Source of the DNA: Nitrosococcus wardiae
GTDB lineage: Bacteria; Pseudomonadota; Gammaproteobacteria; Nitrosococcales; Nitrosococcaceae
Assembly: GCF_004421105.1 (NCBI RefSeq)
Contig: NZ_CP038033.1
Span: 3,367,659 to 3,431,658 of the forward strand
DNA length: 64,000 bases
Direction: 5' to 3'
Every line of letters begins with the position of its first letter. Position 1 is the stretch's first letter. The position numbers and the translations under genes are program-made. The notes under the pieces are model-generated. The model was not told the origin of the DNA. It worked only from the letters and a program-made list of their open reading frames with translations, and did no database searches. Shown here piece by piece: positions 1 to 64,000 of the stretch.

Positions 1-21
1 AGTCAACTCCCCGATTCGCGG

Positions 22-121
22 CGCGAACGCTTGGGCTCACCGGCAACCAAAAGCGGAGTGGCTTGTAGCGAAGCGGAAAGCCGCGTAGCTTTTGGCTGTC
101 CGGTGTAGCCCATTGTTAGAT
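22..121 (-). other. attC-like integron recombination site (attC-1)
   Basis: The site is an imperfect palindrome of about 100 bp. Read on the minus strand it opens with ATCTAAC (121-115), which fits the RYYYAAC box, and closes near AAGCGTTCGC (31-22), where the GTTRRRY box is degenerate. The arms pair as 33-37 with 107-111, 38-43 with 100-105 and 47-54 with 88-95, leaving T106 unpaired, as expected for extrahelical bases in folded attC sites. The TAA stop of the reverse transcriptase gene lies inside the ATCTAAC box, as in tightly packed gene cassettes. No integrase is visible in the window. Confidence 0.6.
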
Positions 122-1759
122 TTTATATTTGTCATCACTCAACACATCTTCAAGCTCAGGGATTGTTAGGCAACCGTTATTACCAGCCTCTTTTCTCGCT
201 CCTTCCAGAGCAATTCCTACTACGCTAGACTTCGAATCAATGATTGGACCGCCACTATTTCCTTCGCGAATAAGTGCATTAATTTCGAATTTTCTAACCA
301 AACTTTGTGTGTAAATTTTCGCAACCTTGGTATCGACCATAAAATAACTGTGTCCAGGTGCATATGCCGGAAAACCCAGAAGCTTAACATCCTGACCCAT
401 TTCTACATTATTTGCAGACCTCGAAACACTGTGTTTAGGTGGTTCTTTTCCTTCTTCAACCAGCAATGAACATATCGCAATATCTCTATGCGAGCATATC
501 CTTTCAACCCTCAACTTATATTTTACTGTTGAGTCGTCATGCTTGAATGCCTCAAGGTCTTCAAATATCTTGCCTTTTTCCGATACTACGTGAGCACAAG
601 TTACAATTCCAATATCTTCTAATTGGAATCCACTCCCTTGTGGAACCATAGCTTCGCCTTCCTCATTGTCATAACAAGCTTCAATTACCCATAATGCATT
701 TATTGCATTTTTCTCTGGGTCGCTAGGTACTTTAATTTTGAATTTGTGCTCATCCGTTACTAGGTCATTGAATTGAGTAGCCAATTTTATGTATATTGGA
801 TCTCGTTCCGTTTTGACACTTCTTAGAAAGGCGAGCTTGCCTTTCACAACATGCAAAAATGACTTTGGTTTCCCGGAAGCTCTATATCTTGTATCATATT
901 TTTCATTAAAATCCTTTTCTGCTAATTCATATCCATGCTTTCTCCACGCATGTAACATTGAAGACAATTGCCTAACATATTTTCGTCTTACATTTGTGAG
1001 TTCATTTACCGTAAGGCCTGTGACTTCCATTCTAGAAAGCCTGCTGCACAAGCGAACTTTGTCATAATTTATAAAAAATCCATTTTCTTCGATAATATGC
1101 GTTAAGGCATGACCAGGGGCTGCTTCGCCACCTCTTAATATAACTATTTCTTCTGGCAGCCTGCCTTTAGTGGTGGTAAATGAAAAGCTAATATCATCTG
1201 CATATCTCGTATACGTCCCATTTGTCATCTTCGCCAAACTTTGCAACTGCGTATCAAGCTTCCACGCGATCATGTTTGAAAGGATTGGTGAGGTTGGCGC
1301 ACCTTGTGGAAGTGAATTATCAAAACAACAGATTTGAGCGAGGATGGTCGCAATACTGTTATTAAAGTTGAAAGGCGATGACTTAAACAGGTTTCTTATT
1401 CTTCCGAAATGTATTGAACCAAAAAAGTTTGACAAATCAATATTGAATATGAATCTTTTATCTAAATGCCGTTCCGCGTTTGTGACGATACTTTTATTCT
1501 TGGCAAATCCATGTGCAGATGGTTTTGATGGATATATTTCGTAAAACAGCTCTTTTAATTCACTTTGAATTTTCTTTAATTTTTTTGAAGGAGAGGCAAT
1601 TTCCCTATGCCCGCCATTCTTTTTAGGTATTTGGAACTGATGGTATTTATATACGCCGTCAGTTTTATATATTATTTTAGTTAATTTGGCATAAGACATG
1701 CCAAACATACTGGCCAGCTCATTATGTGTAGTTATTTTTAGAAAATCTTCTTTATTCAT
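116..1759 (-). CDS. Retron-type reverse transcriptase fused to a trypsin-like serine protease
   Basis: This 547-residue protein has two parts. Residues 1-330 are a reverse transcriptase with the YADD catalytic motif (186-189), QGAPTSP (152-158) and two motifs typical of retron enzymes, NAERH (94-98, the NAxxH motif) and VTG (246-248). Residues 350-547 resemble a trypsin-like protease with a full apparent triad: His390 in TCAHVV, Asp426 in HRDIA and Ser502 in GNSGGP. In retrons the RT copies part of its own structured RNA into msDNA, and a fused or linked effector acts when phage disturb that complex. Here the protease would be the effector (inference). A matching msr-msd locus ends 7 nt before the start codon. 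The gene is more A+T-rich than the core genes, which fits transfer. Retron is near certain from the motifs; the target of the protease is unknown. Confidence 0.9.
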   Translation of the reverse strand: MNKEDFLKITTHNELASMFGMSYAKLTKIIYKTDGVYKYHQFQIPKKNGGHREIASPSKKLKKIQSELKELFYEIYPSKPSAHGFAKNKSIVTNAERHLDKRFIFNIDLSNFFGSIHFGRIRNLFKSSPFNFNNSIATILAQICCFDNSLPQGAPTSPILSNMIAWKLDTQLQSLAKMTNGTYTRYADDISFSFTTTKGRLPEEIVILRGGEAAPGHALTHIIEENGFFINYDKVRLCSRLSRMEVTGLTVNELTNVRRKYVRQLSSMLHAWRKHGYELAEKDFNEKYDTRYRASGKPKSFLHVVKGKLAFLRSVKTERDPIYIKLATQFNDLVTDEHKFKIKVPSDPEKNAINALWVIEACYDNEEGEAMVPQGSGFQLEDIGIVTCAHVVSEKGKIFEDLEAFKHDDSTVKYKLRVERICSHRDIAICSLLVEEGKEPPKHSVSRSANNVEMGQDVKLLGFPAYAPGHSYFMVDTKVAKIYTQSLVRKFEINALIREGNSGGPIIDSKSSVVGIALEGARKEAGNNGCLTIPELEDVLSDDKYKI

Positions 1760-1766
1760 AATAGGG

Positions 1767-1914
1767 TGGAAGGAGGTCTGGTAATTTCTCTTCTAAAACT
1801 GAGCGCATCCAGAGAGTCACAGTAACCATGGGCTCACGGTAAGCGTATAAGAGACACCTTTATTTGACCGCCGCAGATAGTCAGCGGAAATTAATTCCTC
1901 CAAACCTCCTTCCA
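1767..1914 (-). ncRNA. Retron msr-msd RNA locus with a1/a2 inverted repeats
   Basis: Perfect 11-nt inverted repeats TGGAAGGAGGT (1767-1777) and ACCTCCTTCCA (1904-1914) enclose about 126 nt immediately upstream of the retron RT on the same strand. Retron RNAs use such a1/a2 pairs to close the msr-msd transcript. Inside, on the minus strand, there is a hairpin with CCGC/GCGG arms near 1886-1870 and a weaker ACCGT/ATGGT stem in the msd half near 1840-1825. The 3' repeat ends 7 nt before the RT ATG, so RNA and RT are probably one transcript. The branching guanosine and msd boundaries cannot be fixed by eye. Confidence 0.8.
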
Positions 1915-1928
1915 TAACTCTTTTTTAA

Positions 1929-2010
1929 ATCTAACGCCTAAGTAAGTGGCCGGCCGCTGTTTGTCCGGTCCAAGCGCGCTTTTTGCGCGTGCTTGACTGC
2001 CTTGTTAGAA
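1929..2010 (-). other. attC-like integron recombination site (attC-2)
   Basis: This 82-bp imperfect palindrome reads on the minus strand from a TTCTAAC box (2010-2004) to GTTAGAT (1935-1929), a perfect GTTRRRY core preceded by TTAGGC as in many attC and VCR sites. Inner arms pair, for example AAGCGCGC around 1972-1979 with the GCGCG/GCTT stretch around 1985-1994, and GGCCGG with CCGGTCC. With attC-1 it defines a cassette of about 1.8 kb holding the retron RNA and RT in the usual orientation, with the attC at the 3' end of the gene. Confidence 0.6.
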
Positions 2011-2015
2011 GCTTT

Positions 2016-2222
2016 TTATTTACTAGGTGTTGCACAATTTCTTTTTTCATTCATTTGCTTGGAAAAATTGTACTCAACAACTTGTAGCATAATTCTTTGT
2101 TGATGATCTTCGTCTTTTGGGTACCATTTAACCCAGCTACCATCTTCTTTTTCAAGAACGTAATGCTCCAGGTTTTTAGATTTAAGAAGGCTTATTAGCA
2201 CTACTGTCCCATAAACTTTCAT
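2016..2222 (-). pseudogene. Short hypothetical ORF, probably a 3' gene remnant cut by the IS element
   Basis: An open frame of 68 codons starts at an ATG inside the left terminal repeat of the adjacent IS element, and its first eight or so residues (MKVYGTVV) are IS sequence. The remaining 59 residues, rich in Lys, Glu and Trp, are therefore more likely the tail of a gene interrupted by the IS than a genuine small gene, although a fusion product could still be expressed. It ends 5 nt from attC-2, where the end of a cassette gene would be expected. I do not recognise the protein. Confidence 0.5.
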
Positions 2223-3474
2223 GAAAACTGCACTGATGCCTGAAGAGATAGAACTTCCGGTTCTGGCGGATCGCCTCGCAGCAGTGCTTGAAGGTCGCGC
2301 CGCTCAAACAGATTGAGCTGGAGCAATCGAATCATCTGCTGAAGAGAGCAGTTTATTTTGCTGACGAACTTGAGATAAGCGAGCAACAAATAGGCACAAA
2401 GGGCGATCCAGAGTTGGGTCATGACCGCGTTTTTTGAGGTCCCCAAGAAACGCTTGATTTTTAGATTTTGTTTGATCCACTTAAAAAACAATTCGATCTG
2501 CCAGCGAGATTTATAGATTGCCGCGATAGTGCTGGCGGCAAGATGAAAGTGATTGGTGAGAAAGTAATACTGGATGTGGGTTTCGGTATCTTTGAATCCG
2601 ATGCGGCGTAGAGCGATGGGGCAGTTTTGGGCCTTGGCACCGGTCAGTTCGAGGGTCTGATCGCTCGTCAGGCCCTTGGATTTATCGACTTTACGGCGGT
2701 CAACCACGCGATAGCGGGCCTTTTTACGTTGGCGCGTGACAAAAAAGATGCCCTGGGTATGGAGTTGATGATACCAGGCATAATCAGTATAGCCCCGATC
2801 GAAGACCACGATACTGCCTTTGGGTAATGCCAAAGTACGGGCCACGGTGATATCATGGACTTTGCCGTCAGTGACGGTCATCAATGCAGGGAGCAGCCCG
2901 TCATGATCCAAGCCAAGGTGGAGTTTGACAGCGCCTTTGGTGGTGCGAAACCTGGCCCAAGGAAAGACGCTCAGACACAGATCGAGAGTAGAAGCGTCAA
3001 GTGAGTAGAGTTTGTTTTTGAACCGGAAACCGTGGCGGGGAGCGAGCCCTTGACAGCGGGAAAACAGTTTGGTGAATAACGCTTCGTACAGGGCATAGGG
3101 TTGTTTCTCATTGACCCGGGCCAGAGAGGAGCGGCTCACCGGCACGGCACCTAAAGGGTAGAGTTTTCTGGCCTGGGCAGACAGATTACTGACTACATCA
3201 CGCAAACTCGTGCGTCCTGATAGCTGTGCCAGGGCCATGGAAACAAATTGTGACCAACGGGTCATCTTGCGTAGTTTCCGGCCCTCGTGGTGTCGATTTG
3301 CCAGCACCTCGAATTCATGTCTCGGAACTAGTTTGAGTAGCTGAGAAAATACGGTATTATGATGCGCCAAGGCCTGAACTCCTTCTTGTTCTTCAATGAC
3401 TTGTCGTGATTTCATTGTATCAAAACAAGTGGGTTTTCAGGCCTTTTTCGTTAATTCTTAGTGGGACAGTAGTG
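2199..3474 (-). mobile_element. IS4-family insertion sequence, about 1.28 kb
   Basis: Terminal inverted repeats CACTACTGTCCCA (2199-2211) and TGGGACAGTAGTG (3462-3474) match perfectly over 13 bp and weakly beyond. They bracket one intact transposase gene on the minus strand. No target-site duplication is visible: the left flank ends CTTATTAG and the right flank begins ATTTATTC. The element sits between fragments of two different ORFs, which fits an IS-mediated deletion or recombination after insertion better than a simple insertion. Confidence 0.85.
2219..3415 (-). CDS. IS4-family DDE transposase
   Basis: This 398-residue transposase has an N-terminal DNA-binding region and an RNase H-like DDE domain: first Asp in YSLDAST, second Asp in VVFDRGY, and the Glu in the YREK signature (Tyr, Arg, Glu, Lys within YKSRWQIELFFKWIK). 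These features place it in the IS4 family. The frame is intact and fills the IS almost end to end, so the element may still be mobile. The stop codon overlaps the ATG of the neighbouring 68-codon remnant, which is a consequence of the IS end and not of an operon. Confidence 0.93.
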   Translation of the reverse strand: MKSRQVIEEQEGVQALAHHNTVFSQLLKLVPRHEFEVLANRHHEGRKLRKMTRWSQFVSMALAQLSGRTSLRDVVSNLSAQARKLYPLGAVPVSRSSLARVNEKQPYALYEALFTKLFSRCQGLAPRHGFRFKNKLYSLDASTLDLCLSVFPWARFRTTKGAVKLHLGLDHDGLLPALMTVTDGKVHDITVARTLALPKGSIVVFDRGYTDYAWYHQLHTQGIFFVTRQRKKARYRVVDRRKVDKSKGLTSDQTLELTGAKAQNCPIALRRIGFKDTETHIQYYFLTNHFHLAASTIAAIYKSRWQIELFFKWIKQNLKIKRFLGTSKNAVMTQLWIALCAYLLLAYLKFVSKINCSLQQMIRLLQLNLFERRDLQALLRGDPPEPEVLSLQASVQFS

Positions 3475-3858
3475 ATTTATTCCATATTTATGCCGCAACA
3501 ACTCAACTGTGAACACGTGCCGCCAAAGTAGTTGGTAAAAGACGTCAAGCTTGACCCCAGCATTCTCGAAAAAATTCAAAATGTTAGAATTAGAAATATA
3601 ATTCAAGGACAATGTCTCCGGTGGCAACTCGATAATATGATCTTCTAAATCAGATAATTGCCTAAGCAGCGCACTCTTTCCCACTCCTGTTCTGCCAGTG
3701 ATAACCCGCTTTGGGTCATCGCAGTCCCGCAAAATATGCAAATCACCAGTATCGACAAAACAACTCCTTAGATATTTCTGATCTTCCTCTGCATCCGCCG
3801 CACCAATGTTTATATGACGCTTAAAAACATATTCTGGCCTCACTTTAGTTTTTGCCAT
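3451..3858 (-). pseudogene. N-terminal fragment of a P-loop ATPase (Sll1717-like), truncated by the IS
   Basis: The frame encodes 135 residues with a Walker A motif, GRTGVGKSALLR, about 55 residues from the start, after a segment ending in a redox-neutral HILRDCD stretch. The last residues (HYCPTKN) come from the terminal repeat of the IS at 3474, so about 129 native residues remain. The start region resembles P-loop ATPases named for Sll1717, which are usually several hundred residues long and occur in defence islands (from memory). No Walker B or C-terminal portion is found beyond the IS, so the protein is presumably inactive. The name is tentative; the truncation is directly visible. Confidence 0.75.
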
Positions 3859-3950
3859 TTAAATATCTTCCTATGCAGATACGGCATCTTACTAATAGAC
3901 AATCTCAGTGTTATCGTGATAATAGGTAGATTAAAGAAAAAATATCGCTA

Positions 3951-5762
3951 TTATTTCTCCAAAATCAAACGTCCCCGCTCGGTGAGTTCCCGCCCTTTTG
4001 TTGTCAGGGAAATCGCTTCCAATTGGAGCAGGTAGGGTTCAATCATCTGGGTGATTTCTTCCCGTTCAACCGGAAGGAGCGAGACTAGTGCGCTTAATCC
4101 TCTAGGCCCGCTTTGTAGAGCTTTTAGATAAGTATGATCAAGTTGCCGTAGCCCATGGGTATCCACCCGCCAGCTCTCCGTGGATATCCGTTCCAGTCCC
4201 ATTTCATTGAGGGGGTATTGCTTTTCATCAAACAGATGGTGACTTAGCATTTCCTCGGCCCGTTGAATGGCAACCCGAGGATTTAACCGGCCCCGTTTAG
4301 CCAGCCCCACCAGGAAGGATTCTTCCACGGTTTTACCGGATTTTTGAAAAACCGGCTTAATGATGGCGGCCACCTCCTCCGCCGTATAGGGTACGAGGTC
4401 GATGATTCGAAATCGGCTGAGAAAGGGGCTGGGAAGCAATCCTGGAGTGGTCGTTGCCGCCAGCAAGGTGGCATTTTTAAAATCGCCCACTACTTTTTTG
4501 CCAACCGCCCGCTTCTCCTTGGGCTCAAACATATTCAAAAAGGCATCCGCATTGCGGCGCAATTCATGCACTTCATCGAGAAAGATCACCAGGGGAGGAT
4601 ATTCCAGCTTTTTGAGCCCGGATTCGGTGCCCACTTCAATAGGCTCTTGCCCATTTTTTTGCAGGGTTTGATTAATTCTCTCCAGAAGACTGTCCACATC
4701 CCGCACTGTCGTTGCAGGAACATCTACTAGAGGTAATCCCAAGGCTTTTGCCACCCGCCGAGCCAGTTCGGTTTTACCCAAACCGCCTGGTCCAGAAAAC
4801 ATTAAGTTGATCGGCATTGTTGGGGGATTGCTTTGTTTCAATGCCAAGGTGCACTCAATTTTTAATCGCCGCACCGCAGCGTAATTACCTATGTAGCCGG
4901 CAAACGCCGCCTCGATTTTCTCGGCGAACTCCGATTGCGTCCCGGAACTTTCCTTTTCTAAATCAGGGGTAACGCGAAAAATCTCCAGTCTTCCCGTCTC
5001 GAAAGCCGGCCCTTTAACGGCATTGAGCAGGTGCAAGTAAAATAACACCTGGGCAATTTGCAGTTCAATCTGTCCTTGCAAGCCAAACTTGTATTCCCAT
5101 ACCTCCGGGCGCCCCGTCTCCCCATTCAACATGACCGCATCCGGCTTGCCTCGAAGATGTAACCGCTGGCCTTTCCATTCAATCTCTCCTTCCATATAAC
5201 TTTCCGTGTCTAGAAAAAAGGCGCTGGGGGAAAAATGATCCGCATCCACACTCCCAAGTTTCTTGGCGATATCCCCCAACCAGAGCTTGATGCACTCCAC
5301 GGCCAAATCGGAACATTCAAATTTCTGGGGATCTCTCAACAACCCCGATCCTTGAATAAGGGGAAGCAATCGCCTTGAGAAAAGAATGCTCCAAAGATAA
5401 TCTACTCGCTGTTCTTCGTTATCCTTGACCAAGGCTTCCCGTAAAATCGGGGCGCCCTCGCGACGGAAAAATTTAACCGACTCGTGAATCCACTGGTGAG
5501 TCAGAAGGCCGGCTTCTTTAAAGGAGACGAAATTGCTTCGATTTATCCCATCAAGAGAGGCGGCAACTCGCTCTCGATAGCAAGGCAAAACAATTTCCAG
5601 AATTTGCTTGGCACGGCTGACCGTCAGGGAAGGAACTCCCCGTTTATTCTTAGCAGGAGGATGTTTGGCCACATGGGAAAAGAGCGCATCGAAAATAGGC
5701 GGTTCAATGTGAGCCCGAAGCTCCGGACCCAGTTCCAGGGATAAAAGCTGGGACTTAAGCAT
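3951..5762 (-). CDS. PD-(D/E)XK nuclease fused to a RuvB-like AAA+ ATPase with winged helix
   Basis: This 603-residue protein has three visible parts. Residues 1-180 are a helical N-terminus. Residues 185-250 carry a Cas4/RecB-like PD-(D/E)XK core: GKPDAV (205-210), EYK (223-225) and QIAQVLFYL (235-243), with all catalytic positions present. Residues 310-510 form a AAA+ domain with Walker A GPGGLGKT (324-331), Walker B FLDEVHE (394-400), sensor-like ATTTP, and an arginine finger in FLSRF. Residues 530-603 resemble the RuvB C-terminal winged helix (GPRGLSALVSLLP, then a GRELTERGR turn). A motor that moves or remodels DNA coupled to a nuclease is the natural reading. It is the last gene of a three-gene operon and overlaps its neighbour by 8 nt (ATGCTTAA). 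I know no named system with this exact gene set. Confidence 0.85.
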   Translation of the reverse strand: MLKSQLLSLELGPELRAHIEPPIFDALFSHVAKHPPAKNKRGVPSLTVSRAKQILEIVLPCYRERVAASLDGINRSNFVSFKEAGLLTHQWIHESVKFFRREGAPILREALVKDNEEQRVDYLWSILFSRRLLPLIQGSGLLRDPQKFECSDLAVECIKLWLGDIAKKLGSVDADHFSPSAFFLDTESYMEGEIEWKGQRLHLRGKPDAVMLNGETGRPEVWEYKFGLQGQIELQIAQVLFYLHLLNAVKGPAFETGRLEIFRVTPDLEKESSGTQSEFAEKIEAAFAGYIGNYAAVRRLKIECTLALKQSNPPTMPINLMFSGPGGLGKTELARRVAKALGLPLVDVPATTVRDVDSLLERINQTLQKNGQEPIEVGTESGLKKLEYPPLVIFLDEVHELRRNADAFLNMFEPKEKRAVGKKVVGDFKNATLLAATTTPGLLPSPFLSRFRIIDLVPYTAEEVAAIIKPVFQKSGKTVEESFLVGLAKRGRLNPRVAIQRAEEMLSHHLFDEKQYPLNEMGLERISTESWRVDTHGLRQLDHTYLKALQSGPRGLSALVSLLPVEREEITQMIEPYLLQLEAISLTTKGRELTERGRLILEK

Positions 5763-7833
5763 AGACCTCCTCCACAGACCAGATCAGGATCTGATTCTCC
5801 TCCACGGTGTCAACATCTTCCGGATAGCGCAATAAATCGTGGCAGAGAGGCTCCGAGGCAATGGCCTTCCTTAATTCTTCTGGCGTCACTTCCAAGTTAT
5901 GGATAGTTTTTAACCGGCGACGGAGGCGCTCAAAAATCAGCCAGCGGTCTGATTTCATGAGGGCTCTGACCGCACTCACTAAGTCCTGGGACGGCACTTG
6001 AATTTGGGCTTGAATTTGAGTAGGCATTGGCATGGGAGGGAGGGGCAGAGTTGAAGCGGAAACAGAAGCAGAATGGGGATTAACCAATGCCAAGATTTTT
6101 TTAGCCACTTGGCTCTGGGCAAGTGTTGGGATTTCCCCCAGACATTGTTTGATATTTTCAGGAGTTGGAGGCGGATCGGTATTCAAGCCCGCGAATTCTT
6201 GTTCCCGCAAGCTGGCTAGAACTTCTCCCAAGGCATAGGCGTCACCGATTTCCGGTCGTGGTAAATGGATAAAGATTTTATCTTTTTGAAATTCAGTCAG
6301 CCGCTGGCTCGTGACTTTTCCAGAGATAGGGACTTTACCGTCTCTAATAAGTACGCTTTCCCGAGGGAGAGGCATGACCTTTTTCATAAAATTGGGAAAC
6401 TGCGCCCCTTGGTGGATATGGTGACCCAGGAGGCGCACTTCACAGCCATCAATTTTTAAAAGGATATCTGTTCCCCGAAAATTTGCTTCAGAGGCCAGGG
6501 GTCCCAGGTGGGACTCAAATGCCCGCCCTTCTGCCGCGCAAAGCACTTCCAGAACTTCACAGAATCTATCGGCCAGGATGTCTTTGTTGATTTCCAGCTC
6601 GTTTTCATCAATCTTTGCCCGGGCCTTATCAAAGGCCGTCTCAATTTCCCCTCCCAACTTAACGGGCTTTTCCACTTGGCCACGGGTAACTGCCGAGTAC
6701 CTCGCCTTGGCCTGGCGTAAAAGTTGGCGTGGGTAAAGTGGCGCGCCCTCTACCAGTTCCCTCATATCTGTTTCCCCCAAAGGATAGAGGGGATTATTGA
6801 TACCCTGTGCTATTCTCAACCGCACCAATTCAGGTGTTGCCAGCCTGAGTTTTATCAGCGCCTCCTTTTCCTTAAGATCCCCCAAGGGTTGTAAGGCCAC
6901 CACAGGAAGGGGCTCTTCCAGTCGGTCCCGGAGAGCCGTGCTAAATTGGCTTTTCCAAAAATCGAATTTGTCATCTATCAAACTCACCACGAGATACCAG
7001 TGCTTGCTCTCGTCAATGAGGGCAAAGAACAAATGTTGAAAGGCATCGACAAGGGCGGGTTGGGTCATCAAATCAAGCTGGTCGAGAACCAGCACGATGG
7101 GGGTTCCCTTAGGGACTGTCGCCCGGCCCAGCCGGCTTAGAATTGGTAATTTCATTTCTTCAGGCAGGGGTTCCCTTTGCCCAATGGCGGCCAGTTCCTG
7201 ATCGATTAAATTCGTGGACCCGGCTAACCAACGAAAGGCCAATTCACTTCTTTCGGGATGGAGAATATGGGCCAGAATACGGGCCAGATCCGGCTCCTGG
7301 GGGAATTGTTGGGTGACCAGGTAGTGTTGGGCTTTAGAGAAAAACAGTTCCGGGTCTGCCTGGGCGGCTTCATGGAACTCATCTAGGGTGCCGTTAAACC
7401 GAAAACCATCCCTGAGCAGTTCATATAACAATCCATGGAGCTGGGTGTAAGGTTTGACTTCGCCATTTAGGCAAGGATGCTTTAAGCCGCCGATGACCTT
7501 GCTCAATACCCAACTTAAGATCCCCTCGGCACGGGTGGGCGGGTTAGAGGCAAACGTAAAAATGGCCTCATGCCCCATCCTCCGCCGCAAGCGAGAGAAC
7601 AGGTGGGATTTGCCAGAACCCCCGTTGCCGACCAAGAAACGAACCCGGGTATTGTGTCGAGGATCCTTTTTGACCTGAACAATATCATCGGTCAATGCCT
7701 TAAAAGGGCCTTGATTGATGGTTTCAATATCTTGAAAACCGTTCTCCTCTTCAGCCCAAATTTCATCTTCATTGACTGAGATGCTCAGGAAGGGATTAAT
7801 AAAGCGGAATTGCTCATTCATGGCAGCTCCCAT
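5755..7833 (-). CDS. Large P-loop ATPase of unknown family, operon partner
   Basis: The product is about 692 residues. Walker A GNGGSGKSH lies near residue 70, after a conserved-looking NPF stretch, and Walker B IVLVLDQLD near residue 255, a layout like ORC/STAND-type or KAP-type ATPases. Residues 400-560 show no domain I can name. A Pro/Gln/Met-rich linker (about 590-620) precedes a C-terminal segment (about 625-692) that looks helical, perhaps a winged helix. An upstream TTG at 7836 is possible, but the ATG at 7833 overlaps the previous stop as TGATG, which suggests coupled translation. No transmembrane segment is seen. ATPase identity is sure; the function is unknown, and a sensor or loader for the nuclease-motor protein is inference. 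Confidence 0.85.
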   Translation of the reverse strand: MGAAMNEQFRFINPFLSISVNEDEIWAEEENGFQDIETINQGPFKALTDDIVQVKKDPRHNTRVRFLVGNGGSGKSHLFSRLRRRMGHEAIFTFASNPPTRAEGILSWVLSKVIGGLKHPCLNGEVKPYTQLHGLLYELLRDGFRFNGTLDEFHEAAQADPELFFSKAQHYLVTQQFPQEPDLARILAHILHPERSELAFRWLAGSTNLIDQELAAIGQREPLPEEMKLPILSRLGRATVPKGTPIVLVLDQLDLMTQPALVDAFQHLFFALIDESKHWYLVVSLIDDKFDFWKSQFSTALRDRLEEPLPVVALQPLGDLKEKEALIKLRLATPELVRLRIAQGINNPLYPLGETDMRELVEGAPLYPRQLLRQAKARYSAVTRGQVEKPVKLGGEIETAFDKARAKIDENELEINKDILADRFCEVLEVLCAAEGRAFESHLGPLASEANFRGTDILLKIDGCEVRLLGHHIHQGAQFPNFMKKVMPLPRESVLIRDGKVPISGKVTSQRLTEFQKDKIFIHLPRPEIGDAYALGEVLASLREQEFAGLNTDPPPTPENIKQCLGEIPTLAQSQVAKKILALVNPHSASVSASTLPLPPMPMPTQIQAQIQVPSQDLVSAVRALMKSDRWLIFERLRRRLKTIHNLEVTPEELRKAIASEPLCHDLLRYPEDVDTVEENQILIWSVEEVYA

Positions 7834-8717
7834 CAAGACAAGAGGGTCCAGTAATAATTAAGCCGACCCTCGAAGTTCCGGCGCAAAACAGAAGTCTCTT
7901 CGGCAGAGAGATCCCGGGGGCTATCATGGGGAATCAAGGCAATATGGCTGCGGGCCGCCATCCCCTCCAATAGCTGATGGAAGCGATCAGGATTTGGCAA
8001 AACGCCGCGCTCTTGGCACCATTGCCTATATCGTTGCCAGGTCCAAGGAATGGGCATCGACCGCAATCCCTCCCTTTGCGGAAGATCCTGTCCATACCAG
8101 CGAACGAGTAATTCTTCCGTTAAATCCTGATCCAGCAAATTTGCCGGGGGCGGGGAAGAGATCCCTTCTTTCCCATCTAAAAATTCGAGCAGAGTGGTCA
8201 GATCCAACGGCTTCTGGCGGTATGAGTTAATGCCAGCAAGGAGCCTCTGAAGGGAATCTTTTTGGGCTTGGGTGATAAACTCAGTAGGTTGTGGCGGCTG
8301 GATTGAAAAATAGACCGAGTTGCGCTTTCGCCATTGGAATAAATCCTTGGCATGGAGCAAATCTCCAACGGCCTCATCCAGGAATTTCACATAAGCTTTA
8401 GGCACACTACCCCGCAGGGAAGCCTCCGTCCAGGTGGGTTTGGCGTTAAACTGCTGGTGAAGTAATTTATCTTTAAGATACTCGACCGCAGAGCTGCCAA
8501 AATAACAGGGAGTAGCATTGCGTCCGCCTCGGTGAGGCGGATGGCAAAAAACTTGATGACGACGAACCAACTCCTCCAAAGCGGATTCCAACTCTGGTTT
8601 TTTGATTCTAATGTCTAGCTTTCGAAGCTTGGTTGCCAGGGTGGATAGGGGCGTAGGCTTGGGAAGTGCTTTGACGTGCTGAGCAATGAATTCTAAGGTC
8701 AGCTCATCCATAGTCAT
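7833..8717 (-). CDS. Unknown 294-residue protein, first gene of the ATPase-nuclease operon
   Basis: I do not recognise this family. The sequence is soluble and mostly helical, with at least two stretches (residues about 5-75 and 85-155) that look like repeated winged-helix units: helices followed by a basic hairpin such as FQWRKRNSVYFSI. Such domains often bind DNA or protein partners. The start has an AGGAA ribosome-binding site 5 nt upstream, and a second ATG at codon 3 is an alternative. Its TGA overlaps the ATG of the large ATPase gene by one base (TGATG), so the three genes almost certainly act together. It may recognise the substrate for the two ATPases (inference only). Confidence 0.75.
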   Translation of the reverse strand: MTMDELTLEFIAQHVKALPKPTPLSTLATKLRKLDIRIKKPELESALEELVRRHQVFCHPPHRGGRNATPCYFGSSAVEYLKDKLLHQQFNAKPTWTEASLRGSVPKAYVKFLDEAVGDLLHAKDLFQWRKRNSVYFSIQPPQPTEFITQAQKDSLQRLLAGINSYRQKPLDLTTLLEFLDGKEGISSPPPANLLDQDLTEELLVRWYGQDLPQREGLRSMPIPWTWQRYRQWCQERGVLPNPDRFHQLLEGMAARSHIALIPHDSPRDLSAEETSVLRRNFEGRLNYYWTLLS

Positions 8718-9011
8718 ATGGGTTCCTTAAAATATTTTTTAGAATGATCTCCATGTTTGCCTTTGATAAGAGGGTTACCGCAATAAATCGGCTTTTAAAC
8801 TCTTCTTATCGACAAAAGATAGAGCAACATAAACTCAGCCCCTCTTCGTGCCCACAGCGCACGCGACTTGTTGGCTCTTAGGGACGGTTGCGCTCCTTAT
8901 GGGCGCAGGCAAGGCAGCACGAAACCCAGCGCATTCTGCTCAAAATTTTTGCCGAGATAATTAACCAAGAAAAATAGGGGTATTTTAGCCACAGCCCCAA
9001 ATTGATGATGG

Positions 9012-9067
9012 GTAGGAGCGGCCTTCTGGCCGCGGATACCAAACCGCGTCTTGAAGGCCGCTCCTAC
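9012..9067. repeat. REP-like palindrome, GTAGGAGCGGCCTTC type
   Basis: Perfect 15-bp arms GTAGGAGCGGCCTTC (9012-9026) and GAAGGCCGCTCCTAC (9053-9067) flank a 26-nt centre that contains a second small stem (CCGCGG/ACCGCG). The sequence resembles the widespread GTAGGAGC repetitive extragenic palindromes of gammaproteobacteria. It lies 5 bp beyond the stop of the YeiH-type transporter and could also stabilise or end its transcript. The rest of the 355-bp gap (8718-9072) shows no gene or tRNA; a diverged copy of the CAACAAGT(A)GCGTGCGC motif lies near 8840-8860. Confidence 0.8.
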
Positions 9068-9072
9068 AACAA

Positions 9073-10536
9073 TTACACCGTGGGAGGCACCATCCCATGG
9101 TGAAAGATCCAAGCCACGCCATAGGCAATGGGGGCAATAATCGCAAACAGAGCAATGGCGTAAAGCAGCGCCAATTTGCCCATCCCCTTGAGCTTGCTAA
9201 AGTCGGTGATCACGCCGATGCTGACAAAGGTCAGCATAAACATCATCTTCCGCATGGGTCCTTCCACCACTTCAGCGCCCTGGGTCGCCGTCTCGCTCAA
9301 TTCAGGACCCAAGGTGGCAATTGCCATATAGACAAACCAGGCCAAGAGATAACCCAAGACGAATTTGGGGAAACGATGCCAAATTTCCATCACTCCCACC
9401 TTAGACTGCCCTGGCTGGCGCTCCACCTTGTAAACCCAAATTAGGGCCAAAAGAAAAGCCCAAACACCGATAAACATGTCAATCCAGATTTTGGTCACGA
9501 TGGAGGCCGTCAGAATCCAACCCTCTTGCCAGACCACCCCCAAATTGGCTTCAGCATTGGCCCGCATGAGTTCATCAAGAATAGCGCCAGCAGCCGCATC
9601 GGCCCCGTCGGTCTTGACTGTCATGCCCATGGCAGCCCCGTTGACAATAGGCTGATTAGGCGCCACTGCGGTATAAAAACCGGGCAACACAATGAGCTCA
9701 ATCATGGCAAAGATCACGATCAGCATAGAGACCATGACTGGCAATACGGGACGGGCCCGGATGGCGCCAGCAGTGGCAATAGCGGCCGAGACCCCGCAAA
9801 TGGAAATGCCTGAGGAAAGGACTGCCGAAGCTTCACGGGAGAGGCGAAACACTCGCCGGCTGAGAGTATAGATGATAGGCCAAAATAATAAATAGGCCAC
9901 GAAGGTGGCGGCAATACCGGCAAGGGCCAGTTCAAAGGTAAAGCCCGCCGCTTCGATGGACATGAGACCAATCTTGATCCCCAGATAAACGATCGCAGTC
10001 TTAATGAACCATTCCGGTTTGGCCGCTTCCTTCAAAAACTCGGCAAAACCCTTGAAGAAATTCCCAATAACCAGGCCGACCACCAAGGCCAGCATGTAAG
10101 AGAAACCTCCCCCCAAGGAAAGTCCCCAGGACAAACCATACTTATCGAACTCGTTAACGGAGGCCTTAAAGTGGGCTTCGTGACCCATAATCCACACCGC
10201 CCAGGTCATGACAAAAAGGAGGCTCCAACCGGCAAAAAAGCGTTTTAAATCGAGTTTCATGGCGGCCGCCCCGAGACAGGTCAGAGCAGTAAACACTAAA
10301 TAAGTGACCAGTAAGGAAAGGAGCGGGTGCCACTCTTGGTAACCGGTCACTTTCAAGGCTTTATCCCAAGAAAAATCTCCCCACACCCAGGTCCCGGTTT
10401 TTGCCATCCAACCGACTAAATCCCAACCCCAAATAGAGGTCAAACCGGCCAGAAACATAATCAAACCTAGCCAGACCGCCCACCAATCTTCAGTGGTGGC
10501 CATACCGGAGTACCATCTCCGATTAACTCCAGCCAT
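9073..10536 (-). CDS. YeiH/UPF0324-family putative sulfate exporter, membrane protein
   Basis: The 487-residue protein has roughly eleven hydrophobic segments and the SSGISICGVSAAIATAGA motif region typical of the YeiH (Cons_hypoth698) family. Members are inner-membrane proteins, often named putative sulfate exporters, with little biochemical proof. The N-terminus (about 150 residues with three or four extra membrane spans) is longer than in E. coli YeiH, giving a larger member of the family. The start has a GGGGGAA ribosome-binding site 5 nt upstream; an internal Met at residue 13 is an alternative. A REP-like hairpin follows the stop. Substrate is uncertain. Confidence 0.85.
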   Translation of the reverse strand: MAGVNRRWYSGMATTEDWWAVWLGLIMFLAGLTSIWGWDLVGWMAKTGTWVWGDFSWDKALKVTGYQEWHPLLSLLVTYLVFTALTCLGAAAMKLDLKRFFAGWSLLFVMTWAVWIMGHEAHFKASVNEFDKYGLSWGLSLGGGFSYMLALVVGLVIGNFFKGFAEFLKEAAKPEWFIKTAIVYLGIKIGLMSIEAAGFTFELALAGIAATFVAYLLFWPIIYTLSRRVFRLSREASAVLSSGISICGVSAAIATAGAIRARPVLPVMVSMLIVIFAMIELIVLPGFYTAVAPNQPIVNGAAMGMTVKTDGADAAAGAILDELMRANAEANLGVVWQEGWILTASIVTKIWIDMFIGVWAFLLALIWVYKVERQPGQSKVGVMEIWHRFPKFVLGYLLAWFVYMAIATLGPELSETATQGAEVVEGPMRKMMFMLTFVSIGVITDFSKLKGMGKLALLYAIALFAIIAPIAYGVAWIFHHGMVPPTV

Positions 10537-10630
10537 TGATACTTCCCCCTTTTTTCTTCTTACTCAGCAATCACCCGTCAATAATCCGGCGATTGGAATC
10601 TCAGGTTTTCCTGCGGCAGTTTTATGAAAG

Positions 10631-10885
10631 CTACAGGCGCAGCAGAACATAGCGGTTGAAATAATGATAGGCATATTGCCGGATCCACGTGGGTATGGTG
10701 TCGTAATCAAAACCCATGAACACCGTCACCTGACTAGATGCTGGAAAATCCCCCCTTTCCCGCAGGCACTGGATAAGGTCTTGGTCCAGTTCAAATAAAG
10801 TCCGACCACGGGCTTCCAGGGTTGGGTGGCGAACAATCCAGTAGGTACCGTCATGGATCAGGCTAACTTCCAAATCCGCTTTCAT
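10631..10885 (-). CDS. Conserved-looking small soluble protein, unknown function
   Basis: This 84-residue protein has no membrane segment or signal peptide. Its first half (EVSLIHDGTYWIVRHP) looks like two beta strands followed by an LFELDQDLIQCLRE helix, an arrangement that recalls HicB/antitoxin-like small alpha-beta folds, but no toxin gene adjoins it. The C-terminus is aromatic (YAYHYFNRY). It lies 12 nt downstream of a small membrane protein gene on the same strand, so the two are probably co-transcribed. I do not recognise the family. Confidence 0.6.
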   Translation of the reverse strand: MKADLEVSLIHDGTYWIVRHPTLEARGRTLFELDQDLIQCLRERGDFPASSQVTVFMGFDYDTIPTWIRQYAYHYFNRYVLLRL

Positions 10886-10897
10886 TACGGCATCACT

Positions 10898-11101
10898 TTA
10901 GGAAAGCAAAAATTGATTAATCAAAAACCCGAGTATTACTAGAGCAACAATCCCAACACCAATGCTCCAGAGACATAACTGGGTTTCCCACTCCGCCCAA
11001 GGTTCAGATTCTCCAAGCACTGGTTCACTGAATTCCCCTTTGCTACTAAGCTTCGAGACGATTTGCTCCTCGGTGGTTTTCTTCCCGTTGATTTCCGCCA
11101 T
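10898..11101 (-). CDS. Small single-span membrane protein
   Basis: The 67-residue product has a polar, charged N-terminus (residues 1-44) and one C-terminal hydrophobic helix of about 20 residues (GVGIVALVILGFLINQF), so it is probably a tail-anchored inner-membrane protein with the N-terminus in the cytoplasm. A clear AGGAGG-like ribosome-binding site (reverse of the TTCCTCC at 11107-11113) precedes the ATG, which supports it as a real gene. It is transcribed divergently from the downstream histidine kinase. Function unknown. Confidence 0.65.
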   Translation of the reverse strand: MAEINGKKTTEEQIVSKLSSKGEFSEPVLGESEPWAEWETQLCLWSIGVGIVALVILGFLINQFLLS

Positions 11102-11247
11102 AGTTTATTCCTCCTGGATAAGGTTTCTATATATAAGCCAACCCCATGCTCGGTGGCAACCTTTACCATTCTACTCAAAAAGTTAGATCGCAGTATTGTC
11201 CCCTGACGCTTCTCGGTTTAGTCTGCTCACCTTAGAAGAGGATTATC

Positions 11248-12786
11248 ATGGGAAATAAGCATCCAAACCTGCAACCTTCAATACCCTTCTCTGGGTTGTT
11301 TAAAGCGGCATTAGAAGCCTGCGCCGATCGTATTTATATCTACGATGGGGAGGGGCGTTATCTCTACGCCAACCCTAGCGGACTAGAGGAACTTGGCTTA
11401 TCTTTGGAGGCCGTGATTGGGCGCTCTTGGCGAGAACTTGGGCTGCCCACCGGCATTATGGAGCGCTTTGAGAATGATCTCCAAACCGTCATTACTTCTG
11501 GAAACCCCCAGATTAGCCTAATCATTTATTCCCGGGATGGGGGTAGTCGGTACTATGAATACCTACTCAGTCCCGTTAAGAACACCGCCAATACTGTTCA
11601 GATGGTCGTCGCCACCGGGCGTGATATTACCCCACTGATTGAAGCAGAAAAACAAGCCCAAGAAAATCAGCAGCGCTTTCGTAACCTTTGCGAAGCGGCA
11701 CCTGATGGGATCGTGCTAGTCAACCCAGAAGGCGCTATCTCCTTGGTCAATACCCAAACCGAGAAGATCTTTGGCTACCCCCGGGAAGCACTGCTTGGTC
11801 AACCCCTCGAAAAACTTATCCCCGAACGTTACCGTAGACTACAGAAGCATTACCGAACCACTTACCGGCAATCGCCGTCAACTCGGGAGATGGGTATCGG
11901 TAGAGAACTTTACGGCCTAAGAGCGGACGGAACTGAATTTCCTGTTGAGGTAGCCCTGAGTCCTTTCGTATCCCAAGGGGGCACTCAAACCATTGCCATT
12001 ATTCGTGACATTACGGTGCGAAAGCGGGCCGAGGAGAAAATTAGAGGACTGAACCGTTCCTTACAACATAAACTCCAGGAGCTAGCGAGAGCAAACCAAG
12101 AACTCGAGGCTTTTAGTTACTCGGTCTCCCATGATCTGCGCGCGCCCCTCCGAGCCATGAGAGGATTTAGTAGGGTTCTTTGGGAGGATTATGGAGAAGT
12201 TCTGGACGAAGATGGCAAACACTATCTCAGCCGGATTCAAGGAGCCAGCCAGCGGATGGGATTGCTGCTCGATGGCTTGCTCCAACTCTCGCGCATCAAC
12301 CGCCACGAACTCGACCGTTCGAAACTTAATCTCTCCGTCTTAGCCGCTGAAATCGTCAACGAACTCCGTCAGGAGCAGCCTGAACGGGAGGTGAACATTG
12401 ACATTCAACCGAACATGATCGCAGCGGCTGATAGTGGACTGCTCCGAATCTGCCTTGAAAACTTGCTTTCAAACGCTTGGAAATACACCCGAGAGCAAAA
12501 ATACCCCCACGTGAAATTTACCTGTCTGGAAAAGGAGGGGGAGCAAATATTTACCATCAGTGATAATGGGGCGGGTTTCAACCCGAACTACCAGTCCAAG
12601 CTGTTCCACGTTTTCCGGCGGCTACATAATGAGCACGAATTTGAAGGATTAGGTATCGGTCTAGCGACAGTACAACGTGTGGTACACCGCCATGGGGGGA
12701 CCATTTGGGCTGAGGGAGAAGAAGGCCAAGGTGCTTCCTTTTGTTTTACGCTAAGCCCCCTTAACCTTAAAGAGAAGAGGCGATGA
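11248..12786 (+). CDS. PAS-PAS sensor histidine kinase, cytoplasmic
   Basis: The 512-residue kinase has two PAS domains (about 15-130 and 140-255), a coiled linker, a HisKA domain with the phosphoacceptor His in VSHDLRAPLR (near residue 293), and a HATPase domain with N (LSNAWKY), G1 (DNGAGF) and G2 (GLGIGLATV) boxes. There is no membrane segment, so it senses a cytoplasmic cue, possibly redox or a small ligand through PAS. The HisKA type resembles phytochrome-like kinases that signal to small stand-alone receivers. Its stop overlaps (ATGA) the start of such a receiver gene, but only a stub of that gene remains, so the kinase may be an orphan. Confidence 0.92.
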   Translation: MGNKHPNLQPSIPFSGLFKAALEACADRIYIYDGEGRYLYANPSGLEELGLSLEAVIGRSWRELGLPTGIMERFENDLQTVITSGNPQISLIIYSRDGGSRYYEYLLSPVKNTANTVQMVVATGRDITPLIEAEKQAQENQQRFRNLCEAAPDGIVLVNPEGAISLVNTQTEKIFGYPREALLGQPLEKLIPERYRRLQKHYRTTYRQSPSTREMGIGRELYGLRADGTEFPVEVALSPFVSQGGTQTIAIIRDITVRKRAEEKIRGLNRSLQHKLQELARANQELEAFSYSVSHDLRAPLRAMRGFSRVLWEDYGEVLDEDGKHYLSRIQGASQRMGLLLDGLLQLSRINRHELDRSKLNLSVLAAEIVNELRQEQPEREVNIDIQPNMIAAADSGLLRICLENLLSNAWKYTREQKYPHVKFTCLEKEGEQIFTISDNGAGFNPNYQSKLFHVFRRLHNEHEFEGLGIGLATVQRVVHRHGGTIWAEGEEGQGASFCFTLSPLNLKEKRR

Positions 12787-12881
12787 GTAAGGAGAAAATT
12801 GTATTTTTGGTCGAAGATAATCTGGACGATCAGCAACTTTGCCGATTTGCGGGACCAACTATCCCCAGGGCTGGGGGTTAA
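12783..12881 (+). pseudogene. Truncated response-regulator receiver, 32-codon stub
   Basis: Starting at an ATG that overlaps the kinase stop by 4 nt, the frame reads MSKEKIVFLVEDNLDDQQLC, a typical opening of a CheY/Rcp-type receiver with the acidic pair ED at the active site. After about 22 codons the homology stops and the frame closes at TAA (12879-12881). The phosphoacceptor Asp, Thr/Ser and Lys of a receiver are all missing. The downstream DNA is the 3' part of the convergent glycerophosphodiesterase gene, so the rest was deleted, not just frameshifted. The intact equivalent arrangement exists at 31.7-33.3 kb. Confidence 0.8.
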
Positions 12882-13677
12882 ACACACCCGCCAATCCCGG
12901 CTCTACCGCAGGCGTTGTCACCGAAGTTTGTGGCTGTGGGCCACTGGTGGTATGGAATAGGGGGTGCTGCAACATCTCCCCAATAGCCATGGTCTCGATA
13001 AACTCCACCCCCCAAGCGGCATATTCCAATGCCTTCTCCGCCTCGGTAATCTCATAAATAGCCCAGCTCCAGGGGTATTGGGCAAAATCTTTCCATCCTG
13101 GAGGAATGCGGGTCCAATTGCAAAATACATATTCCGGGTTAAGCCTAAGGGCGGCCGCCAGATCCCAGGAAGAGAGAACCCAACCAGTAGCCGCCATTCC
13201 CCCTTCCCTGGCAAGGGAAATGGCCTGAGCTTCGAATGAGATCAGGACGCATTGGGCCTTCACAGGCTCCAAAACACTCAACACCTGGGATACTGCCTTT
13301 TGAATTCCAAAACGTTGTAGGCTCTGGGTCTTAATCTCCACAAAGGCAGTCACCTGGGGAAACCCTTTTAGCCAAAGGACAATATTTTCCAAGGTGGACA
13401 GCTGCACCTCCGGAAAAGAGGGACCAAAGCGGGCGGCTTCGTTGACACAAATATGCTCAAGATCGGCCGAATTCATCTCGAAGATAGATCCTTCATGCCC
13501 TGCAGTACGCAGGAGGGTATCGTCGTGGAGCACCACGGGGATCTCATCAGCAGTCAACTGCACATCAAACTCCACCCAGCGTGCGCCAGCACTGACAGCA
13601 GCATCTAGACTTAGCAGGGTATTCTCCGGAAACGCTTTGGCATAACCCCGATGGGCAATCAATTGAGGTATTTTCAT
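12859..13677 (-). CDS. Glycerophosphodiester phosphodiesterase
   Basis: The 272-residue enzyme hydrolyses glycerophosphodiesters from phospholipid turnover to glycerol-3-phosphate and an alcohol. It shows the GDPD motifs AHRGY (about 8-12) and ENT near the N-terminus, the metal ligands in EFDVQLTADEIPVVLHDD, and the conserved EIK strand. There is no signal peptide, so it is of the cytoplasmic UgpQ type. The last 25 or so residues (Pro/Thr-rich) exceed the usual family end and overlap the truncated receiver stub on the other strand, suggesting the C-terminus was altered by the same deletion. Confidence 0.92.
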   Translation of the reverse strand: MKIPQLIAHRGYAKAFPENTLLSLDAAVSAGARWVEFDVQLTADEIPVVLHDDTLLRTAGHEGSIFEMNSADLEHICVNEAARFGPSFPEVQLSTLENIVLWLKGFPQVTAFVEIKTQSLQRFGIQKAVSQVLSVLEPVKAQCVLISFEAQAISLAREGGMAATGWVLSSWDLAAALRLNPEYVFCNWTRIPPGWKDFAQYPWSWAIYEITEAEKALEYAAWGVEFIETMAIGEMLQHPLFHTTSGPQPQTSVTTPAVEPGLAGVFNPQPWG

Positions 13678-13825
13678 GAATAGTCGTCCTTTGGAGATGG
13701 CTGGACCATCCTGCTACTCATATTCCCCTTTTATCTCCATGGATAATAGAGCAGAAAAAATGTTCGAGCTAGGCCCCTAAAATTTAACACTAGCTCGCGG
13801 CCTCCTTTACCCTCCGCGTCAAGCC

Positions 13826-15499
13826 CTATGAAGACAAAGGCTTGTAGCGGATACGGTGGGGCTGATCCGCGGCCTCCCCCAAACGCCGACGGCGGTCCGC
13901 TTCATAATCGGCATAGTTACCCTCGAACCAAACCACCCGGCTGTCACCTTCGAAGGCGAGCATATGGGTGGCAGTACGATCGAGAAACCAGCGATCATGG
14001 GAAATCACAACGGCACAACCAGGAAAGTTTAAGAGGGCCTGTTCCAGGGCTCGCAAGGTTTCCACATCCAAGTCATTGGTCGGTTCATCGAGAAGGAGAA
14101 CATTCCCCCCGGTGCGAAGCAGTTTTGCTAGATGCACGCGATTGCGTTCCCCCCCGGAAAGATCTCCGATACGTTTTTGCTGATCCGAGCCCTTAAAGTT
14201 AAATCGCCCTACATAGGCACGGGAGGGAGTCTCATAGGTCCCTACTTTGATAATATCTTGACCTTCCGAAATTTCTTCCCACACGGTTTTACTGGCATCC
14301 AAAGCTTCCCGGCTCTGATCCACATAAGCCAAATCAACCGTCTCCCCCAGCCGGATTTCACCGGCATCCGGCTGCTCTTGACCCACAACCATTCTAAATA
14401 AGGTGGTTTTACCTGTGCCGTTAGCGCCGATGATTCCCACAATCCCCCCGGGGGGAAGGCTAAAACTGAGATCATCAATGAGTAAACGATCCCCAAAGCC
14501 CTTGCGCAGCCCCTGGGCCTCCACCACCACATCCCCAAGACGGGGGCCGGGCGGGATATAGATCTCATTGGTCTCATTACGCTTCTGGTATTCCTGGGAG
14601 GTGAGCTCTTCAAAGCGGGCAAGGCGGGCTTTACTTTTAGCATGCCGCCCCTTTGGATTCGCAGAAACCCACTCCAACTCGGCCTTAATTGCTTTAACCC
14701 GCGCTTCTTGCTGCTTTTCTTCCAGTTCCAAGCGTTTTTCCTTTTGCTCTAGCCAGGAGGAGTAGTTCCCTTCCCAGGGTATGCCATGGCCACGATCCAG
14801 TTCTAAGATCCAACCTGCCACGTTATCTAGAAAGTAACGATCGTGAGTCACCGCCACCACCGTCCCCGGATAGTTCTCCAAATAGCGCTCCAACCAAGCC
14901 ACCGATTCCGCATCCAGGTGGTTGGTCGGTTCGTCTAGCAGCAGCATATCCGGTTTCGAAAGAAGCAATCGACAAAGGGCCACACGCCGTTGTTCCCCTC
15001 CCGAAAGATAGGTCACCTCTGCCTCCCACGGCGGGAGACGGAGCGCTTCAGCGGCGACATCAAGCTTATGCTCGAGCTTCCAAGCATCCGCCGCCTCAAT
15101 GGTATCTTGGAGTTGGGCCTGTTCCTCAAGGAGAAAATTCATTTCCTCTTCGCTCATCGGCTCGGCAAATAGCATGCTGATCTCGTTGAAACGATCCAAC
15201 GCGGCTTTTATCTCGGCAACGCCCTCTTCTACATTACCCCGGACATTTTTCTCCGGATCCAATTGAGGTTCTTGAGAAAGGTAGCCAATCTTGAGACCTT
15301 TTTGGGGAATTGCCTCACCCTCGATATCCTTGTCAATTCCCGCCATAATTTTAAGCAAGGTGGATTTTCCTGCGCCATTGAGACCTAACACCCCAATCTT
15401 CGCCCCCGGGAAAAAAGACAGGGAGATATCACGCAGAATAACCCGCTTCGGTGGTACTACCTTGCCCACTCGCTTCATACTGTAAACATACTGAGCCAT
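13826..15499 (-). CDS. ettA: Energy-dependent translational throttle protein EttA (ABC-F ATPase)
   Basis: EttA binds the ribosomal E site and gates early elongation according to the ATP/ADP ratio. The 557-residue protein has two ABC domains: Walker [10 protein letters not shown] and GANGTGKTT, signatures LSGGEQRR and LSGGERNR, and catalytic Glu in [11 protein letters not shown] and [11 protein letters not shown]. The linker (about 240-320) with its charged arm and the PPGPRLGD segment matches EttA. The start chosen is ATG 15499; a TTG one codon upstream is less likely. It is a single gene with a palindromic terminator just upstream that isolates it from 15607-16182. Confidence 0.95.
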
Positions 15500-15534
15500 C
15501 AAATTGCCTCGTTAATGGTTAAATCAAATGAGAG

Positions 15535-15593
15535 TTTTCAGTTTCTATAAAAAATGCCGGCATTTTGCCGGCATTTTTTATAGAAACTGAAAA
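15535..15593. terminator. Perfect 28-bp palindrome, bidirectional terminator-like
   Basis: Arms 15535-15562 and 15566-15593 are exact reverse complements over 28 bp with a 3-nt loop (TTT). The core is TGCCGGCA flanked by A/T runs, so a GC stem with a U-tract forms on either strand. It stands downstream of the DUF1134 gene (stop at 15607) and upstream of ettA, and would end transcription of the former. The arms are longer than a normal terminator needs. Confidence 0.85.
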
Positions 15594-15606
15594 TAACGGT
15601 TAGTGC

Positions 15607-16182
15607 TTAAAAAGGAATCCAGGACTTCTTGCGGGTGTAGTGGACATAACCTATGCTAGCACCGGCACGCCAACCTAAGCCCGTACGAATTGGGGCGAGA
15701 ATAAGATCGCCGGTTTGTTGGTAATTGACGCTAACCCCTCCCACCAGATAAAGGCTTCCGTCTACCCCGGGAATCCGTTGAAAAAGATCATCAGTATCTT
15801 TGAGATGATAAACCAAGGTAAAAACCTTGGAAAGGTTGCCGCCAAAATCAAACCCCACCGAGGGACCTTGCCAATAGACTTTTTTTGTCCCCTTTCTTTT
15901 GGTATGCAAAATCCCTTCACCATAACGCAGCCCTATACCAATAGCGCCGCTACCCTCCGTCCCCGTAATATAGCCATTGGGACGACCCTGTTCTTTGAAT
16001 ACTTTCTCTATAGCTTGGGCAAGGGCCTTCGTGGTTTTACCAAAAAATTCCGAGGCCGCATCAATAATTGTCTCTTCTGAATAAGTCTCATCCTCTGCCT
16101 CGTCTTGCTTTTCAGTTGCGCCCACTGTCCCGCAAGCCACTAAAAATACTGCTAATAAAATTAAACGCCAAAATTTGACCAT
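15607..16182 (-). CDS. DUF1134 (EipA-like) lipoprotein
   Basis: This 191-residue envelope protein has a lipoprotein signal with the lipobox LVAC (Cys17), then an acidic linker and a DUF1134 domain recognisable by GYITGTEGSGAIGIGLRYGEG and GPSVGFDFGGNLSKVF. Family member EipA of Brucella supports envelope integrity; here the role is inferred to be similar. The protein probably sits in the periplasm anchored to a membrane. It is followed by a long palindromic terminator and preceded by another lipoprotein gene with a 67-nt gap, so co-transcription is possible. Confidence 0.85.
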   Translation of the reverse strand: MVKFWRLILLAVFLVACGTVGATEKQDEAEDETYSEETIIDAASEFFGKTTKALAQAIEKVFKEQGRPNGYITGTEGSGAIGIGLRYGEGILHTKRKGTKKVYWQGPSVGFDFGGNLSKVFTLVYHLKDTDDLFQRIPGVDGSLYLVGGVSVNYQQTGDLILAPIRTGLGWRAGASIGYVHYTRKKSWIPF

Positions 16183-16249
16183 TTTCTCTAGTGATTGAAT
16201 ACGTGATACGCGCCGTAAACCTTCGCCCCTTCGGGTAAGGGGAAAATCA

Positions 16250-16771
16250 CTACCAATAATACCAGAAAGGATAAAAATGATAGGGATAGTAAGAATAGGG
16301 ATAATAATAAGGATAAGGATAATAATATCTCGCCTCTCTAGGCTCCCACAAATGATAGGTTCTCACTTGCACCAGGGGAAACAAATAAGGGTATTCTCCA
16401 ATTTGACCTTCGACAAGCTTCTCCACAGAACCATAAACTGTCATCCCTCGCCCTTTCTGATAAATCACCGGTTCTAAGAAACCCTCTACCTGGGCCCAAA
16501 ACCGTCCAGGGCTAAAATCTGTCTCTTTTGGCCGCCCGTCATTGCCCAATTCCCGGGCGACAATTTCTATTATCGTGGTTTCTGCTTTGTTCTGAATACT
16601 GGCAATGGTTCCCCCCCAGCGTACAATGCTTCCTTGGTAATGGGCAATATCTTCTTGAACTGCGTTGAGGCTCGGGCTTTCCGGAGGTGGTTGCCGAATC
16701 ATCACAGGGACTTGGCTAGCGCAAGCCCCAAGGGCTAGGAAAATAAAGGCAAGACTTATTCTCCACAGCAT
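16250..16771 (-). CDS. slp: Slp-family outer-membrane lipoprotein
   Basis: The 173-residue protein has a lipoprotein signal peptide with LGAC at the lipobox and a Slp domain (YQGSIVRWGGTIASIQN, then FWAQVEGFLEPVIYQKGRG and MTVYGSVEKLVEG). Slp proteins are starvation- or stationary-phase-induced outer-membrane lipoproteins in enterobacteria. The C-terminal 30 residues are unusual: a Tyr/Pro-rich tail with repeated YYPY and a FYPFWYYW end. The repetitive GATAAG-like DNA at 16277-16320 encodes that tail. It lies 41 nt downstream of a DUF5658-type membrane protein gene. Confidence 0.88.
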   Translation of the reverse strand: MLWRISLAFIFLALGACASQVPVMIRQPPPESPSLNAVQEDIAHYQGSIVRWGGTIASIQNKAETTIIEIVARELGNDGRPKETDFSPGRFWAQVEGFLEPVIYQKGRGMTVYGSVEKLVEGQIGEYPYLFPLVQVRTYHLWEPREARYYYPYPYYYPYSYYPYHFYPFWYYW

Positions 16772-16812
16772 GGTGGTCCCTCTCCCGCACTTAACCTCCC
16801 TGTTTGGACTTA

Positions 16813-17298
16813 TCAGCCAAATAAAGGTTCGATCAGCAATAAAAAGCTTTCATAAGCCACCAGCCCTAAATAGAGCAGCAGAAAAGCATAAATAAGCGAT
16901 TGCACGCGAAAGAGACCTAACACCATAAAATTGTGATGTATTACCAACCATACTAGACTGAGCGTGGTAATCGCCATTTTCACTCCCGCAAAGAGGTGAG
17001 TGCTCATGTTCATCAACATAGCCATAAACGGATTGATCTCCACCGCACCTCGCTGGAGCAAAGATAAGGTGAGAATCGCATCCATAAAACACAAGCCTAA
17101 GATCACCACGGTGAGCCATAACAGCTGGGCTGGATATTTGTCCAGATAAACCCCAATGAGATCCTCTTGCCGCCTAATCTGACCACGGCGCCCCCGGCAT
17201 CCCCAGTAATTAAAGTGGGGGAGCGAAGTGGAACGACGCTCCTGGCTACTGCGGCGATTGAAATGGATATTAGTTTTTTTAGCAATGACATAACTCAT
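16813..17298 (-). CDS. DUF5658-like integral membrane protein
   Basis: About 161 residues with a basic cytoplasmic N-terminus (RRSSQERRS and RGRRGQIRRQ) and four hydrophobic segments from about residue 50 on. The phrase DAILTLSLLQRGAVEINPFM, seen around the first two spans, is characteristic of DUF5658 proteins as I remember them. ATG 17298 is preferred because GGAG lies 9 nt upstream; the frame could open at a TTG 21 nt earlier. Function unknown. It begins after an AT-rich intergenic region (17320-17449) that likely carries divergent promoters. Confidence 0.7.
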   Translation of the reverse strand: MSYVIAKKTNIHFNRRSSQERRSTSLPHFNYWGCRGRRGQIRRQEDLIGVYLDKYPAQLLWLTVVILGLCFMDAILTLSLLQRGAVEINPFMAMLMNMSTHLFAGVKMAITTLSLVWLVIHHNFMVLGLFRVQSLIYAFLLLYLGLVAYESFLLLIEPLFG

Positions 17299-17449
17299 TG
17301 GCTTTGCTCCAGTAGACAATCAGTAAGCCTCTAGATCCTGCTCATAGCAAACAATAAGCCAAAATATGAAAATTAATTATTAATCAATAAATTATGTTTA
17401 TATATTAAAGTTATTTATAAATAATTATGGAAAGTTTATGTAAAAATTT

Positions 17450-18106
17450 ATGACAGGCTATTTTCCTCATCCTCCCAAAAAATCGGAAGCGGTCATTTTG
17501 CTCCATGGCATCTGGATGAAGGGGTTTTGTCTGTATCCTCTAGCCAACCGCCTTAGAGCACAGGGCTACCGAACCGTCTGTTTCAGTTACCGCTCCCTCC
17601 GAGATAGCCTTAATGAAACGCTTGTTCATCTACACCGCTGTATCGAAAATTTAGAGGCAGAAGCCATTCACTTCGTGGGGCACAGCTTGGGAGGGCTTTT
17701 AATACAGCAGCTATTAGAAAGATATCCTGAACAACGACCTGGAGGAGTGGTGGCACTTGGTACGCCCTTTGCCGGCAGCATCGTCGCCCGGCAACTTTAC
17801 AGCCACCAGCCGGGCCGCTATCTTTTAGGACAAATCATCGAAGAGGGATTACTCATTGAAAGCGCCCCTCCCTGGGAATTTACCCAAAAACTAGGAATTA
17901 TTGCAGGAGTTCGGGGCTTAGGCATCGGCCAACTGATTGCGCGTTTGCCCCAACCCAATGACGGGACGGTAGGCGTTATAGAAACAAAATTGTCGGGGAT
18001 GACGGATCATTGCCTGGTCAGGACTAATCACACGGGGTTATTATTCTCCCCTGCCGTGGCACAGCTTACCGGGACTTTTTTACGCTATCATCATTTTACC
18101 CCCTAA
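17450..18106 (+). CDS. Alpha/beta hydrolase, lipase-like
   Basis: The 218-residue enzyme has the nucleophile elbow GHSLGG (Ser near residue 79), an oxyanion-like strand VILLHGIWMKG near residue 18, and candidate Asp and His late in the chain (NDGTVG and DHCLVRTNHTG), giving a full Ser-Asp-His triad. The motif set resembles small triacylglycerol lipase or PGAP1-like esterases; the natural substrate is unknown. No signal peptide, so cytoplasmic. Transcribed from an AT-rich region divergent from the DUF5658-like gene, and converges with yjbQ with only 3 nt between the stops. Confidence 0.85.
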   Translation: MTGYFPHPPKKSEAVILLHGIWMKGFCLYPLANRLRAQGYRTVCFSYRSLRDSLNETLVHLHRCIENLEAEAIHFVGHSLGGLLIQQLLERYPEQRPGGVVALGTPFAGSIVARQLYSHQPGRYLLGQIIEEGLLIESAPPWEFTQKLGIIAGVRGLGIGQLIARLPQPNDGTVGVIETKLSGMTDHCLVRTNHTGLLFSPAVAQLTGTFLRYHHFTP

Positions 18107-18109
18107 AGC

Positions 18110-18526
18110 CTACTCTCCATACACGGTCACCGTGACCCGCCGCCGTTGGCCTGAGAAACGGTGTTCCCAAACATAAACCCCCTGCCACGTACCCAGGGCA
18201 CAACGGCCATCCGTGACCGGCAGATTGAGTTCTGAGTGGGTCAGGACCGTGCGCACGTGGGCAGCCATATCATCTGCGCCTTCTTGCCTATGGGTAAACA
18301 AGGGATCGCCATCAGGCACAAGGCGACTTAAATAGGCCTCCAAGTCATGCCGCACAGCCGGATCCGCATTTTCACAAAGCATCAATGAAGCACTAGTGTG
18401 ATGAATAAAGACATGACACAAGCCCGTCTTGATACCGCTACTCGTAACGATACGTTGCACCTGGTCGGTGATTTCCACCGTTCCACGACCTGGCGCCGTT
18501 ATCTCTAACCTTTCCTGGATTATCAT
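18110..18526 (-). CDS. yjbQ: YjbQ family protein (UPF0047)
   Basis: The 138-residue protein matches the YjbQ family along its length: ITDQVQRIV, the metal-binding HTSASLMLCENADP, the DGDPLFTHRQEG loop, and the terminal GTWQGVYVWEHR. The name secondary thiamine-phosphate synthase comes from complementation in E. coli and is not a firm physiological role. The start is set at ATG 18526, where the MIIQ... opening matches the family; an upstream ATG at 18577 would add 17 residues. Confidence 0.93.
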   Translation of the reverse strand: MIIQERLEITAPGRGTVEITDQVQRIVTSSGIKTGLCHVFIHHTSASLMLCENADPAVRHDLEAYLSRLVPDGDPLFTHRQEGADDMAAHVRTVLTHSELNLPVTDGRCALGTWQGVYVWEHRFSGQRRRVTVTVYGE

Positions 18527-18610
18527 CCGCTCGATTCTGCCAGAGAATACGTTAGCGTCAACCCAAAACGCCCGCAATCGCTATCCCTGAAGAATAAATA
18601 CTCCAGCAGG

Positions 18611-18805
18611 TCACACCGCACTACTGACTTCAGCAGTAGCCGCTTGCTGGCACTGTTGTAGAATCTCCCGTACACAACGACCACACTTGCCACAGCTACT
18701 CACCACACCTAGTTGGCGCCTTAAATCACGAAGATTATTAGTGCCCTGCAAAATTGCTTCTTGCAATTGCTTATCGGTAACGGCACGACATATACACACA
18801 TACAT
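18611..18805 (-). CDS. bfd: Bacterioferritin-associated ferredoxin
   Basis: This 64-residue [2Fe-2S] protein carries four Cys in the Bfd pattern: C4 and C6 (MYVCICRA) and a pair in SCGKCGRC. Bfd passes electrons to bacterioferritin to release stored iron and is generally made under iron starvation. The upstream region contains a sequence close to a Fur box at 18850-18871, which fits that control. A bacterioferritin-like gene is present at 39.4 kb, though not adjacent. Confidence 0.93.
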   Translation of the reverse strand: MYVCICRAVTDKQLQEAILQGTNNLRDLRRQLGVVSSCGKCGRCVREILQQCQQAATAEVSSAV

Positions 18806-18849
18806 GGCTTTAGTACCCTCTGTATCTTCCCTACTAGAGATCTAATTAT

Positions 18850-18871
18850 AAATGCGAATGATTGTCAATAC
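18850..18871 (-). promoter_or_regulatory. Candidate Fur box upstream of bfd
   Basis: The stretch AAATGCGAATGATTGTCAAT resembles the 19-bp Fur consensus, with GAATGATTGTCAA as the central match to alternating AAT/ATT hexamers. It lies 45-66 bp upstream of the bfd ATG in A+T-rich sequence, where it would overlap the promoter. Iron-dependent repression of bfd is well known in other proteobacteria. The match is imperfect. Confidence 0.6.
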
Positions 18872-18916
18872 TAAATTAGATTTTTTTAGCCAGAACTTAC
18901 GCAAAAGGACCGGAGT

Positions 18917-18944
18917 CGTCACATCCGCGAAGGTGGATATCCAG
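18917..18944. repeat. Degenerate copy of the GTCATTCCCGCGAAGGCGGGAATCCAG-type repeat
   Basis: The sequence GTCACATCCGCGAAGGTGG followed by ATATCCAG is recognisable as a worn copy of a repeat common between genes in proteobacteria. It can form a six-pair stem (ATCCGC with GTGGAT, loop GAAG). It lies between ligA and bfd. I see no gene in the 200-bp gap. Confidence 0.5.
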
Positions 18945-19012
18945 TTTTTTCCGATATAGCGTTTCAGGCTTCCGCCTACTGGGAAGCGACAAATGACGTC
19001 AGTCTTGAAGTA

Positions 19013-21079
<2,067 letters not shown>

Positions 21080-21979
21080 TCACACGCCCATGGAGCGGCG
21101 GGTCCGATTAAAGGCCAGAATACGCTCTCGTATCTGCTCAATTGCCTGGGTGGTCAGTACATTCCGCCGTTCATCTCGGACTTCTCCATTGAGCTTTTCA
21201 GCCAACAGCTCGGCCGTCTCCAACATGGCATCGAAGGCGGCAAAACCGCCTGCCGGTCCAGGCAAACGCAAAAACAAAGTAAGCCCGGGAGAGGAAAAAT
21301 GGTCCATCTGCTCCAAATCAAAGGATCCCGGCTCCATGATGTTGGCCACACTAAATACGGCTCGCCCTCCAGGCGAGTAAGCATGATAAATATTCATTTC
21401 TCCATGCCGAAGCCCCTTGCCCTCCAAGACCTGGACGATATCGGTGCCTCGAAACATACTCTTTCCCCGCGCTACTACCGTCAGTACGATGATAAGCTCA
21501 GGCCCCAAAGTCTCAGGCGGGGGCGGAGGAGATTGCGATTCAGATTGGGATTTTGTTTTGAACCACTTTTTCGGTAGGGCAAACCGGCTTTTTTTAGCTT
21601 CCTTAGTTGACATAACCTCAGTGCGCTCCGGTATTTTCTCAGGATGGTCCTCTTTAGTTTCCTCTACTAGGGTAGCCAAACCATCCAGATCCTCCAAAAA
21701 TTCCTCTTCTGGTCCTCTCGACTCTTGGCTTCCCCCCGGGGGTTGAGAAGTTGGACTAGCCTCAGGTTCCTGGGGCGAAATCTTAACCTCTTGAGGGGGT
21801 TCGGTAGACCCTGCTGGAGCCTCTAAACCCTCCTCATAGGCACCCAGTGTTGGCATGCGTCTACGCCCGAGTTCCTGATCGCGAATTCCTTTCCGTTTAG
21901 CTTCCCATTGGCTATAAAGGTAAACCACAACAAGGACTAAAACACCGACTGCAAGCAACGCCAGGCGTAGATCATTCAT
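21080..21979 (-). CDS. zipA: Cell division protein ZipA
   Basis: The 299-residue protein anchors FtsZ to the membrane. An N-terminal span (residues 2-24, LRLALLAVGVLVLVVVYLY) is followed by a charged Pro/Glu-rich linker (25-150) and the FtsZ-binding C-terminal domain (about 155-290), seen in IIVLTVVARGKSMFRG and LFLRLPGPAGGFAAFDAML. The topology, with the N-terminus outside, is typical. It lies 12 nt downstream of smc and 39 nt upstream of ligA, so the three genes are probably one transcript. Confidence 0.95.
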   Translation of the reverse strand: MNDLRLALLAVGVLVLVVVYLYSQWEAKRKGIRDQELGRRRMPTLGAYEEGLEAPAGSTEPPQEVKISPQEPEASPTSQPPGGSQESRGPEEEFLEDLDGLATLVEETKEDHPEKIPERTEVMSTKEAKKSRFALPKKWFKTKSQSESQSPPPPPETLGPELIIVLTVVARGKSMFRGTDIVQVLEGKGLRHGEMNIYHAYSPGGRAVFSVANIMEPGSFDLEQMDHFSSPGLTLFLRLPGPAGGFAAFDAMLETAELLAEKLNGEVRDERRNVLTTQAIEQIRERILAFNRTRRSMGV

Positions 21980-21991
21980 AAAACTCCCTCA

Positions 21992-24900
21992 CTAAACGGC
22001 CGCTAGTTGCACGGCTTCATCCACATCCACCGCAACCAAGCGTGAGACGCCAGGCTCATGCATGGTTACTCCCGTCAGCTGGTGCCCCATCTCCATGGTA
22101 GTCTTGTTATGAGTCACCATAATAAATTGCACCTTTTCTGACATTTCCTTCACCAATTCACAAAAGCGCCCCACATTGGCATCGTCAAGAGGGGCATCCA
22201 CCTCATCTAACATGCAAAAGGGCGCAGGATTGAGTTGAAAAATAGCAAATACCAGCGCTATTGCAGTCAGCGCCTTCTCTCCCCCTGAAAGCAAATGGAT
22301 AGTACTGTTTCGTTTACCGGGAGGGCGCGCCATGATCTTAACACCCGTGTTTAACAAATCATCATCATTTAATTCTAAGTAGGCTTTCCCCCCCCCAAAA
22401 AGCTTGGGAAATAGGGTTTGCAAACCGCCATTGACCTTATCAAAGGTGTCCCGGAAACGGCTGCGGGTTTCACGGTCAATGCGCTGAATGGCATTTTCTA
22501 GGGTTTGCAGCGCTTCAGTTAAATCGGTATATTGAGAGTCCAAGTATTGTTCCCGCTCCGCTTGAACCCGGTATTCATCAATAGCGGCCAGATTAATGGC
22601 ACCTAGGCGCTGAATGCGCTGGGCAATGCGCTCGCATTCTCCTTCCAGGGCAGTCAGTTCACTGCCTGCAGGCATATTCCCTAATATTTGCTCAGGGTTA
22701 AAGCCGTCTTCGTGCAATTGTTCTCTCAGAGTCTGTGCCCGCACCTGAATCGCTTGTCCATCAACGCGGAGCCGCTCCAAAGCGGTTCGCTGCTCCTCGA
22801 TGGCTTTTCCAATTTGGCGCTGCTCCTCTTCCCTGGCTTGCAACTCGGCTTCCAGGGTAGTTACCTGCTCCCGCGCCTGGTTTAACTGATGCTCGATCCT
22901 CATCCGCTGTTGCAAGTGGGTCTCCAGCCTAGCTTGCAGTTCCTGCAGGGGCCCTTGGCCACTCGCCAGAGCGGCTTCCAACATTTCCCGACGCTGGATC
23001 AGCTTGCTGTACTCCCGACGGGCCTGAGCAGTGGCTTCCTGGGCCGATTCCAAGGTCACCTGGAGAGTCTGCCCTTCCATTTCCAATCGATGGAGGGTAT
23101 CTTTTGCTGCCCCCGCCTCAGTGCGAACTTGCTCCACCGCCGCCCGCAGCCGATCCCGCTCCGCCACCAGCCGTTCTCGCTCCTCGGCAAGGTTTTCCAT
23201 GTCTATCAGCGCTTCTTGGAGCTGTTCTTCGGCTAGTTGCCGCTCTTGTTCATTTTCAGCCAAATAGAACTGAAGCTCTTCTAGTTCCTCCTCCACCCGC
23301 CTCCGGCGAAGACGCTGCTGTTCCTGCTGGGCCTCCGCCCGTGCCAAGGCGGACTGGTGCTCTCCTAGTTTCTGTTGCAACTGGTGCGTTGCATCTTGAT
23401 GCTGCTCCCGTTCGCCCTCTAAGGCATGAAGACGACTACGGACGCCCTCTAACTGTTCCTCAAGGCTCTCCACCTCCTGCTGGCATTGGGCAACTTCCTG
23501 TTGCAAATTCTCTATCTCCCGCCCCCTGGCCAGCACCCCTGACTTCTCATCGCTCTCTCGGACCAAGCTTAACCAGCAGGAGCTAAGCCAAACGCCGTCG
23601 CGGGTGATGACCGATTCCCCCGGAGCAAGGCGGGCCCGCAAAGCAAATGCCTCGGCCAGGGTTTCCACCGCGTAAATTCCCCCCAGTAAGGAATCCAAAG
23701 GCCATGGAGCCTGGAGCTTGCTTAACAAGGGGACTCCCGCCTCCGCTCGGTTGGCCTGGGCTGAAGCGGCTGTGTCAAACAGGATAAGAGAGCCAGCTTC
23801 TAAATTCAGAACCTTATGGGTCAAGGGCTCCAAGCCTGCCACGCAAACAGCTTCCAGGTACACTCCCAAAGCCCGCTCTACCGCTTGCTCCCATCCCGGC
23901 TCAACCCTCAGGACCTCTGCCAAGCGGGAACTCTCCGCCAAGCCCTGTTGCTCTAACCAGGCACCAACTCCGTCCTTGCCGCGGCCAAGGGCAGCCTGCT
24001 GTAGCGACCGCAAAGAGGTCAAATGGCCCTGTAAATGGTGCAAATGTCCTTGCTGGCTATGGAGTTTCCTAGAAAGTTGCTTCTCTTGCTCTCGATGCTC
24101 GGAAATCTGCGCAGTAGAACGGGCAAGCGCTTCCTGCTGCTGGGCCACTTGTTGCTCTAGGATAAACCGCTCTTCTCGTAACTCATCCACCCCCTCCCCA
24201 TCATCATTCTGGCCCAGTTGATGGGTCTCCTCTTCAAGGCGGGCCCGGCGTTGTTGCAGTTGCTGTTGCTGTCGTGCTAGCTGCTGTTGTCGGCTACGCT
24301 CCACTTGGGCCCTCTGGGTCGGCTCTGCTGCCCGCTGGTTAAAACTTTCCCAATTCACCTGCCAATCCTGCATGGAGGCTTCCGTAGTCTCCAACCATTG
24401 CTGGGCGGCCTGCCATTGTTGCTGTGCCCCTGCCTGGGATTCCGCATGGCTGACCAGGGCTTGCTGAGTCTGTGCAATCAGCGCTCGCTTTTCCTCTTGA
24501 GTCTGTTGCACCTGTGCCAACTGATGCTCTATCTGCTCCTGCTCCTGCTGGTGCTGCGCCCACTGCTCCCGTTCATGGTGAAGTTGCTGTTCCAATCGGG
24601 CAATCTCGGTCCCCTGACTATAGTAGGTCTCCTGAATTTCAGCCGCCTTATCCCGAGCTTGATGGAGCGCGTCTCGCTGCTGTTCTAAGCGGGCTTCTAC
24701 TTGCCGCAGATCCGCTACGCGCCCCTCCAAGAGAGTCTCTTTTCGCTCAATGTCCTGGTTTTGTTTGCGTCCTTCCTCATCCAATGCCTGCCAACGCAGG
24801 GCCTGAATTTGAGCTTTGATTTCCCGTTCTAACCGCCTAAGTTCTTGATACTTTTCTGCATTTTTTGCTTGGCGCTGCAAAGTATTGAGCTGCCTTCCAA

Positions 24901-25501
24901 TTTCCTCTCTTAAATCATTAATGCGATTAAGATTTTCTGTGGTATGCTGCATGCGGTTTTCAGTCTCCCGCCGGCGCTCCTTGTATTTGGAAATCCCCGC
25001 GGCTTCTTCCAGAAAAACACGCAGCTCCTCAGGCTTAGCCTCGATAAGACGAGAGATCATGCCCTGTTCAATAATGGCATAACTCCGTGGCCCCAGGCCG
25101 GTCCCCAGAAAAATATCGGTAATATCACGGCGGCGACAGCGGGCATTATTAAGAAAATAATGGGACTGGCCGTCTCGACTAACCTGCCGCTTGATGGCAA
25201 TCTCATTGTAAGTGGCATATTGCCCGCCTAGGCTCCCCTCACTATTATCAAACACCAGTTCCACGGAGCACTGACCTACCGGTTTACGGGAAGTCGAACC
25301 ATTAAAAATCACATCAGCCATGGAATCGCCGCGCAAGTGCTTGGCTGAACTTTCCCCCATCACCCAACGCACGGCATCAATCACATTGGACTTGCCGCAG
25401 CCATTGGGACCCACAATGGCTACACGGTTACTGGGCAAGGGTAAACTGGTGGGATCGACAAACGATTTAAAGCCAGCGAGCTTGATTTTCTTTAGGCGCA
25501 T
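21992..25501 (-). CDS. smc: Chromosome segregation ATPase SMC
   Basis: The 1169-residue SMC protein organises the chromosome with ScpA and ScpB. The N-terminal Walker A is GPNGCGKSN (about 31-39). Two long coiled coils (about 170-500 and 660-1000) surround a hinge near 510-650. The C-terminal head holds the signature LLSGGEKALTA and Walker B CMLDEVDAPLDD. Heavy use of Gln and Glu codons in the coils makes the opposite strand open over long stretches, which should not be read as genes. It is the first gene of the smc-zipA-ligA operon. This gammaproteobacterium thus has SMC rather than MukB, as expected outside the enteric-Vibrio branch. Confidence 0.97.
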   Translation of the reverse strand: MRLKKIKLAGFKSFVDPTSLPLPSNRVAIVGPNGCGKSNVIDAVRWVMGESSAKHLRGDSMADVIFNGSTSRKPVGQCSVELVFDNSEGSLGGQYATYNEIAIKRQVSRDGQSHYFLNNARCRRRDITDIFLGTGLGPRSYAIIEQGMISRLIEAKPEELRVFLEEAAGISKYKERRRETENRMQHTTENLNRINDLREEIGRQLNTLQRQAKNAEKYQELRRLEREIKAQIQALRWQALDEEGRKQNQDIERKETLLEGRVADLRQVEARLEQQRDALHQARDKAAEIQETYYSQGTEIARLEQQLHHEREQWAQHQQEQEQIEHQLAQVQQTQEEKRALIAQTQQALVSHAESQAGAQQQWQAAQQWLETTEASMQDWQVNWESFNQRAAEPTQRAQVERSRQQQLARQQQQLQQRRARLEEETHQLGQNDDGEGVDELREERFILEQQVAQQQEALARSTAQISEHREQEKQLSRKLHSQQGHLHHLQGHLTSLRSLQQAALGRGKDGVGAWLEQQGLAESSRLAEVLRVEPGWEQAVERALGVYLEAVCVAGLEPLTHKVLNLEAGSLILFDTAASAQANRAEAGVPLLSKLQAPWPLDSLLGGIYAVETLAEAFALRARLAPGESVITRDGVWLSSCWLSLVRESDEKSGVLARGREIENLQQEVAQCQQEVESLEEQLEGVRSRLHALEGEREQHQDATHQLQQKLGEHQSALARAEAQQEQQRLRRRRVEEELEELQFYLAENEQERQLAEEQLQEALIDMENLAEERERLVAERDRLRAAVEQVRTEAGAAKDTLHRLEMEGQTLQVTLESAQEATAQARREYSKLIQRREMLEAALASGQGPLQELQARLETHLQQRMRIEHQLNQAREQVTTLEAELQAREEEQRQIGKAIEEQRTALERLRVDGQAIQVRAQTLREQLHEDGFNPEQILGNMPAGSELTALEGECERIAQRIQRLGAINLAAIDEYRVQAEREQYLDSQYTDLTEALQTLENAIQRIDRETRSRFRDTFDKVNGGLQTLFPKLFGGGKAYLELNDDDLLNTGVKIMARPPGKRNSTIHLLSGGEKALTAIALVFAIFQLNPAPFCMLDEVDAPLDDANVGRFCELVKEMSEKVQFIMVTHNKTTMEMGHQLTGVTMHEPGVSRLVAVDVDEAVQLAAV

Positions 25502-25566
25502 GGCATGGATTTAAGCGATAATAAAACCAAATTTGAAAGACGCAACGCTAACACAGAGACAGCAAG

Positions 25567-25956
25567 ATGCCTAGCCAACCGAGTCGAGAACTTGAAACCT
25601 TTCCCAACCCCTTCCCGGAACGAGACTATACCATTCGGATCAAAATTCCAGAGTTTACCTGTTTATGTCCGAAAACGGGCCAGCCGGACTTTGCTACCTT
25701 GCATCTGGAATATGTCCCCGACCGCGCCTGTGTGGAATTAAAGTCCCTCAAACTTTATGTCTGGTCCTATCGAGACCAAGGCGCCTTCCATGAGGCAGTC
25801 ACTAACCAAATCCTAGATGATCTGGTCGCTGCCTGTACTCCCCGATTTATGCGCCTTAGGGCTGAATTTAATGTGCGTGGTGGCATCTACACCACCGTGG
25901 TGGCTGAATATCGCCAACCCGAGTGGAACGCCCCCCAGGTTGTCCGGTTGCCCTGA
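25567..25956 (+). CDS. queF: NADPH-dependent 7-cyano-7-deazaguanine reductase QueF
   Basis: QueF reduces preQ0 to preQ1 in queuosine synthesis for tRNA wobble positions. The 129-residue protein is the short, unimodular form. It shows the nucleophilic Cys region [13 protein letters not shown] and the QueF motif [19 protein letters not shown]. It is divergent from smc and ends 1 nt before the start of the sugar kinase gene, suggesting coupled translation, although there is no evident pathway link. Confidence 0.95.
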
Positions 25957-25957
25957 C

Positions 25958-27283
25958 ATGTCCGAGGATCTTTTTCTTGGAATTGACCTAGGCACTTCAG
26001 GCTGCCGAGTGGTTGCTATTAACGAATCAGGGGCTGCCGTGGGTCGCAGTCATGCCTCCCTGCCTCCTCCCCAGCGTCAAGGGGAAATCATTGAGCAGGA
26101 TCCCAAGCAATGGTGGCAAGCAGTTCAGCAAGCTCTCCGCAGCTTGTTTGCTTCGGTACCCGCCAGCGCAGTTCGGGCCCTCGCCGTGGATGGGACCTCC
26201 GGCACGGTATTATTAGTGGATGCAAAAGGGAACCCTCTCACCCCCGCCTTACTCTATAACGACAGCCGCAGCCGTACCGAAGCACAGCTCATTGCCGAAC
26301 AAGCGCCTCCCAATAGCGGGGCTTTTGGCGCCACTTCCAGTTTGGCCAAACTCCTCCACTTACAAGCCCGCCCCGAGGTCCGCCAAGCCGCGTATTTGCT
26401 CCATCAAGCAGACTGGATTGCCTTTCGCTTAGGCGCCAAATTAGGACTCAGCGACGAAAATAACTGCCTCAAAACGGGATACGATCCCCGTCGGCGAGAA
26501 TGGCCCGCCTGGCTTGAGCAGGTAAGAACACGCTCTGAACTCCTGCCCTCGGTGGTCCCTCCAGGAACGATTATCGGCACGGTTCACCCTGCCCATGTTA
26601 AGGCCTTGGGACTCTCCCCCAAAGCGGCCCTGGTCGCGGGCACCACTGATAGTATTGCTGCCTTTCTGGCCACCGGTGCGGGCAAACCAGGTGATGCCGT
26701 CACCTCCCTCGGCTCTACCTTGGCCCTCAAAATAGCCTCTGAGCACCCCCTTTTCAGCGCAAAATATGGGGTCTATAGCCATCGCTTGGGCAACCTTTGG
26801 CTAGCTGGCGGTGCCTCTAATAGCGGTGGCGCTGTCCTGCGGCAATACTTTACCCAAGCCCAACTCGATGAGATGACGCCACAGCTACGGCCGGAACAGC
26901 CCACGGGGCTAAGCTATTATCCCCTACCGGCTCAAGGCGAGCGCTTTCCTATCCCCGACTTCCAGTATCCTCCTCGTCTCACTCCTCGTCCCCCCGATGA
27001 TCTTATCTTTTTCCAGGCTATCCTCGAAGGCATCGCCCGTATCGAAGCGCAAGGATACCGGCAACTCCAGGCCCTTGGCGCTCCTTTTCCTCAGCAGGTG
27101 AGAACTACCGGTGGGGGAGCTCACAATCCCGCTTGGACCCAAATCAGGGAACAAATGCTCAAGGTCCCCGTCACTATAGCGAGTGAGACCGAAGCGGCTT
27201 ATGGAAGCGCATTGCTGGCACAGCGGGCTTTGACCTGCTCTTCAGGCGCAACAGCGCCGTGCCCCGACTTAGATAATTTATGA
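25958..27283 (+). CDS. FGGY-family sugar kinase, D-ribulose/xylulose kinase-like
   Basis: The 441-residue kinase starts at ATG 25958 (MSEDLFLGIDLGTSGCRVV), which places the phosphate-1 motif GIDLGTSG correctly at the N-terminus; the longer open frame upstream lies within queF. The adenosine/phosphate-2 motif TTGGGAHNPAW occurs near residue 375 and the catalytic Asp is in VDGTSGTVLL or the DSIAAF region. It is shorter than typical xylulokinase (about 490) and by eye resembles the D-ribulose kinases of cyanobacteria and plants. Substrate not certain. Confidence 0.88.
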   Translation: MSEDLFLGIDLGTSGCRVVAINESGAAVGRSHASLPPPQRQGEIIEQDPKQWWQAVQQALRSLFASVPASAVRALAVDGTSGTVLLVDAKGNPLTPALLYNDSRSRTEAQLIAEQAPPNSGAFGATSSLAKLLHLQARPEVRQAAYLLHQADWIAFRLGAKLGLSDENNCLKTGYDPRRREWPAWLEQVRTRSELLPSVVPPGTIIGTVHPAHVKALGLSPKAALVAGTTDSIAAFLATGAGKPGDAVTSLGSTLALKIASEHPLFSAKYGVYSHRLGNLWLAGGASNSGGAVLRQYFTQAQLDEMTPQLRPEQPTGLSYYPLPAQGERFPIPDFQYPPRLTPRPPDDLIFFQAILEGIARIEAQGYRQLQALGAPFPQQVRTTGGGAHNPAWTQIREQMLKVPVTIASETEAAYGSALLAQRALTCSSGATAPCPDLDNL

Positions 27284-27306
27284 CTAGAAGATAAAAGGAA
27301 TCAACC

Positions 27307-28131
27307 ATGGCTACTCAAACACTTGTCGGTGCGAATTACCTTTTACGGGGGCTTTCCCTTATCCATTGTCCTGGTTTGCGTCTCTACGCCTATATTCCCC
27401 TGGCCATTAATACGCTTCTTTTTGCTACTCTCATCTGGCTGGGGGCAGCCCAGTTTGGCACTCTTATTGATGCGCTGCTGCCCCAGTGGTTGGATTGGTT
27501 ACGCTGGTTGCTTTGGCCACTGTTCGCCATCACCATGGCCGTTGTGGCCTTTTTTATCTTCTCCATGCTCACCAACCTGATTGCTGCTCCCTTCAACGGA
27601 ATGCTGGCGGAAGCAGTTGAGCGGCAGCTCACCGGTCAGGAGATTTCTCAATCAGGCACCTGGAAAACATTGCTTCAGGAAGCGCTCCCCGCCATTTGGA
27701 TGGAACTGAAAAAGATCGGTTACTTTACCCTGCGGGCCATACCCCTCCTAATCTTATTTTTCATTCCCGGGCTTAACATTGTAGCTCCTTTCCTGTGGTT
27801 CGCTTTCAGCGCTTGGATGCTCACTCTACAATATATGGATTACCCCATGGGGAACCATGGAGTCACTTTCCCTGAACAAAGGCAACAACTGCAACAGCAC
27901 CGCTTATTAGGGCTAGGATTTGGGGGAGCCACCATGCTAGCCAACTCTATTCCTTTGGTAAATTTTCTAGTGATGCCCAGCGCTGTCGCAGGCGCCACTG
28001 CCCTCTGGGTAGCCCAGCTAAAACCCCACAGCCCAGAGCAGGAACGTTCTTCTGCTACCCAAACCGTTTCCGACCAACAAGAAGATGTGACTACTGCCTC
28101 TTCCCATGAAGGCCAGGCAGAAACCCGGTAA
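27307..28131 (+). CDS. cysZ: Sulfate transporter CysZ
   Basis: The 274-residue inner-membrane protein of the EI24/CysZ family imports sulfate for cysteine synthesis. Four to six hydrophobic segments are visible (at about 30-50, 75-100, 145-185 and 215-240), with the family phrase LTNLIAAPFNGMLAEAVE. A polar C-terminal tail of some 35 residues exceeds the core. It lies 23 nt downstream of the sugar kinase, with an AAAAGGAA-type ribosome-binding site, and is probably in the queF-led transcript. Confidence 0.92.
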   Translation: MATQTLVGANYLLRGLSLIHCPGLRLYAYIPLAINTLLFATLIWLGAAQFGTLIDALLPQWLDWLRWLLWPLFAITMAVVAFFIFSMLTNLIAAPFNGMLAEAVERQLTGQEISQSGTWKTLLQEALPAIWMELKKIGYFTLRAIPLLILFFIPGLNIVAPFLWFAFSAWMLTLQYMDYPMGNHGVTFPEQRQQLQQHRLLGLGFGGATMLANSIPLVNFLVMPSAVAGATALWVAQLKPHSPEQERSSATQTVSDQQEDVTTASSHEGQAETR

Positions 28132-28260
28132 ACACAACTAAATCCATGATTTATTGGGATATCTAATTAGTGTATTTATAATGGCGTGATAAATAAATTT
28201 TAAATATAAATATAGGCCATCCATGTTGGACAACGGCTGATAGCGAGTCTGCTAAGGAAA

Positions 28261-29904
28261 ATGCGGTCCTCTCCGATTAAACTGCTACTGATTGAGGACA
28301 ACCCGGGCGATGCCCGGCTTGTGCAACTGGCCCTGCAAGAGGCCAAAGAAACCCAGTTTGAGGCCACCTCAGTAGAACGGCTCAGCCAAGCCCTACCATT
28401 ACTTCATAAGCAGCCATTCGATGCTATTTTATTGGATCTATCCCTCCCCGATGGTCACGGCCTAGACACCCTGAGCCGGGTGAAGGAAGCCGCTCCTCAG
28501 CTCCCCATCGTGGTACTCAGTGGCCTTGCCGATGAAGAACTGGCAATTGAAGCAGTGAAACGGGGGGCTCAAGATTATTTAGTCAAAGGACAAAGTGACG
28601 GCCAACTTGTCGGACGGGCTTTGCGCTATGCCATGGAACGGAAACAAACGGAAACCGCATTGCGCCAAGCCCAGGACGAATTAGAGCAACGTGTCGCCGA
28701 ACGAACAGCTCACTTGAAGGAAGCAAACCGTCAACTTCAACAGGAAATCTTGCAGCGCAAACGCACAGAAGAGTTGCTTCGCAAAGAGCGGGACTTTACT
28801 TCTGCAATCTTGGACACCGCCGATGCTTTGGTGGTTGTCCTGGACCACCAAGGTCAGATTGTCCGCCTCAATCGAGCCTTTCAAAAAATCAGCGGATATT
28901 CGTCCAAAGAAGCTAAGGGGCGGTTCTTTTGGGAATTCACCCCCTCCCCAGACCAGACAAAAAAAGGAGTCGCAAAAAAATTCAAACAATTGCAAGCACG
29001 AAATATTCCCAAAAAATATGAAGACTATTTACAAGCTAAAGCTGGAGAGCGGTATCTCATCGCCTGGTCGAGCGCGGCACTACTCGACTCCAGGGGTGCC
29101 CTGGAATATGTGATCTACACCGGTATCGACATCACGGAGCAAAGACAGGCCGAAGATCTGGCCAAGCAACGTCTATTAGAACTGGCTCATATTTCACGCC
29201 TAAGCACGCTTGGGGAAATGGCTGCTGAAATTGCCCACGAACTCAATCAACCCCTGGGGGCTATCACCACTTACAGCGATATTTGTTTACGCACACTTGA
29301 ACCATACGCCCCAGCGTCTCAAGCTCTGCGGGATATTCTCGAAGAAATTGCCACCCAAGCCGAGCGGGCAGGCAAAATCATTCGCCATCTTCGCAATTTC
29401 GTCCGCAAAAAAGAGCAACAGCGGATACTTGTGGAGATCAATGAACTGGTTCGGGAAGCGGTGAATATCATGCAAGTGGAAGCGCGCTGGCAAAACATCG
29501 CCATTGAATTGGCCTTGCAGACGCCCCTTCCCTCGGTCACAGCCGATAATCTTCTGCTTCAGCAGGTGCTCTTCAATCTGGTGCGCAATGCTTTCGATGC
29601 CATGATCACAGCCCAATGCAAAGAGCGGAAACTCAAAATTCAGACTTTAGTGGTCGGCAAAACAGCGATTGAGGTACTGGTCCAGGATACGGGTCCCGGC
29701 TTATCTGATAACCTCAAGCAGAAAATATTTGAACCTTTCTTTACCACCAAACAAGAGGGCATGGGAATGGGGCTATCCATTTGCCAATCCATTATTGAGG
29801 CCCACAGCGGTCAGCTTTGGGTCACGTCCAACGGCCATAGCGGTACCACATTCCAGTTTAGACTACCGATTACCCCTGCAAAGGATAATCATCATGCTAC
29901 CTGA
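28261..29904 (+). CDS. Hybrid sensor: receiver-PAS-histidine kinase, FixL-like output
   Basis: The 547-residue protein starts with a receiver domain (about 5-120; acidic pair IEDNPGD, phospho-Asp in ILLDLSLPDG, conserved Lys in YLVKGQ), then a coiled coil, a PAS domain (about 180-295), HisKA with His in IAHELNQPLG (near 325) and a HATPase domain (DTGPGL, GMGMGLSI). The kinase core resembles FixL/TodS/DctB-type kinases. No membrane span. It overlaps the downstream FixJ-like regulator gene by 11 nt, so the pair is almost certainly cognate. The receiver at the front suggests it is itself phosphorylated by another kinase. Confidence 0.92.
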   Translation: MRSSPIKLLLIEDNPGDARLVQLALQEAKETQFEATSVERLSQALPLLHKQPFDAILLDLSLPDGHGLDTLSRVKEAAPQLPIVVLSGLADEELAIEAVKRGAQDYLVKGQSDGQLVGRALRYAMERKQTETALRQAQDELEQRVAERTAHLKEANRQLQQEILQRKRTEELLRKERDFTSAILDTADALVVVLDHQGQIVRLNRAFQKISGYSSKEAKGRFFWEFTPSPDQTKKGVAKKFKQLQARNIPKKYEDYLQAKAGERYLIAWSSAALLDSRGALEYVIYTGIDITEQRQAEDLAKQRLLELAHISRLSTLGEMAAEIAHELNQPLGAITTYSDICLRTLEPYAPASQALRDILEEIATQAERAGKIIRHLRNFVRKKEQQRILVEINELVREAVNIMQVEARWQNIAIELALQTPLPSVTADNLLLQQVLFNLVRNAFDAMITAQCKERKLKIQTLVVGKTAIEVLVQDTGPGLSDNLKQKIFEPFFTTKQEGMGMGLSICQSIIEAHSGQLWVTSNGHSGTTFQFRLPITPAKDNHHAT

Positions 29905-30502
29905 AAACACGATATACATCGTGGATGATGATGAGGCAATGCGTAAATCATTAGCTTTACTCTTAAAGGGAGAAGGTTTTAATGTAAAGACCTATGCTTC
30001 TGCTCAGACCTTTCTTGAGAGCGGGGAATTCCCACTCACGGGATGTATTCTACTCGATGTGCGAATGCCAGGCATGGATGGATTCGAGCTGCAAGAGCTG
30101 TTGCCGCAACGGGGAATCCACCTCCCCGTCATTATGATCACCGGCCATGCCGATGTGCCTATGGCCGTTCAAGCAATGAAATCGGGGGCCAAAGATTTCA
30201 TCGAAAAACCTTTCCGCGCCCAAGCTTTATTAGACCGCATCCATAAAGCCTTATCTGAGGGGAGTCACCAGGGGCAGCCCCAAGATGCCCCTAGGGAATT
30301 TCTAGCCCGGCTTGAGTGTTTAACCAAGCGGGAGCGGCAAGTCTTCGAGCTGTTGGCAGAGGGCAAAATGAACAAGCATATTGCCGCCGAACTGCACATT
30401 AGTATCCGAACTGTCGAGGCCCATCGGGCCAAAGTCATGGAGAAGCTTAAGGCGAAATCCCTGGCCGATCTAGTCCGTCTAGCGGTCTTAGAAAGATCCT
30501 AA
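29894..30502 (+). CDS. FixJ-family LuxR-type response regulator
   Basis: The 202-residue regulator has a receiver domain (residues 5-120: VDDDEAM, phospho-Asp in ILLDVRMPGMDG, Thr in MITGHAD, Lys in FIEKPF) and a LuxR/GerE helix-turn-helix (about 135-200: LTKRERQVFELLAEG, then ISIRTVEAHRAKVMEKL). The start is ATG 29894, inside the 3' end of the kinase gene; the open frame extends upstream but only as kinase sequence. A TATCCGTA/TACGGATA dyad upstream of the next gene, rpoS-like, is a possible binding site (inference). Confidence 0.94.
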   Translation: MLPENTIYIVDDDEAMRKSLALLLKGEGFNVKTYASAQTFLESGEFPLTGCILLDVRMPGMDGFELQELLPQRGIHLPVIMITGHADVPMAVQAMKSGAKDFIEKPFRAQALLDRIHKALSEGSHQGQPQDAPREFLARLECLTKRERQVFELLAEGKMNKHIAAELHISIRTVEAHRAKVMEKLKAKSLADLVRLAVLERS

Positions 30503-30590
30503 CTTGCCGTTTGCGCTAAGCGAGCATAAGCAAATAATTATTTTGAAATTAAAAAGTTATATTCAAACGTCCACTCCCTCTTTATCACCT

Positions 30591-30610
30591 TATCCGTAGA
30601 ATTACGGATA
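30591..30610. promoter_or_regulatory. Inverted repeat, possible operator upstream of the rpoS-like gene
   Basis: TATCCGTA (30591-30598) and TACGGATA (30603-30610) are perfect 8-bp arms with GAAT between. The site lies 69 bp upstream of the sigma-factor ATG, where no terminator-like U-tract follows, so an operator is more likely than a terminator. LuxR-type regulators of the FixJ class bind dyads of this size, and one is encoded immediately upstream. Confidence 0.5.
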
Positions 30611-30678
30611 GTCGCTGCTAGGGTTTGCCCTTATAAAATAGCTGCGAAATAGGTCAATAATGAGAGAGAGTAGCAGCG

Positions 30679-31614
30679 ATGGTGAACGAAAAATTTCCCT
30701 CTTCCCAATCGGCAAATCCCCCGGTCACTTTGGTCGATCATGAAGAGATCGAAAATAGCGCCGATCCCACCTTAGAGGCTGGTTTTACTCTAGAGAACCT
30801 TTATATGCGAGATGCCGGCAAAGCCCCCCTGCTAAGCGCCGAAGAAGAAAAACATTATGCGCGATTGGCCCAAAGGGGAGACCGCAAGGCCCGTGACCGC
30901 ATGATTGAAAGCAACTTGCGCATGGTTGTAAAAATGGCCACCCGTCATGTTAGCCGGGGCCTGCCTTTGATGGATTTGATTGAAGAAGGCAATCTTGGGC
31001 TAATTCACGCCGTGGAAAAATTTGATCCCGAGCTTGGCTTTCGGTTTTCCACCTATGCCAGTTGGTGGATAGAACAGGCCATAGAACGGGCCTTGATGAA
31101 TCAAGTACGAACCGTTCGAATTCCCGTTCATGTTTTAAAAACCATCCGCCGCTATCAACGGGAAGCAAAACGGCTGGGGCAAACCCATAACACCGAACCG
31201 CGCTTGGAGGAAATCGCCAAAACACTTAACGAACCCCTGGAGAAAATCCAACGCTATCTGAGTTTCCAGATCCCGGAGACTTCACTCAATGATCCCCTAA
31301 GCGAGAACAATGAAGATTGTCTTGCCGATTTACTCCCGGATGAAAGGAACAACCCGGCCATTCTATGGGAAATTTTCGATAAAAAAGCCACTATTAATCA
31401 TCAGCTATCGCAGCTTACTGAGCGCCAACAGGAGGTCCTTAAACGCCGTTACGGACTCGATGGATATGAAGCAAAGACACTTGAAGAAGTCGGTCAAAGT
31501 ATTGGGATTACTCGCGAGCGGGTACGACAGATTCAGCAAACGGCTATCAAGCGGCTGCGGGCGATGATTGAAAACGAGACTTCAAAAGAAGATAACTGCA
31601 CAGTGGCAATGTGA
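30679..31614 (+). CDS. rpoS: RpoS-like sigma-70 family factor
   Basis: The 311-residue sigma factor has a short region 1.2 (YMRDAGKAPLLSAEEE), region 2 with the core-binding and -10 recognition helices (DLIEEGNLGLIHAVEKFDP, then FSTYASWWIEQAIERAL), region 3 and region 4 with the -35 helix (LEEVGQSIGITRERVRQIQ). Length and lack of a long region 1.1 fit RpoS rather than RpoD. RpoS governs stationary-phase and stress responses. Within a signalling cluster, it is preceded by a dyad and followed directly by a histidine kinase gene. It is not next to nlpD or mutS, so a paralogue of RpoS is possible. Confidence 0.85.
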   Translation: MVNEKFPSSQSANPPVTLVDHEEIENSADPTLEAGFTLENLYMRDAGKAPLLSAEEEKHYARLAQRGDRKARDRMIESNLRMVVKMATRHVSRGLPLMDLIEEGNLGLIHAVEKFDPELGFRFSTYASWWIEQAIERALMNQVRTVRIPVHVLKTIRRYQREAKRLGQTHNTEPRLEEIAKTLNEPLEKIQRYLSFQIPETSLNDPLSENNEDCLADLLPDERNNPAILWEIFDKKATINHQLSQLTERQQEVLKRRYGLDGYEAKTLEEVGQSIGITRERVRQIQQTAIKRLRAMIENETSKEDNCTVAM

Positions 31615-31682
31615 TACTATGGGTTAGCGCCGTATTAGCGCTAATTCATATTTTTACCACGACTTCCAAGACTGATTATAGA

Positions 31683-32807
31683 ATGTCTAACCCTTGTCCC
31701 GATGAAATAATAGCGGAAGTCCAGATCCCTTTTCGTCAGTTACTGGATGCGGCCCCTGATGCCATGGTGATATCCGACCAGTACGGTCGCATTGTCCTCG
31801 TGAATGCCATGGCAGAACACATGCTGGGCTATTCACGAGCTGAACTCATTGGCCAACCCATTGAGATCCTAGTGCCTGAGCAACATCGTGCCGGTCATGG
31901 ACAATACCGCCAGGAATATTACCAACATCCCCGCACTCGCCCCATGGGCGAGGGCCGAGAACTCTATGCAGCACGTAAGGATGGAAGCCTTTTTTGTGCT
32001 GAGATCAGCCTTAGCCCTATGGAAGTTAATGGTAGCCTTTTAATTACCAGTGCCATCCGGGACATTACTGAACGCAAACAGATACAAAAGGCCCTAGAAC
32101 GGCAAACCCAAGAACTCACTCGCTCGAATACCGAGCTCGAACAATTTGCCTATGTGGCGTCCCATGATCTCCAGGAACCCTTGCGGATGGTGAGCAGCTA
32201 TGCCCAGCTGCTGGCACGTCGCTATCGGGGCCAACTGGACTCAGATGCCGATGAGTTTATTGAGTTCATGGTGGATGGAGCTACTCGAATGCAGGCGCTT
32301 ATCAATGATTTGCTGGCCTATTCCCGGGTAGGCACGAAGGGTAAGCCCTTTACTAGGACGGATGGCAACCAGATCATCCAAAAAGTCCTGGAAAGCCTTA
32401 GATTCATCATTGAAGAAACCCATGCCCATCTTGCCGTCGAGCCTTTGCCGGTTTTAATTGCGGATGAGGCCCAGTTAGTACAGCTGTTTCAGAACCTGAT
32501 CAGTAATGCTTTAAAATTTCGGGGGGAAAGGACACCGAAAATTCATATTAGCGCTAAAGAAAAAGGAGACCAGGTTGTTTTTTCTGTGGCCGATAACGGG
32601 ATTGGGATTGAACCCCAATACGCCGAACGGATTTTTTTACTCTTTCAGCGCCTGCATACTAAAAAGGAATATCCCGGCACGGGGATTGGCCTTGCCATTT
32701 GCAAAAAGATTGTGGAACGCCATGGAGGACAAATCTGGCTAGAGTCTAAGCCAGACGAAGGCACCACCTTTTTCTTCACCCTGCCGTTACCAGCAAAAGA
32801 GGAATAG
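31683..32807 (+). CDS. PAS sensor histidine kinase, phytochrome-type core
   Basis: The product is 374 residues from ATG 31683; a GTG at 31611 overlapping the sigma-factor stop would add 24 residues. It contains one PAS domain (about 18-130), HisKA with His in ASHDLQEPLR, and HATPase (NLISNALKF, DNGIGI, GTGIGLAIC). The HisKA subtype is that of phytochrome-like kinases, which pair with single-domain receivers; one follows 9 nt downstream. No chromophore-binding GAF domain is present, so it is not itself a photoreceptor. It closely parallels the kinase at 11.2 kb, including the HYRQ..R-type PAS insert and the GEGRELYA phrase. Confidence 0.9.
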   Translation: MSNPCPDEIIAEVQIPFRQLLDAAPDAMVISDQYGRIVLVNAMAEHMLGYSRAELIGQPIEILVPEQHRAGHGQYRQEYYQHPRTRPMGEGRELYAARKDGSLFCAEISLSPMEVNGSLLITSAIRDITERKQIQKALERQTQELTRSNTELEQFAYVASHDLQEPLRMVSSYAQLLARRYRGQLDSDADEFIEFMVDGATRMQALINDLLAYSRVGTKGKPFTRTDGNQIIQKVLESLRFIIEETHAHLAVEPLPVLIADEAQLVQLFQNLISNALKFRGERTPKIHISAKEKGDQVVFSVADNGIGIEPQYAERIFLLFQRLHTKKEYPGTGIGLAICKKIVERHGGQIWLESKPDEGTTFFFTLPLPAKEE

Positions 32808-32816
32808 CCGCCATCA

Positions 32817-33263
32817 ATGAAAATACCCGCGACCAGACAAGATATCGAAATTCTACTCGTAGAAGATAACCCTGGTGATGTGCGCTTGACCCAGGAAGCC
32901 CTCAAAGAGGCCAAAATGCAGAACCAGCTCCATGTGGTGGAAGATGGGGTTGCGGCAATGGAATTCTTACACCAAGAAGGTCAATATGCCGATGTGCCCC
33001 GCCCGGATCTCATTCTGCTGGATTTGAATCTACCGAAAAAAGACGGTCGCGAAGTCCTCCAAGAAATCAAACAGGACCCTGTCCTTAAACGGATTCCCGT
33101 GGTGGTCCTTACCACTTCCCGAGATGAGGAGGACATTTTAAGAAGCTATGATCTACACGCCAATTGTTATGTCACCAAACCGGTAGAGCTAGACGAGTTT
33201 ATTCAGATTGTGAGAAGCATCGATAACTTCTGGCTCACTATTGTCAGGCTGCCGGGTGAATAA
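32817..33263 (+). CDS. Single-domain response regulator, Rcp1-like
   Basis: The 148-residue stand-alone receiver has the acidic pair in [11 protein letters not shown], phospho-Asp in [13 protein letters not shown], Thr in [11 protein letters not shown] and Lys in YVTKPVEL. These are the marks of the Rcp1/CheY-like receivers that accept phosphate from phytochrome-type kinases. It lies 9 nt after the kinase gene and is its likely partner. With no output domain it must act by binding another protein. An intact version of the stub at 12783-12881. Confidence 0.93.
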
Positions 33264-33389
33264 GTTTTTAGAACGGCCTTGAAGAAGTGCAGGGACGCAC
33301 GACGCCCCCCTAGCGACGATGCGAAACGCAGTGGCGCACGGAGCCGGAGCGCGAGGGCCGCATGACATGCTGTTGTTGCCGTGTTTGGC

Positions 33390-34673
33390 TCAGACAGCCG
33401 AAAGCCCGTAGTCATAACCATCCCCTCTTTGGATGAGTTTGAAATGCTTCCAGTTGGCCGAAATCTTCCCGGCCTTGGCCTTGATATCAAAAGTGCCGTT
33501 AGCCCGGATGCTTGCCAGTATTCCGGTGTGTATACCCTCATACTTGCCTCTTGGTTGCGAGAGCCTTACTAGATCACCCGTTTGAAATCCCTTCACCCGT
33601 TTGCACCTCCCAGCTTTCCCTCGTGGAAAGCCATATTTATCGGTGAGCACAACTTGCCGTGTGCCGCGACCAGTGGCTTTGATATGTAGCGCCCGATGCC
33701 CTTTGGTGATTGTCACTTGCTCACCGCTTTCGCCAACACACGCGGCATCAATCCAATGGTCTTTGGCGTAGCCCTGAGAAATCCTGTTTTTCTTGGTGCG
33801 TCCACCCCTCCAAAAAGAAGTCGGCAGCCCTATTGACTGAATAACACCCCCAATGGCGTAGCGGGTAGCATTGACCGCGGCGGCATCTTTTAAAGGCCGA
33901 TTGGCTTTGGATTGGATCTGAGGATACCCAAACTCGGTGGCCGTTTTACTGTTCTTCTTTTGATTGCACGGAGTACAGGCCAGGGTTAGGTTAGATACCC
34001 GGTGACTGCCACCTCTAGATCTAGGAACGATGTGTTCAACTTCCCGAGGGGCGCTATTCTTGCCACAGTAGGCGCACTTTCTACCCCATTTCTCCAGCAG
34101 ATATTCGCGCACCTCATAGCCTTGCAGTTCCCCTTGTTGATACTCAACGCCGTTAATTTCAGGGTTCTGAATTTTCTGCATATCAAAGCGTACGGTTTCA
34201 ATGTGGCACTCAGAAATGGGCGCTCTATCGAGTAAGCGGTTAAACCATGTCGAAACATTCTCAACCCGGGATCGCAGTGAAGGCGCTAGCCAGCCTTTGG
34301 GGCGGGTTCTATTCAAAAACCGGGGCGCACGGTAGCGGGTCTTTCTGCCTCTGCGGCCTCGGCGCAATAGGCGCCGCTTCTCTAACCTATCGCGTACAGA
34401 CTGCCCTCTGTGCTCCAAATTTGCACCCCATAACACCACGCGCCCCTGTTGAGGGAAATTGCCCACTAATGCCAGTCCTGTGGTTTTGCTGCCTGGGTCA
34501 ACCTTGAATCCAACCGGCTGAGGGCTAGGGTCTACGCGATATTTCAATATGATGGTAAACGGCTGCATTCGATACACGGCAGCCTTCCCCTCCCGCAACA
34601 ACCGCCTAGCTCTTGAGGGTCTGCACGGCATCAGTGGTGTTTTATCAGTGTCTAATATAAAAACGCTATTCAC
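33390..34673 (-). CDS. iscB: IscB RNA-guided endonuclease (OMEGA nuclease), solitary
   Basis: The protein (427 residues from GTG 34673) has the full IscB layout: N-terminal PLMP domain (KTPLMPCRPSRARRLL), RuvC-I (KVDPGSKTTGLA), arginine-rich bridge helix (RRLLRRGRRGRK), RuvC-II (HIETVRFD), an HNH domain (CAYCGKN, VEHIVPRSRGG, TPCNQKK) and RuvC-III (DHWIDAACV). All catalytic residues appear present. IscB cuts double-stranded DNA guided by an omega-RNA and is the ancestor of Cas9. A TTG at 34709 would add 12 residues; GTG fits the family start better. No IS200/IS605 TnpA is nearby, so it is a stand-alone copy. The C-terminal KRVKGFQTGD region follows the RuvC-III end as in other IscBs. Confidence 0.92.
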   Translation of the reverse strand: MNSVFILDTDKTPLMPCRPSRARRLLREGKAAVYRMQPFTIILKYRVDPSPQPVGFKVDPGSKTTGLALVGNFPQQGRVVLWGANLEHRGQSVRDRLEKRRLLRRGRRGRKTRYRAPRFLNRTRPKGWLAPSLRSRVENVSTWFNRLLDRAPISECHIETVRFDMQKIQNPEINGVEYQQGELQGYEVREYLLEKWGRKCAYCGKNSAPREVEHIVPRSRGGSHRVSNLTLACTPCNQKKNSKTATEFGYPQIQSKANRPLKDAAAVNATRYAIGGVIQSIGLPTSFWRGGRTKKNRISQGYAKDHWIDAACVGESGEQVTITKGHRALHIKATGRGTRQVVLTDKYGFPRGKAGRCKRVKGFQTGDLVRLSQPRGKYEGIHTGILASIRANGTFDIKAKAGKISANWKHFKLIQRGDGYDYGLSAV

Positions 34674-34935
34674 TTTCGTGACTCCGAAAAGTAAGGGTTC
34701 TCTCGCCAATGTTTGAAGGGTCGTTCAGTCTCGACATTCGCTCGTGTGTCGCTCCGTAGTTCATTGCCTTTGACCTCGTGCCTGGGGCTGAGAAATGCAC
34801 CCCAAGGTGAGTCGCTTTCGCTTCATCCTCAAACGTAGCCCCAAAGGGCTGAGGCTGGTTGAGCCAACCAACTCATTCGAAAAGTTCAGGACGAACTTAG
34901 AGAATTAGTTAGGCGACGACTCAACGATCGCGCCA
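34674..34935 (-). ncRNA. Putative omega-RNA for IscB
   Basis: The 315-bp gap between iscB and putA holds no ORF of note but several perfect stems on the iscB strand: AAGTTC/GAACTT (34882-34887 with 34893-34898), GGTTG/CAACC (34857-34861 with 34865-34869), AGCCC/GGGCT (34837-34841 with 34846-34850) and a larger CCTGGGG/CCCCAAGG fold near 34781-34806. IscB omega-RNAs lie directly upstream of the gene with the guide at the 5' end; here the guide would lie near 34900-34935 or just beyond. Exact ends need comparison with other copies. Confidence 0.7.
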
Positions 34936-34988
34936 GAACCACCCCGAGAGGAGATTTTTCACTTAAATTCGGCTCAATCAACCCTCTC

Positions 34989-37900
34989 TTACTCCCGCAG
35001 GGACAAAAGATCGGTATTTCCTCCCACCGCCGCCGTATTAATACTCGTCGAGCGCTCAGTGGCAAAGCGCAATAGATAATGGGGGCCACCGGCCTTAGGC
35101 CCCGTCCCCGAAAGGCCCTCTCCCCCAAAGGGTTGCACGCCTACTACGGCACCGATCATATTGCGATTGACATAAACGTTGCCCACTTGAACTCGGTTTT
35201 GGATATAACGAACCGTTTCATCCACTCGGCTATGAATTCCCAGGGTTAAGCCATATCCGGTCCGGTTAATGGAATCAATCACTTCATTGAGCTGCTGGGA
35301 TGAATAGCGGATAACATGCAAAATAGGGCCAAAAACCTCACCCGTCAGTTGGGTCAAACTCTCCAGTTCATAGATCCGAGGCGCAAAGAAACAACCCTTT
35401 GGAGTATCTTCAGGCAACGATAAGCGGTAAAGCAAGCGCGCTTCCTGGTCCATTCGTTGGCAGTGGGCTTCGAGGCGTGCTTTGGCTTGCTCATCGATGA
35501 GAGGACCTATATCGGTTTCAATCCGTCCCGGATCACCTATTCTTAGCTCCTCCATGGCGCCCATCAGCATTTCTAATATAAGATCGGCCACCTCTTCTTG
35601 GAGAAACAACACCCGCAAGGCCGAACAGCGTTGACCGGCACTATTGAAGGCTGAACTCATGACATCCACCACCACCTGTTCCGGCAAGGCGGAGCTGTCC
35701 ACGATCATGGCATTCTGGCCGCCGGTCTCGGCAATGAGCGGCACTATGGGCCCCTCACGCTCCGCCAATATCCGGTTAATGGCATGGGCAGTCTCGGTTG
35801 AACCCGTAAAGGCAACGCCACTAACCCGGGGATCGGCCACTAAAGCCTGGCCTACTGCCGGACCTTCCCCTGGCAGGAGGTGTAAAACCCGGGATGGAAC
35901 ACCCGCCTCATGTAACCATTGGATCACCAACGCTGCGATTAGGGAGGTCTGCTCAGCAGGTTTGGCAATCACTGTATTTCCCGCCGCCAATGCAGCCGCC
36001 ACCTGGCCGGTGAAAATGGCCAGAGGAAAATTCCAAGGACTGATACAAACAAATACACCGCGCCCATGAAGGGCTAACTCATTATATTCACCCGTGGGCC
36101 CTGGTAATCTCTTGGGTATAGCAAAGTGCCGACGGGCCTCAGCAGCATAATAACGACACGCATCCACCGCCTCTCGCACTTCAGAGAGGGAGTCGGGAAT
36201 ACTCCTGCCCCCTTCGCGAATACACAAGGCCATCAGCTCAACTTGGCGCTCCTCAAGTAAATTAGCCGCCTGTTCCAAGCACTCGGCCCGCCCGAGAACA
36301 GAGGTGGCATCCCAGCCAGGGGCAACGGAGGTGGCTTCAGCCAAGGCTTCAGTAGTAGCTTTGTGATCGGCTTCAATCACCGTCCCCACTACTCGCCGCC
36401 GATCACTAGGATCTCGCACCACTCGCCCATTGCCCTCTCTCGCCTCGCCACTGATAAGAGGCGACGCCTGCCTTTGCCGCCCCATGGCAGAGGCAAGTTC
36501 AGCCATTAAGCGATCCAGGGTGGTCGGATCATTTAGATTAATTCCCAGAGAATTACGCCGGAATCTTCCATAAAGATGAGGTGGCAAGGGAATCCGGGGG
36601 TGGGGTATAGAGGACAGGGTACGAACGTGCTTAGCCGGATCGGCCACCATCTGCTCAAGGGGTACTTTTTCATCCTCAATCCGGTTGACAAAAGAGGTAT
36701 TAGCGCCATTTTCCAGCAGCCGCCGCACCAGGTAAGGTAAAAGGTCTTTATAACCTCCCACGGGGGCATAAACTCGGCAAGGAACCTGAATTCCTTGTTC
36801 TCGCAAGGCGTTATAAAGGAGTTCTCCCATGCCATGTAAGCGCTGAAATTCGAAACCTTGCTGCTCCCCCGCCACCTCCAATACCCAGGCCACAGTATGG
36901 GCATTATGGGAGGCCAATTGAGGATATAAGGCATCGCGGGCATTGAGCAGTCGGCGGGCCAGAGCAAGGAAAGAAATATCTGTATTGGCCTTTCGGGTAA
37001 AAACCGGGTAGCCTGGTAATCCCTGTTCCTGGGCGCGCTTGATCTCCGTATCCCAGTAGGCGCCTTTGACCAAACGCACCGGAATACGCCGACCTTCCTT
37101 TCGGGCGAGATCCAGCAAATACTCCAAGGCTGGTACTGCCCGCTTTTGGTAAGCTTGTAGCGCCAGACCGAAGCCTTCCCATTTCTTTAGGGAGGGATCG
37201 CGGAATACAGCTTCAAAGACATCTAGCATCAATTCCAAACGATCACTCTCTTCCGCATCCAAGGTTAACCCGACGCCGGCAGCACAAGCTTCACGGGCTA
37301 ACGACAACACCCGAGGTACCAACTCCGCTTGCACCCTTTTTCGTTGGGAAAAAGTATAACGGGGGTGTAGCGCCGAAAGCTTGACAGAAATTCCTACCGA
37401 CTCCCGGCCCTGTTGATCTTGTCCTACCTGAGTCAGGGCGGCAATTCCATGCCGATAGGCACGATAATATTGCTCAACACGGGCTTGAGTGAGGGCAACT
37501 TCACCCAACATATCAAAGGAGTAGCGTTCATTCCCCCGACGCTGCGTCAGGGCGTCCTCAATGGTAGGCGCGATAATGAATTGGCCACTAATAATGCGCA
37601 TGGCTTGCCGGAGGGCTAACCGCACTAAGGATTCCCCTCCACGCTTCACCAAACGTTTAAGAACGCCCCTGCCATCATCAAGCAAGCGCGTTTCCAAACG
37701 CACCAGACGCCCAGTTAGCATCAACCCCCAGGTAGAGGCATTGACAAAGAGCGAATGGCTATGTCCAAGATGCTTGCTCCACTCGCCCTTGGTGAGTTTG
37801 TCATGGATAAGCCGGTCCGCATTCTCATCATCGGGGATCCGCAATAGGGCCTCGGCCAAGCACATAAGTACGACCCCTTCCTCGGTGGAGAGGTCATATT

Positions 37901-38117
37901 CATGGAGAAAAGCATCTAATCCTCCATGGCGATGACGCCTCTCGCGCACTAACTGCACCCATTGACTTGCCCGCTGCTTCACTCGCTCACTGGCCTCCTG
38001 GTCCAACTCCGCCTCACGCAATAGGGACTGAATCCAGACGGTTTCATCGGCGAGATAGGCCGCGCTGATAGCCGCCCGGGGCGAGCTTGGGGAGGGTAAT
38101 TCAATACCAGAAATCAT
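34989..38117 (-). CDS. putA: Bifunctional proline dehydrogenase / glutamate-semialdehyde dehydrogenase PutA
   Basis: PutA oxidises proline to pyrroline-5-carboxylate (FAD, N-terminal) and then glutamate semialdehyde to glutamate (NAD, C-terminal). The 1042-residue chain shows the proline dehydrogenase barrel (about 90-480; VSVKLSALHPRY, RLVKGAYWD, ATHNAHT-like ASHNAHT) and the aldehyde dehydrogenase domain (about 530-1010; ISPWNFPLAIF, catalytic Cys in NSAGQRCSALRV, Glu in IAETGGQNAM). It lacks the N-terminal ribbon-helix-helix DNA-binding domain of E. coli PutA, so it is not its own repressor. Neighbouring arginase and ornithine aminotransferase genes feed the same semialdehyde. Confidence 0.97.
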   Translation of the reverse strand: MISGIELPSPSSPRAAISAAYLADETVWIQSLLREAELDQEASERVKQRASQWVQLVRERRHRHGGLDAFLHEYDLSTEEGVVLMCLAEALLRIPDDENADRLIHDKLTKGEWSKHLGHSHSLFVNASTWGLMLTGRLVRLETRLLDDGRGVLKRLVKRGGESLVRLALRQAMRIISGQFIIAPTIEDALTQRRGNERYSFDMLGEVALTQARVEQYYRAYRHGIAALTQVGQDQQGRESVGISVKLSALHPRYTFSQRKRVQAELVPRVLSLAREACAAGVGLTLDAEESDRLELMLDVFEAVFRDPSLKKWEGFGLALQAYQKRAVPALEYLLDLARKEGRRIPVRLVKGAYWDTEIKRAQEQGLPGYPVFTRKANTDISFLALARRLLNARDALYPQLASHNAHTVAWVLEVAGEQQGFEFQRLHGMGELLYNALREQGIQVPCRVYAPVGGYKDLLPYLVRRLLENGANTSFVNRIEDEKVPLEQMVADPAKHVRTLSSIPHPRIPLPPHLYGRFRRNSLGINLNDPTTLDRLMAELASAMGRQRQASPLISGEAREGNGRVVRDPSDRRRVVGTVIEADHKATTEALAEATSVAPGWDATSVLGRAECLEQAANLLEERQVELMALCIREGGRSIPDSLSEVREAVDACRYYAAEARRHFAIPKRLPGPTGEYNELALHGRGVFVCISPWNFPLAIFTGQVAAALAAGNTVIAKPAEQTSLIAALVIQWLHEAGVPSRVLHLLPGEGPAVGQALVADPRVSGVAFTGSTETAHAINRILAEREGPIVPLIAETGGQNAMIVDSSALPEQVVVDVMSSAFNSAGQRCSALRVLFLQEEVADLILEMLMGAMEELRIGDPGRIETDIGPLIDEQAKARLEAHCQRMDQEARLLYRLSLPEDTPKGCFFAPRIYELESLTQLTGEVFGPILHVIRYSSQQLNEVIDSINRTGYGLTLGIHSRVDETVRYIQNRVQVGNVYVNRNMIGAVVGVQPFGGEGLSGTGPKAGGPHYLLRFATERSTSINTAAVGGNTDLLSLRE

Positions 38118-38337
38118 GAGCTTCCTCGCTTTTTATAAGGGTTCCCATTTAATTAAGTAGGATGGATTAAGGCGTATTAGCGCCGTACCCATCAAAAATT
38201 TAGCGCTTAATCGTGGAACTCTCTTTCAGGCTTGATTTGCCCTTCGCTGCAAGTAAGGTTTCCCCGCAGCTTCTCTGTAAATATAGTTCAGGAAAGGGGT
38301 TCTTAACGGCTAGAGATGAAATAGAGATCGGAGGCTT

Positions 38338-39345
38338 TCAGCCTCCAATGCGTGACATTTCGACCTTATCGAAAGAAACGGTTGCTGCACTGCGTAACTC
38401 TGAATAGCGGTCATTGCGGCGCCACCAGATGAGCTTGAGGAAAGCCGCAAGATCCGCATCGGAACAACCATTGCGCAGCCGCCGCCGCAGATCATAGCTG
38501 CGGCTCCCAAACAAGCAGGTATAAAGCTGGCCATCGGCAGCAAGCCGGGCCCGGGTACAGTCCCGGCAAAAGGGCTGGGTTACCGAGGCAATGATCCCAA
38601 TTTCTCCCCCGCCATCACCATAGCGGTAACGGGTAGCCACCTCTTCAGGATAAGGGGAAGCGATCCGTTCTAGGGGCCAGTGGGCACCGATTTGGTCAAT
38701 TATCTCTTGGGCAGAGACAACTTCTTCCCAGCGCCAATCATTCGTGTGACCCACATCCATGTATTCAATAAAACGGACAGTATGCCCACTATGCCGAAAA
38801 TAGCGGGCCATAGGCACAATATCCTGATCATTCACGCCCCGTTTAACAACCATATTGACTTTGATCGGCATGAGCCCGGCTTTGGTGGCCGCCTCGATCC
38901 CCTCTAACACCTGGGCTAGAGGAAATTTAACATCATTCATGGCCATAAAAGTGGTTTCATCTAAGGAGTCCAGACTTATCGTCACCCGCTTTAGACCGGC
39001 CTCCTTCAGCCTCTCTGCTCGAGAAGCTAGCAAAGAGCCATTGGTCGTCAGAGTCAGGTCTTGTAGCTCCTCAATGGACGCCAGCATCCGGATCAACTGC
39101 TCTAATTCCTGGCGGAGCAAAGGCTCGCCCCCTGTAAGCCGAACTTTCTCAACACCGAGAGAGGCAAAGATCCGCACCAGACGGCTTATTTCTTCAAAAG
39201 TCAGTAACTCATTACGGGGCAAAAAGGCCCACTTTCGACCATAGATCTCCTTGGGCATGCAATAAGGACAGCGAAAGTTACAGCGGTCAGTCACAGAGAC
39301 CCGCAAATCCCGTAAAGGACGATGGAAGGTATCGACAACTGCCAA
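38338..39345 (-). CDS. moaA: GTP 3',8-cyclase MoaA
   Basis: MoaA, with MoaC, makes cyclic pyranopterin monophosphate, the first molybdenum-cofactor intermediate. The 335-residue radical-SAM enzyme has the N-terminal cluster motif CNFRCPYCM, the second [4Fe-4S] site (FCRDCTRARL and LYTCLFG) and the conserved C-terminal Gly-Gly. Length is standard. No other mo gene is adjacent. The 220-bp gap to putA holds a degraded palindromic-looking stretch (38160-38215) but no gene. Confidence 0.96.
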   Translation of the reverse strand: MAVVDTFHRPLRDLRVSVTDRCNFRCPYCMPKEIYGRKWAFLPRNELLTFEEISRLVRIFASLGVEKVRLTGGEPLLRQELEQLIRMLASIEELQDLTLTTNGSLLASRAERLKEAGLKRVTISLDSLDETTFMAMNDVKFPLAQVLEGIEAATKAGLMPIKVNMVVKRGVNDQDIVPMARYFRHSGHTVRFIEYMDVGHTNDWRWEEVVSAQEIIDQIGAHWPLERIASPYPEEVATRYRYGDGGGEIGIIASVTQPFCRDCTRARLAADGQLYTCLFGSRSYDLRRRLRNGCSDADLAAFLKLIWWRRNDRYSELRSAATVSFDKVEMSRIGG

Positions 39346-39404
39346 GGGCTTGCTTCCTTAACTCAAAGCCGTTTAGTGAGGAAAAGTAAAATTTTTGAGA
39401 TAGG

Positions 39405-39866
39405 TTAGGGAGAAAACACGCCTACCTCTCCAGGCTTTCGTAACATCTTATTAATCTCACCTTGATGGATCTCCTCCTCTGAGATCAATCGCCGTGCATA
39501 TTCTTCAAGAAAAACTGAACGATCTTTTACCAAACTCAACAATTCAAAATAGACCTTGAGGGTAGCCTTTTCATGCTCTAGGGATTCTCTCAAAATAGCC
39601 CCAATATCATGATTGTGAGTCTCCAACAAGGGACCAATCCCCAGGGAAGGATGACCACCAAGATGGGTAATTATTTCCCCTGCTTCATGGGCATGGGCAA
39701 GGCCCTCTTCCGCTTCTTTGCGCAACCAGGAGACAATAGGTATCCGGCTATAGCCAAAAACCATAAACGAGTAATGGGTATAACGCACCACTCCCGCTAG
39801 CTCCATCTCCAGGATCTGATTGAGCTTGGCGATAACCGCCTCAGTATCAATATTTTCGTTACTCAT
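39405..39866 (-). CDS. bfr: Bacterioferritin-like ferritin-fold protein
   Basis: The 153-residue four-helix protein carries the ferroxidase pattern: Glu in MELAGVVRYTHY, EEGLAHAHEAGE, and SEEEIHQGEI near the end. It stores iron or binds it as a small ferritin-like cage. The Met that binds haem in classical bacterioferritin (near residue 52) falls in a different context here, so a bacterioferritin-like protein without haem is possible. Single gene, separated from dodecin by 99 nt. The bfd gene at 18.6 kb may supply its reductant. Confidence 0.85.
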   Translation of the reverse strand: MSNENIDTEAVIAKLNQILEMELAGVVRYTHYSFMVFGYSRIPIVSWLRKEAEEGLAHAHEAGEIITHLGGHPSLGIGPLLETHNHDIGAILRESLEHEKATLKVYFELLSLVKDRSVFLEEYARRLISEEEIHQGEINKMLRKPGEVGVFSP

Positions 39867-39965
39867 AACGAGCCTCGCTAATTGCCCTTGTCTCGCTTCG
39901 GTCCGTCTCTCAAATGCTCACTGACTCCTCGATGCTCCTTGCCTCCAAGGTCGATAAGATCCAAA

Positions 39966-40178
39966 TTACCCGTCAATTCTGAACCCTACCTTCAAGCTCA
40001 CCTGCCAATGCTTGATCTGCCCCTTATCATCAATCTCACCCCGGGTCTCGGCCAACTCAAACCAACGTAGGTTATGAAGGGTTTTCGAAGCTTTATTTAG
40101 CGCCTGTTGTACGGCATCCTCGATACTTTGGGTAGAGCTCCCGGTCAACTCTATCTTTTTATAGACATGATCTGACAT
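39966..40178 (-). CDS. Dodecin, flavin-binding protein
   Basis: The 70-residue protein matches dodecins along its length: VYKKIELTGSSTQSIEDAV, the flavin-stacking Trp in LRWFE, and the strand KHWQVSLKVGFRI. Dodecins form hollow twelve-subunit shells that store or buffer flavin (FMN, riboflavin or FAD). It stands alone with a GGGGG-rich ribosome-binding region upstream. Confidence 0.95.
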   Translation of the reverse strand: MSDHVYKKIELTGSSTQSIEDAVQQALNKASKTLHNLRWFELAETRGEIDDKGQIKHWQVSLKVGFRIDG

Positions 40179-40289
40179 AGAAATTTCCCCCTTACTTTAT
40201 GAATATCTAGGCGTTCACCTAGGGCACCGTCATCAGTTTAGACTTGCCCCCCCTGATAGGGTAGGCAATAGCCAGCCATTCTGCCAAAT

Positions 40290-40823
40290 TTAACGTCCGC
40301 CCGGCACCGCATTCAACCTTGTGCTTCTCTTCTGGAGCGTGGCTAAATCCAACACCCCTTTCTCTTGAAAAGGAAAATCGGACTGCCCAAAGCCTAAGGT
40401 GCGGGCCAGGTGTAATCGTCCAGCGATTTTGTAACTCAGCTTCTCTTGGCCTTGAAGGAAGAGAACCTGTTGAAGTAGGCTGATAAGGGTGGTTGTCGCC
40501 CGCACCTCCACCTCAGCACTGCCAAAACGAGGTACGGCAAGGAATTGGTTACTTAACCCCTGGGCAAGGGAATGTCCATTCAAAATAAGTTCTATATCAA
40601 TCCCATTAATGGGCAGGGCGGTATCATTGGGATTATCGATGCGTAAGCGCAGTAAAAAAGTCTGCGCCAGCATGCTCGCTTCTTGGAACTGGAGATGAGT
40701 GAGATAGACCCGTGGTCGTTCATAGTTTGGAAGGGTGGCACAGGCCATCAACGCTAAACTCAAAAGAGCAAGTACTCCCCACCTGGGGTCTAAAATTGTT
40801 TTAATGAAATTAATTTTTGGCAA
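40290..40823 (-). CDS. LEA type 2 / WHy-domain lipoprotein
   Basis: The 177-residue protein has a lipoprotein signal peptide with LMAC at the lipobox (Cys near 28), followed by a WHy/LEA-14-like domain of beta strands, seen as FLLRLRIDNPNDTALPINGIDI. Such domains are tied to desiccation or stress tolerance in plants and some bacteria; the role here is not known. It follows the arginine operon by 15 nt on the same strand and may be co-transcribed with it. Confidence 0.85.
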   Translation of the reverse strand: MPKINFIKTILDPRWGVLALLSLALMACATLPNYERPRVYLTHLQFQEASMLAQTFLLRLRIDNPNDTALPINGIDIELILNGHSLAQGLSNQFLAVPRFGSAEVEVRATTTLISLLQQVLFLQGQEKLSYKIAGRLHLARTLGFGQSDFPFQEKGVLDLATLQKRSTRLNAVPGGR

Positions 40824-40838
40824 CCTACTTCCTAACCA

Positions 40839-42359
40839 TTAAGAGATATCGAAGCGAATCCCTTGGGCCAAAGGCAATTCCGTGCCCCAATTGAGGGTAT
40901 TGGTCTGCCGCCGCATGTAGTTTCGCCAAGCATCAGAGCCTGCCTCCCGGCCCCCGCCGGTTTCCTTTTCGCCCCCAAAAGCCCCCCCAATTTCAGCCCC
41001 TGAGGTCCCAATATTAATATTGGCGATACCACAATCGCTGCCACAGTGGGAAAGAAACTGTTCTGCATGCCGGAGATTATTGGTAAACAAGGAGGAGGAA
41101 AATCCTTGGGGGACAGCATTGTTAAGTTCAATGGCCTCATCCAGGGTTTTAAAGGGGATCAAATAGAGGATGGGCGCAAAGGTCTCCTGCTGCACAATCT
41201 CCCAATGATTCTCAGCCCGGACTAAGGTAGGCTCGACAAAATATCCAGTTCTCTGGAGCACCTGGCCGCCGTAGAGAATCTCAGCTCCCTGGTGCTTAAG
41301 CGCTTCAATGGCATGGTTAAATCGGGCCACGGCCCCCCTATCAATCAGGGGCCCCACTAAGGTCTTTTTATCGAGGGGATCCCCAATGGGAAGCTGGGGG
41401 TAAACATGAACGAGCCGAGAAATTAATTCCTCATAGCGGCTTTGGTGAACGATAAGACGCCGCGTGGTGGTGCAACGTTGCCCCGCCGTGCCTACCGCCC
41501 CAAAGACCACCGCCGGCACGGCTAAATTAAGATCAGCCGTTTCATCCACAATCACTGCATTATTGCCAGAGAGTTCCAGCAGGCTCCGTCCCAACCGTGA
41601 GGCCACCAACTCACCCACTCGCCGCCCGACCTCGGTTGAGCCAGTGAAGGAGATCAAGGGAAGCCGTGAATCTTGCACCAAACTCTCGGCAAGTTGATTA
41701 TCATCGGTGACCAAAAGGTTAAACACCCCTGGATAACCGACCTCTTCCATCACTTGGTTGCAAAGGTGCTGCACCGCCACTGCCGTTAAAGGCACCTTGG
41801 GTGAAGGCTTCCAAATCACCGTATTGCCACAGATGGCGGCAATCAGAGCATTCCAAGCCCACACTGCGACCGGGAAATTAAAAGCAGTAATCAAGCCAAC
41901 CACCCCTAAGGGGTGCCATTGTTCATACATGCGGTGGCGGAAACGTTCCGAGTGCATCGTCTTGCCATAGAGCATCCGCGACTGGCCCACGGCGAAATCC
42001 GCCATATCAATCATTTCCTGCACTTCCCCATCCCCTTCTTCCTTGATCTTGCCAGTCTCCAAGCTCACCAGGCTACCCAACAGATCCTTATGGGCCCGCA
42101 GGGACTCCCCCAACCGACGCACCAACTCCCCCCGTACCGGAGCGGGGACGGTACGCCAGGTTATGAAGCTCTCCTGGGAGGTGTTAATCAGGGTTTCCAT
42201 ATTGGAGGAGGTCGCTCCCCCGACACTGGCGATCCGCTGCCCAGTCGCCGGATTGATGGAATCAATTCCCCGCTTGGTCTCCTTTCCAGACCAACATCCC
42301 GGTCCCCAACAAACTCCTGGATTGAAATCTTCTAGGCCTAGATCCTTAAGTAATTTCAT
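40839..42359 (-). CDS. ALDH7-family semialdehyde dehydrogenase
   Basis: The 506-residue NAD(P) enzyme has the ALDH core: ITAFNFPVAVWAW, SFTGSTEVGRR, Glu in LELSGNNAVIV and the catalytic Cys in GTAGQRCTTTRR. The motif set is that of ALDH7 (antiquitin / AmaB), which oxidises L-2-aminoadipate 6-semialdehyde in lysine breakdown. In this operon, directly after ornithine aminotransferase, it might instead or also oxidise glutamate 5-semialdehyde. Its ATG (42359) overlaps the stop of the preceding gene as ATGA, showing translational coupling; the longer upstream open frame is therefore not the start. Confidence 0.93.
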   Translation of the reverse strand: MKLLKDLGLEDFNPGVCWGPGCWSGKETKRGIDSINPATGQRIASVGGATSSNMETLINTSQESFITWRTVPAPVRGELVRRLGESLRAHKDLLGSLVSLETGKIKEEGDGEVQEMIDMADFAVGQSRMLYGKTMHSERFRHRMYEQWHPLGVVGLITAFNFPVAVWAWNALIAAICGNTVIWKPSPKVPLTAVAVQHLCNQVMEEVGYPGVFNLLVTDDNQLAESLVQDSRLPLISFTGSTEVGRRVGELVASRLGRSLLELSGNNAVIVDETADLNLAVPAVVFGAVGTAGQRCTTTRRLIVHQSRYEELISRLVHVYPQLPIGDPLDKKTLVGPLIDRGAVARFNHAIEALKHQGAEILYGGQVLQRTGYFVEPTLVRAENHWEIVQQETFAPILYLIPFKTLDEAIELNNAVPQGFSSSLFTNNLRHAEQFLSHCGSDCGIANINIGTSGAEIGGAFGGEKETGGGREAGSDAWRNYMRRQTNTLNWGTELPLAQGIRFDIS

Positions 42360-43594
42360 TGTGAACTTACCTTTGTTGTGGAAGCCGGATAGTTTTCTTC
42401 CAGCTCTTGAAAGGTCCGGATAATACACTCCACCGCCCAATGGATTTGCTCCCGGGCAATAGTGAGCGGTGGTGCTAAACGGACCACCACATCATGGGTT
42501 TCTTTGCTTAATAGCCCCCGTTCCATCAAGGCTTCGCAAACGGCTCGCGCCGTCACCCGTTGCGGATCAACTTCAATGCCAATAAACAGGCCTCGACCCC
42601 GGATCTCGCGAATCAGGGGACTTTGCAGCCGGTGAAGCTGTTGTAATAAGTCCTCTCCCAGTTCAGCCGAACGTTCCGGCAAGCGATCTTCAACCAGGAT
42701 CTTGAGAGCTTTCAAAGCTACCGCACAAGCTAAGGGATTACCCCCAAAGGTACTGCCGTGATCTCCGGGCTGAAAAACCCCCATGACTTCCTCCCGGGCC
42801 AGGAATAAAGAGAGGGGTAATAGCCCCCCACCCAGGGCCTTGCCGAGAATGAGGCCATCCGGTTGGACTCCTTCATGCTGGCAGGCAAACAATTTACCGG
42901 TGCGTCCCAACCCGGTCTGAACTTCATCACAGATGAGCAGCACATGATGACGGCGGCAGATCTCGGCACATCCCCGGAGATAACCCTTATCCGGGATAAT
43001 AATACCCCCTTCACCTTGAATCGGCTCTACCAGAAAAGCGGCGGTATGGGGCGTTATTGCTGCCTCCAAGGCTTCCAAGTTATTGTAGGGAATACATTTT
43101 AGACCCGCAGGAAAAGGGCCAAAGCCTTCTCGGTACTGGGCTTCAGAGGAAAGGCCCACAATGGCGATGGTACGTCCATGGAAATTCCCCTCACAGGCGA
43201 GGATTTCCGCCTGCCCTGCCGGGACTCTTTTAACTTGATAGGCCCACTTGCGGGCTGCTTTAAGCGCGGTTTCCACGGCCTCTGCGCCGGTGTTCATGGG
43301 GAGAGCCCGGTCTTGCCCACTCAACTCGCAGGCATACTTTAGCAACGGCCCTAGGCGATCGGTATAAAAGGCCCGGGAAGTCAGGGTCAAGCGCTGGGCC
43401 TGGTGGACGAGAGCCTGGACAAGGCGGGGATCGGCATGGCCATGACCCACTGCGGAATAGGCACTCATCATGTCCAGGTAACGTTTTCCTTCCGTATCCC
43501 AGAGATAGACTCCTTCGCCCCGGGTCAATACCACCGGCAGCGGATGGTAATTATGCGCTGAGTACTGATTTTCCAATTCGATGATAGGGTTCAT
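42356..43594 (-). CDS. rocD: Ornithine aminotransferase
   Basis: RocD converts ornithine and 2-oxoglutarate to glutamate 5-semialdehyde and glutamate. The 412-residue class-III aminotransferase has the PLP-binding GNFHGRT, the CDEVQTGLGRTGK strand and the Schiff-base Lys in LILGKALGGG. The start is ATG 43594 (MNPIIELENQYSAHNYHPL), which matches the family; the longer frame is unlikely. It overlaps the end of arginase by about 44 nt and the start of the aldehyde dehydrogenase by 4 nt. Confidence 0.95.
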   Translation of the reverse strand: MNPIIELENQYSAHNYHPLPVVLTRGEGVYLWDTEGKRYLDMMSAYSAVGHGHADPRLVQALVHQAQRLTLTSRAFYTDRLGPLLKYACELSGQDRALPMNTGAEAVETALKAARKWAYQVKRVPAGQAEILACEGNFHGRTIAIVGLSSEAQYREGFGPFPAGLKCIPYNNLEALEAAITPHTAAFLVEPIQGEGGIIIPDKGYLRGCAEICRRHHVLLICDEVQTGLGRTGKLFACQHEGVQPDGLILGKALGGGLLPLSLFLAREEVMGVFQPGDHGSTFGGNPLACAVALKALKILVEDRLPERSAELGEDLLQQLHRLQSPLIREIRGRGLFIGIEVDPQRVTARAVCEALMERGLLSKETHDVVVRLAPPLTIAREQIHWAVECIIRTFQELEENYPASTTKVSSQ

Positions 43595-44468
43595 GGGCAA
43601 ACCTCTGTGGCGTAAATAGTGAGCACAGCAACTCACCAATAAGGCCGGCCGTCAGGTATCCCTTATCCAGGAAGGGGTTATATTCGGCAATCTCCACTCC
43701 CCTAAAGCGGGGCTCTCCCTGGATCTGTCTCAACAGGGCGATTAATTCCCCCTTGGGGATTCCCCCTAGAACCGGAGTACCCACAGCCGGTGCTTCGTGA
43801 GGATCGATAGCGTCGAGATCAATGCTTACTCCAAATCCTGCAGTCCGGTTCCGTACCCGCTCCAAGGCATCCTGAAATACTTTTTTAAGGCCACGGCGGC
43901 GCACCTCATCCATAAAAAAGACCTTCACCCCTAGCTGTTGCAGCAATAAATACTCCTCCGGCTCAAAGCTGCGTATACCGATAAGCACCACATGCTCTGG
44001 CAAGAACTTGGGCCCCTGGCCGCCAATAGCCGTTAGCCGGGGATCGCCTAAGCCTAGAAGACAAGCCAGGGGCATTCCATGAAGCGCACCACTAGGGCTG
44101 GTTTCCGGCAGGTGACAGTCCATGTGGGCATCTATCCAAATCAACCCCAGGGGTCCCCCCACCTGGGAAACACCACTCCAGGTACCGATGGCGCAGGAGT
44201 GGTCGCCTCCCAAAACGGCGAAGGATTCACCTTTAGCTACCGCATTACCGGTCGCCTGGCTTAACGTCATCGAAAGCGCCTGGACGGCAGTCAGCGCATT
44301 CTCATGGTTCGCCGGAGGTCGTACCGTGAGTTCCCAGGAGGCTGGCACGCCTTGCTGGCGCAGATGAGGGACTAGGCCTTGCTGACGAAGAGACTCGGGA
44401 CCCGCCTCGCAGCGGCGGTCCTTGGCGCCCCAACCGCTTGCGGCACCGATAATAGAAACACTCTTCAT
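43551..44468 (-). CDS. rocF: Arginase
   Basis: Arginase cleaves arginine to ornithine and urea with a binuclear Mn site. The 305-residue protein has the three metal-binding motifs GGDHSCAIG, WIDAHMDCH and SIDLDAIDP. ATG 44468 is chosen since MKSVSIIGAASGWGAKD aligns with the arginase start. It is the first gene of the arginase-aminotransferase-dehydrogenase operon. A C-terminal overlap of about 44 nt with rocD is longer than usual, but both ends agree with family lengths. Confidence 0.95.
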   Translation of the reverse strand: MKSVSIIGAASGWGAKDRRCEAGPESLRQQGLVPHLRQQGVPASWELTVRPPANHENALTAVQALSMTLSQATGNAVAKGESFAVLGGDHSCAIGTWSGVSQVGGPLGLIWIDAHMDCHLPETSPSGALHGMPLACLLGLGDPRLTAIGGQGPKFLPEHVVLIGIRSFEPEEYLLLQQLGVKVFFMDEVRRRGLKKVFQDALERVRNRTAGFGVSIDLDAIDPHEAPAVGTPVLGGIPKGELIALLRQIQGEPRFRGVEIAEYNPFLDKGYLTAGLIGELLCSLFTPQRFAHEPYHRIGKSVLSA

Positions 44469-44523
44469 GGCTCCCACCTTTTTCCATCTTGATGCAGATC
44501 TCCCTGCGCTTAATCTGGATTTT

Positions 44524-44577
44524 TCACCACCAAGACACAAAATTGATTTCTTTGTGCTCTTAGTGCCTTTGTGGTGA
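44524..44577. repeat. Dispersed-type intergenic repeat, CACCAC...GTGGTG
   Basis: TCACCAC (44524-44530) and GTGGTGA (44571-44577) flank AAGACACAAA and TTTGTGCTCTTAGTGCC in a layout seen in many proteobacterial intergenic repeats. It lies in the 415-bp gap between the divergent arginase and DUF1338 genes. That gap also holds one GACAAGTAGCGTGCGC motif near 44714, shared with 63.4 kb, and no ORF that I trust. Confidence 0.5.
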
Positions 44578-44883
44578 TCTCATGAATTATCCCGGTTAAT
44601 ACCTTACTCATCCCATTGGACCCTCTAAACGCTGCTTTTGTTCGGGTAAGTAACTCGGCAAAAATTTTGAGAAAAATGCGGTCAGTTCCGCTTTGCTCAC
44701 GCTCCGAGAAGTCGACAAGTAGCGTGCGCCGTGCGCAGGAAAAGGCCTATACCGGCGGGGATGAGCGCCCAGAGAAATCAACTCCTCAAAAATTTCTCTG
44801 GGAGACTTACTCCAAGTTATGGGAACGCCCGGTGGCTCCTAAAGTCAAAAAGTAAAGGGAATATCTACCTTGAGGACTTGGAA

Positions 44884-46044
44884 ATGGGAGATCCCTATAC
44901 CCTCTTTGCAAAAGATCTGGTCACTACATTACTTGAGGAGGCCCCTCAATTAGCTCCCGATCCCGATAATCCTTGCCGGGTGCGGGCCCCCCGACCCGAT
45001 GGAAATTTTGCCAGCCTTAATCTCACTCCCTTCCAAGGGCCACCCCAATTGGTCTCGGCTCTGCCCTACTTTCAGCATGTCCTCACCATGGACGATTTGC
45101 TGACTGCTTACCATCAAGCCAGTAAGGCCATGCCCTTAGAGGGAGACCTGCCTGGGATGACTATCAGCCCACCGGCCCGCTCCTTGTTAGCGGATTTACT
45201 CGAACAGGCACAGGCCACCTTAGCAGACACCCATGCCCAACGCATTGCCCGTTTCGTGCAAAATTTCGATATTTATGTGGCCGTCAAGGCGGTGGAATCC
45301 CTACTCAATAGCCGGGCCGATCTTGCCTTGCTGGGCATTGCCGAGGAGCAAGGCTGGACTGTGCATTTTGACCATGTGGCTATCCGTTGCGGCTCGGGAG
45401 CAACCCAAGATGCGGAGAGAGTGGCGCAACTATTACAAACAATACACGGTTATCTGCCAAGCCAGGTTCCAGAAGAAGCCGCCTATCAATTTCCGGACGG
45501 CTGGGATGCCTATCCGTTATACAAAATGCTGACGAATGGCCAGGTGCTGCGGATATTTTTAGATCAATCCGATGCCGAGGCACCGGCCCAAATCATCCAG
45601 CACTGGAATCGGGTTTATGGTTTTACGGCTCATCACTTGGCGCTACGGGCCAGTCGACAAGGCTCAGATGAGCGCCAGGCGGTGAGTTTGGAAACCCTTA
45701 TCCAGGCCCTGAAAAAAGCGGGTATAGATTCCAGGGAAGCGACTGGCCATTATACGGCAGGATTGCTATTGCAAGTCTTTGTCCAACCCGAACGTCATGT
45801 CAAAGTAGCCTCAAAGATCAAACAAGAACTTGCCGCTATTGATCCCAGTCTTGAGCGCAGCATTGAAAACGGCAAGCTATTGGAGTTGGTTTCACGGCGC
45901 GAGATGCCGGCTCTCTTAGCGAAAGAATATTTTGCCCTTTATGGCTTAACCTATGAACAGAATAATCCTCTCCATTCAGCGCCCTACTATCATTATTTTC
46001 TTCCCGCGCAAGCAGCCCATGTGATCAGGACTTCGGTCGCCTAG
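44884..46044 (+). CDS. 2-oxoadipate dioxygenase/decarboxylase family protein (DUF1338)
   Basis: The 386-residue protein belongs to DUF1338, whose characterised member HglS turns 2-oxoadipate into D-2-hydroxyglutarate in lysine catabolism with a vicinal-oxygen-chelate iron site. Candidate metal ligands are His in VHFDHVAIRCG and HHLALRA, with a later Glu. The start ATG 44884 (MGDPYTLFAKDL) fits the family; the frame is open for 51 more codons upstream through repeat-like DNA, which I reject. An ALDH7 gene lies across the divergent gap, consistent with a lysine or aminoadipate route. Confidence 0.9.
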   Translation: MGDPYTLFAKDLVTTLLEEAPQLAPDPDNPCRVRAPRPDGNFASLNLTPFQGPPQLVSALPYFQHVLTMDDLLTAYHQASKAMPLEGDLPGMTISPPARSLLADLLEQAQATLADTHAQRIARFVQNFDIYVAVKAVESLLNSRADLALLGIAEEQGWTVHFDHVAIRCGSGATQDAERVAQLLQTIHGYLPSQVPEEAAYQFPDGWDAYPLYKMLTNGQVLRIFLDQSDAEAPAQIIQHWNRVYGFTAHHLALRASRQGSDERQAVSLETLIQALKKAGIDSREATGHYTAGLLLQVFVQPERHVKVASKIKQELAAIDPSLERSIENGKLLELVSRREMPALLAKEYFALYGLTYEQNNPLHSAPYYHYFLPAQAAHVIRTSVA

Positions 46045-46140
46045 AAGAATTTCCCGCTTAGGTTAATGTTGAAATAATTGCTTGGTCTAGGGGGGAAGAA
46101 ATCGCTTCTAAGGCGATTGCCCCCAACTGCCTGGCTAAGC

Positions 46141-49100
46141 TTATTGGGCTTGAATTTCCTGATGAATACGGCCTATTTGACGAATCCAAGGATTATACCT
46201 TTGCCAAGGTTGCGGGAGTTCTGTCAGCGCTTGGCGGGCGGCGCTGACACTCTCATAAACGCCGCTCACTAACGTATATCGATACTGCTCCCTCTCGATG
46301 AAGCGAAAATAGGCAGAGTCGGAAGGAAGAGGATAGCGCTGAACAAACTCAAAGAACCATGTTTCATCAGTGGCGGTGAGTAATTGCAGCGTATAGTGAT
46401 CGGCAGGCTGGGCTAACAGCCAGTTAGCATCATGAAGGTCGGCGGGTAGCAGAGCAAGCGTTCTTTCCTCCATTTTATTCACTCGATTTGCTAGCGCCTC
46501 CACCCCGGCGCGCAGGCTCGCTGTTTCCTGGATGAGGGTTTGCTGACCGCGGCGGAGATTGTGCCATCGTTGCTCAGACTGAGCCAAGGTTTCTTGCAAG
46601 GATTCCAATTGTTCGCTCATTTGAGCGACTTGGGTATTCAATCCGCTTTTAGCTCCGGTTATCTCGTCTAGGCGTTCGGTTAGCGCGCCAAATTTAGTGT
46701 CCAGGCGCTGGAGATGATCTAAATGCAACCAAATGCCAATGGCGGGCCATAAAAGGAGGAATGCCACCAGCAGGAGGGTTGCAGGGGTCCAGATCCGTTT
46801 GCGTTCGGCGTGCTTGCGCTGGGGAAGAGGCAGGGGAGGCACCGCAGGTTTCACTTCTTCCCGGGCGGGTGCGCCGACCCAGCGGCGACGAAGCCATTTT
46901 TCCACCTCTAGCACCATAAAGAGTAAGACACCGATAGCAAGGATTTCGATTCCATGGACGATATCGATGGGGCGGGTATCAAAAAAGCGCTCCATAAACG
47001 GTGCATAGGTGAAGATAAGCTGTAAGAAACCGACGGTAATCACAGCGATGAATACCGCCCATGTGGCTTTAAGTCCCCGCCAACTCAGTGAACTCGCTCC
47101 AAGGTAGCGAGCACTGAAGAGATAGAAAACCTCCATTACCACAAGGGTATTAACGGCGTAGGTTCGCGCTTCTTCCAAGGAGGCGCCCTGTTGTCGAGTC
47201 CAGGCAAAAAAACCGAAGATCCCGACGAGAAAAAGGAAGGAGACAAAGCCGATGCGCCAGAGTAAAAATCCGGATAAGAGCGGCTCATCACGCCCTCGCG
47301 GCCGGCGGTGCATCACATCGGGTTCGGGAGGTTCAAAGGCGAGGGCCATGGCCAGCGCCACGGAGCTAACCATGTTAACCCAGAGAATTTGAAGGGGAGT
47401 AATAGGTAAAGTTAACCCCATGACGAGTGCGGCGAGGATAGTGAGGGATTCGCCCCCATTGACGGGCAATAGAAATAATATCGCCTTCTTTAGATTATCA
47501 TAGACCGTGCGGCCTTCGAGTACCGCCCGCTCGATGGATACGAAATTGTCGTCAGCCAGCACCATCTCGGCAGCCTCTTTGGCCGCTTCCGTTCCTTGAC
47601 GTCCCATGGCGACGCCTACATCGGCCCGTTTCAGCGCCGGCGCATCATTGACGCCGTCGCCGGTCATAGCCACGACTTCCTCCTTCGCTTGCAAGGCCTG
47701 CACCAGGCGCAATTTATGCTCAGGCGTAGTACGGGCAAAGACGTCAACGCGCGAAGCCACCTTCACCAACTCCGTCTCTTCCACCAGGGCCTCATCGGCG
47801 AGCCGTTCGAGTTCGCGCTCGGCGGTAGCCTCGTCTATATCCCGCCGTTCAAGCTGCTGGGTAATTGCTTGGGCGGTCACCACCGACGCTTCGGTAAGGC
47901 GGTCCAATTCGCGCCCCGTGAACACTTCGTCCACATTCTCCAACCCTAGCTGTCGAGCAATCGCCCGGGCGGTCGCGGCATGGTCCCCGGTAATCATCTT
48001 GACCCGGATGCCGGCCGAGCGGCATTCTCGAATCGCGGCGATAGCCTCTTCCCGTGGCGGATCTATAAACCCAAACAGACCCAGCAGCACCAATCCTTCT
48101 TCGACATCGGCAAAGTTAAGCTCGGAATGCTCAGCGGCCACCGGGCGGGTAGCAACCGCCAGCACCCGCTCCCCCTGTTCGGCGATGGTTTGAATCTGCT
48201 CCTCCCAATAGGCCCGATTAAGGGGCGCTTCTTCGCCGCTGCTTTCCCGTTGCCGGCTGCACATATCGAGCACTCGCTCGGGAGCGCCTTTGATAAAGAT
48301 ATAGCCGTGACCTTCGTGGTCGTGGTGCAGGGAGCCCATGAAACGATGTTCCGAATCGAAGGGAATGACATCGGTACGCGGGTAATATTTCAATTCGGAT
48401 TCTGTCTCAAAACCGGCTTTGACGGCGGCAACCAACAGGGCCCCTTCCATGGGATCGCCGCTTACTTGCCATTGATCACGATGATGTCGCAGGCTGGAAT
48501 CGTTGCATAGTAAACCGGCGCGTAGCATTTCGATGAGTTCTGAATAGTCATCCGCTGCAACCTCCTGACCGTCAAGGCTGAACCCGCCGGCATAGGGTTC
48601 ATAGCCGGTACCGCTTACCGAGAATAGCTTGCCCGCCGTAATGACAGAACGCACCGTCATCTCATTGCGGGTTAGCGTGCCTGTTTTATCGGAGCATATG
48701 ACGGAAACGGAGCCTAGCGTTTCCACAGCGGGTAAGCGTCGAATGATGGCGTTGCGGGCCGCCATCTTCTGGACGCCGATGGCAAGCGTCACCGTCAGAA
48801 TGGCGGGCAACCCTTCCGGAATTGCCGCGACGGCAAGGCCGACCACGGTCATAAAGGTAGCGGCTAACTCCTGCCCTAGCCCTAGATAGCCGTAAAGGAA
48901 AACTATAGCGGAGACACCGAGGATGACTATTGTAAGAACACGGGCGAAGTGGTCCATCTGTTGAAGTAGGGGTGTGGTGAGTTCCTCCACCTCAGAAATC
49001 ATGCCGCTGATTCGCCCAATCTCGGTACGGGCACCGGTCTTGACGACAATCCCTCTCGCCTGGCCGGCCGCAACGAGGGTGCCGGAGTAGGCCATAGAAA

Positions 49101-49674
49101 GGCGGTCGCCGAGATCCGCCCGCACCTCCACCGGGTGGGTGACCTTATCCACCGCCACTGATTCCCCGGTAAGCACCGCTTCTTGAATTCGCAAGCCTTT
49201 CACCTGCAACAAGCGCAGATCCGCTGGTACTTTATCGCCGGCTTCAAGAAGCACAACATCACCCGGCACCAGCTCCTCAGCGGCGATATTGTAACGCTGG
49301 CCATTCCGGACAACAGAGGCAGAGGGAGAAAGCATACCCCGGATGGCTTCCAGGGATTTTTCCGCCTTGCCTTCCTGAATAAAGCCAATAATGGCGTTGA
49401 CAAAAACCACTCCAAGGATGACCCAAGTATCAACCCAATGTTGGAGAAAGGCAGTGAGTACTGCGGCTCCGATCAAGACATAAATCAGCAGGTTATTGAA
49501 TTGAGCCAGAAACCGCATCAAAGGGCCGCGCCGTTCCGGTGCGGGTAATTTATTCGGGCCGACCTCAGCCAAGCGCCGCTCCGCTTCCCCCTGGGAGAGG
49601 CCCTCAGAACTGCTTCCCAGGTGGTCAAGTATTTCCGCTTTTCCCAGGGCGTGCCAGTTACGGTGCTCCTTCAC
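46141..49674 (-). CDS. P2-type cation ATPase with C-terminal coiled coil and SPOR-like domain
   Basis: The first 890 or so residues are a complete P2-type (Ca2+/Na+-type) ATPase: LTGES (168-172), PEGLP (286-290), phosphorylated Asp329 in CSDKTGTLT, TGDGVNDAPALK and C-terminal membrane helices. After these come a basic linker, another hydrophobic helix (about 955-975), a coiled coil (about 985-1075) and about 90 residues resembling a SPOR domain (HYTLQLLTATDETW at its start, then RYTLVSGVYESVSAARQAL). SPOR domains bind peptidoglycan in the periplasm; fused to an ion pump they are most unusual. Total length is 1177, against about 900 for the family. Ion specificity unknown; it stands alone. Confidence 0.9.
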   Translation of the reverse strand: MKEHRNWHALGKAEILDHLGSSSEGLSQGEAERRLAEVGPNKLPAPERRGPLMRFLAQFNNLLIYVLIGAAVLTAFLQHWVDTWVILGVVFVNAIIGFIQEGKAEKSLEAIRGMLSPSASVVRNGQRYNIAAEELVPGDVVLLEAGDKVPADLRLLQVKGLRIQEAVLTGESVAVDKVTHPVEVRADLGDRLSMAYSGTLVAAGQARGIVVKTGARTEIGRISGMISEVEELTTPLLQQMDHFARVLTIVILGVSAIVFLYGYLGLGQELAATFMTVVGLAVAAIPEGLPAILTVTLAIGVQKMAARNAIIRRLPAVETLGSVSVICSDKTGTLTRNEMTVRSVITAGKLFSVSGTGYEPYAGGFSLDGQEVAADDYSELIEMLRAGLLCNDSSLRHHRDQWQVSGDPMEGALLVAAVKAGFETESELKYYPRTDVIPFDSEHRFMGSLHHDHEGHGYIFIKGAPERVLDMCSRQRESSGEEAPLNRAYWEEQIQTIAEQGERVLAVATRPVAAEHSELNFADVEEGLVLLGLFGFIDPPREEAIAAIRECRSAGIRVKMITGDHAATARAIARQLGLENVDEVFTGRELDRLTEASVVTAQAITQQLERRDIDEATAERELERLADEALVEETELVKVASRVDVFARTTPEHKLRLVQALQAKEEVVAMTGDGVNDAPALKRADVGVAMGRQGTEAAKEAAEMVLADDNFVSIERAVLEGRTVYDNLKKAILFLLPVNGGESLTILAALVMGLTLPITPLQILWVNMVSSVALAMALAFEPPEPDVMHRRPRGRDEPLLSGFLLWRIGFVSFLFLVGIFGFFAWTRQQGASLEEARTYAVNTLVVMEVFYLFSARYLGASSLSWRGLKATWAVFIAVITVGFLQLIFTYAPFMERFFDTRPIDIVHGIEILAIGVLLFMVLEVEKWLRRRWVGAPAREEVKPAVPPLPLPQRKHAERKRIWTPATLLLVAFLLLWPAIGIWLHLDHLQRLDTKFGALTERLDEITGAKSGLNTQVAQMSEQLESLQETLAQSEQRWHNLRRGQQTLIQETASLRAGVEALANRVNKMEERTLALLPADLHDANWLLAQPADHYTLQLLTATDETWFFEFVQRYPLPSDSAYFRFIEREQYRYTLVSGVYESVSAARQALTELPQPWQRYNPWIRQIGRIHQEIQAQ

Positions 49675-49964
49675 GAACTTATCCTCTGTTGTTGCCTGTT
49701 TTGGTTCCGTTTTTGTAAATGGAAATTCCTTGTCTATTTTTTGAGATAGAGTGTAGAGGGAAGAGTAGACCCCCGCAAACCCGGTGCCTTCTCACCTCTA
49801 TAGGGGAGTTGTCCCTCTTTAGCTTAATTTTAGGGTCAGTGAGAGACTGATGCGCTCGCGCCAATCATCTAGCATTGGAACCGAATTTAGAGGCTGTTGG
49901 AAAACCCTGAGTCTATAGAAATGGAGGAGGAAGAAGATGTGTGTTCAACAGAAACAGAATAGGA

Positions 49965-50915
49965 CTAACGCACTCCAAGCGCTTTGAGGACGCCGAGAAT
50001 GGCCGGGCCTATAGCCACCAGAAAAAAGGATGGCAGTATGCAGAAGATAAGGGGAAAAATCATTTTGGTGCCCATCTTTGCCGCCATTTCCTCAGCCCTT
50101 TGCATCCGTTTATCCCGGAATTCATCGGAGTAAATTCGCAGAGTATCCGCGATACTGGTGCCGAAACGCAGACTCTGGGAAAGAAAAGCAACAAAACTGT
50201 GGATATCCTCTATCCCCGCTCGCGCGGAAAAATTTTTCAATGCCTCGACGCGATTTACCCCCGCCCGGATCTCCATGTTCACTAAAGTCAGCTCCCCGGA
50301 AAGTATGGGATGGCTAACAGCGCATTCTTCCGCTACTCGCTTTAAAGCCGCATTCAACCCCAAACCGGCCTCGGTACAGGTGATCAGCAAATCGAGTACA
50401 TCGGGGAAACCGTTGTAAATCTGGCGCTGACGTTTTTTAATTAATCGTTCTAGAACGCTATTCGGAAATAATAGCCCGATAAAACTTAAAAATAGGCCCA
50501 AGAAAACAATCTGGAAGGTGGTAAATTTAGGATAGAAAATTGTCGTTAAAAAGATCGCAGCCGCCGGCAGAATGATTCCTGAAAGCAACTTAATAGCATA
50601 AAACAGGGGAAGTGCATTACCTGAGCGGTAACCGGCGTGAACCAGCTTGGTCGTGGTTTTGGAGCGTTCCCATTCTTGCCGCGGTAAAATATAGGGTGAT
50701 AAAGGCGCTATCGCTTCCGCTACCGCATCCGAAGTTTTCCTATCATGATGTCCGGAATTAGCAATGGAACGCAGCCGTCGGCGCATGGGATCAGACAATC
50801 CAGCGGCAAGTAACAATAAGGCCAGCACAAAAAGAGTGGTCGCCACACCCATGATAATGGCAAAGAACCACGTGGTTTGACCAGGCTCATTCAAAATTTG
50901 CAGAAGATATTCCAT
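49965..50915 (-). CDS. tadC: Tad pilus inner-membrane platform protein TadC
   Basis: TadC and TadB form the inner-membrane platform for Flp pilus assembly, homologous to GspF. The 316-residue protein has a T2SSF domain (LLITCTEAGLGLNAALKRVAEE) with hydrophobic helices at both ends. Start at ATG 50915 (MEYLLQILNEPGQ); the longer frame upstream overlaps tadB. It is the last gene of the locus. The 290-bp gap to the P-type ATPase holds no gene that I can see. Confidence 0.92.
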   Translation of the reverse strand: MEYLLQILNEPGQTTWFFAIIMGVATTLFVLALLLLAAGLSDPMRRRLRSIANSGHHDRKTSDAVAEAIAPLSPYILPRQEWERSKTTTKLVHAGYRSGNALPLFYAIKLLSGIILPAAAIFLTTIFYPKFTTFQIVFLGLFLSFIGLLFPNSVLERLIKKRQRQIYNGFPDVLDLLITCTEAGLGLNAALKRVAEECAVSHPILSGELTLVNMEIRAGVNRVEALKNFSARAGIEDIHSFVAFLSQSLRFGTSIADTLRIYSDEFRDKRMQRAEEMAAKMGTKMIFPLIFCILPSFFLVAIGPAILGVLKALGVR

Positions 50916-50925
50916 AGGGGGACCC

Positions 50926-51897
50926 TCAAACATCGATACGGATAATACGCCGCATCCAAAAAACACCCACCATGATATTAATAAAAGCCAACAGGATTAG
51001 GGTTCGACCCAAGGGTTCCTTTATCAACATAGGCAGGTATTCAGGGTTGGTCACATGAAGTGCCGCTGACAGAACGAAGGGGACTAAAGTCAAGACCCAA
51101 GCGGAAATCCTCCCTTCTGCCGTGAAGGTCCGTACCTTGCGCTGAAACCGAAATCGTCCTCGCACGACTGCGGCGATCTTTTCCAGGATCTCCGCTAAAT
51201 TACCGCCCGTATCCCGCTGCACTAAGACTCCAGTCACCACAGCCATCAGACTCATGCTAGGGACCCGCTGCAATAGGCTGAGGAATGCGATTTTGATATT
51301 CATGCCGTAGTTGATGTCCGCAAACGTGGTGCGAAATTCTTTGGCCAAAGGATCTCGCATTTCCTCTGAGGCGACGTGTAATGTTTCAGCAAAAGGATAT
51401 CCCGCCTTCATCGCCCGGCTCATGATATCAAGGGCCTCTGGTAACTGTTCCTCAAATTTGCCTATCCGCTTGTCCCGCTCTATGCGAATCTTTAAGATAG
51501 GAAAAATGAAACTCACGAAGGCCACCAGCAATCCCAAGAGTGGGGACCGGGACAGAGCCCACACCAGCAATCCGAAACCCATACCCAGGCCAAAAGCGAA
51601 TAATACGACCCGGTAAGCGGCGGTCTCCCGGCCCGATTGCTTGATAAGCAGACTCAGCCGCGCCATTCCTGGCAGCCCTTCTATCCAGCGCTCAAGGGGC
51701 GAGAGCTTATGAAAGCTTTTCTCCCGTAACAGAGAGATCGCCGCGGGGTCTAGTGTCTCTATGGTTCCCTGAATACGCCGCCGCAGATTTTTCGCCGCCT
51801 GGGCTGAAGTTCCAAAGGTGGGGACGATAATAGCGGTGGCAAGCAGGAATACCGCCAGAAACACCATAATCAAAAAGATCAGTTGGTCACCGACCAT
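50926..51897 (-). CDS. tadB: Tad pilus inner-membrane platform protein TadB
   Basis: The 323-residue GspF-like protein has an N-terminal membrane helix, a T2SSF domain (PEALDIMSRAMKAGYPFAET and VTGVLVQRDTGGNLAEILE) and terminal helices. It pairs with TadC, which follows by 10 nt. It is separated from tadA by 184 bp that contain a palindromic repeat of about 155 bp, an unusual interruption within a pilus operon. Confidence 0.93.
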   Translation of the reverse strand: MVGDQLIFLIMVFLAVFLLATAIIVPTFGTSAQAAKNLRRRIQGTIETLDPAAISLLREKSFHKLSPLERWIEGLPGMARLSLLIKQSGRETAAYRVVLFAFGLGMGFGLLVWALSRSPLLGLLVAFVSFIFPILKIRIERDKRIGKFEEQLPEALDIMSRAMKAGYPFAETLHVASEEMRDPLAKEFRTTFADINYGMNIKIAFLSLLQRVPSMSLMAVVTGVLVQRDTGGNLAEILEKIAAVVRGRFRFQRKVRTFTAEGRISAWVLTLVPFVLSAALHVTNPEYLPMLIKEPLGRTLILLAFINIMVGVFWMRRIIRIDV

Positions 51898-51921
51898 AGA
51901 ATATACCCTATCCTTAATTAA

Positions 51922-52080
51922 GTATTTCAGTGAAAGTTTTGAAGTATTCCTGGAGCGAGCCGGTGGCGTGGAGCTAGGGGACAGGGAAGTCCCCGCAAAC
52001 CCTTTTTTCAGGGAGGAAAAACGGGTTGGCGAAACACTACCGGCTCGCTTCTAAAACACCTCACATTTTATTCATAGGTA
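51922..52080 (-). repeat. Palindromic dispersed repeat, copy 1 (MITE- or REP-like), between tadA and tadB
   Basis: About 155 bp nearly match, in inverted orientation, the copy at 63503-63656. Outer arms GAGCGAGCCGGT (51953-51964) and ACCGGCTCGCTTC (52039-52051) pair; inside are a perfect GGGGAC/GTCCCC stem and a CAAACCC/GGGTTGG stem with one mismatch. The flanks beyond the arms (ATTCAGTGAAAG-like and CCTATGAATAAAAT-like) also match, so the unit is longer than the palindrome. No coding capacity. May act as a partial terminator or RNA-processing site between tadA and tadB. Confidence 0.85.
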
Positions 52081-52081
52081 T

Positions 52082-53461
52082 TTACACTTGACGATCAGGA
52101 TCGAAAAGATCAAAATCGAGCTCAATTCCTCGCTGGCGCAAACGTTCATGGAACTTAGGCACGAGTCCCGTGGATTGGAAGCGGCCTTGCACATTGCCAT
52201 CGCTGTCGATACCTTGGCGATGAAATTTGAAGATTTCTGACATGGTGATCACGTCGCCCTCCATGCCCTGGATCTCTTGCAGGCTAACCACTCTGCGCTT
52301 CCCATCCTCCATCCGCTCGAGCTGGATGACAATATGGATAGCAGCAGCCATCTGCGCACGCATGGCGCGAATAGGCAGATTAAATCCGGCCATCGTGATC
52401 ATGGTTTCAAGGCGGGAAAGCGCATCGCGAGGAGTATTGGCGTGAATCGTTGTGAGTGACCCATCATGACCCGTATTCATCGCCTGCAGCATGTCCAAAG
52501 CCTCGGCCCCGCGCACCTCCCCCACAATGATTCGATCCGGACGCATGCGCAGACTATTGCGGACAAGATCCCGTTGTGTCACCTCCCCTTTGTTTTCAAT
52601 ATTGGGCGGTCGTGTCTCCAGTCGCACCACATGGGGTTGCTGCAGTTGCAGTTCCGCCGAGTCCTCGATAGTCACAATCCGCTCATTATGGGGGATAAAT
52701 CCAGAGAGCACATTGAGCAAGGTCGTCTTACCCGATCCGGTGCCGCCTGAGACCAAAACATTTAACCTCGCCTTCACAATCGCGCTGATGACCTCTGCGA
52801 TCATGGCAGTAAGGGTCCCATACTCAATCAGATCTTCAGTGCTGGGGCGATACACGGAAAAGCGGCGTATCGATAGCATGGGACCGTCAATCGCCAATGG
52901 GGGGATGATCACATTCACCCGAGAACCATCTTTCAGGCGGGCATCGACCATGGGAGAAGACTCATCGATGCGGCGCCCCACATTGGAAACAATGCGGTCA
53001 ATGATATTTCTCAGATGGGCGTCATCCCTGAACTGCACCTCAGTACCCTCAATTTTTCCTTGCCGCTCCACATAGACTGAATGGTGGCCATTGACGAGGA
53101 TATCGGAGACGCTCGGGTCAGCCAGCAGGGGTTCCAAGGGTCCTAATCCCAGAACTTCATCTTCGATCTGGGTCACCAGCCGCTGCCGGATAGCAGCAGG
53201 CAGGGGAACGGATTCCTCTATCATGAGGCGGTTAACCACCTCACGAATCTGAGTGCGCGCCTGTTTTTCCTCAAGTCCGGTGACTAAAGAAAGATCGATG
53301 ACTTTAAGAAGTTTCTGGTGGATATGATGCTTCCATTCTCTTTCTAAGGCAGATGCCGTTTCCTTTGCATGGGCCTGATCGTCAGCTGCCAGCGAAGGAG
53401 TATTCGCCTGTACCAAACTCTCTTGCGAACCCGCGTTACGCATTCTTTCCTTTAAATTCAT
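52082..53461 (-). CDS. tadA: Tad pilus assembly ATPase TadA/CpaF
   Basis: The 459-residue secretion ATPase powers Flp pilus extension and retraction. It shows Walker [14 protein letters not shown], an Asp box, Walker B region [19 protein letters not shown] and the His box [13 protein letters not shown]. Conserved N-terminal [20 protein letters not shown] fits the CpaF group. It follows tadZ by 18 nt. A repeat element lies directly downstream of its stop. Confidence 0.96.
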
Positions 53462-53479
53462 AAACTAAATACCCTCAAG

Positions 53480-54667
53480 CTAATGTGGCAGAAAGTACGA
53501 TAGCGCCCTTCGCAATATATTTTGGGGTTGCGCTTGGGGTTGACCACTGAGCTTCACCGCCACCTTGAGGACGGCTTTGGTAATGGCCGCATTCCTTTCG
53601 CTTTCAAAAAGGGGAACACCCGTGTTAATGGATTGCATGACTCGTTTAAAATCATTGGGGATGAGCAAAAAACTCGAAATCTTCAAGGCATCCCTCAGAT
53701 CAGCCAAGCTAATCGCATTCTTATCTTGATGGCGATTCACCACCACATAGATATTTTCATCCAATACCGCCAAATCCCGTTGGACAATTTGTAGCAGCCG
53801 CTTGGCATCGCGGATGCTAGTTAAACTCTCCTGCATCACGATGATGACATGATGAGCCCGTTCCAATACCGTGCTTGTCAAGGAGTCGATTTGCCGGGGC
53901 AAATCGACTACGACATGCTCATAAGCTTGGAGGGAGACATCCAGGAGACGATTGAGATCTTTTTCAGAGATTTCCCAGGGCAGTAATACTTGCTCAGAGG
54001 CGGAGGCCAAAAGGTGTAACCCGCTAGGGTGTTTTCCCATATAGCCTTCAAGAGCAACCCCATCGAGTTGGTCTACCGCAGCAAACACCTCTGAGAGGCT
54101 GTTGCGAATATTCATATCCAGATAGAGAGGAAGATTGCCAAATTGGAGGTCCATATCCATTAAAGCCACCTTGATCCTGGAGTGGACAGTCATCATATGG
54201 GCAATATTACAGGCAAGGAACGTCGCCCCTGATCCGTTGGTCGCATTGATAACCGCCGTCAGCACGCCTTGCCCCGTTACGGCCGGCGAATGAAGCTCTT
54301 TCGCAATTTGCAATGTGGAAGCCAATAATTCTTCTGGCGGTGCGGGATGGGTAAAAAAGTCACGGGCCCCCGCCTGCATTGCTCTTCGCATGACTTGGGT
54401 ATTTCCCGCCGGTCCGATGGCAATCATCGGCAAGCCTTGGGAAGCCGTGCGGATTCTAAGGGCACGCAGCTCCTCTTCCCAAGCAGCACTCAGGACCAGC
54501 AAAAGAATATCGGGTTGGGCGGTGATTCCATATAAGGGATCCGCATGGCCATTTTCGATATGGTGAATGCGCACCTGTAGCTCTGACGGGTCACGAAATA
54601 AACGTCCCATCGCCTGTAGATGCTGTTTATCCCGCCCCGCAACAAGTATCATGGGTTTGTTTCTCAT
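53480..54667 (-). CDS. tadZ: Tad pilus localisation protein TadZ/CpaE
   Basis: The 395-residue protein has an N-terminal receiver-like domain (about 5-120), with no clear phosphoacceptor, and a ParA/MinD-type ATPase domain (about 140-390). The P-loop is degenerate, NGSGATFLACN, lacking the usual signature Lys, as in other CpaE/TadZ proteins. These place the pilus machine at a cell pole. It sits between the pseudopilin-type genes and tadA. Confidence 0.92.
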   Translation of the reverse strand: MRNKPMILVAGRDKQHLQAMGRLFRDPSELQVRIHHIENGHADPLYGITAQPDILLLVLSAAWEEELRALRIRTASQGLPMIAIGPAGNTQVMRRAMQAGARDFFTHPAPPEELLASTLQIAKELHSPAVTGQGVLTAVINATNGSGATFLACNIAHMMTVHSRIKVALMDMDLQFGNLPLYLDMNIRNSLSEVFAAVDQLDGVALEGYMGKHPSGLHLLASASEQVLLPWEISEKDLNRLLDVSLQAYEHVVVDLPRQIDSLTSTVLERAHHVIIVMQESLTSIRDAKRLLQIVQRDLAVLDENIYVVVNRHQDKNAISLADLRDALKISSFLLIPNDFKRVMQSINTGVPLFESERNAAITKAVLKVAVKLSGQPQAQPQNILRRALSYFLPH

Positions 54668-54803
54668 TCAGTGTCTGCTCCTGACCTTTAATTCCTCGCT
54701 TGGAGTTTGCGGCTAAGCCTCGCTGGGTTGTTCCCGACAGCCGCACTCGCCTTGTTTCCTCCTCGCTGGAGGGGCATGGCACTTCCTTGTGCTTCTTCGA
54801 CGC

Positions 54804-55274
54804 TTAAACCCCAAAACATTCTCGGGTCCCTAGATCGGGGATATAGCCCAGGCTTTCAGCGGGGAGTGTGGTGCTAAAGGCAGGCACCTCCAAGGTTTGC
54901 CCCACAAAGGGAATCAGTAAAGTATGCTGATAATTAGTGATGCCAACTCGTACATAAGCGATATCGGCAAAAGTTGCCGTGGCCACACCCCCATTATCAA
55001 GATAATTGAGGGTCACGTTGCCCGCTGACAATCCGCTGAGAATGGGGCTGGAATCTCCCCCATCTGGCTCGCCGAAGATAGTAATGCGAGCGATAGCAGG
55101 ATGATTGACGGGACAGACAGTGGCAACTCGCGCCCCACGCCGCGTTGCTTCGGCAATGGTGTTCCAGACGAAAAATGCCCGCGCGACTTCGATAACCCCA
55201 AATAGCACGATCATGACTAAGCCAGCAATAAGCGAAAACTCCACCGTGGTCATTCCTTGCTGTGATGTCTTCAT
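54804..55274 (-). CDS. TadE/TadF-type pseudopilin
   Basis: The 156-residue protein has a short basic leader, then QQGMTTVEFSLIAGLVMIVLFGVIEVAR, the hydrophobic alpha-helix of TadE-like pseudopilins with the Glu five residues after the likely cleavage site. The rest is beta-rich with two Cys (CPVN and RECFGV). Such minor pilins are processed by TadV and act in pilus assembly or adhesion. It is the third of three pseudopilin-type genes here. Signals between it and tadZ (137 bp) include a GC-rich stretch but no ORF. Confidence 0.88.
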   Translation of the reverse strand: MKTSQQGMTTVEFSLIAGLVMIVLFGVIEVARAFFVWNTIAEATRRGARVATVCPVNHPAIARITIFGEPDGGDSSPILSGLSAGNVTLNYLDNGGVATATFADIAYVRVGITNYQHTLLIPFVGQTLEVPAFSTTLPAESLGYIPDLGTRECFGV

Positions 55275-55398
55275 AAAACCCTCTTAACTAGCAATCCTGT
55301 TAGCCGATATTCCCATTTTCTTGTGTAATAGGGACGCATTGCTTTGCTCTGCGCCCTCTCAACCTAGCAATCACAAACCCAGGCCTGACAGCAGCGAT

Positions 55399-55866
55399 TT
55401 ATAAGGCTCTCATGGTCGTCGCCGCCTGGAAGTTGAGCTCAAGCACAATGTCCTCACCCAACCCAAACGCAGGTATCCTTGAAAACATCGGTTTAAAAGC
55501 AAAAGTAGCGCTGACCCGGACATGGGCGGCATCAAACCCAGCAGCGGTAACCTCTGCCGGCGACCACCCTTCTAAGAGCGGACTACCGCTTGCCGTCGTA
55601 TTTCCATACACCACCAAATTCTTGGTCTCCGCCTCAGTCGCCGCATCAATGTCAATCACCCCCGTCGCCCCCTTAATAGCATTGTCGGCCAGGTATCGCG
55701 CCCCATCCCGCACGGCTTTAGTCAAGGTGTTGTACTGGTAAAAGGCACGGCCTAGCTCGGCCGTCCCCAGCATCAGCAGCAAAATCACAGGAAGCACGAT
55801 GACAAACTCAGTCGCCGCAATGCCCCGTTGCCTGGTTTTAGTTGAATCACAGGGTGGTCTCATCAT
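55399..55866 (-). CDS. tadE: TadE-family pseudopilin
   Basis: The 155-residue protein begins with a basic leader, QRGIAATEFVIVLPVILLLMLGTAELGRAFY, the TadE motif with the conserved Glu of the pseudopilin helix. The remainder holds TKAVRDGARYLA, shared with TadE. Its start ATG at 55866 is 3 nt from the stop of the TadG-like gene, so translation is likely coupled. Confidence 0.92.
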   Translation of the reverse strand: MMRPPCDSTKTRQRGIAATEFVIVLPVILLLMLGTAELGRAFYQYNTLTKAVRDGARYLADNAIKGATGVIDIDAATEAETKNLVVYGNTTASGSPLLEGWSPAEVTAAGFDAAHVRVSATFAFKPMFSRIPAFGLGEDIVLELNFQAATTMRAL

Positions 55867-55869
55867 GGC

Positions 55870-57066
55870 TTACGAATCTTGGCTATCCGGGTCCTTATAA
55901 AGGACGATTTTGTACAGATCAAAGTCATCGTCATCGATGGGCGGAGCTTCGATGACGCTACCATCGGCCTCACATTCGGCGATGAACTGTCCATAGATTT
56001 CCTGGGTGTTGCCTGAGTGGGAAGTGGGCCGAGTCATGAAAAAGCAACCATAACCCAACACCTCCACCTCTCCTCTCCCATCCGTGGTGCCGGTGCAGTT
56101 GCCAAAGGGCACGGCCAATATTCGGCGTTGGGGAACACCCATCCCCTCCGGCTGGGGACTGTAGTCCCAAGGCCCGTTCTGCAGGCGGCTCAAGTAGCCT
56201 TCATGCCAAAAGTAGTTACCTGAAGAATCAAAATCCCTGTAAGTCACCACATCAGGAGGGGCCTCACTCGAAGACATGCCCCCCTGATAAATACCAAAAC
56301 GGGTATTAAATCCCTGGGCCACAGGGCCTACGGTATTCCCCGGTTTGGTGGTGACACTATCCCCTTCAATACAACCTTCGTATTCACCAGAGAGGGCGTC
56401 CCGAACACAATCTCCGCCTGGACCGCAATCCAGCTCAATCAACTGAAAGTTACCGGGCCCCACTTCCCAATCACTACTGTTCCCCGAATGGGTTTTGAGA
56501 GTCTGTTCTTCCTCTCCATCCATGGAATAACCAAAGCAATTCCCATCGGAGCAATCCGTATCCCCTGGATCGGCGCAGAGAACCATAGGTGCGATATCAC
56601 ATTTCTTAGGCCCTAGGGGGATGGGACCCGCAACCGCACTTCCCCCTACCGATTGAGTGTTGCCGACCCCAGGGAGCACCTGGGCCAGCCAGACCTGCAT
56701 GGGAAAGTCATTCACCCTTGTCCGGAGGTAACGGGGATTGATCCCCCCGGGAACAAAAGGAGACAAGGTCTCAGAAACCTCCACCGTGGGAACCAAACCG
56801 GCATCCGCTAGTTCACCCTCAAGATGCATATTGAAGGTGGTTAAAGCAGCCGCGGTGGCCTGACCCACATCATGCATATCGTTCAGGACCTTGGCACCGC
56901 TCAGGGCGGCGGCATCCAAAGCATTCTGCAAACGGGTTTTATTCAGGTAAGCATGCCCCATATCCAACGCCAACCCGGCCATGCCGATAATAGCGATCAT
57001 GCCCACAGTGAACAGAACCATAGTCACCCCCCGCTGGGAATGGGGCATAGCATACAGTGCGTTCAT
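55870..57066 (-). CDS. tadG: TadG-like pilus assembly protein
   Basis: The 398-residue protein has an N-terminal membrane helix with the TadG/Flp-type motif SQRGVTMVLFTVGMIAIIGMAGLALD and the downstream phrase YLNKTRLQNALDAAALSGAK common in TadG and related pilus-assembly proteins. The C-terminal two thirds, Cys- and Gly-rich (CADPGDTDCSDGNC), are probably periplasmic. No von Willebrand MIDAS motif is seen. Its low complexity Gly/Asp-rich sections suggest calcium binding or surface exposure (inference). Confidence 0.85.
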   Translation of the reverse strand: MNALYAMPHSQRGVTMVLFTVGMIAIIGMAGLALDMGHAYLNKTRLQNALDAAALSGAKVLNDMHDVGQATAAALTTFNMHLEGELADAGLVPTVEVSETLSPFVPGGINPRYLRTRVNDFPMQVWLAQVLPGVGNTQSVGGSAVAGPIPLGPKKCDIAPMVLCADPGDTDCSDGNCFGYSMDGEEEQTLKTHSGNSSDWEVGPGNFQLIELDCGPGGDCVRDALSGEYEGCIEGDSVTTKPGNTVGPVAQGFNTRFGIYQGGMSSSEAPPDVVTYRDFDSSGNYFWHEGYLSRLQNGPWDYSPQPEGMGVPQRRILAVPFGNCTGTTDGRGEVEVLGYGCFFMTRPTSHSGNTQEIYGQFIAECEADGSVIEAPPIDDDDFDLYKIVLYKDPDSQDS

Positions 57067-57100
57067 TTCAGTCCCTCATATTCACAAATAACAGTACCGA

Positions 57101-57397
57101 TCACTGGCCGATGAGGATATTTAAGGGCAATTCTTTTTCCACTTTGCTAGGCTTGCCCACATCCTGGCGATATTCTTTCAAGGCTTCCCCCGCCTTGGCG
57201 CCATCCAGTGCAGCCGGCGGATCTACAGGAGGATTACGGGCGGCCTCCGGATCGTAGATTTGCGCCTGGATCATATTGCGTACTGAATTGCCAAAGTCCT
57301 GCTCGACACGCACCGGATCAGTGCTGGTACAACCGAGCAGTAGCACCAGGGGAATTCCACCGGAAAAACAAAAGACTTTTATCAGGTTTGCTCGCAT
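57101..57397 (-). CDS. Small lipoprotein of the Tad locus
   Basis: The 98-residue protein has a lipoprotein signal with LLGC as lipobox (Cys near 21) and a hydrophilic C-terminus (PPVDPPAALDGAKAGEAL). Small lipoproteins at this position, next to the secretin, are typical pilotins or stabilisers (CpaD/TadD-like in role), but sequence does not prove it. Start ATG 57397 gives a proper signal peptide; the longer frame overlaps the secretin gene. The secretin gene ends 13 nt upstream. Confidence 0.75.
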   Translation of the reverse strand: MRANLIKVFCFSGGIPLVLLLGCTSTDPVRVEQDFGNSVRNMIQAQIYDPEAARNPPVDPPAALDGAKAGEALKEYRQDVGKPSKVEKELPLNILIGQ

Positions 57398-57410
57398 CGG
57401 GGCATGCTCC

Positions 57411-59105
57411 TTACAACTGGTGGCCAAAACGGTGACTCTCGGGGCCAATATCAATAATGCCCTGAGAAGATGGGGAGGAGTTCGACATTTCCCGCGCCTC
57501 CATTCTGCCCATTAGATAGAACTCAAGATCGGTAGGGGGGACAAAACTGTCCGTGGGCAGTTTGACCTGCTGGGGTGAAATGGGACGGGCTAAATGGGGA
57601 GTGACGAACATCACCAGTTCCGTCTGGCCGGACATAAATTCTTGGCTCCGGAATAGAGCGCCCAGGATCGGCACATCACCCAGGCCTGGAAGCTTAGTCA
57701 CGAGTTCCCGAAGGTTATCGTTAATCAATCCGGCAATACCGATAGTCTGACCATCGGCTAATTCCACGGTGGCTTTGGCACTGCGCTTAGTCAGCGAAGG
57801 AATCACGAAGGTGCTTTCGGTGCCTTGGACTCCCACGGTGACCGGGACGTCTTGAGACAATTCGCTCACCGCCACATTGAGCTTAAGATTGATGCGGCCA
57901 GAATCCAAAACCAGCGGTAAAAATTTGACGATCACGCCAAATTCCTTGAACTCAATGGTCACATTGCCGGTAATACCGCTTTGGGGAACCGGAATGGGAA
58001 ACTCTCCTCCCGAGACAAACTGAGCTTCTTGACCCGTCAGCGTAGTGAGGGTGGGTTCCGCCAAGACTTTGGCGAGCCCTTTCTGACGTGAAGCTTCCAG
58101 CACCGCTTCCAGGAAGAATTTGCTACTCAGGTAGCTCAGAAAGACCCCCTTATCTTGTATTCCCGGAGTGTTCGGCTGAAAGAGATCAACCACCGGGCCA
58201 ATGGGACTATCCTCTCCATTGAGAGAACCTAAGATGGGAACCTCATTGCCGCTGGGGGTCAAAGCGTTGGGAAAGGAAGCCCCTCCACTGTTAGCACCCA
58301 ACTTCCAGGGGCTGTCGAAGCTAAAGACATTAAAATTGGAGTCGAACCGTTTCAGGACCGTACGGGCAATCTCAGCGACTTTAATCTCCAGCATCACCTG
58401 ATGGGCGCCGCCTACCTGCATCAGATTAACGACACTGCCTTTCTTGCAGCCCTCCTGGTTAGCCCCACTAGCGCCGCGTCCACCCTCACCTTGTTGAATA
58501 ATAATGGGGGTTCCTTGGGTGGTATCCCGCACTAGGACATTCGATTCGGCACTGATGCATTCGGGTAAAAACCCTTGGGCTAAATCCTCCGCCGCCTTCA
58601 TCTTCACCACACTTGAGACCTGCCCGCTGAGAATAATCCGTTCTTGGGCGGAATGGACTTCGATCACTTCACCGGGCAACAACCGATGAAGTTTACGTTT
58701 TAACATATCCAGGTCATGGACGACCTCGATGTTGAAGGAAGCAAAAACCCGTTCATTGTTATCCCAAACCACCACATTGGTGGTGCCGAGCGCCTTGCCC
58801 ACCACATACAATTGACGGCTGTGGAGCATGAGAATATCGGCGATACCCGGGTTACCCACAGAGATCCTCTTTGCCCTTTCTTCAAGCTCAATCACCCCAG
58901 ACTTATATAAAGGCACTTGAAAGTCGCCATCGATATTGGATTGAATAATCAGATTCTCCGACTGTCGTGGGGTCAAGGGAGAGGTTTGCGCCAAAACAGG
59001 GGAAGTAAGGCTGAAAAAAATAATAAGATTAATGGCGAGCAATAAGCTACCGCATAGCCAGGATTGGTGATTGCCAACGACAAAATGATTTTTTTGCGGG
59101 GACAT
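57411..59105 (-). CDS. rcpA: Tad outer-membrane secretin RcpA/CpaC
   Basis: The 564-residue secretin forms the outer-membrane channel for the Flp pilus. It has a signal peptide (about 1-40), N-terminal BON-like and N0/N1 domains (VGNPGIADILMLHSRQLYV) and a secretin domain (about 320-500) with VPVPQSGITGNVTIEFKEFG and the LPGLGDVPILGALFRS hallmark. A Gly-rich loop (GGRGASGANQEGC) lies near residue 200. It is followed by the small lipoprotein that may help it insert. Confidence 0.95.
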   Translation of the reverse strand: MSPQKNHFVVGNHQSWLCGSLLLAINLIIFFSLTSPVLAQTSPLTPRQSENLIIQSNIDGDFQVPLYKSGVIELEERAKRISVGNPGIADILMLHSRQLYVVGKALGTTNVVVWDNNERVFASFNIEVVHDLDMLKRKLHRLLPGEVIEVHSAQERIILSGQVSSVVKMKAAEDLAQGFLPECISAESNVLVRDTTQGTPIIIQQGEGGRGASGANQEGCKKGSVVNLMQVGGAHQVMLEIKVAEIARTVLKRFDSNFNVFSFDSPWKLGANSGGASFPNALTPSGNEVPILGSLNGEDSPIGPVVDLFQPNTPGIQDKGVFLSYLSSKFFLEAVLEASRQKGLAKVLAEPTLTTLTGQEAQFVSGGEFPIPVPQSGITGNVTIEFKEFGVIVKFLPLVLDSGRINLKLNVAVSELSQDVPVTVGVQGTESTFVIPSLTKRSAKATVELADGQTIGIAGLINDNLRELVTKLPGLGDVPILGALFRSQEFMSGQTELVMFVTPHLARPISPQQVKLPTDSFVPPTDLEFYLMGRMEAREMSNSSPSSQGIIDIGPESHRFGHQL

Positions 59106-59230
59106 GCTGAGGATTCTCCTTTCTATAGATATAAGTCGCTGGCTAATCGTTCGGCGGCAAAATTAATCTCTTTAGATTTCCCTGCTTATTTAAAAAACCT
59201 CAAGCGTTCCTGCTCCTTCCAAGACTTAAG

Positions 59231-60028
59231 CTAAAGCCTGACTTTGGAGATATCCACCTGGGTTCCCCGGATCACGGTGACCGAATCGGAAACAGGTTGC
59301 GGTGCTTTAGAATAGGTTTTCTTGGCCACCTTTACCGGTTCAGGATCTTTGATAAGGGCAACATCTTGCGGGTTACGCAGAACCAGTTGAATGGTCCCCT
59401 CCTCGGTCGCCTTAAATAGCTTCTCCGCTTGCTTCGGATCGGCTTCCAGGGTCACCGCGCGCACCACCAGGGGCTGGTTTTTATCCTGGGAGGCCGTTTG
59501 ATCCACCGCCAGGACTTTTAAATTTTGCAAAATAGTCTCGATTTGAACTTGGTTTTTACTTCTATCAATTTTACGTGAGGACAGGACATCCACCTGATTG
59601 CCGGGCAAAAGAAAACCCGCCACACCGATGACGTCATTGACACGCACGGTCACCGCCCGTTTATCGCGGGGAACAAGGGCCGATAAGGTGCTACCGCCAA
59701 GCTGCTCCACCGCCCGATCCTTCATGATCGGCTCGCCTGGATAAATTTTTTGACTGGCAATTCGGCCTTCCACGGCGGATGCCTCATGAAATATCCCCTC
59801 TGGCACGTTATCGGCAGGCCAGGAAACAACTTTTAGGTGCATCGCCTCGATTTTCTGTCCAAAGGGTATTTCCAGGGCAGCAACCACGACGGAAGCAGTC
59901 TCTGGAGACACCACTTCTACCGGCCCAGGCTGCATTCGCTTCTGGAGCCATTGATTGGCCATCCAAGTGGCACCGGTCCCCAGGACGATGGCGATGAAAA
60001 ATAGCATCAAACTCTTACGCTTGATCAT
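59231..60028 (-). CDS. rcpC: Tad pilus assembly protein RcpC/CpaB
   Basis: The 265-residue periplasmic protein has one N-terminal membrane helix (LMLFFIAIVLGTGATWMAN) and a SAF domain (VVVAALEIPFGQKIEAMHLK, LPGNQVDVL). CpaB proteins gate the secretin or regulate pilus glycosylation. It is separated from the secretin gene by 125 bp, in which I see no gene, and lies 50 nt after the AAA ATPase gene. Confidence 0.93.
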   Translation of the reverse strand: MIKRKSLMLFFIAIVLGTGATWMANQWLQKRMQPGPVEVVSPETASVVVAALEIPFGQKIEAMHLKVVSWPADNVPEGIFHEASAVEGRIASQKIYPGEPIMKDRAVEQLGGSTLSALVPRDKRAVTVRVNDVIGVAGFLLPGNQVDVLSSRKIDRSKNQVQIETILQNLKVLAVDQTASQDKNQPLVVRAVTLEADPKQAEKLFKATEEGTIQLVLRNPQDVALIKDPEPVKVAKKTYSKAPQPVSDSVTVIRGTQVDISKVRL

Positions 60029-60078
60029 GTTGACCTCCTATTTGATTCTGACGATAACCCCATCGCAGTCTCCGTAAA

Positions 60079-61428
60079 TTAGCTTTTGTCACTCTCTAGT
60101 CCGACAAAATAACTCTGCCAAGCCAGCTCCAGCATGGCTTTGGTCACTTGCTTGGAACCCCCCAAGTAGCAGGCTTGATCCAAGGCCATGGACAGCAAAT
60201 CCCGTGGATGGCAAGGCAGCAGCGGCCGATGGCTGGAGCCATAAAGTTCCTCTAGCACATACCTCAACACTTCCCCATCGAACTCGATGCCCCGCGCTTC
60301 ACAGACTTGACGCCAGATGGCCGCATACTCTTTCGCATTTAATTCCCCAAAGCGGATTTTGTAGCCCAGGCGGCGGAGAAAGGCCTCGTCAGCGAGGGCG
60401 CTGGGGTCCAAATTGGTGGAAAAAATCAGGATCACATCGAAGGGCACGGGAAAGCGCTTGCCCGAGGCCAAATTCAAATAGTCTTGTTGGCTTTCCATGG
60501 GAACAATCCAGCGATTAAATAAATCTATCGGCGCCACCCGCTGGCGGCCCAAGTCATCAAGGAGGTAGATCCCGTTATTGGCTTTGAGTTGGAGCGGCGC
60601 TTGGTAGACTTTAGTGGACGCCTCATAGCTGATTTCCAGCATATCCAGGGTTAACTCCCCCCCCGTGAGCACGGCAGGACGCTGGCAGAGGATAAAGCGG
60701 GGGTCGTACCCTTGCTCGAACAGTGCATGGGGAGTTCCCTCAGGATCTTTAATCGGCTGATGGAAGATGGGATCAAAGAGCTGAATGGGGGTATCGCCGA
60801 CCGCAATGGCGTGGGGAATTAGCACCGGATCGCCGAGCATCCAAGCCAAGCGCTGGGCAATATAGGTCTTACCCGTACCGGCAGGACCGTAGATGAAAAT
60901 GGCCCGCCCGGAATGCAGGGCCGGACCCAGCTGATTTAAGAGATGATCGCCGATAACGATCTCAGCAAAGGCAGACTGCATCTGGGCCTGGGTGACCTGA
61001 TGATGATGGACACTTTGGGCCTGCACGACCTGAATATATTGGGTTAACGGTACCGGGGCCGGTCCCAGATAACCGCTTTTCATCAAAGACTCCAGGGCAA
61101 AAGCCCGGCCCCGATCCGTGAGCCCATAGCGCAAGGCGGTGGTTCCGTCCACGCTGCCCCGAATTTCCACATAGGCTTCGCTGCGCATCAGGGCCAACAC
61201 CGTTTCCAAAATCGATCCGGCTAACAGGGTTCTCGCCACCAACTCCCGCAGGGTGCTGACGCCTCCATCGTAAAGGTGCTTGGCGATCAGCGCTGCCAAA
61301 AGATTCTGGCTGAGGCCCGTCTCCTCCACCGTCCGGGGACGAGGAGCTAGGGCGGCCAATTTCATCTCCATGGGGTCCATGGAAGGCTGTTCCGAAATGT
61401 GTCGTGCCAATGTGTCCACAAAAATCAC
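60079..61428 (-). CDS. AAA family ATPase of the Tad locus
   Basis: The 449-residue protein has Walker A GPAGTGKTYIAQ near residue 180, Walker B NGIYLLDDLGRQ and an arginine region RRLGYKIRF, in a single AAA+ domain (about 155-430), preceded by a helical N-terminus (GLSQNLLAALIAKHLYDGG). Domain order recalls MoxR-like or chaperone AAA proteins. It is not one of the classical Tad components; a location between tadV and rcpC on the same strand argues for a pilus role, perhaps regulating or remodelling the machine. Confidence 0.85.
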   Translation of the reverse strand: MIFVDTLARHISEQPSMDPMEMKLAALAPRPRTVEETGLSQNLLAALIAKHLYDGGVSTLRELVARTLLAGSILETVLALMRSEAYVEIRGSVDGTTALRYGLTDRGRAFALESLMKSGYLGPAPVPLTQYIQVVQAQSVHHHQVTQAQMQSAFAEIVIGDHLLNQLGPALHSGRAIFIYGPAGTGKTYIAQRLAWMLGDPVLIPHAIAVGDTPIQLFDPIFHQPIKDPEGTPHALFEQGYDPRFILCQRPAVLTGGELTLDMLEISYEASTKVYQAPLQLKANNGIYLLDDLGRQRVAPIDLFNRWIVPMESQQDYLNLASGKRFPVPFDVILIFSTNLDPSALADEAFLRRLGYKIRFGELNAKEYAAIWRQVCEARGIEFDGEVLRYVLEELYGSSHRPLLPCHPRDLLSMALDQACYLGGSKQVTKAMLELAWQSYFVGLESDKS

Positions 61429-61445
61429 CTCATTGAGTGTTCACC

Positions 61446-61970
61446 CTACGCCAATAAAAAGACCGCACCCAAAGTTCCCGCCGCAATGGCCACGGCGTAG
61501 GGAAAACGGGTATTCAAATTCCTGTTGGTCTGCGGGGGAATATAGGTTCCCGCCAACAGCAGAAATTTGGCCGTGGTGGCATAGGGACGCCAGACTTCCA
61601 AAAAAACACCCCGGGCAATGAGCACCCCGATGCCAATGAATGAACCGGCAAAGAGACTGAAAATGGCAGCCATTAATATGCCTTTGGCCCCCAGAAAGGC
61701 GCCCACCGCCGCCAGGAGTTTTACATCCCCTGCCCCCATGCCGCCGAGCAGATAAAAAGGCAGATACAGCAACAAACCGAGAGTCAATCCTCCCAGGCCG
61801 GAAAACAATCCCTCCAAACCTAAAAACCAGGTTTGTAATGCCAGTCCTAACAAAGCGCCGCCGAAAGTTAAAACATTGGGGATACGATGAGATTTCAAGT
61901 CCATATAACTAGTGGCAATTAACAGCCATACTAAGACACTAAAAGCGGTGAAACTGATAGAGGTAAGCAT
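61446..61970 (-). CDS. tadV: Prepilin peptidase TadV/CpaA
   Basis: The 174-residue inner-membrane aspartic protease cleaves Flp and pseudopilin leaders. The catalytic Asp pair is seen in YMDLKSHRIPN and in the GxGD motif GMGAGDVKLLAAVGAFLG. Five to six hydrophobic segments. Unlike PilD it lacks the N-terminal methylase domain, as in TadV. It follows the flp pilin gene by 93 nt. Confidence 0.93.
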   Translation of the reverse strand: MLTSISFTAFSVLVWLLIATSYMDLKSHRIPNVLTFGGALLGLALQTWFLGLEGLFSGLGGLTLGLLLYLPFYLLGGMGAGDVKLLAAVGAFLGAKGILMAAIFSLFAGSFIGIGVLIARGVFLEVWRPYATTAKFLLLAGTYIPPQTNRNLNTRFPYAVAIAAGTLGAVFLLA

Positions 61971-62063
61971 GGGTTTTACCTCGAAAGAGAATGAATAAAT
62001 TTTTAAAGTGAGATGTCCTAGAAAGAATCAGGGAGGGGAACTGAGCCCCCTCCCTGCCAACAA

Positions 62064-62255
62064 TTACTGAGTAGCTGCGGTACCGCTGACAGCCTGGGCA
62101 ATTTCATTGATTCTGGCGCTAATATTCTTCCCCAGCAGTGAGAACATTCCAACAGCACCCATTACGACCAAACCACCTGCCACCGCATATTCGGTCATGG
62201 TTAGGCCTTCTTCATCGCGCAAGAAAGAACGGATTTTTTGGGTCAGATTGCTCAT
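62064..62255 (-). CDS. flp: Flp-family type IVb pilin
   Basis: The 63-residue prepilin has leader MSNLTQKIRSFLRDEEG, the cleavage site after Gly with following LTMTEYAV (Glu and Tyr at +5 and +6), and one hydrophobic helix AGGLVVMGAVGMFSLLG. It is the major subunit of the Tad pilus. The start is ATG 62255, with GGAGGAAG 8 nt upstream; a longer frame to 62270 is not needed. A 7-bp inverted repeat lies 84 bp upstream. Confidence 0.95.
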   Translation of the reverse strand: MSNLTQKIRSFLRDEEGLTMTEYAVAGGLVVMGAVGMFSLLGKNISARINEIAQAVSGTAATQ

Positions 62256-62338
62256 GGTATCTTCCTCCATCGTTATAAATTTTGTTAACTCAAACTCATC
62301 CCAGACAGCGGTAAGGTTGATGTAAAATTGGTTGTGTT

Positions 62339-62360
62339 GTTTACCGTTGTCTTGGTAAAC
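62339..62360. promoter_or_regulatory. Inverted repeat upstream of flp, possible operator
   Basis: GTTTACC (62339-62345) and GGTAAAC (62354-62360) are perfect 7-bp arms 8 bp apart, 84 bp upstream of the flp start and 78 bp downstream of the AraC-type regulator gene. No U-tract follows on the minus strand, so it reads more as a protein-binding dyad than as a terminator. Confidence 0.5.
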
Positions 62361-62437
62361 ATTATGGGACAGAGGCGATTTAAGTGTTATGAAAATCTTG
62401 CGATTGATTAGAACTGTTTTGCTTTTACCGTGACAAC

Positions 62438-63292
62438 CTAGGAAACTTGGGAGGAAGAAGACAAGGAAGTATGCAAATTCTCCAGATCGGCCTTATAGCG
62501 AGAAGGAGTCATGCCCACATAACGCCGAAAGGTGCGGGTAAAATAAGACAGATCCCGGAAGCCCACGGTATAGCAAACATCCGTAACCGAGGCGCTCGGA
62601 TTTTTAAGTAAGCGCACGGCCTCGGTCATCCGCCGGCGGATAACAAATTCTTGGAAGGTCATGCCGTAGGCTTGCTTGAAATAGCGGCTGAACTGAAAAG
62701 GCGTCATGCCGCAAAGCTCGGCTACTTGGGATTGGAAAATATTCTCATGGAGATGCTTTTCTATATAAGAGATGCCCGCATTAATGGCGTTTTTTTTTTG
62801 CGACGAAGGTCGGAAACGGGCATCGGTAGGTATGGAATGGGGGGGTAAAATCGCTTTCCTGGACATTCCTCGATGCCGCTCTGCAACTACAAGCTCAAGA
62901 CTTTCCATGCAGTGCAGAATATCGTCGACTACCAGGGGCTTTACAAAATAATCCCAAACCCGCGAACGAAACGCCCAGACAGCAAATGCCTCGGAATGTT
63001 GTTCCGTGACCAAGATAATAGGGATAGAGGGATAGTGGAGCTTAGTCTGCTGGAGGAATGAAAGCCTAGCAATGTCGGGATAATCGTATTCGAAAAAAAA
63101 GACCTGAGCTGCCGTCTCCACTATCTTCTTGGGGATATCCCCCGTCCAAGAAATATGATGCACAACCGCCTGCTGTTCCAGGATATGCTGGAGATCAGAC
63201 TTGCCATCAGGTGACGTTAGCTCTCCCCTCTGCTGCCTCAGATCGATTAAAAGTAGGGTTAACCTTTCTGAAGCCGATGCTTCCTTCCTCAT
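62438..63292 (-). CDS. AraC-family regulator with degenerate receiver domain
   Basis: The 284-residue protein has a receiver-like N-terminus (about 10-140) and an AraC helix-turn-helix domain (about 180-280: QSQVAELCGMTPFQFSRYFKQ and VTDVCYTVGFRDLSYFTRTFRRYVG). In the receiver, the phosphoacceptor Asp position reads FFFEYDYP, with Glu in the place of Asp (DxxxP pattern), while Thr (VTEQ) and Lys (FVKPL) are kept. Such a Glu could mimic phosphorylation. It lies just upstream of flp on the same strand and is the likely pilus regulator. Confidence 0.88.
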   Translation of the reverse strand: MRKEASASERLTLLLIDLRQQRGELTSPDGKSDLQHILEQQAVVHHISWTGDIPKKIVETAAQVFFFEYDYPDIARLSFLQQTKLHYPSIPIILVTEQHSEAFAVWAFRSRVWDYFVKPLVVDDILHCMESLELVVAERHRGMSRKAILPPHSIPTDARFRPSSQKKNAINAGISYIEKHLHENIFQSQVAELCGMTPFQFSRYFKQAYGMTFQEFVIRRRMTEAVRLLKNPSASVTDVCYTVGFRDLSYFTRTFRRYVGMTPSRYKADLENLHTSLSSSSQVS

Positions 63293-63502
63293 GCTGGTTC
63301 CGAAATCTTTTCATACGGTGATTAATCTCCCTATATGTTTCGGCACCTTGGCCTTGAGGTTTAACATTCTTAAAAATCGGGGTAGCTTGGAGCTGGACTA
63401 GGCATAGAGAGAGGCAACAAGTAGCGTGCGCACGAAAGGGCTAATAGGTCGCTTCTTGCTGCCGATATGAGTAAGACATCACCCTTTGTAAAAATAGTTA
63501 AG

Positions 63503-63656
63503 TACCTATGAATAAAATATGAAGTGTTTTAGGAACGAGCCGGTAGTGTTCCGCCAACCCGTTTTTCCTCCCTGAAAAAAGGGTTGGCGGGGACTTCCCT
63601 GTCCCCTGGCTCTACGCCACCGGCTCGCTTCAGAACTACTTAAAAACTTTCACTGA
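63503..63656 (+). repeat. Palindromic dispersed repeat, copy 2
   Basis: Nearly identical, in inverted orientation, to 51922-52080. Outer arms AACGAGCCGGTAGTG and CACCGGCTCGCTTC, and a perfect inner stem CCGCCAACCC/GGGTTGGCGG (63551-63560 with 63581-63590) with A/T runs in the loop. It fills part of the 410-bp gap between the AraC regulator and the TPR gene; an AACAAGTAGCGTGCGC motif lies at 63416-63431. Otherwise I see no gene in that gap. Confidence 0.85.
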
Positions 63657-63702
63657 GAGACTTACATTCCATTTCTCCCATGAAATCGGCTAAGGATAAA
63701 AA

Positions 63703-64000
63703 ATGGATAGCCTAGATTCTCAACCATACCCACAAGGAATGAGATTACTCGTACAGATAATGCTGCTAGCATTGTCAACCTCACTTTTGGGTTGCGCCAC
63801 TGCCACCAAGCCTCCTCCTGAGAATAGGGATGCCGCTGCCCCCGATCCCCAAGCTGTTCAAAAAGCGATAGAGACTGGCGACCAAGCCTTCAAGGCAGGC
63901 AATAGGGATCTGGCCTTATTTCATTACGTCAAGGTCTTAACCTTAGATCAAGAAAATATTAATGCCCTCTATAAAATAGCCACCATACACCGGGAAAAAA
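63703..64000 (+). CDS. TPR-containing lipoprotein, TadD-like, partial at right edge
   Basis: The frame runs off the window after 99 codons. It has a signal peptide with lipobox LLGC (Cys near 33; ATG 63739, MRLLVQIMLLALST, is an alternative start), a Pro-rich linker and a first TPR-like helix pair (AIETGDQAFKAGNRDLALFHYVKVLTLDQENINALYKIA). TadD-type TPR lipoproteins belong to Tad loci and help secretin assembly, which suits its place next to this cluster, although it is transcribed on the opposite strand. Confidence 0.75.
   Translation, partial: MDSLDSQPYPQGMRLLVQIMLLALSTSLLGCATATKPPPENRDAAAPDPQAVQKAIETGDQAFKAGNRDLALFHYVKVLTLDQENINALYKIATIHREK

What the first reader, a model, noticed from the sequence alone, without database searches (positions are those of the whole stretch)
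33390..34988. Solitary IscB with a structured omega-RNA region and unknown guide
A complete IscB, with all RuvC and HNH motifs, stands between core genes without a TnpA. Four perfect stems upstream suggest an omega-RNA. Whether the guide still targets an empty insertion site, or has been taken over for another use, is open.
Basis: partly seen in the sequence, partly recalled or inferred. Interest (0 to 1): 0.75.

Follow-up and report, generated by a model that had tools for sequence, protein, structure and literature searches.

The report
Ordinary mobile IscB element, guide located
This looks like an intact copy of a small mobile DNA element that carries a Cas9-like nuclease (IscB) and its guide RNA; sister copies show where the element begins and ends and which bases most likely act as its guide, and nothing found suggests that the host has taken it over.

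Summary
A complete iscB (33390-34673, minus; NCBIfam IscB 429 bits, cut-off 175) lies between putA and a response-regulator gene, with no Y1 transposase row within 0.8 Mb. It is not an isolated, domesticated gene. It belongs to an element, about 33281-34925, with copies at other sites in two of three other Nitrosococcus genomes; this site is empty in all three. Aligned copies fix the left end at 34925, which is also the 5' end of the omegaRNA (a HEARO match below Rfam's threshold, supported by covariation), and the right end at 33281. The guide should be the flank, rc(34926-34941). Flanks after the right end suggest a TAM, NNRG (G at +4 in 9 of 9). Clean empty sites confirm the boundaries for 2 of 7 other copies tested. 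The window's own empty site was not found: the 43 nt that hold its guide are not in the relatives. Its guide matches only its own locus exactly. dN/dS is 0.07-0.11. Side result: the TAM-side end resembles the left end of TnpB elements in these genomes. New member of a known kind.

The parts
33390..34673 (-). iscB, 427 aa, GTG start
34691..34925 (-). omegaRNA scaffold (HEARO-like); 5' end 34925 from aligned copies, 3' end 34691 from the HEARO match
34926..34941 (-). predicted 16-nt guide, TGGTTCTGGCGCGATC (flank of the element; the length of 16 is recalled)
   Evidence: position; own empty site not found
34926..34968 (-). 43-nt left flank not found at the orthologous site of the three relatives nor elsewhere in the four genomes at E 1e-3
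33281..33389 (-). right end of the element, ending ..CTTC; boundary uncertain by up to 2 bases
33277..33280 (-). AAGG, the TAM-side flank (candidate TAM NNRG)
32817..33263 (+). neighbour: response-regulator gene
34989..38117 (-). neighbour: putA (proline and aldehyde dehydrogenase domains)

Best explanation
A non-autonomous IS200/IS605-type element that carries only iscB and its omegaRNA. Shown here: the two ends, insertion without target duplication for two sister copies, host flank in the guide position, a protein under purifying selection, a conserved RNA. Inferred: the omegaRNA is transcribed from the flank into the element, so its 5' part is host sequence (the guide). Inferred from known systems (recalled): a TnpA encoded elsewhere excises the element precisely; the rejoined donor site then holds target plus TAM (NNRG); IscB cuts it, and repair from the sister copy restores the element. 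In place, the guide is followed by GTTG, which has T at +3 and does not fit NNRG, so the filled site would be spared.
For: Protein family and kept catalytic positions. Copies at other sites in two relatives, site empty in three of three. 13 of 13 left ends printed start GTTGAGTCGTCGC with 12 distinct flanks. Gapless junctions in sister genomes for 2 of 7 other copies. HEARO match and, in three D. latus copies, a HEARO match that starts exactly at the multi-copy left end. Covariation. G at +4 after the right end in 9 of 9 copies with a readable end, purine at +3 in 8 of 9. dN/dS 0.07-0.11 against seven homologues.
Against: The own empty site was not found in the other 5 family genomes. HEARO is below its gathering score here, and none of the 6 genus loci tested reached it. 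Fold energy is not special. Five of seven other copies gave no clean empty site. No TnpA with matching ends was identified. The TAM column was chosen after looking at the data. No expression or cleavage data.
Confidence: 0.85

Rival explanations
1. A domesticated IscB: the element has lost mobility and the guide now serves regulation or defence of the host.
For: Single full copy in this genome, no TnpA beside it, strong purifying selection.
Against: Not at this site in any of the three relatives; multi-copy in G001; the guide position holds flank that differs from copy to copy; no target for the guide above control level. Purifying selection is equally seen among the multi-copy homologues.
Confidence: 0.05
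2. A passenger already inactive: protein and RNA still look intact but are no longer expressed or mobile.
For: One full copy only; a 98-nt left-end relic elsewhere in the genome and many fragments in G001 show that copies decay. No expression data.
Against: Open frame, kept catalytic positions and low dN/dS.
Confidence: 0.1
3. The element arrived together with 43 nt of its former left flank, so the guide targets its former site and not the present one.
For: 34926-34968 is absent from the orthologous site of the three relatives, and GCCG occurs on both sides of the extra segment.
Against: No other copy of the segment in the four genomes at E 1e-3; the two validated sister copies inserted precisely; an older insertion or deletions in the relatives explain it as well.
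Confidence: 0.07

Closest known systems
IscB / OMEGA nuclease (NCBIfam NF040563; solved chains TbaIscB 9k30, HfmIscB 9k2z, OgeuIscB 7xht)
   Same: Domain order, catalytic positions, omegaRNA upstream of the gene with the guide at its 5' end
   Different: 427 aa against 496 in the OgeuIscB chain; candidate TAM NNRG, inferred from flanks only
HEARO RNA (Rfam RF02033)
   Same: Full-length match, E 1.3e-8
   Different: 49.8 bits, below the gathering score of 83; P1 region differs, so the model start was misplaced by 57 nt
Solitary TnpB elements of the same genomes
   Same: Share the TAM-side end..CTTC with G at +4
   Different: They encode TnpB (two examples confirmed by Pfam), which reads away from that end

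Membership tests
IscB (OMEGA nuclease) | RuvC, RRXRR and HNH match to the family model above the curated cut-off | tested here: met
   429.1 bits, cut-off 175; Pfam RRXRR and HNH
IscB (OMEGA nuclease) | Catalytic positions kept | tested here: met
   D59, E159, H214, H306, D309 align with OgeuIscB; labels recalled
IscB (OMEGA nuclease) | RNA-guided DNA cleavage | not testable with these tools
   needs an experiment
HEARO RNA RF02033 | Match at or above the gathering score | tested here: not met
   49.8 bits against 83; 0 at gathering. 11 of 20 related loci reach it, none of the 6 from this genus. Filed as HEARO-like.
HEARO RNA RF02033 | Conserved paired structure next to the gene | tested here: met
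   9 pairs changed on both sides, shuffles 1.9, 0 of 500 as high; two of 11 helices poorly kept, 85.7% and 73.8%
IS200/IS605-type element | Defined ends and insertion without target duplication | tested here: met
   Ends from copies; gapless empty sites for 2 of 7 other copies, not for this one
IS200/IS605-type element | Y1 transposase in the element or shown to act on it | tested here: not met
   None in the element; no partner found among the 20 of 36 Y1 rows compared. Only 'non-autonomous, by inference' is claimed.
Domesticated IscB | Fixed orthologous position with a kept guide | tested here: not met
   Site empty in 3 of 3 genus relatives; flanks in the guide position differ

The most novel reading that the evidence does not exclude
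In this genus IscB elements and solitary TnpB elements are built on the same TAM-side end, so that one trans-acting transposase with one target motif feeds two nuclease classes of opposite guide polarity: the IscB TAM (NNRG, 3' of the target) and the motif before the TnpB left end (CNTT, 5' of the target) would be the two strands of one insertion motif.
Probability: 0.5. Interest if true: 0.35.

Novelty: new member of a known kind. Interest (0 to 1): 0.25.

Why it matters
It largely answers the question that the finding left open: aligning sister copies shows where the guide must lie, and it is flank, not a kept spacer. It gives a testable guide, a testable TAM and a boundary correction (the HEARO model alone misplaces the 5' end by 57 nt here). 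The end shared by IscB and TnpB elements offers a natural pair for testing one transposase on both.

Tried and rejected
Guide targets elsewhere. The 16-mer with up to 2 mismatches gave 13 rows in the 4 genus genomes, the own locus included; the reversed control also gave 13. Four of the rows have 1 mismatch (two in the own genome, one each in G001 and G003); the control's split by mismatches is not shown. In the own genome the two sites are followed by ACCG and CCCA: neither fits NNRG, though one of the nine iscB copies has C at +3 as well (TACG). One of them lies at the same coding sequence as the G001 row. Treated as chance.

A TnpA with the same ends. 20 of the 36 Y1 rows had a locus and were compared with both ends: only short weak matches. 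Ten wider Y1 regions were compared too; two hold an end like the iscB right end. In L206 it lies before a second tnpB gene; in L205 it lies about 2.7 kb from the Y1 gene and its context was not worked out. No partner identified.

The right end as a REP-like repeat. 37 copies outside iscB elements were examined (35 new loci, plus L090 and L093, fetched first). 16 of 37 have a TnpB-like N-terminus within 500 nt reading away from the end, found by a motif search without a control. The other 21 remain unexplained. For the flank count 29 of 37 had a readable CCTTC end.

Fold energy as evidence for the RNA: rejected, z -0.40.

Literature. Searches: (Nitrosococcus with IscB: 0 papers). Seen: passages and the whole of section 9 of PMC9755519; passages of PMC12477157 and PMC11870625. 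Not held: Altae-Tran 2021 and Meers 2023, whose content is recalled, and an identifier given from memory for a third paper, which may have been wrong. No structure prediction was run.

Full report
What is there. On the minus strand, 33390-34673 encodes a 427-aa IscB. It scores 429.1 bits on the NCBIfam IscB model (cut-off 175), hits Pfam RRXRR and HNH and aligns with solved IscB chains; in the OgeuIscB alignment D59, E159, H214, H306 and D309 are kept. The neighbours are putA and a response-regulator gene, convergent. The six Y1_Tnp rows of the genome all lie more than 0.8 Mb away, also if the contig is circular.

Where it comes from. The first 8000 bases of a plasmid contig of each of the three other genus genomes match Nitrosococcus halophilus Nc 4 (G001), N. 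oceani ATCC 19707 (G002) and N. watsonii C-113 (G003) at 100%, so the window is from a Nitrosococcus.

It is a mobile element. In the 4 genus genomes the protein gives 22 rows: 2 in the own genome (one of them only an HNH match), 16 in G001 (six full-length at 85-89%, one at 52%, two rows of one split copy, seven fragments or weak rows), 2 weak ones in G002, and 2 in G003 (one full copy at 82%, one weak). The orthologous site is empty in all three relatives. The 13 left ends printed all begin GTTGAGTCGTCGC and have 12 distinct flanks before it; two rows share a flank and are a duplication. The copies with a readable right end stop at ..CTTC. The element is thus 33281-34925, uncertain by up to 2 bases because both sides of the junction end in TC.

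Empty sites. Seven other copies were tested with joined flanks. Two have a site that aligns without gap across the junction: the G003 copy against N. oceani over all 120 bases (and without gap at the junction, though diverged after it, against the other two genomes), and the G001 copy at 769744 against the window's own genome. Two (L011, L102) have a partly matching site that is not clean; three (L004, L012, L013) find only themselves. For the window's copy no empty site was found in the other 5 family genomes: the right flank continues in G001, but the 43 nt left of the element (34926-34968) are missing in G001, and the short intergenic stretches of G002 and G003 show nothing like them. The guide of this copy therefore rests on the rule shown by other copies. 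This is the weakest point.

RNA and guide. HEARO matches over its full length at E 1.3e-8 but with 49.8 bits, below the gathering score of 83; at gathering strength the window has no match. Of 20 related loci, 11 reach the threshold, none of the 6 from this genus. In three D. latus copies the HEARO match starts exactly at the multi-copy left end. In the window the model start was put at 34868, within an inner inverted repeat; the copies show 34925, where GTTGAG can pair with CTCAAC. On 12 rows, 7 of them distinct, the window's MFE structure has 96.0% of cells paired and 9 pairs changed on both sides (1.9 in shuffles, 0 of 500 as high; 0-2 when slid), with two of 11 helices poorly kept. The structure came from one of these rows, which favours it. 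Energy alone is unremarkable. The guide is then rc(34926-34941), TGGTTCTGGCGCGATC; its length is recalled. It has no other exact match in the four genomes, and rows with up to 2 mismatches equal the reversed control, 13 and 13.

TAM. After the right end, 9 of 9 genus iscB copies with a readable end have G at +4 and 8 of 9 a purine at +3. The column was picked after looking; a rough chance for such a column is 1.7e-4. Left out: the copy at 927252, whose right end is divergent, and fragments without a right end. In 25 rows of the distant D. latus elements, one of them with a poorly matched end, the flank is A-rich instead. GTTG, which follows the guide in place, does not fit NNRG.

Selection. 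dN/dS between the window's gene and seven homologues is 0.07-0.11. Near-identical copies within G001 give ratios that are not usable.

Mechanism. From IS200/IS605 work, recalled and not held (Altae-Tran 2021, Meers 2023): TnpA excises such elements precisely, and the nuclease cuts the rejoined donor site so that the element is restored from a sister copy. PMC11870625 (passages) describes this retention role for TnpB. PMC9755519 (section 9) says that only a few HEARO/IscB genes are found with TnpA, so a lone iscB is the usual state.

Shared end with TnpB. The right end has relatives outside iscB elements in all four genomes. Of 37 such copies examined, 16 lie within 500 nt of a TnpB-like N-terminus that reads away; two examples were confirmed as TnpB by Pfam. 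Of 29 with a readable end, 26 have G at +4, 25 A at +2 and 21 A at +1. That one TnpA moves both kinds is inference; recalled work on Geobacillus reports such a case.

Verdict. It is a new member of a known kind.

Noticed in passing
G000:C1:3326293-3326390 (L086 494-591): A 98-nt left-end relic in the same genome, identical to window 34925-34828, with another flank.
   Followed up: partly
L127-L161, L090, L093; examples L092 1552-1648 and L206 4229-4296: Ends like the iscB right end outside iscB elements in all four genomes; 16 of 37 lie before a TnpB-like gene.
   Followed up: partly
L010 (G001:C2:927049 and 928572): A palindrome, CCTGCCTGCAGCAGGCAGG, sits in a hairpin of the omegaRNA and again in the right end of the same iscB copy; with up to 1 mismatch it has 3 places in G001, 8 in G002, 4 in G003 and none in the window's genome, reversed control 0.
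   Followed up: partly
L034-L055, L058, L059, L061, L063-L065: 28 of the 42 loci are from one Desulfobacter latus genome; some (L041, L065) look like internal-deletion derivatives.
   Followed up: no
L092 1403-1567: A small CopG-type (RHH_1) gene between the shared end and tnpB, divergent from tnpB.
   Followed up: no
34926-34968: 43 nt with no counterpart in the relatives, GCCG on both sides of the extra segment; origin unknown.
   Followed up: partly
L103 1594-2970 (G001:C2:372596): A second iscB lineage in N. halophilus, 52% identical, open frame.
   Followed up: no
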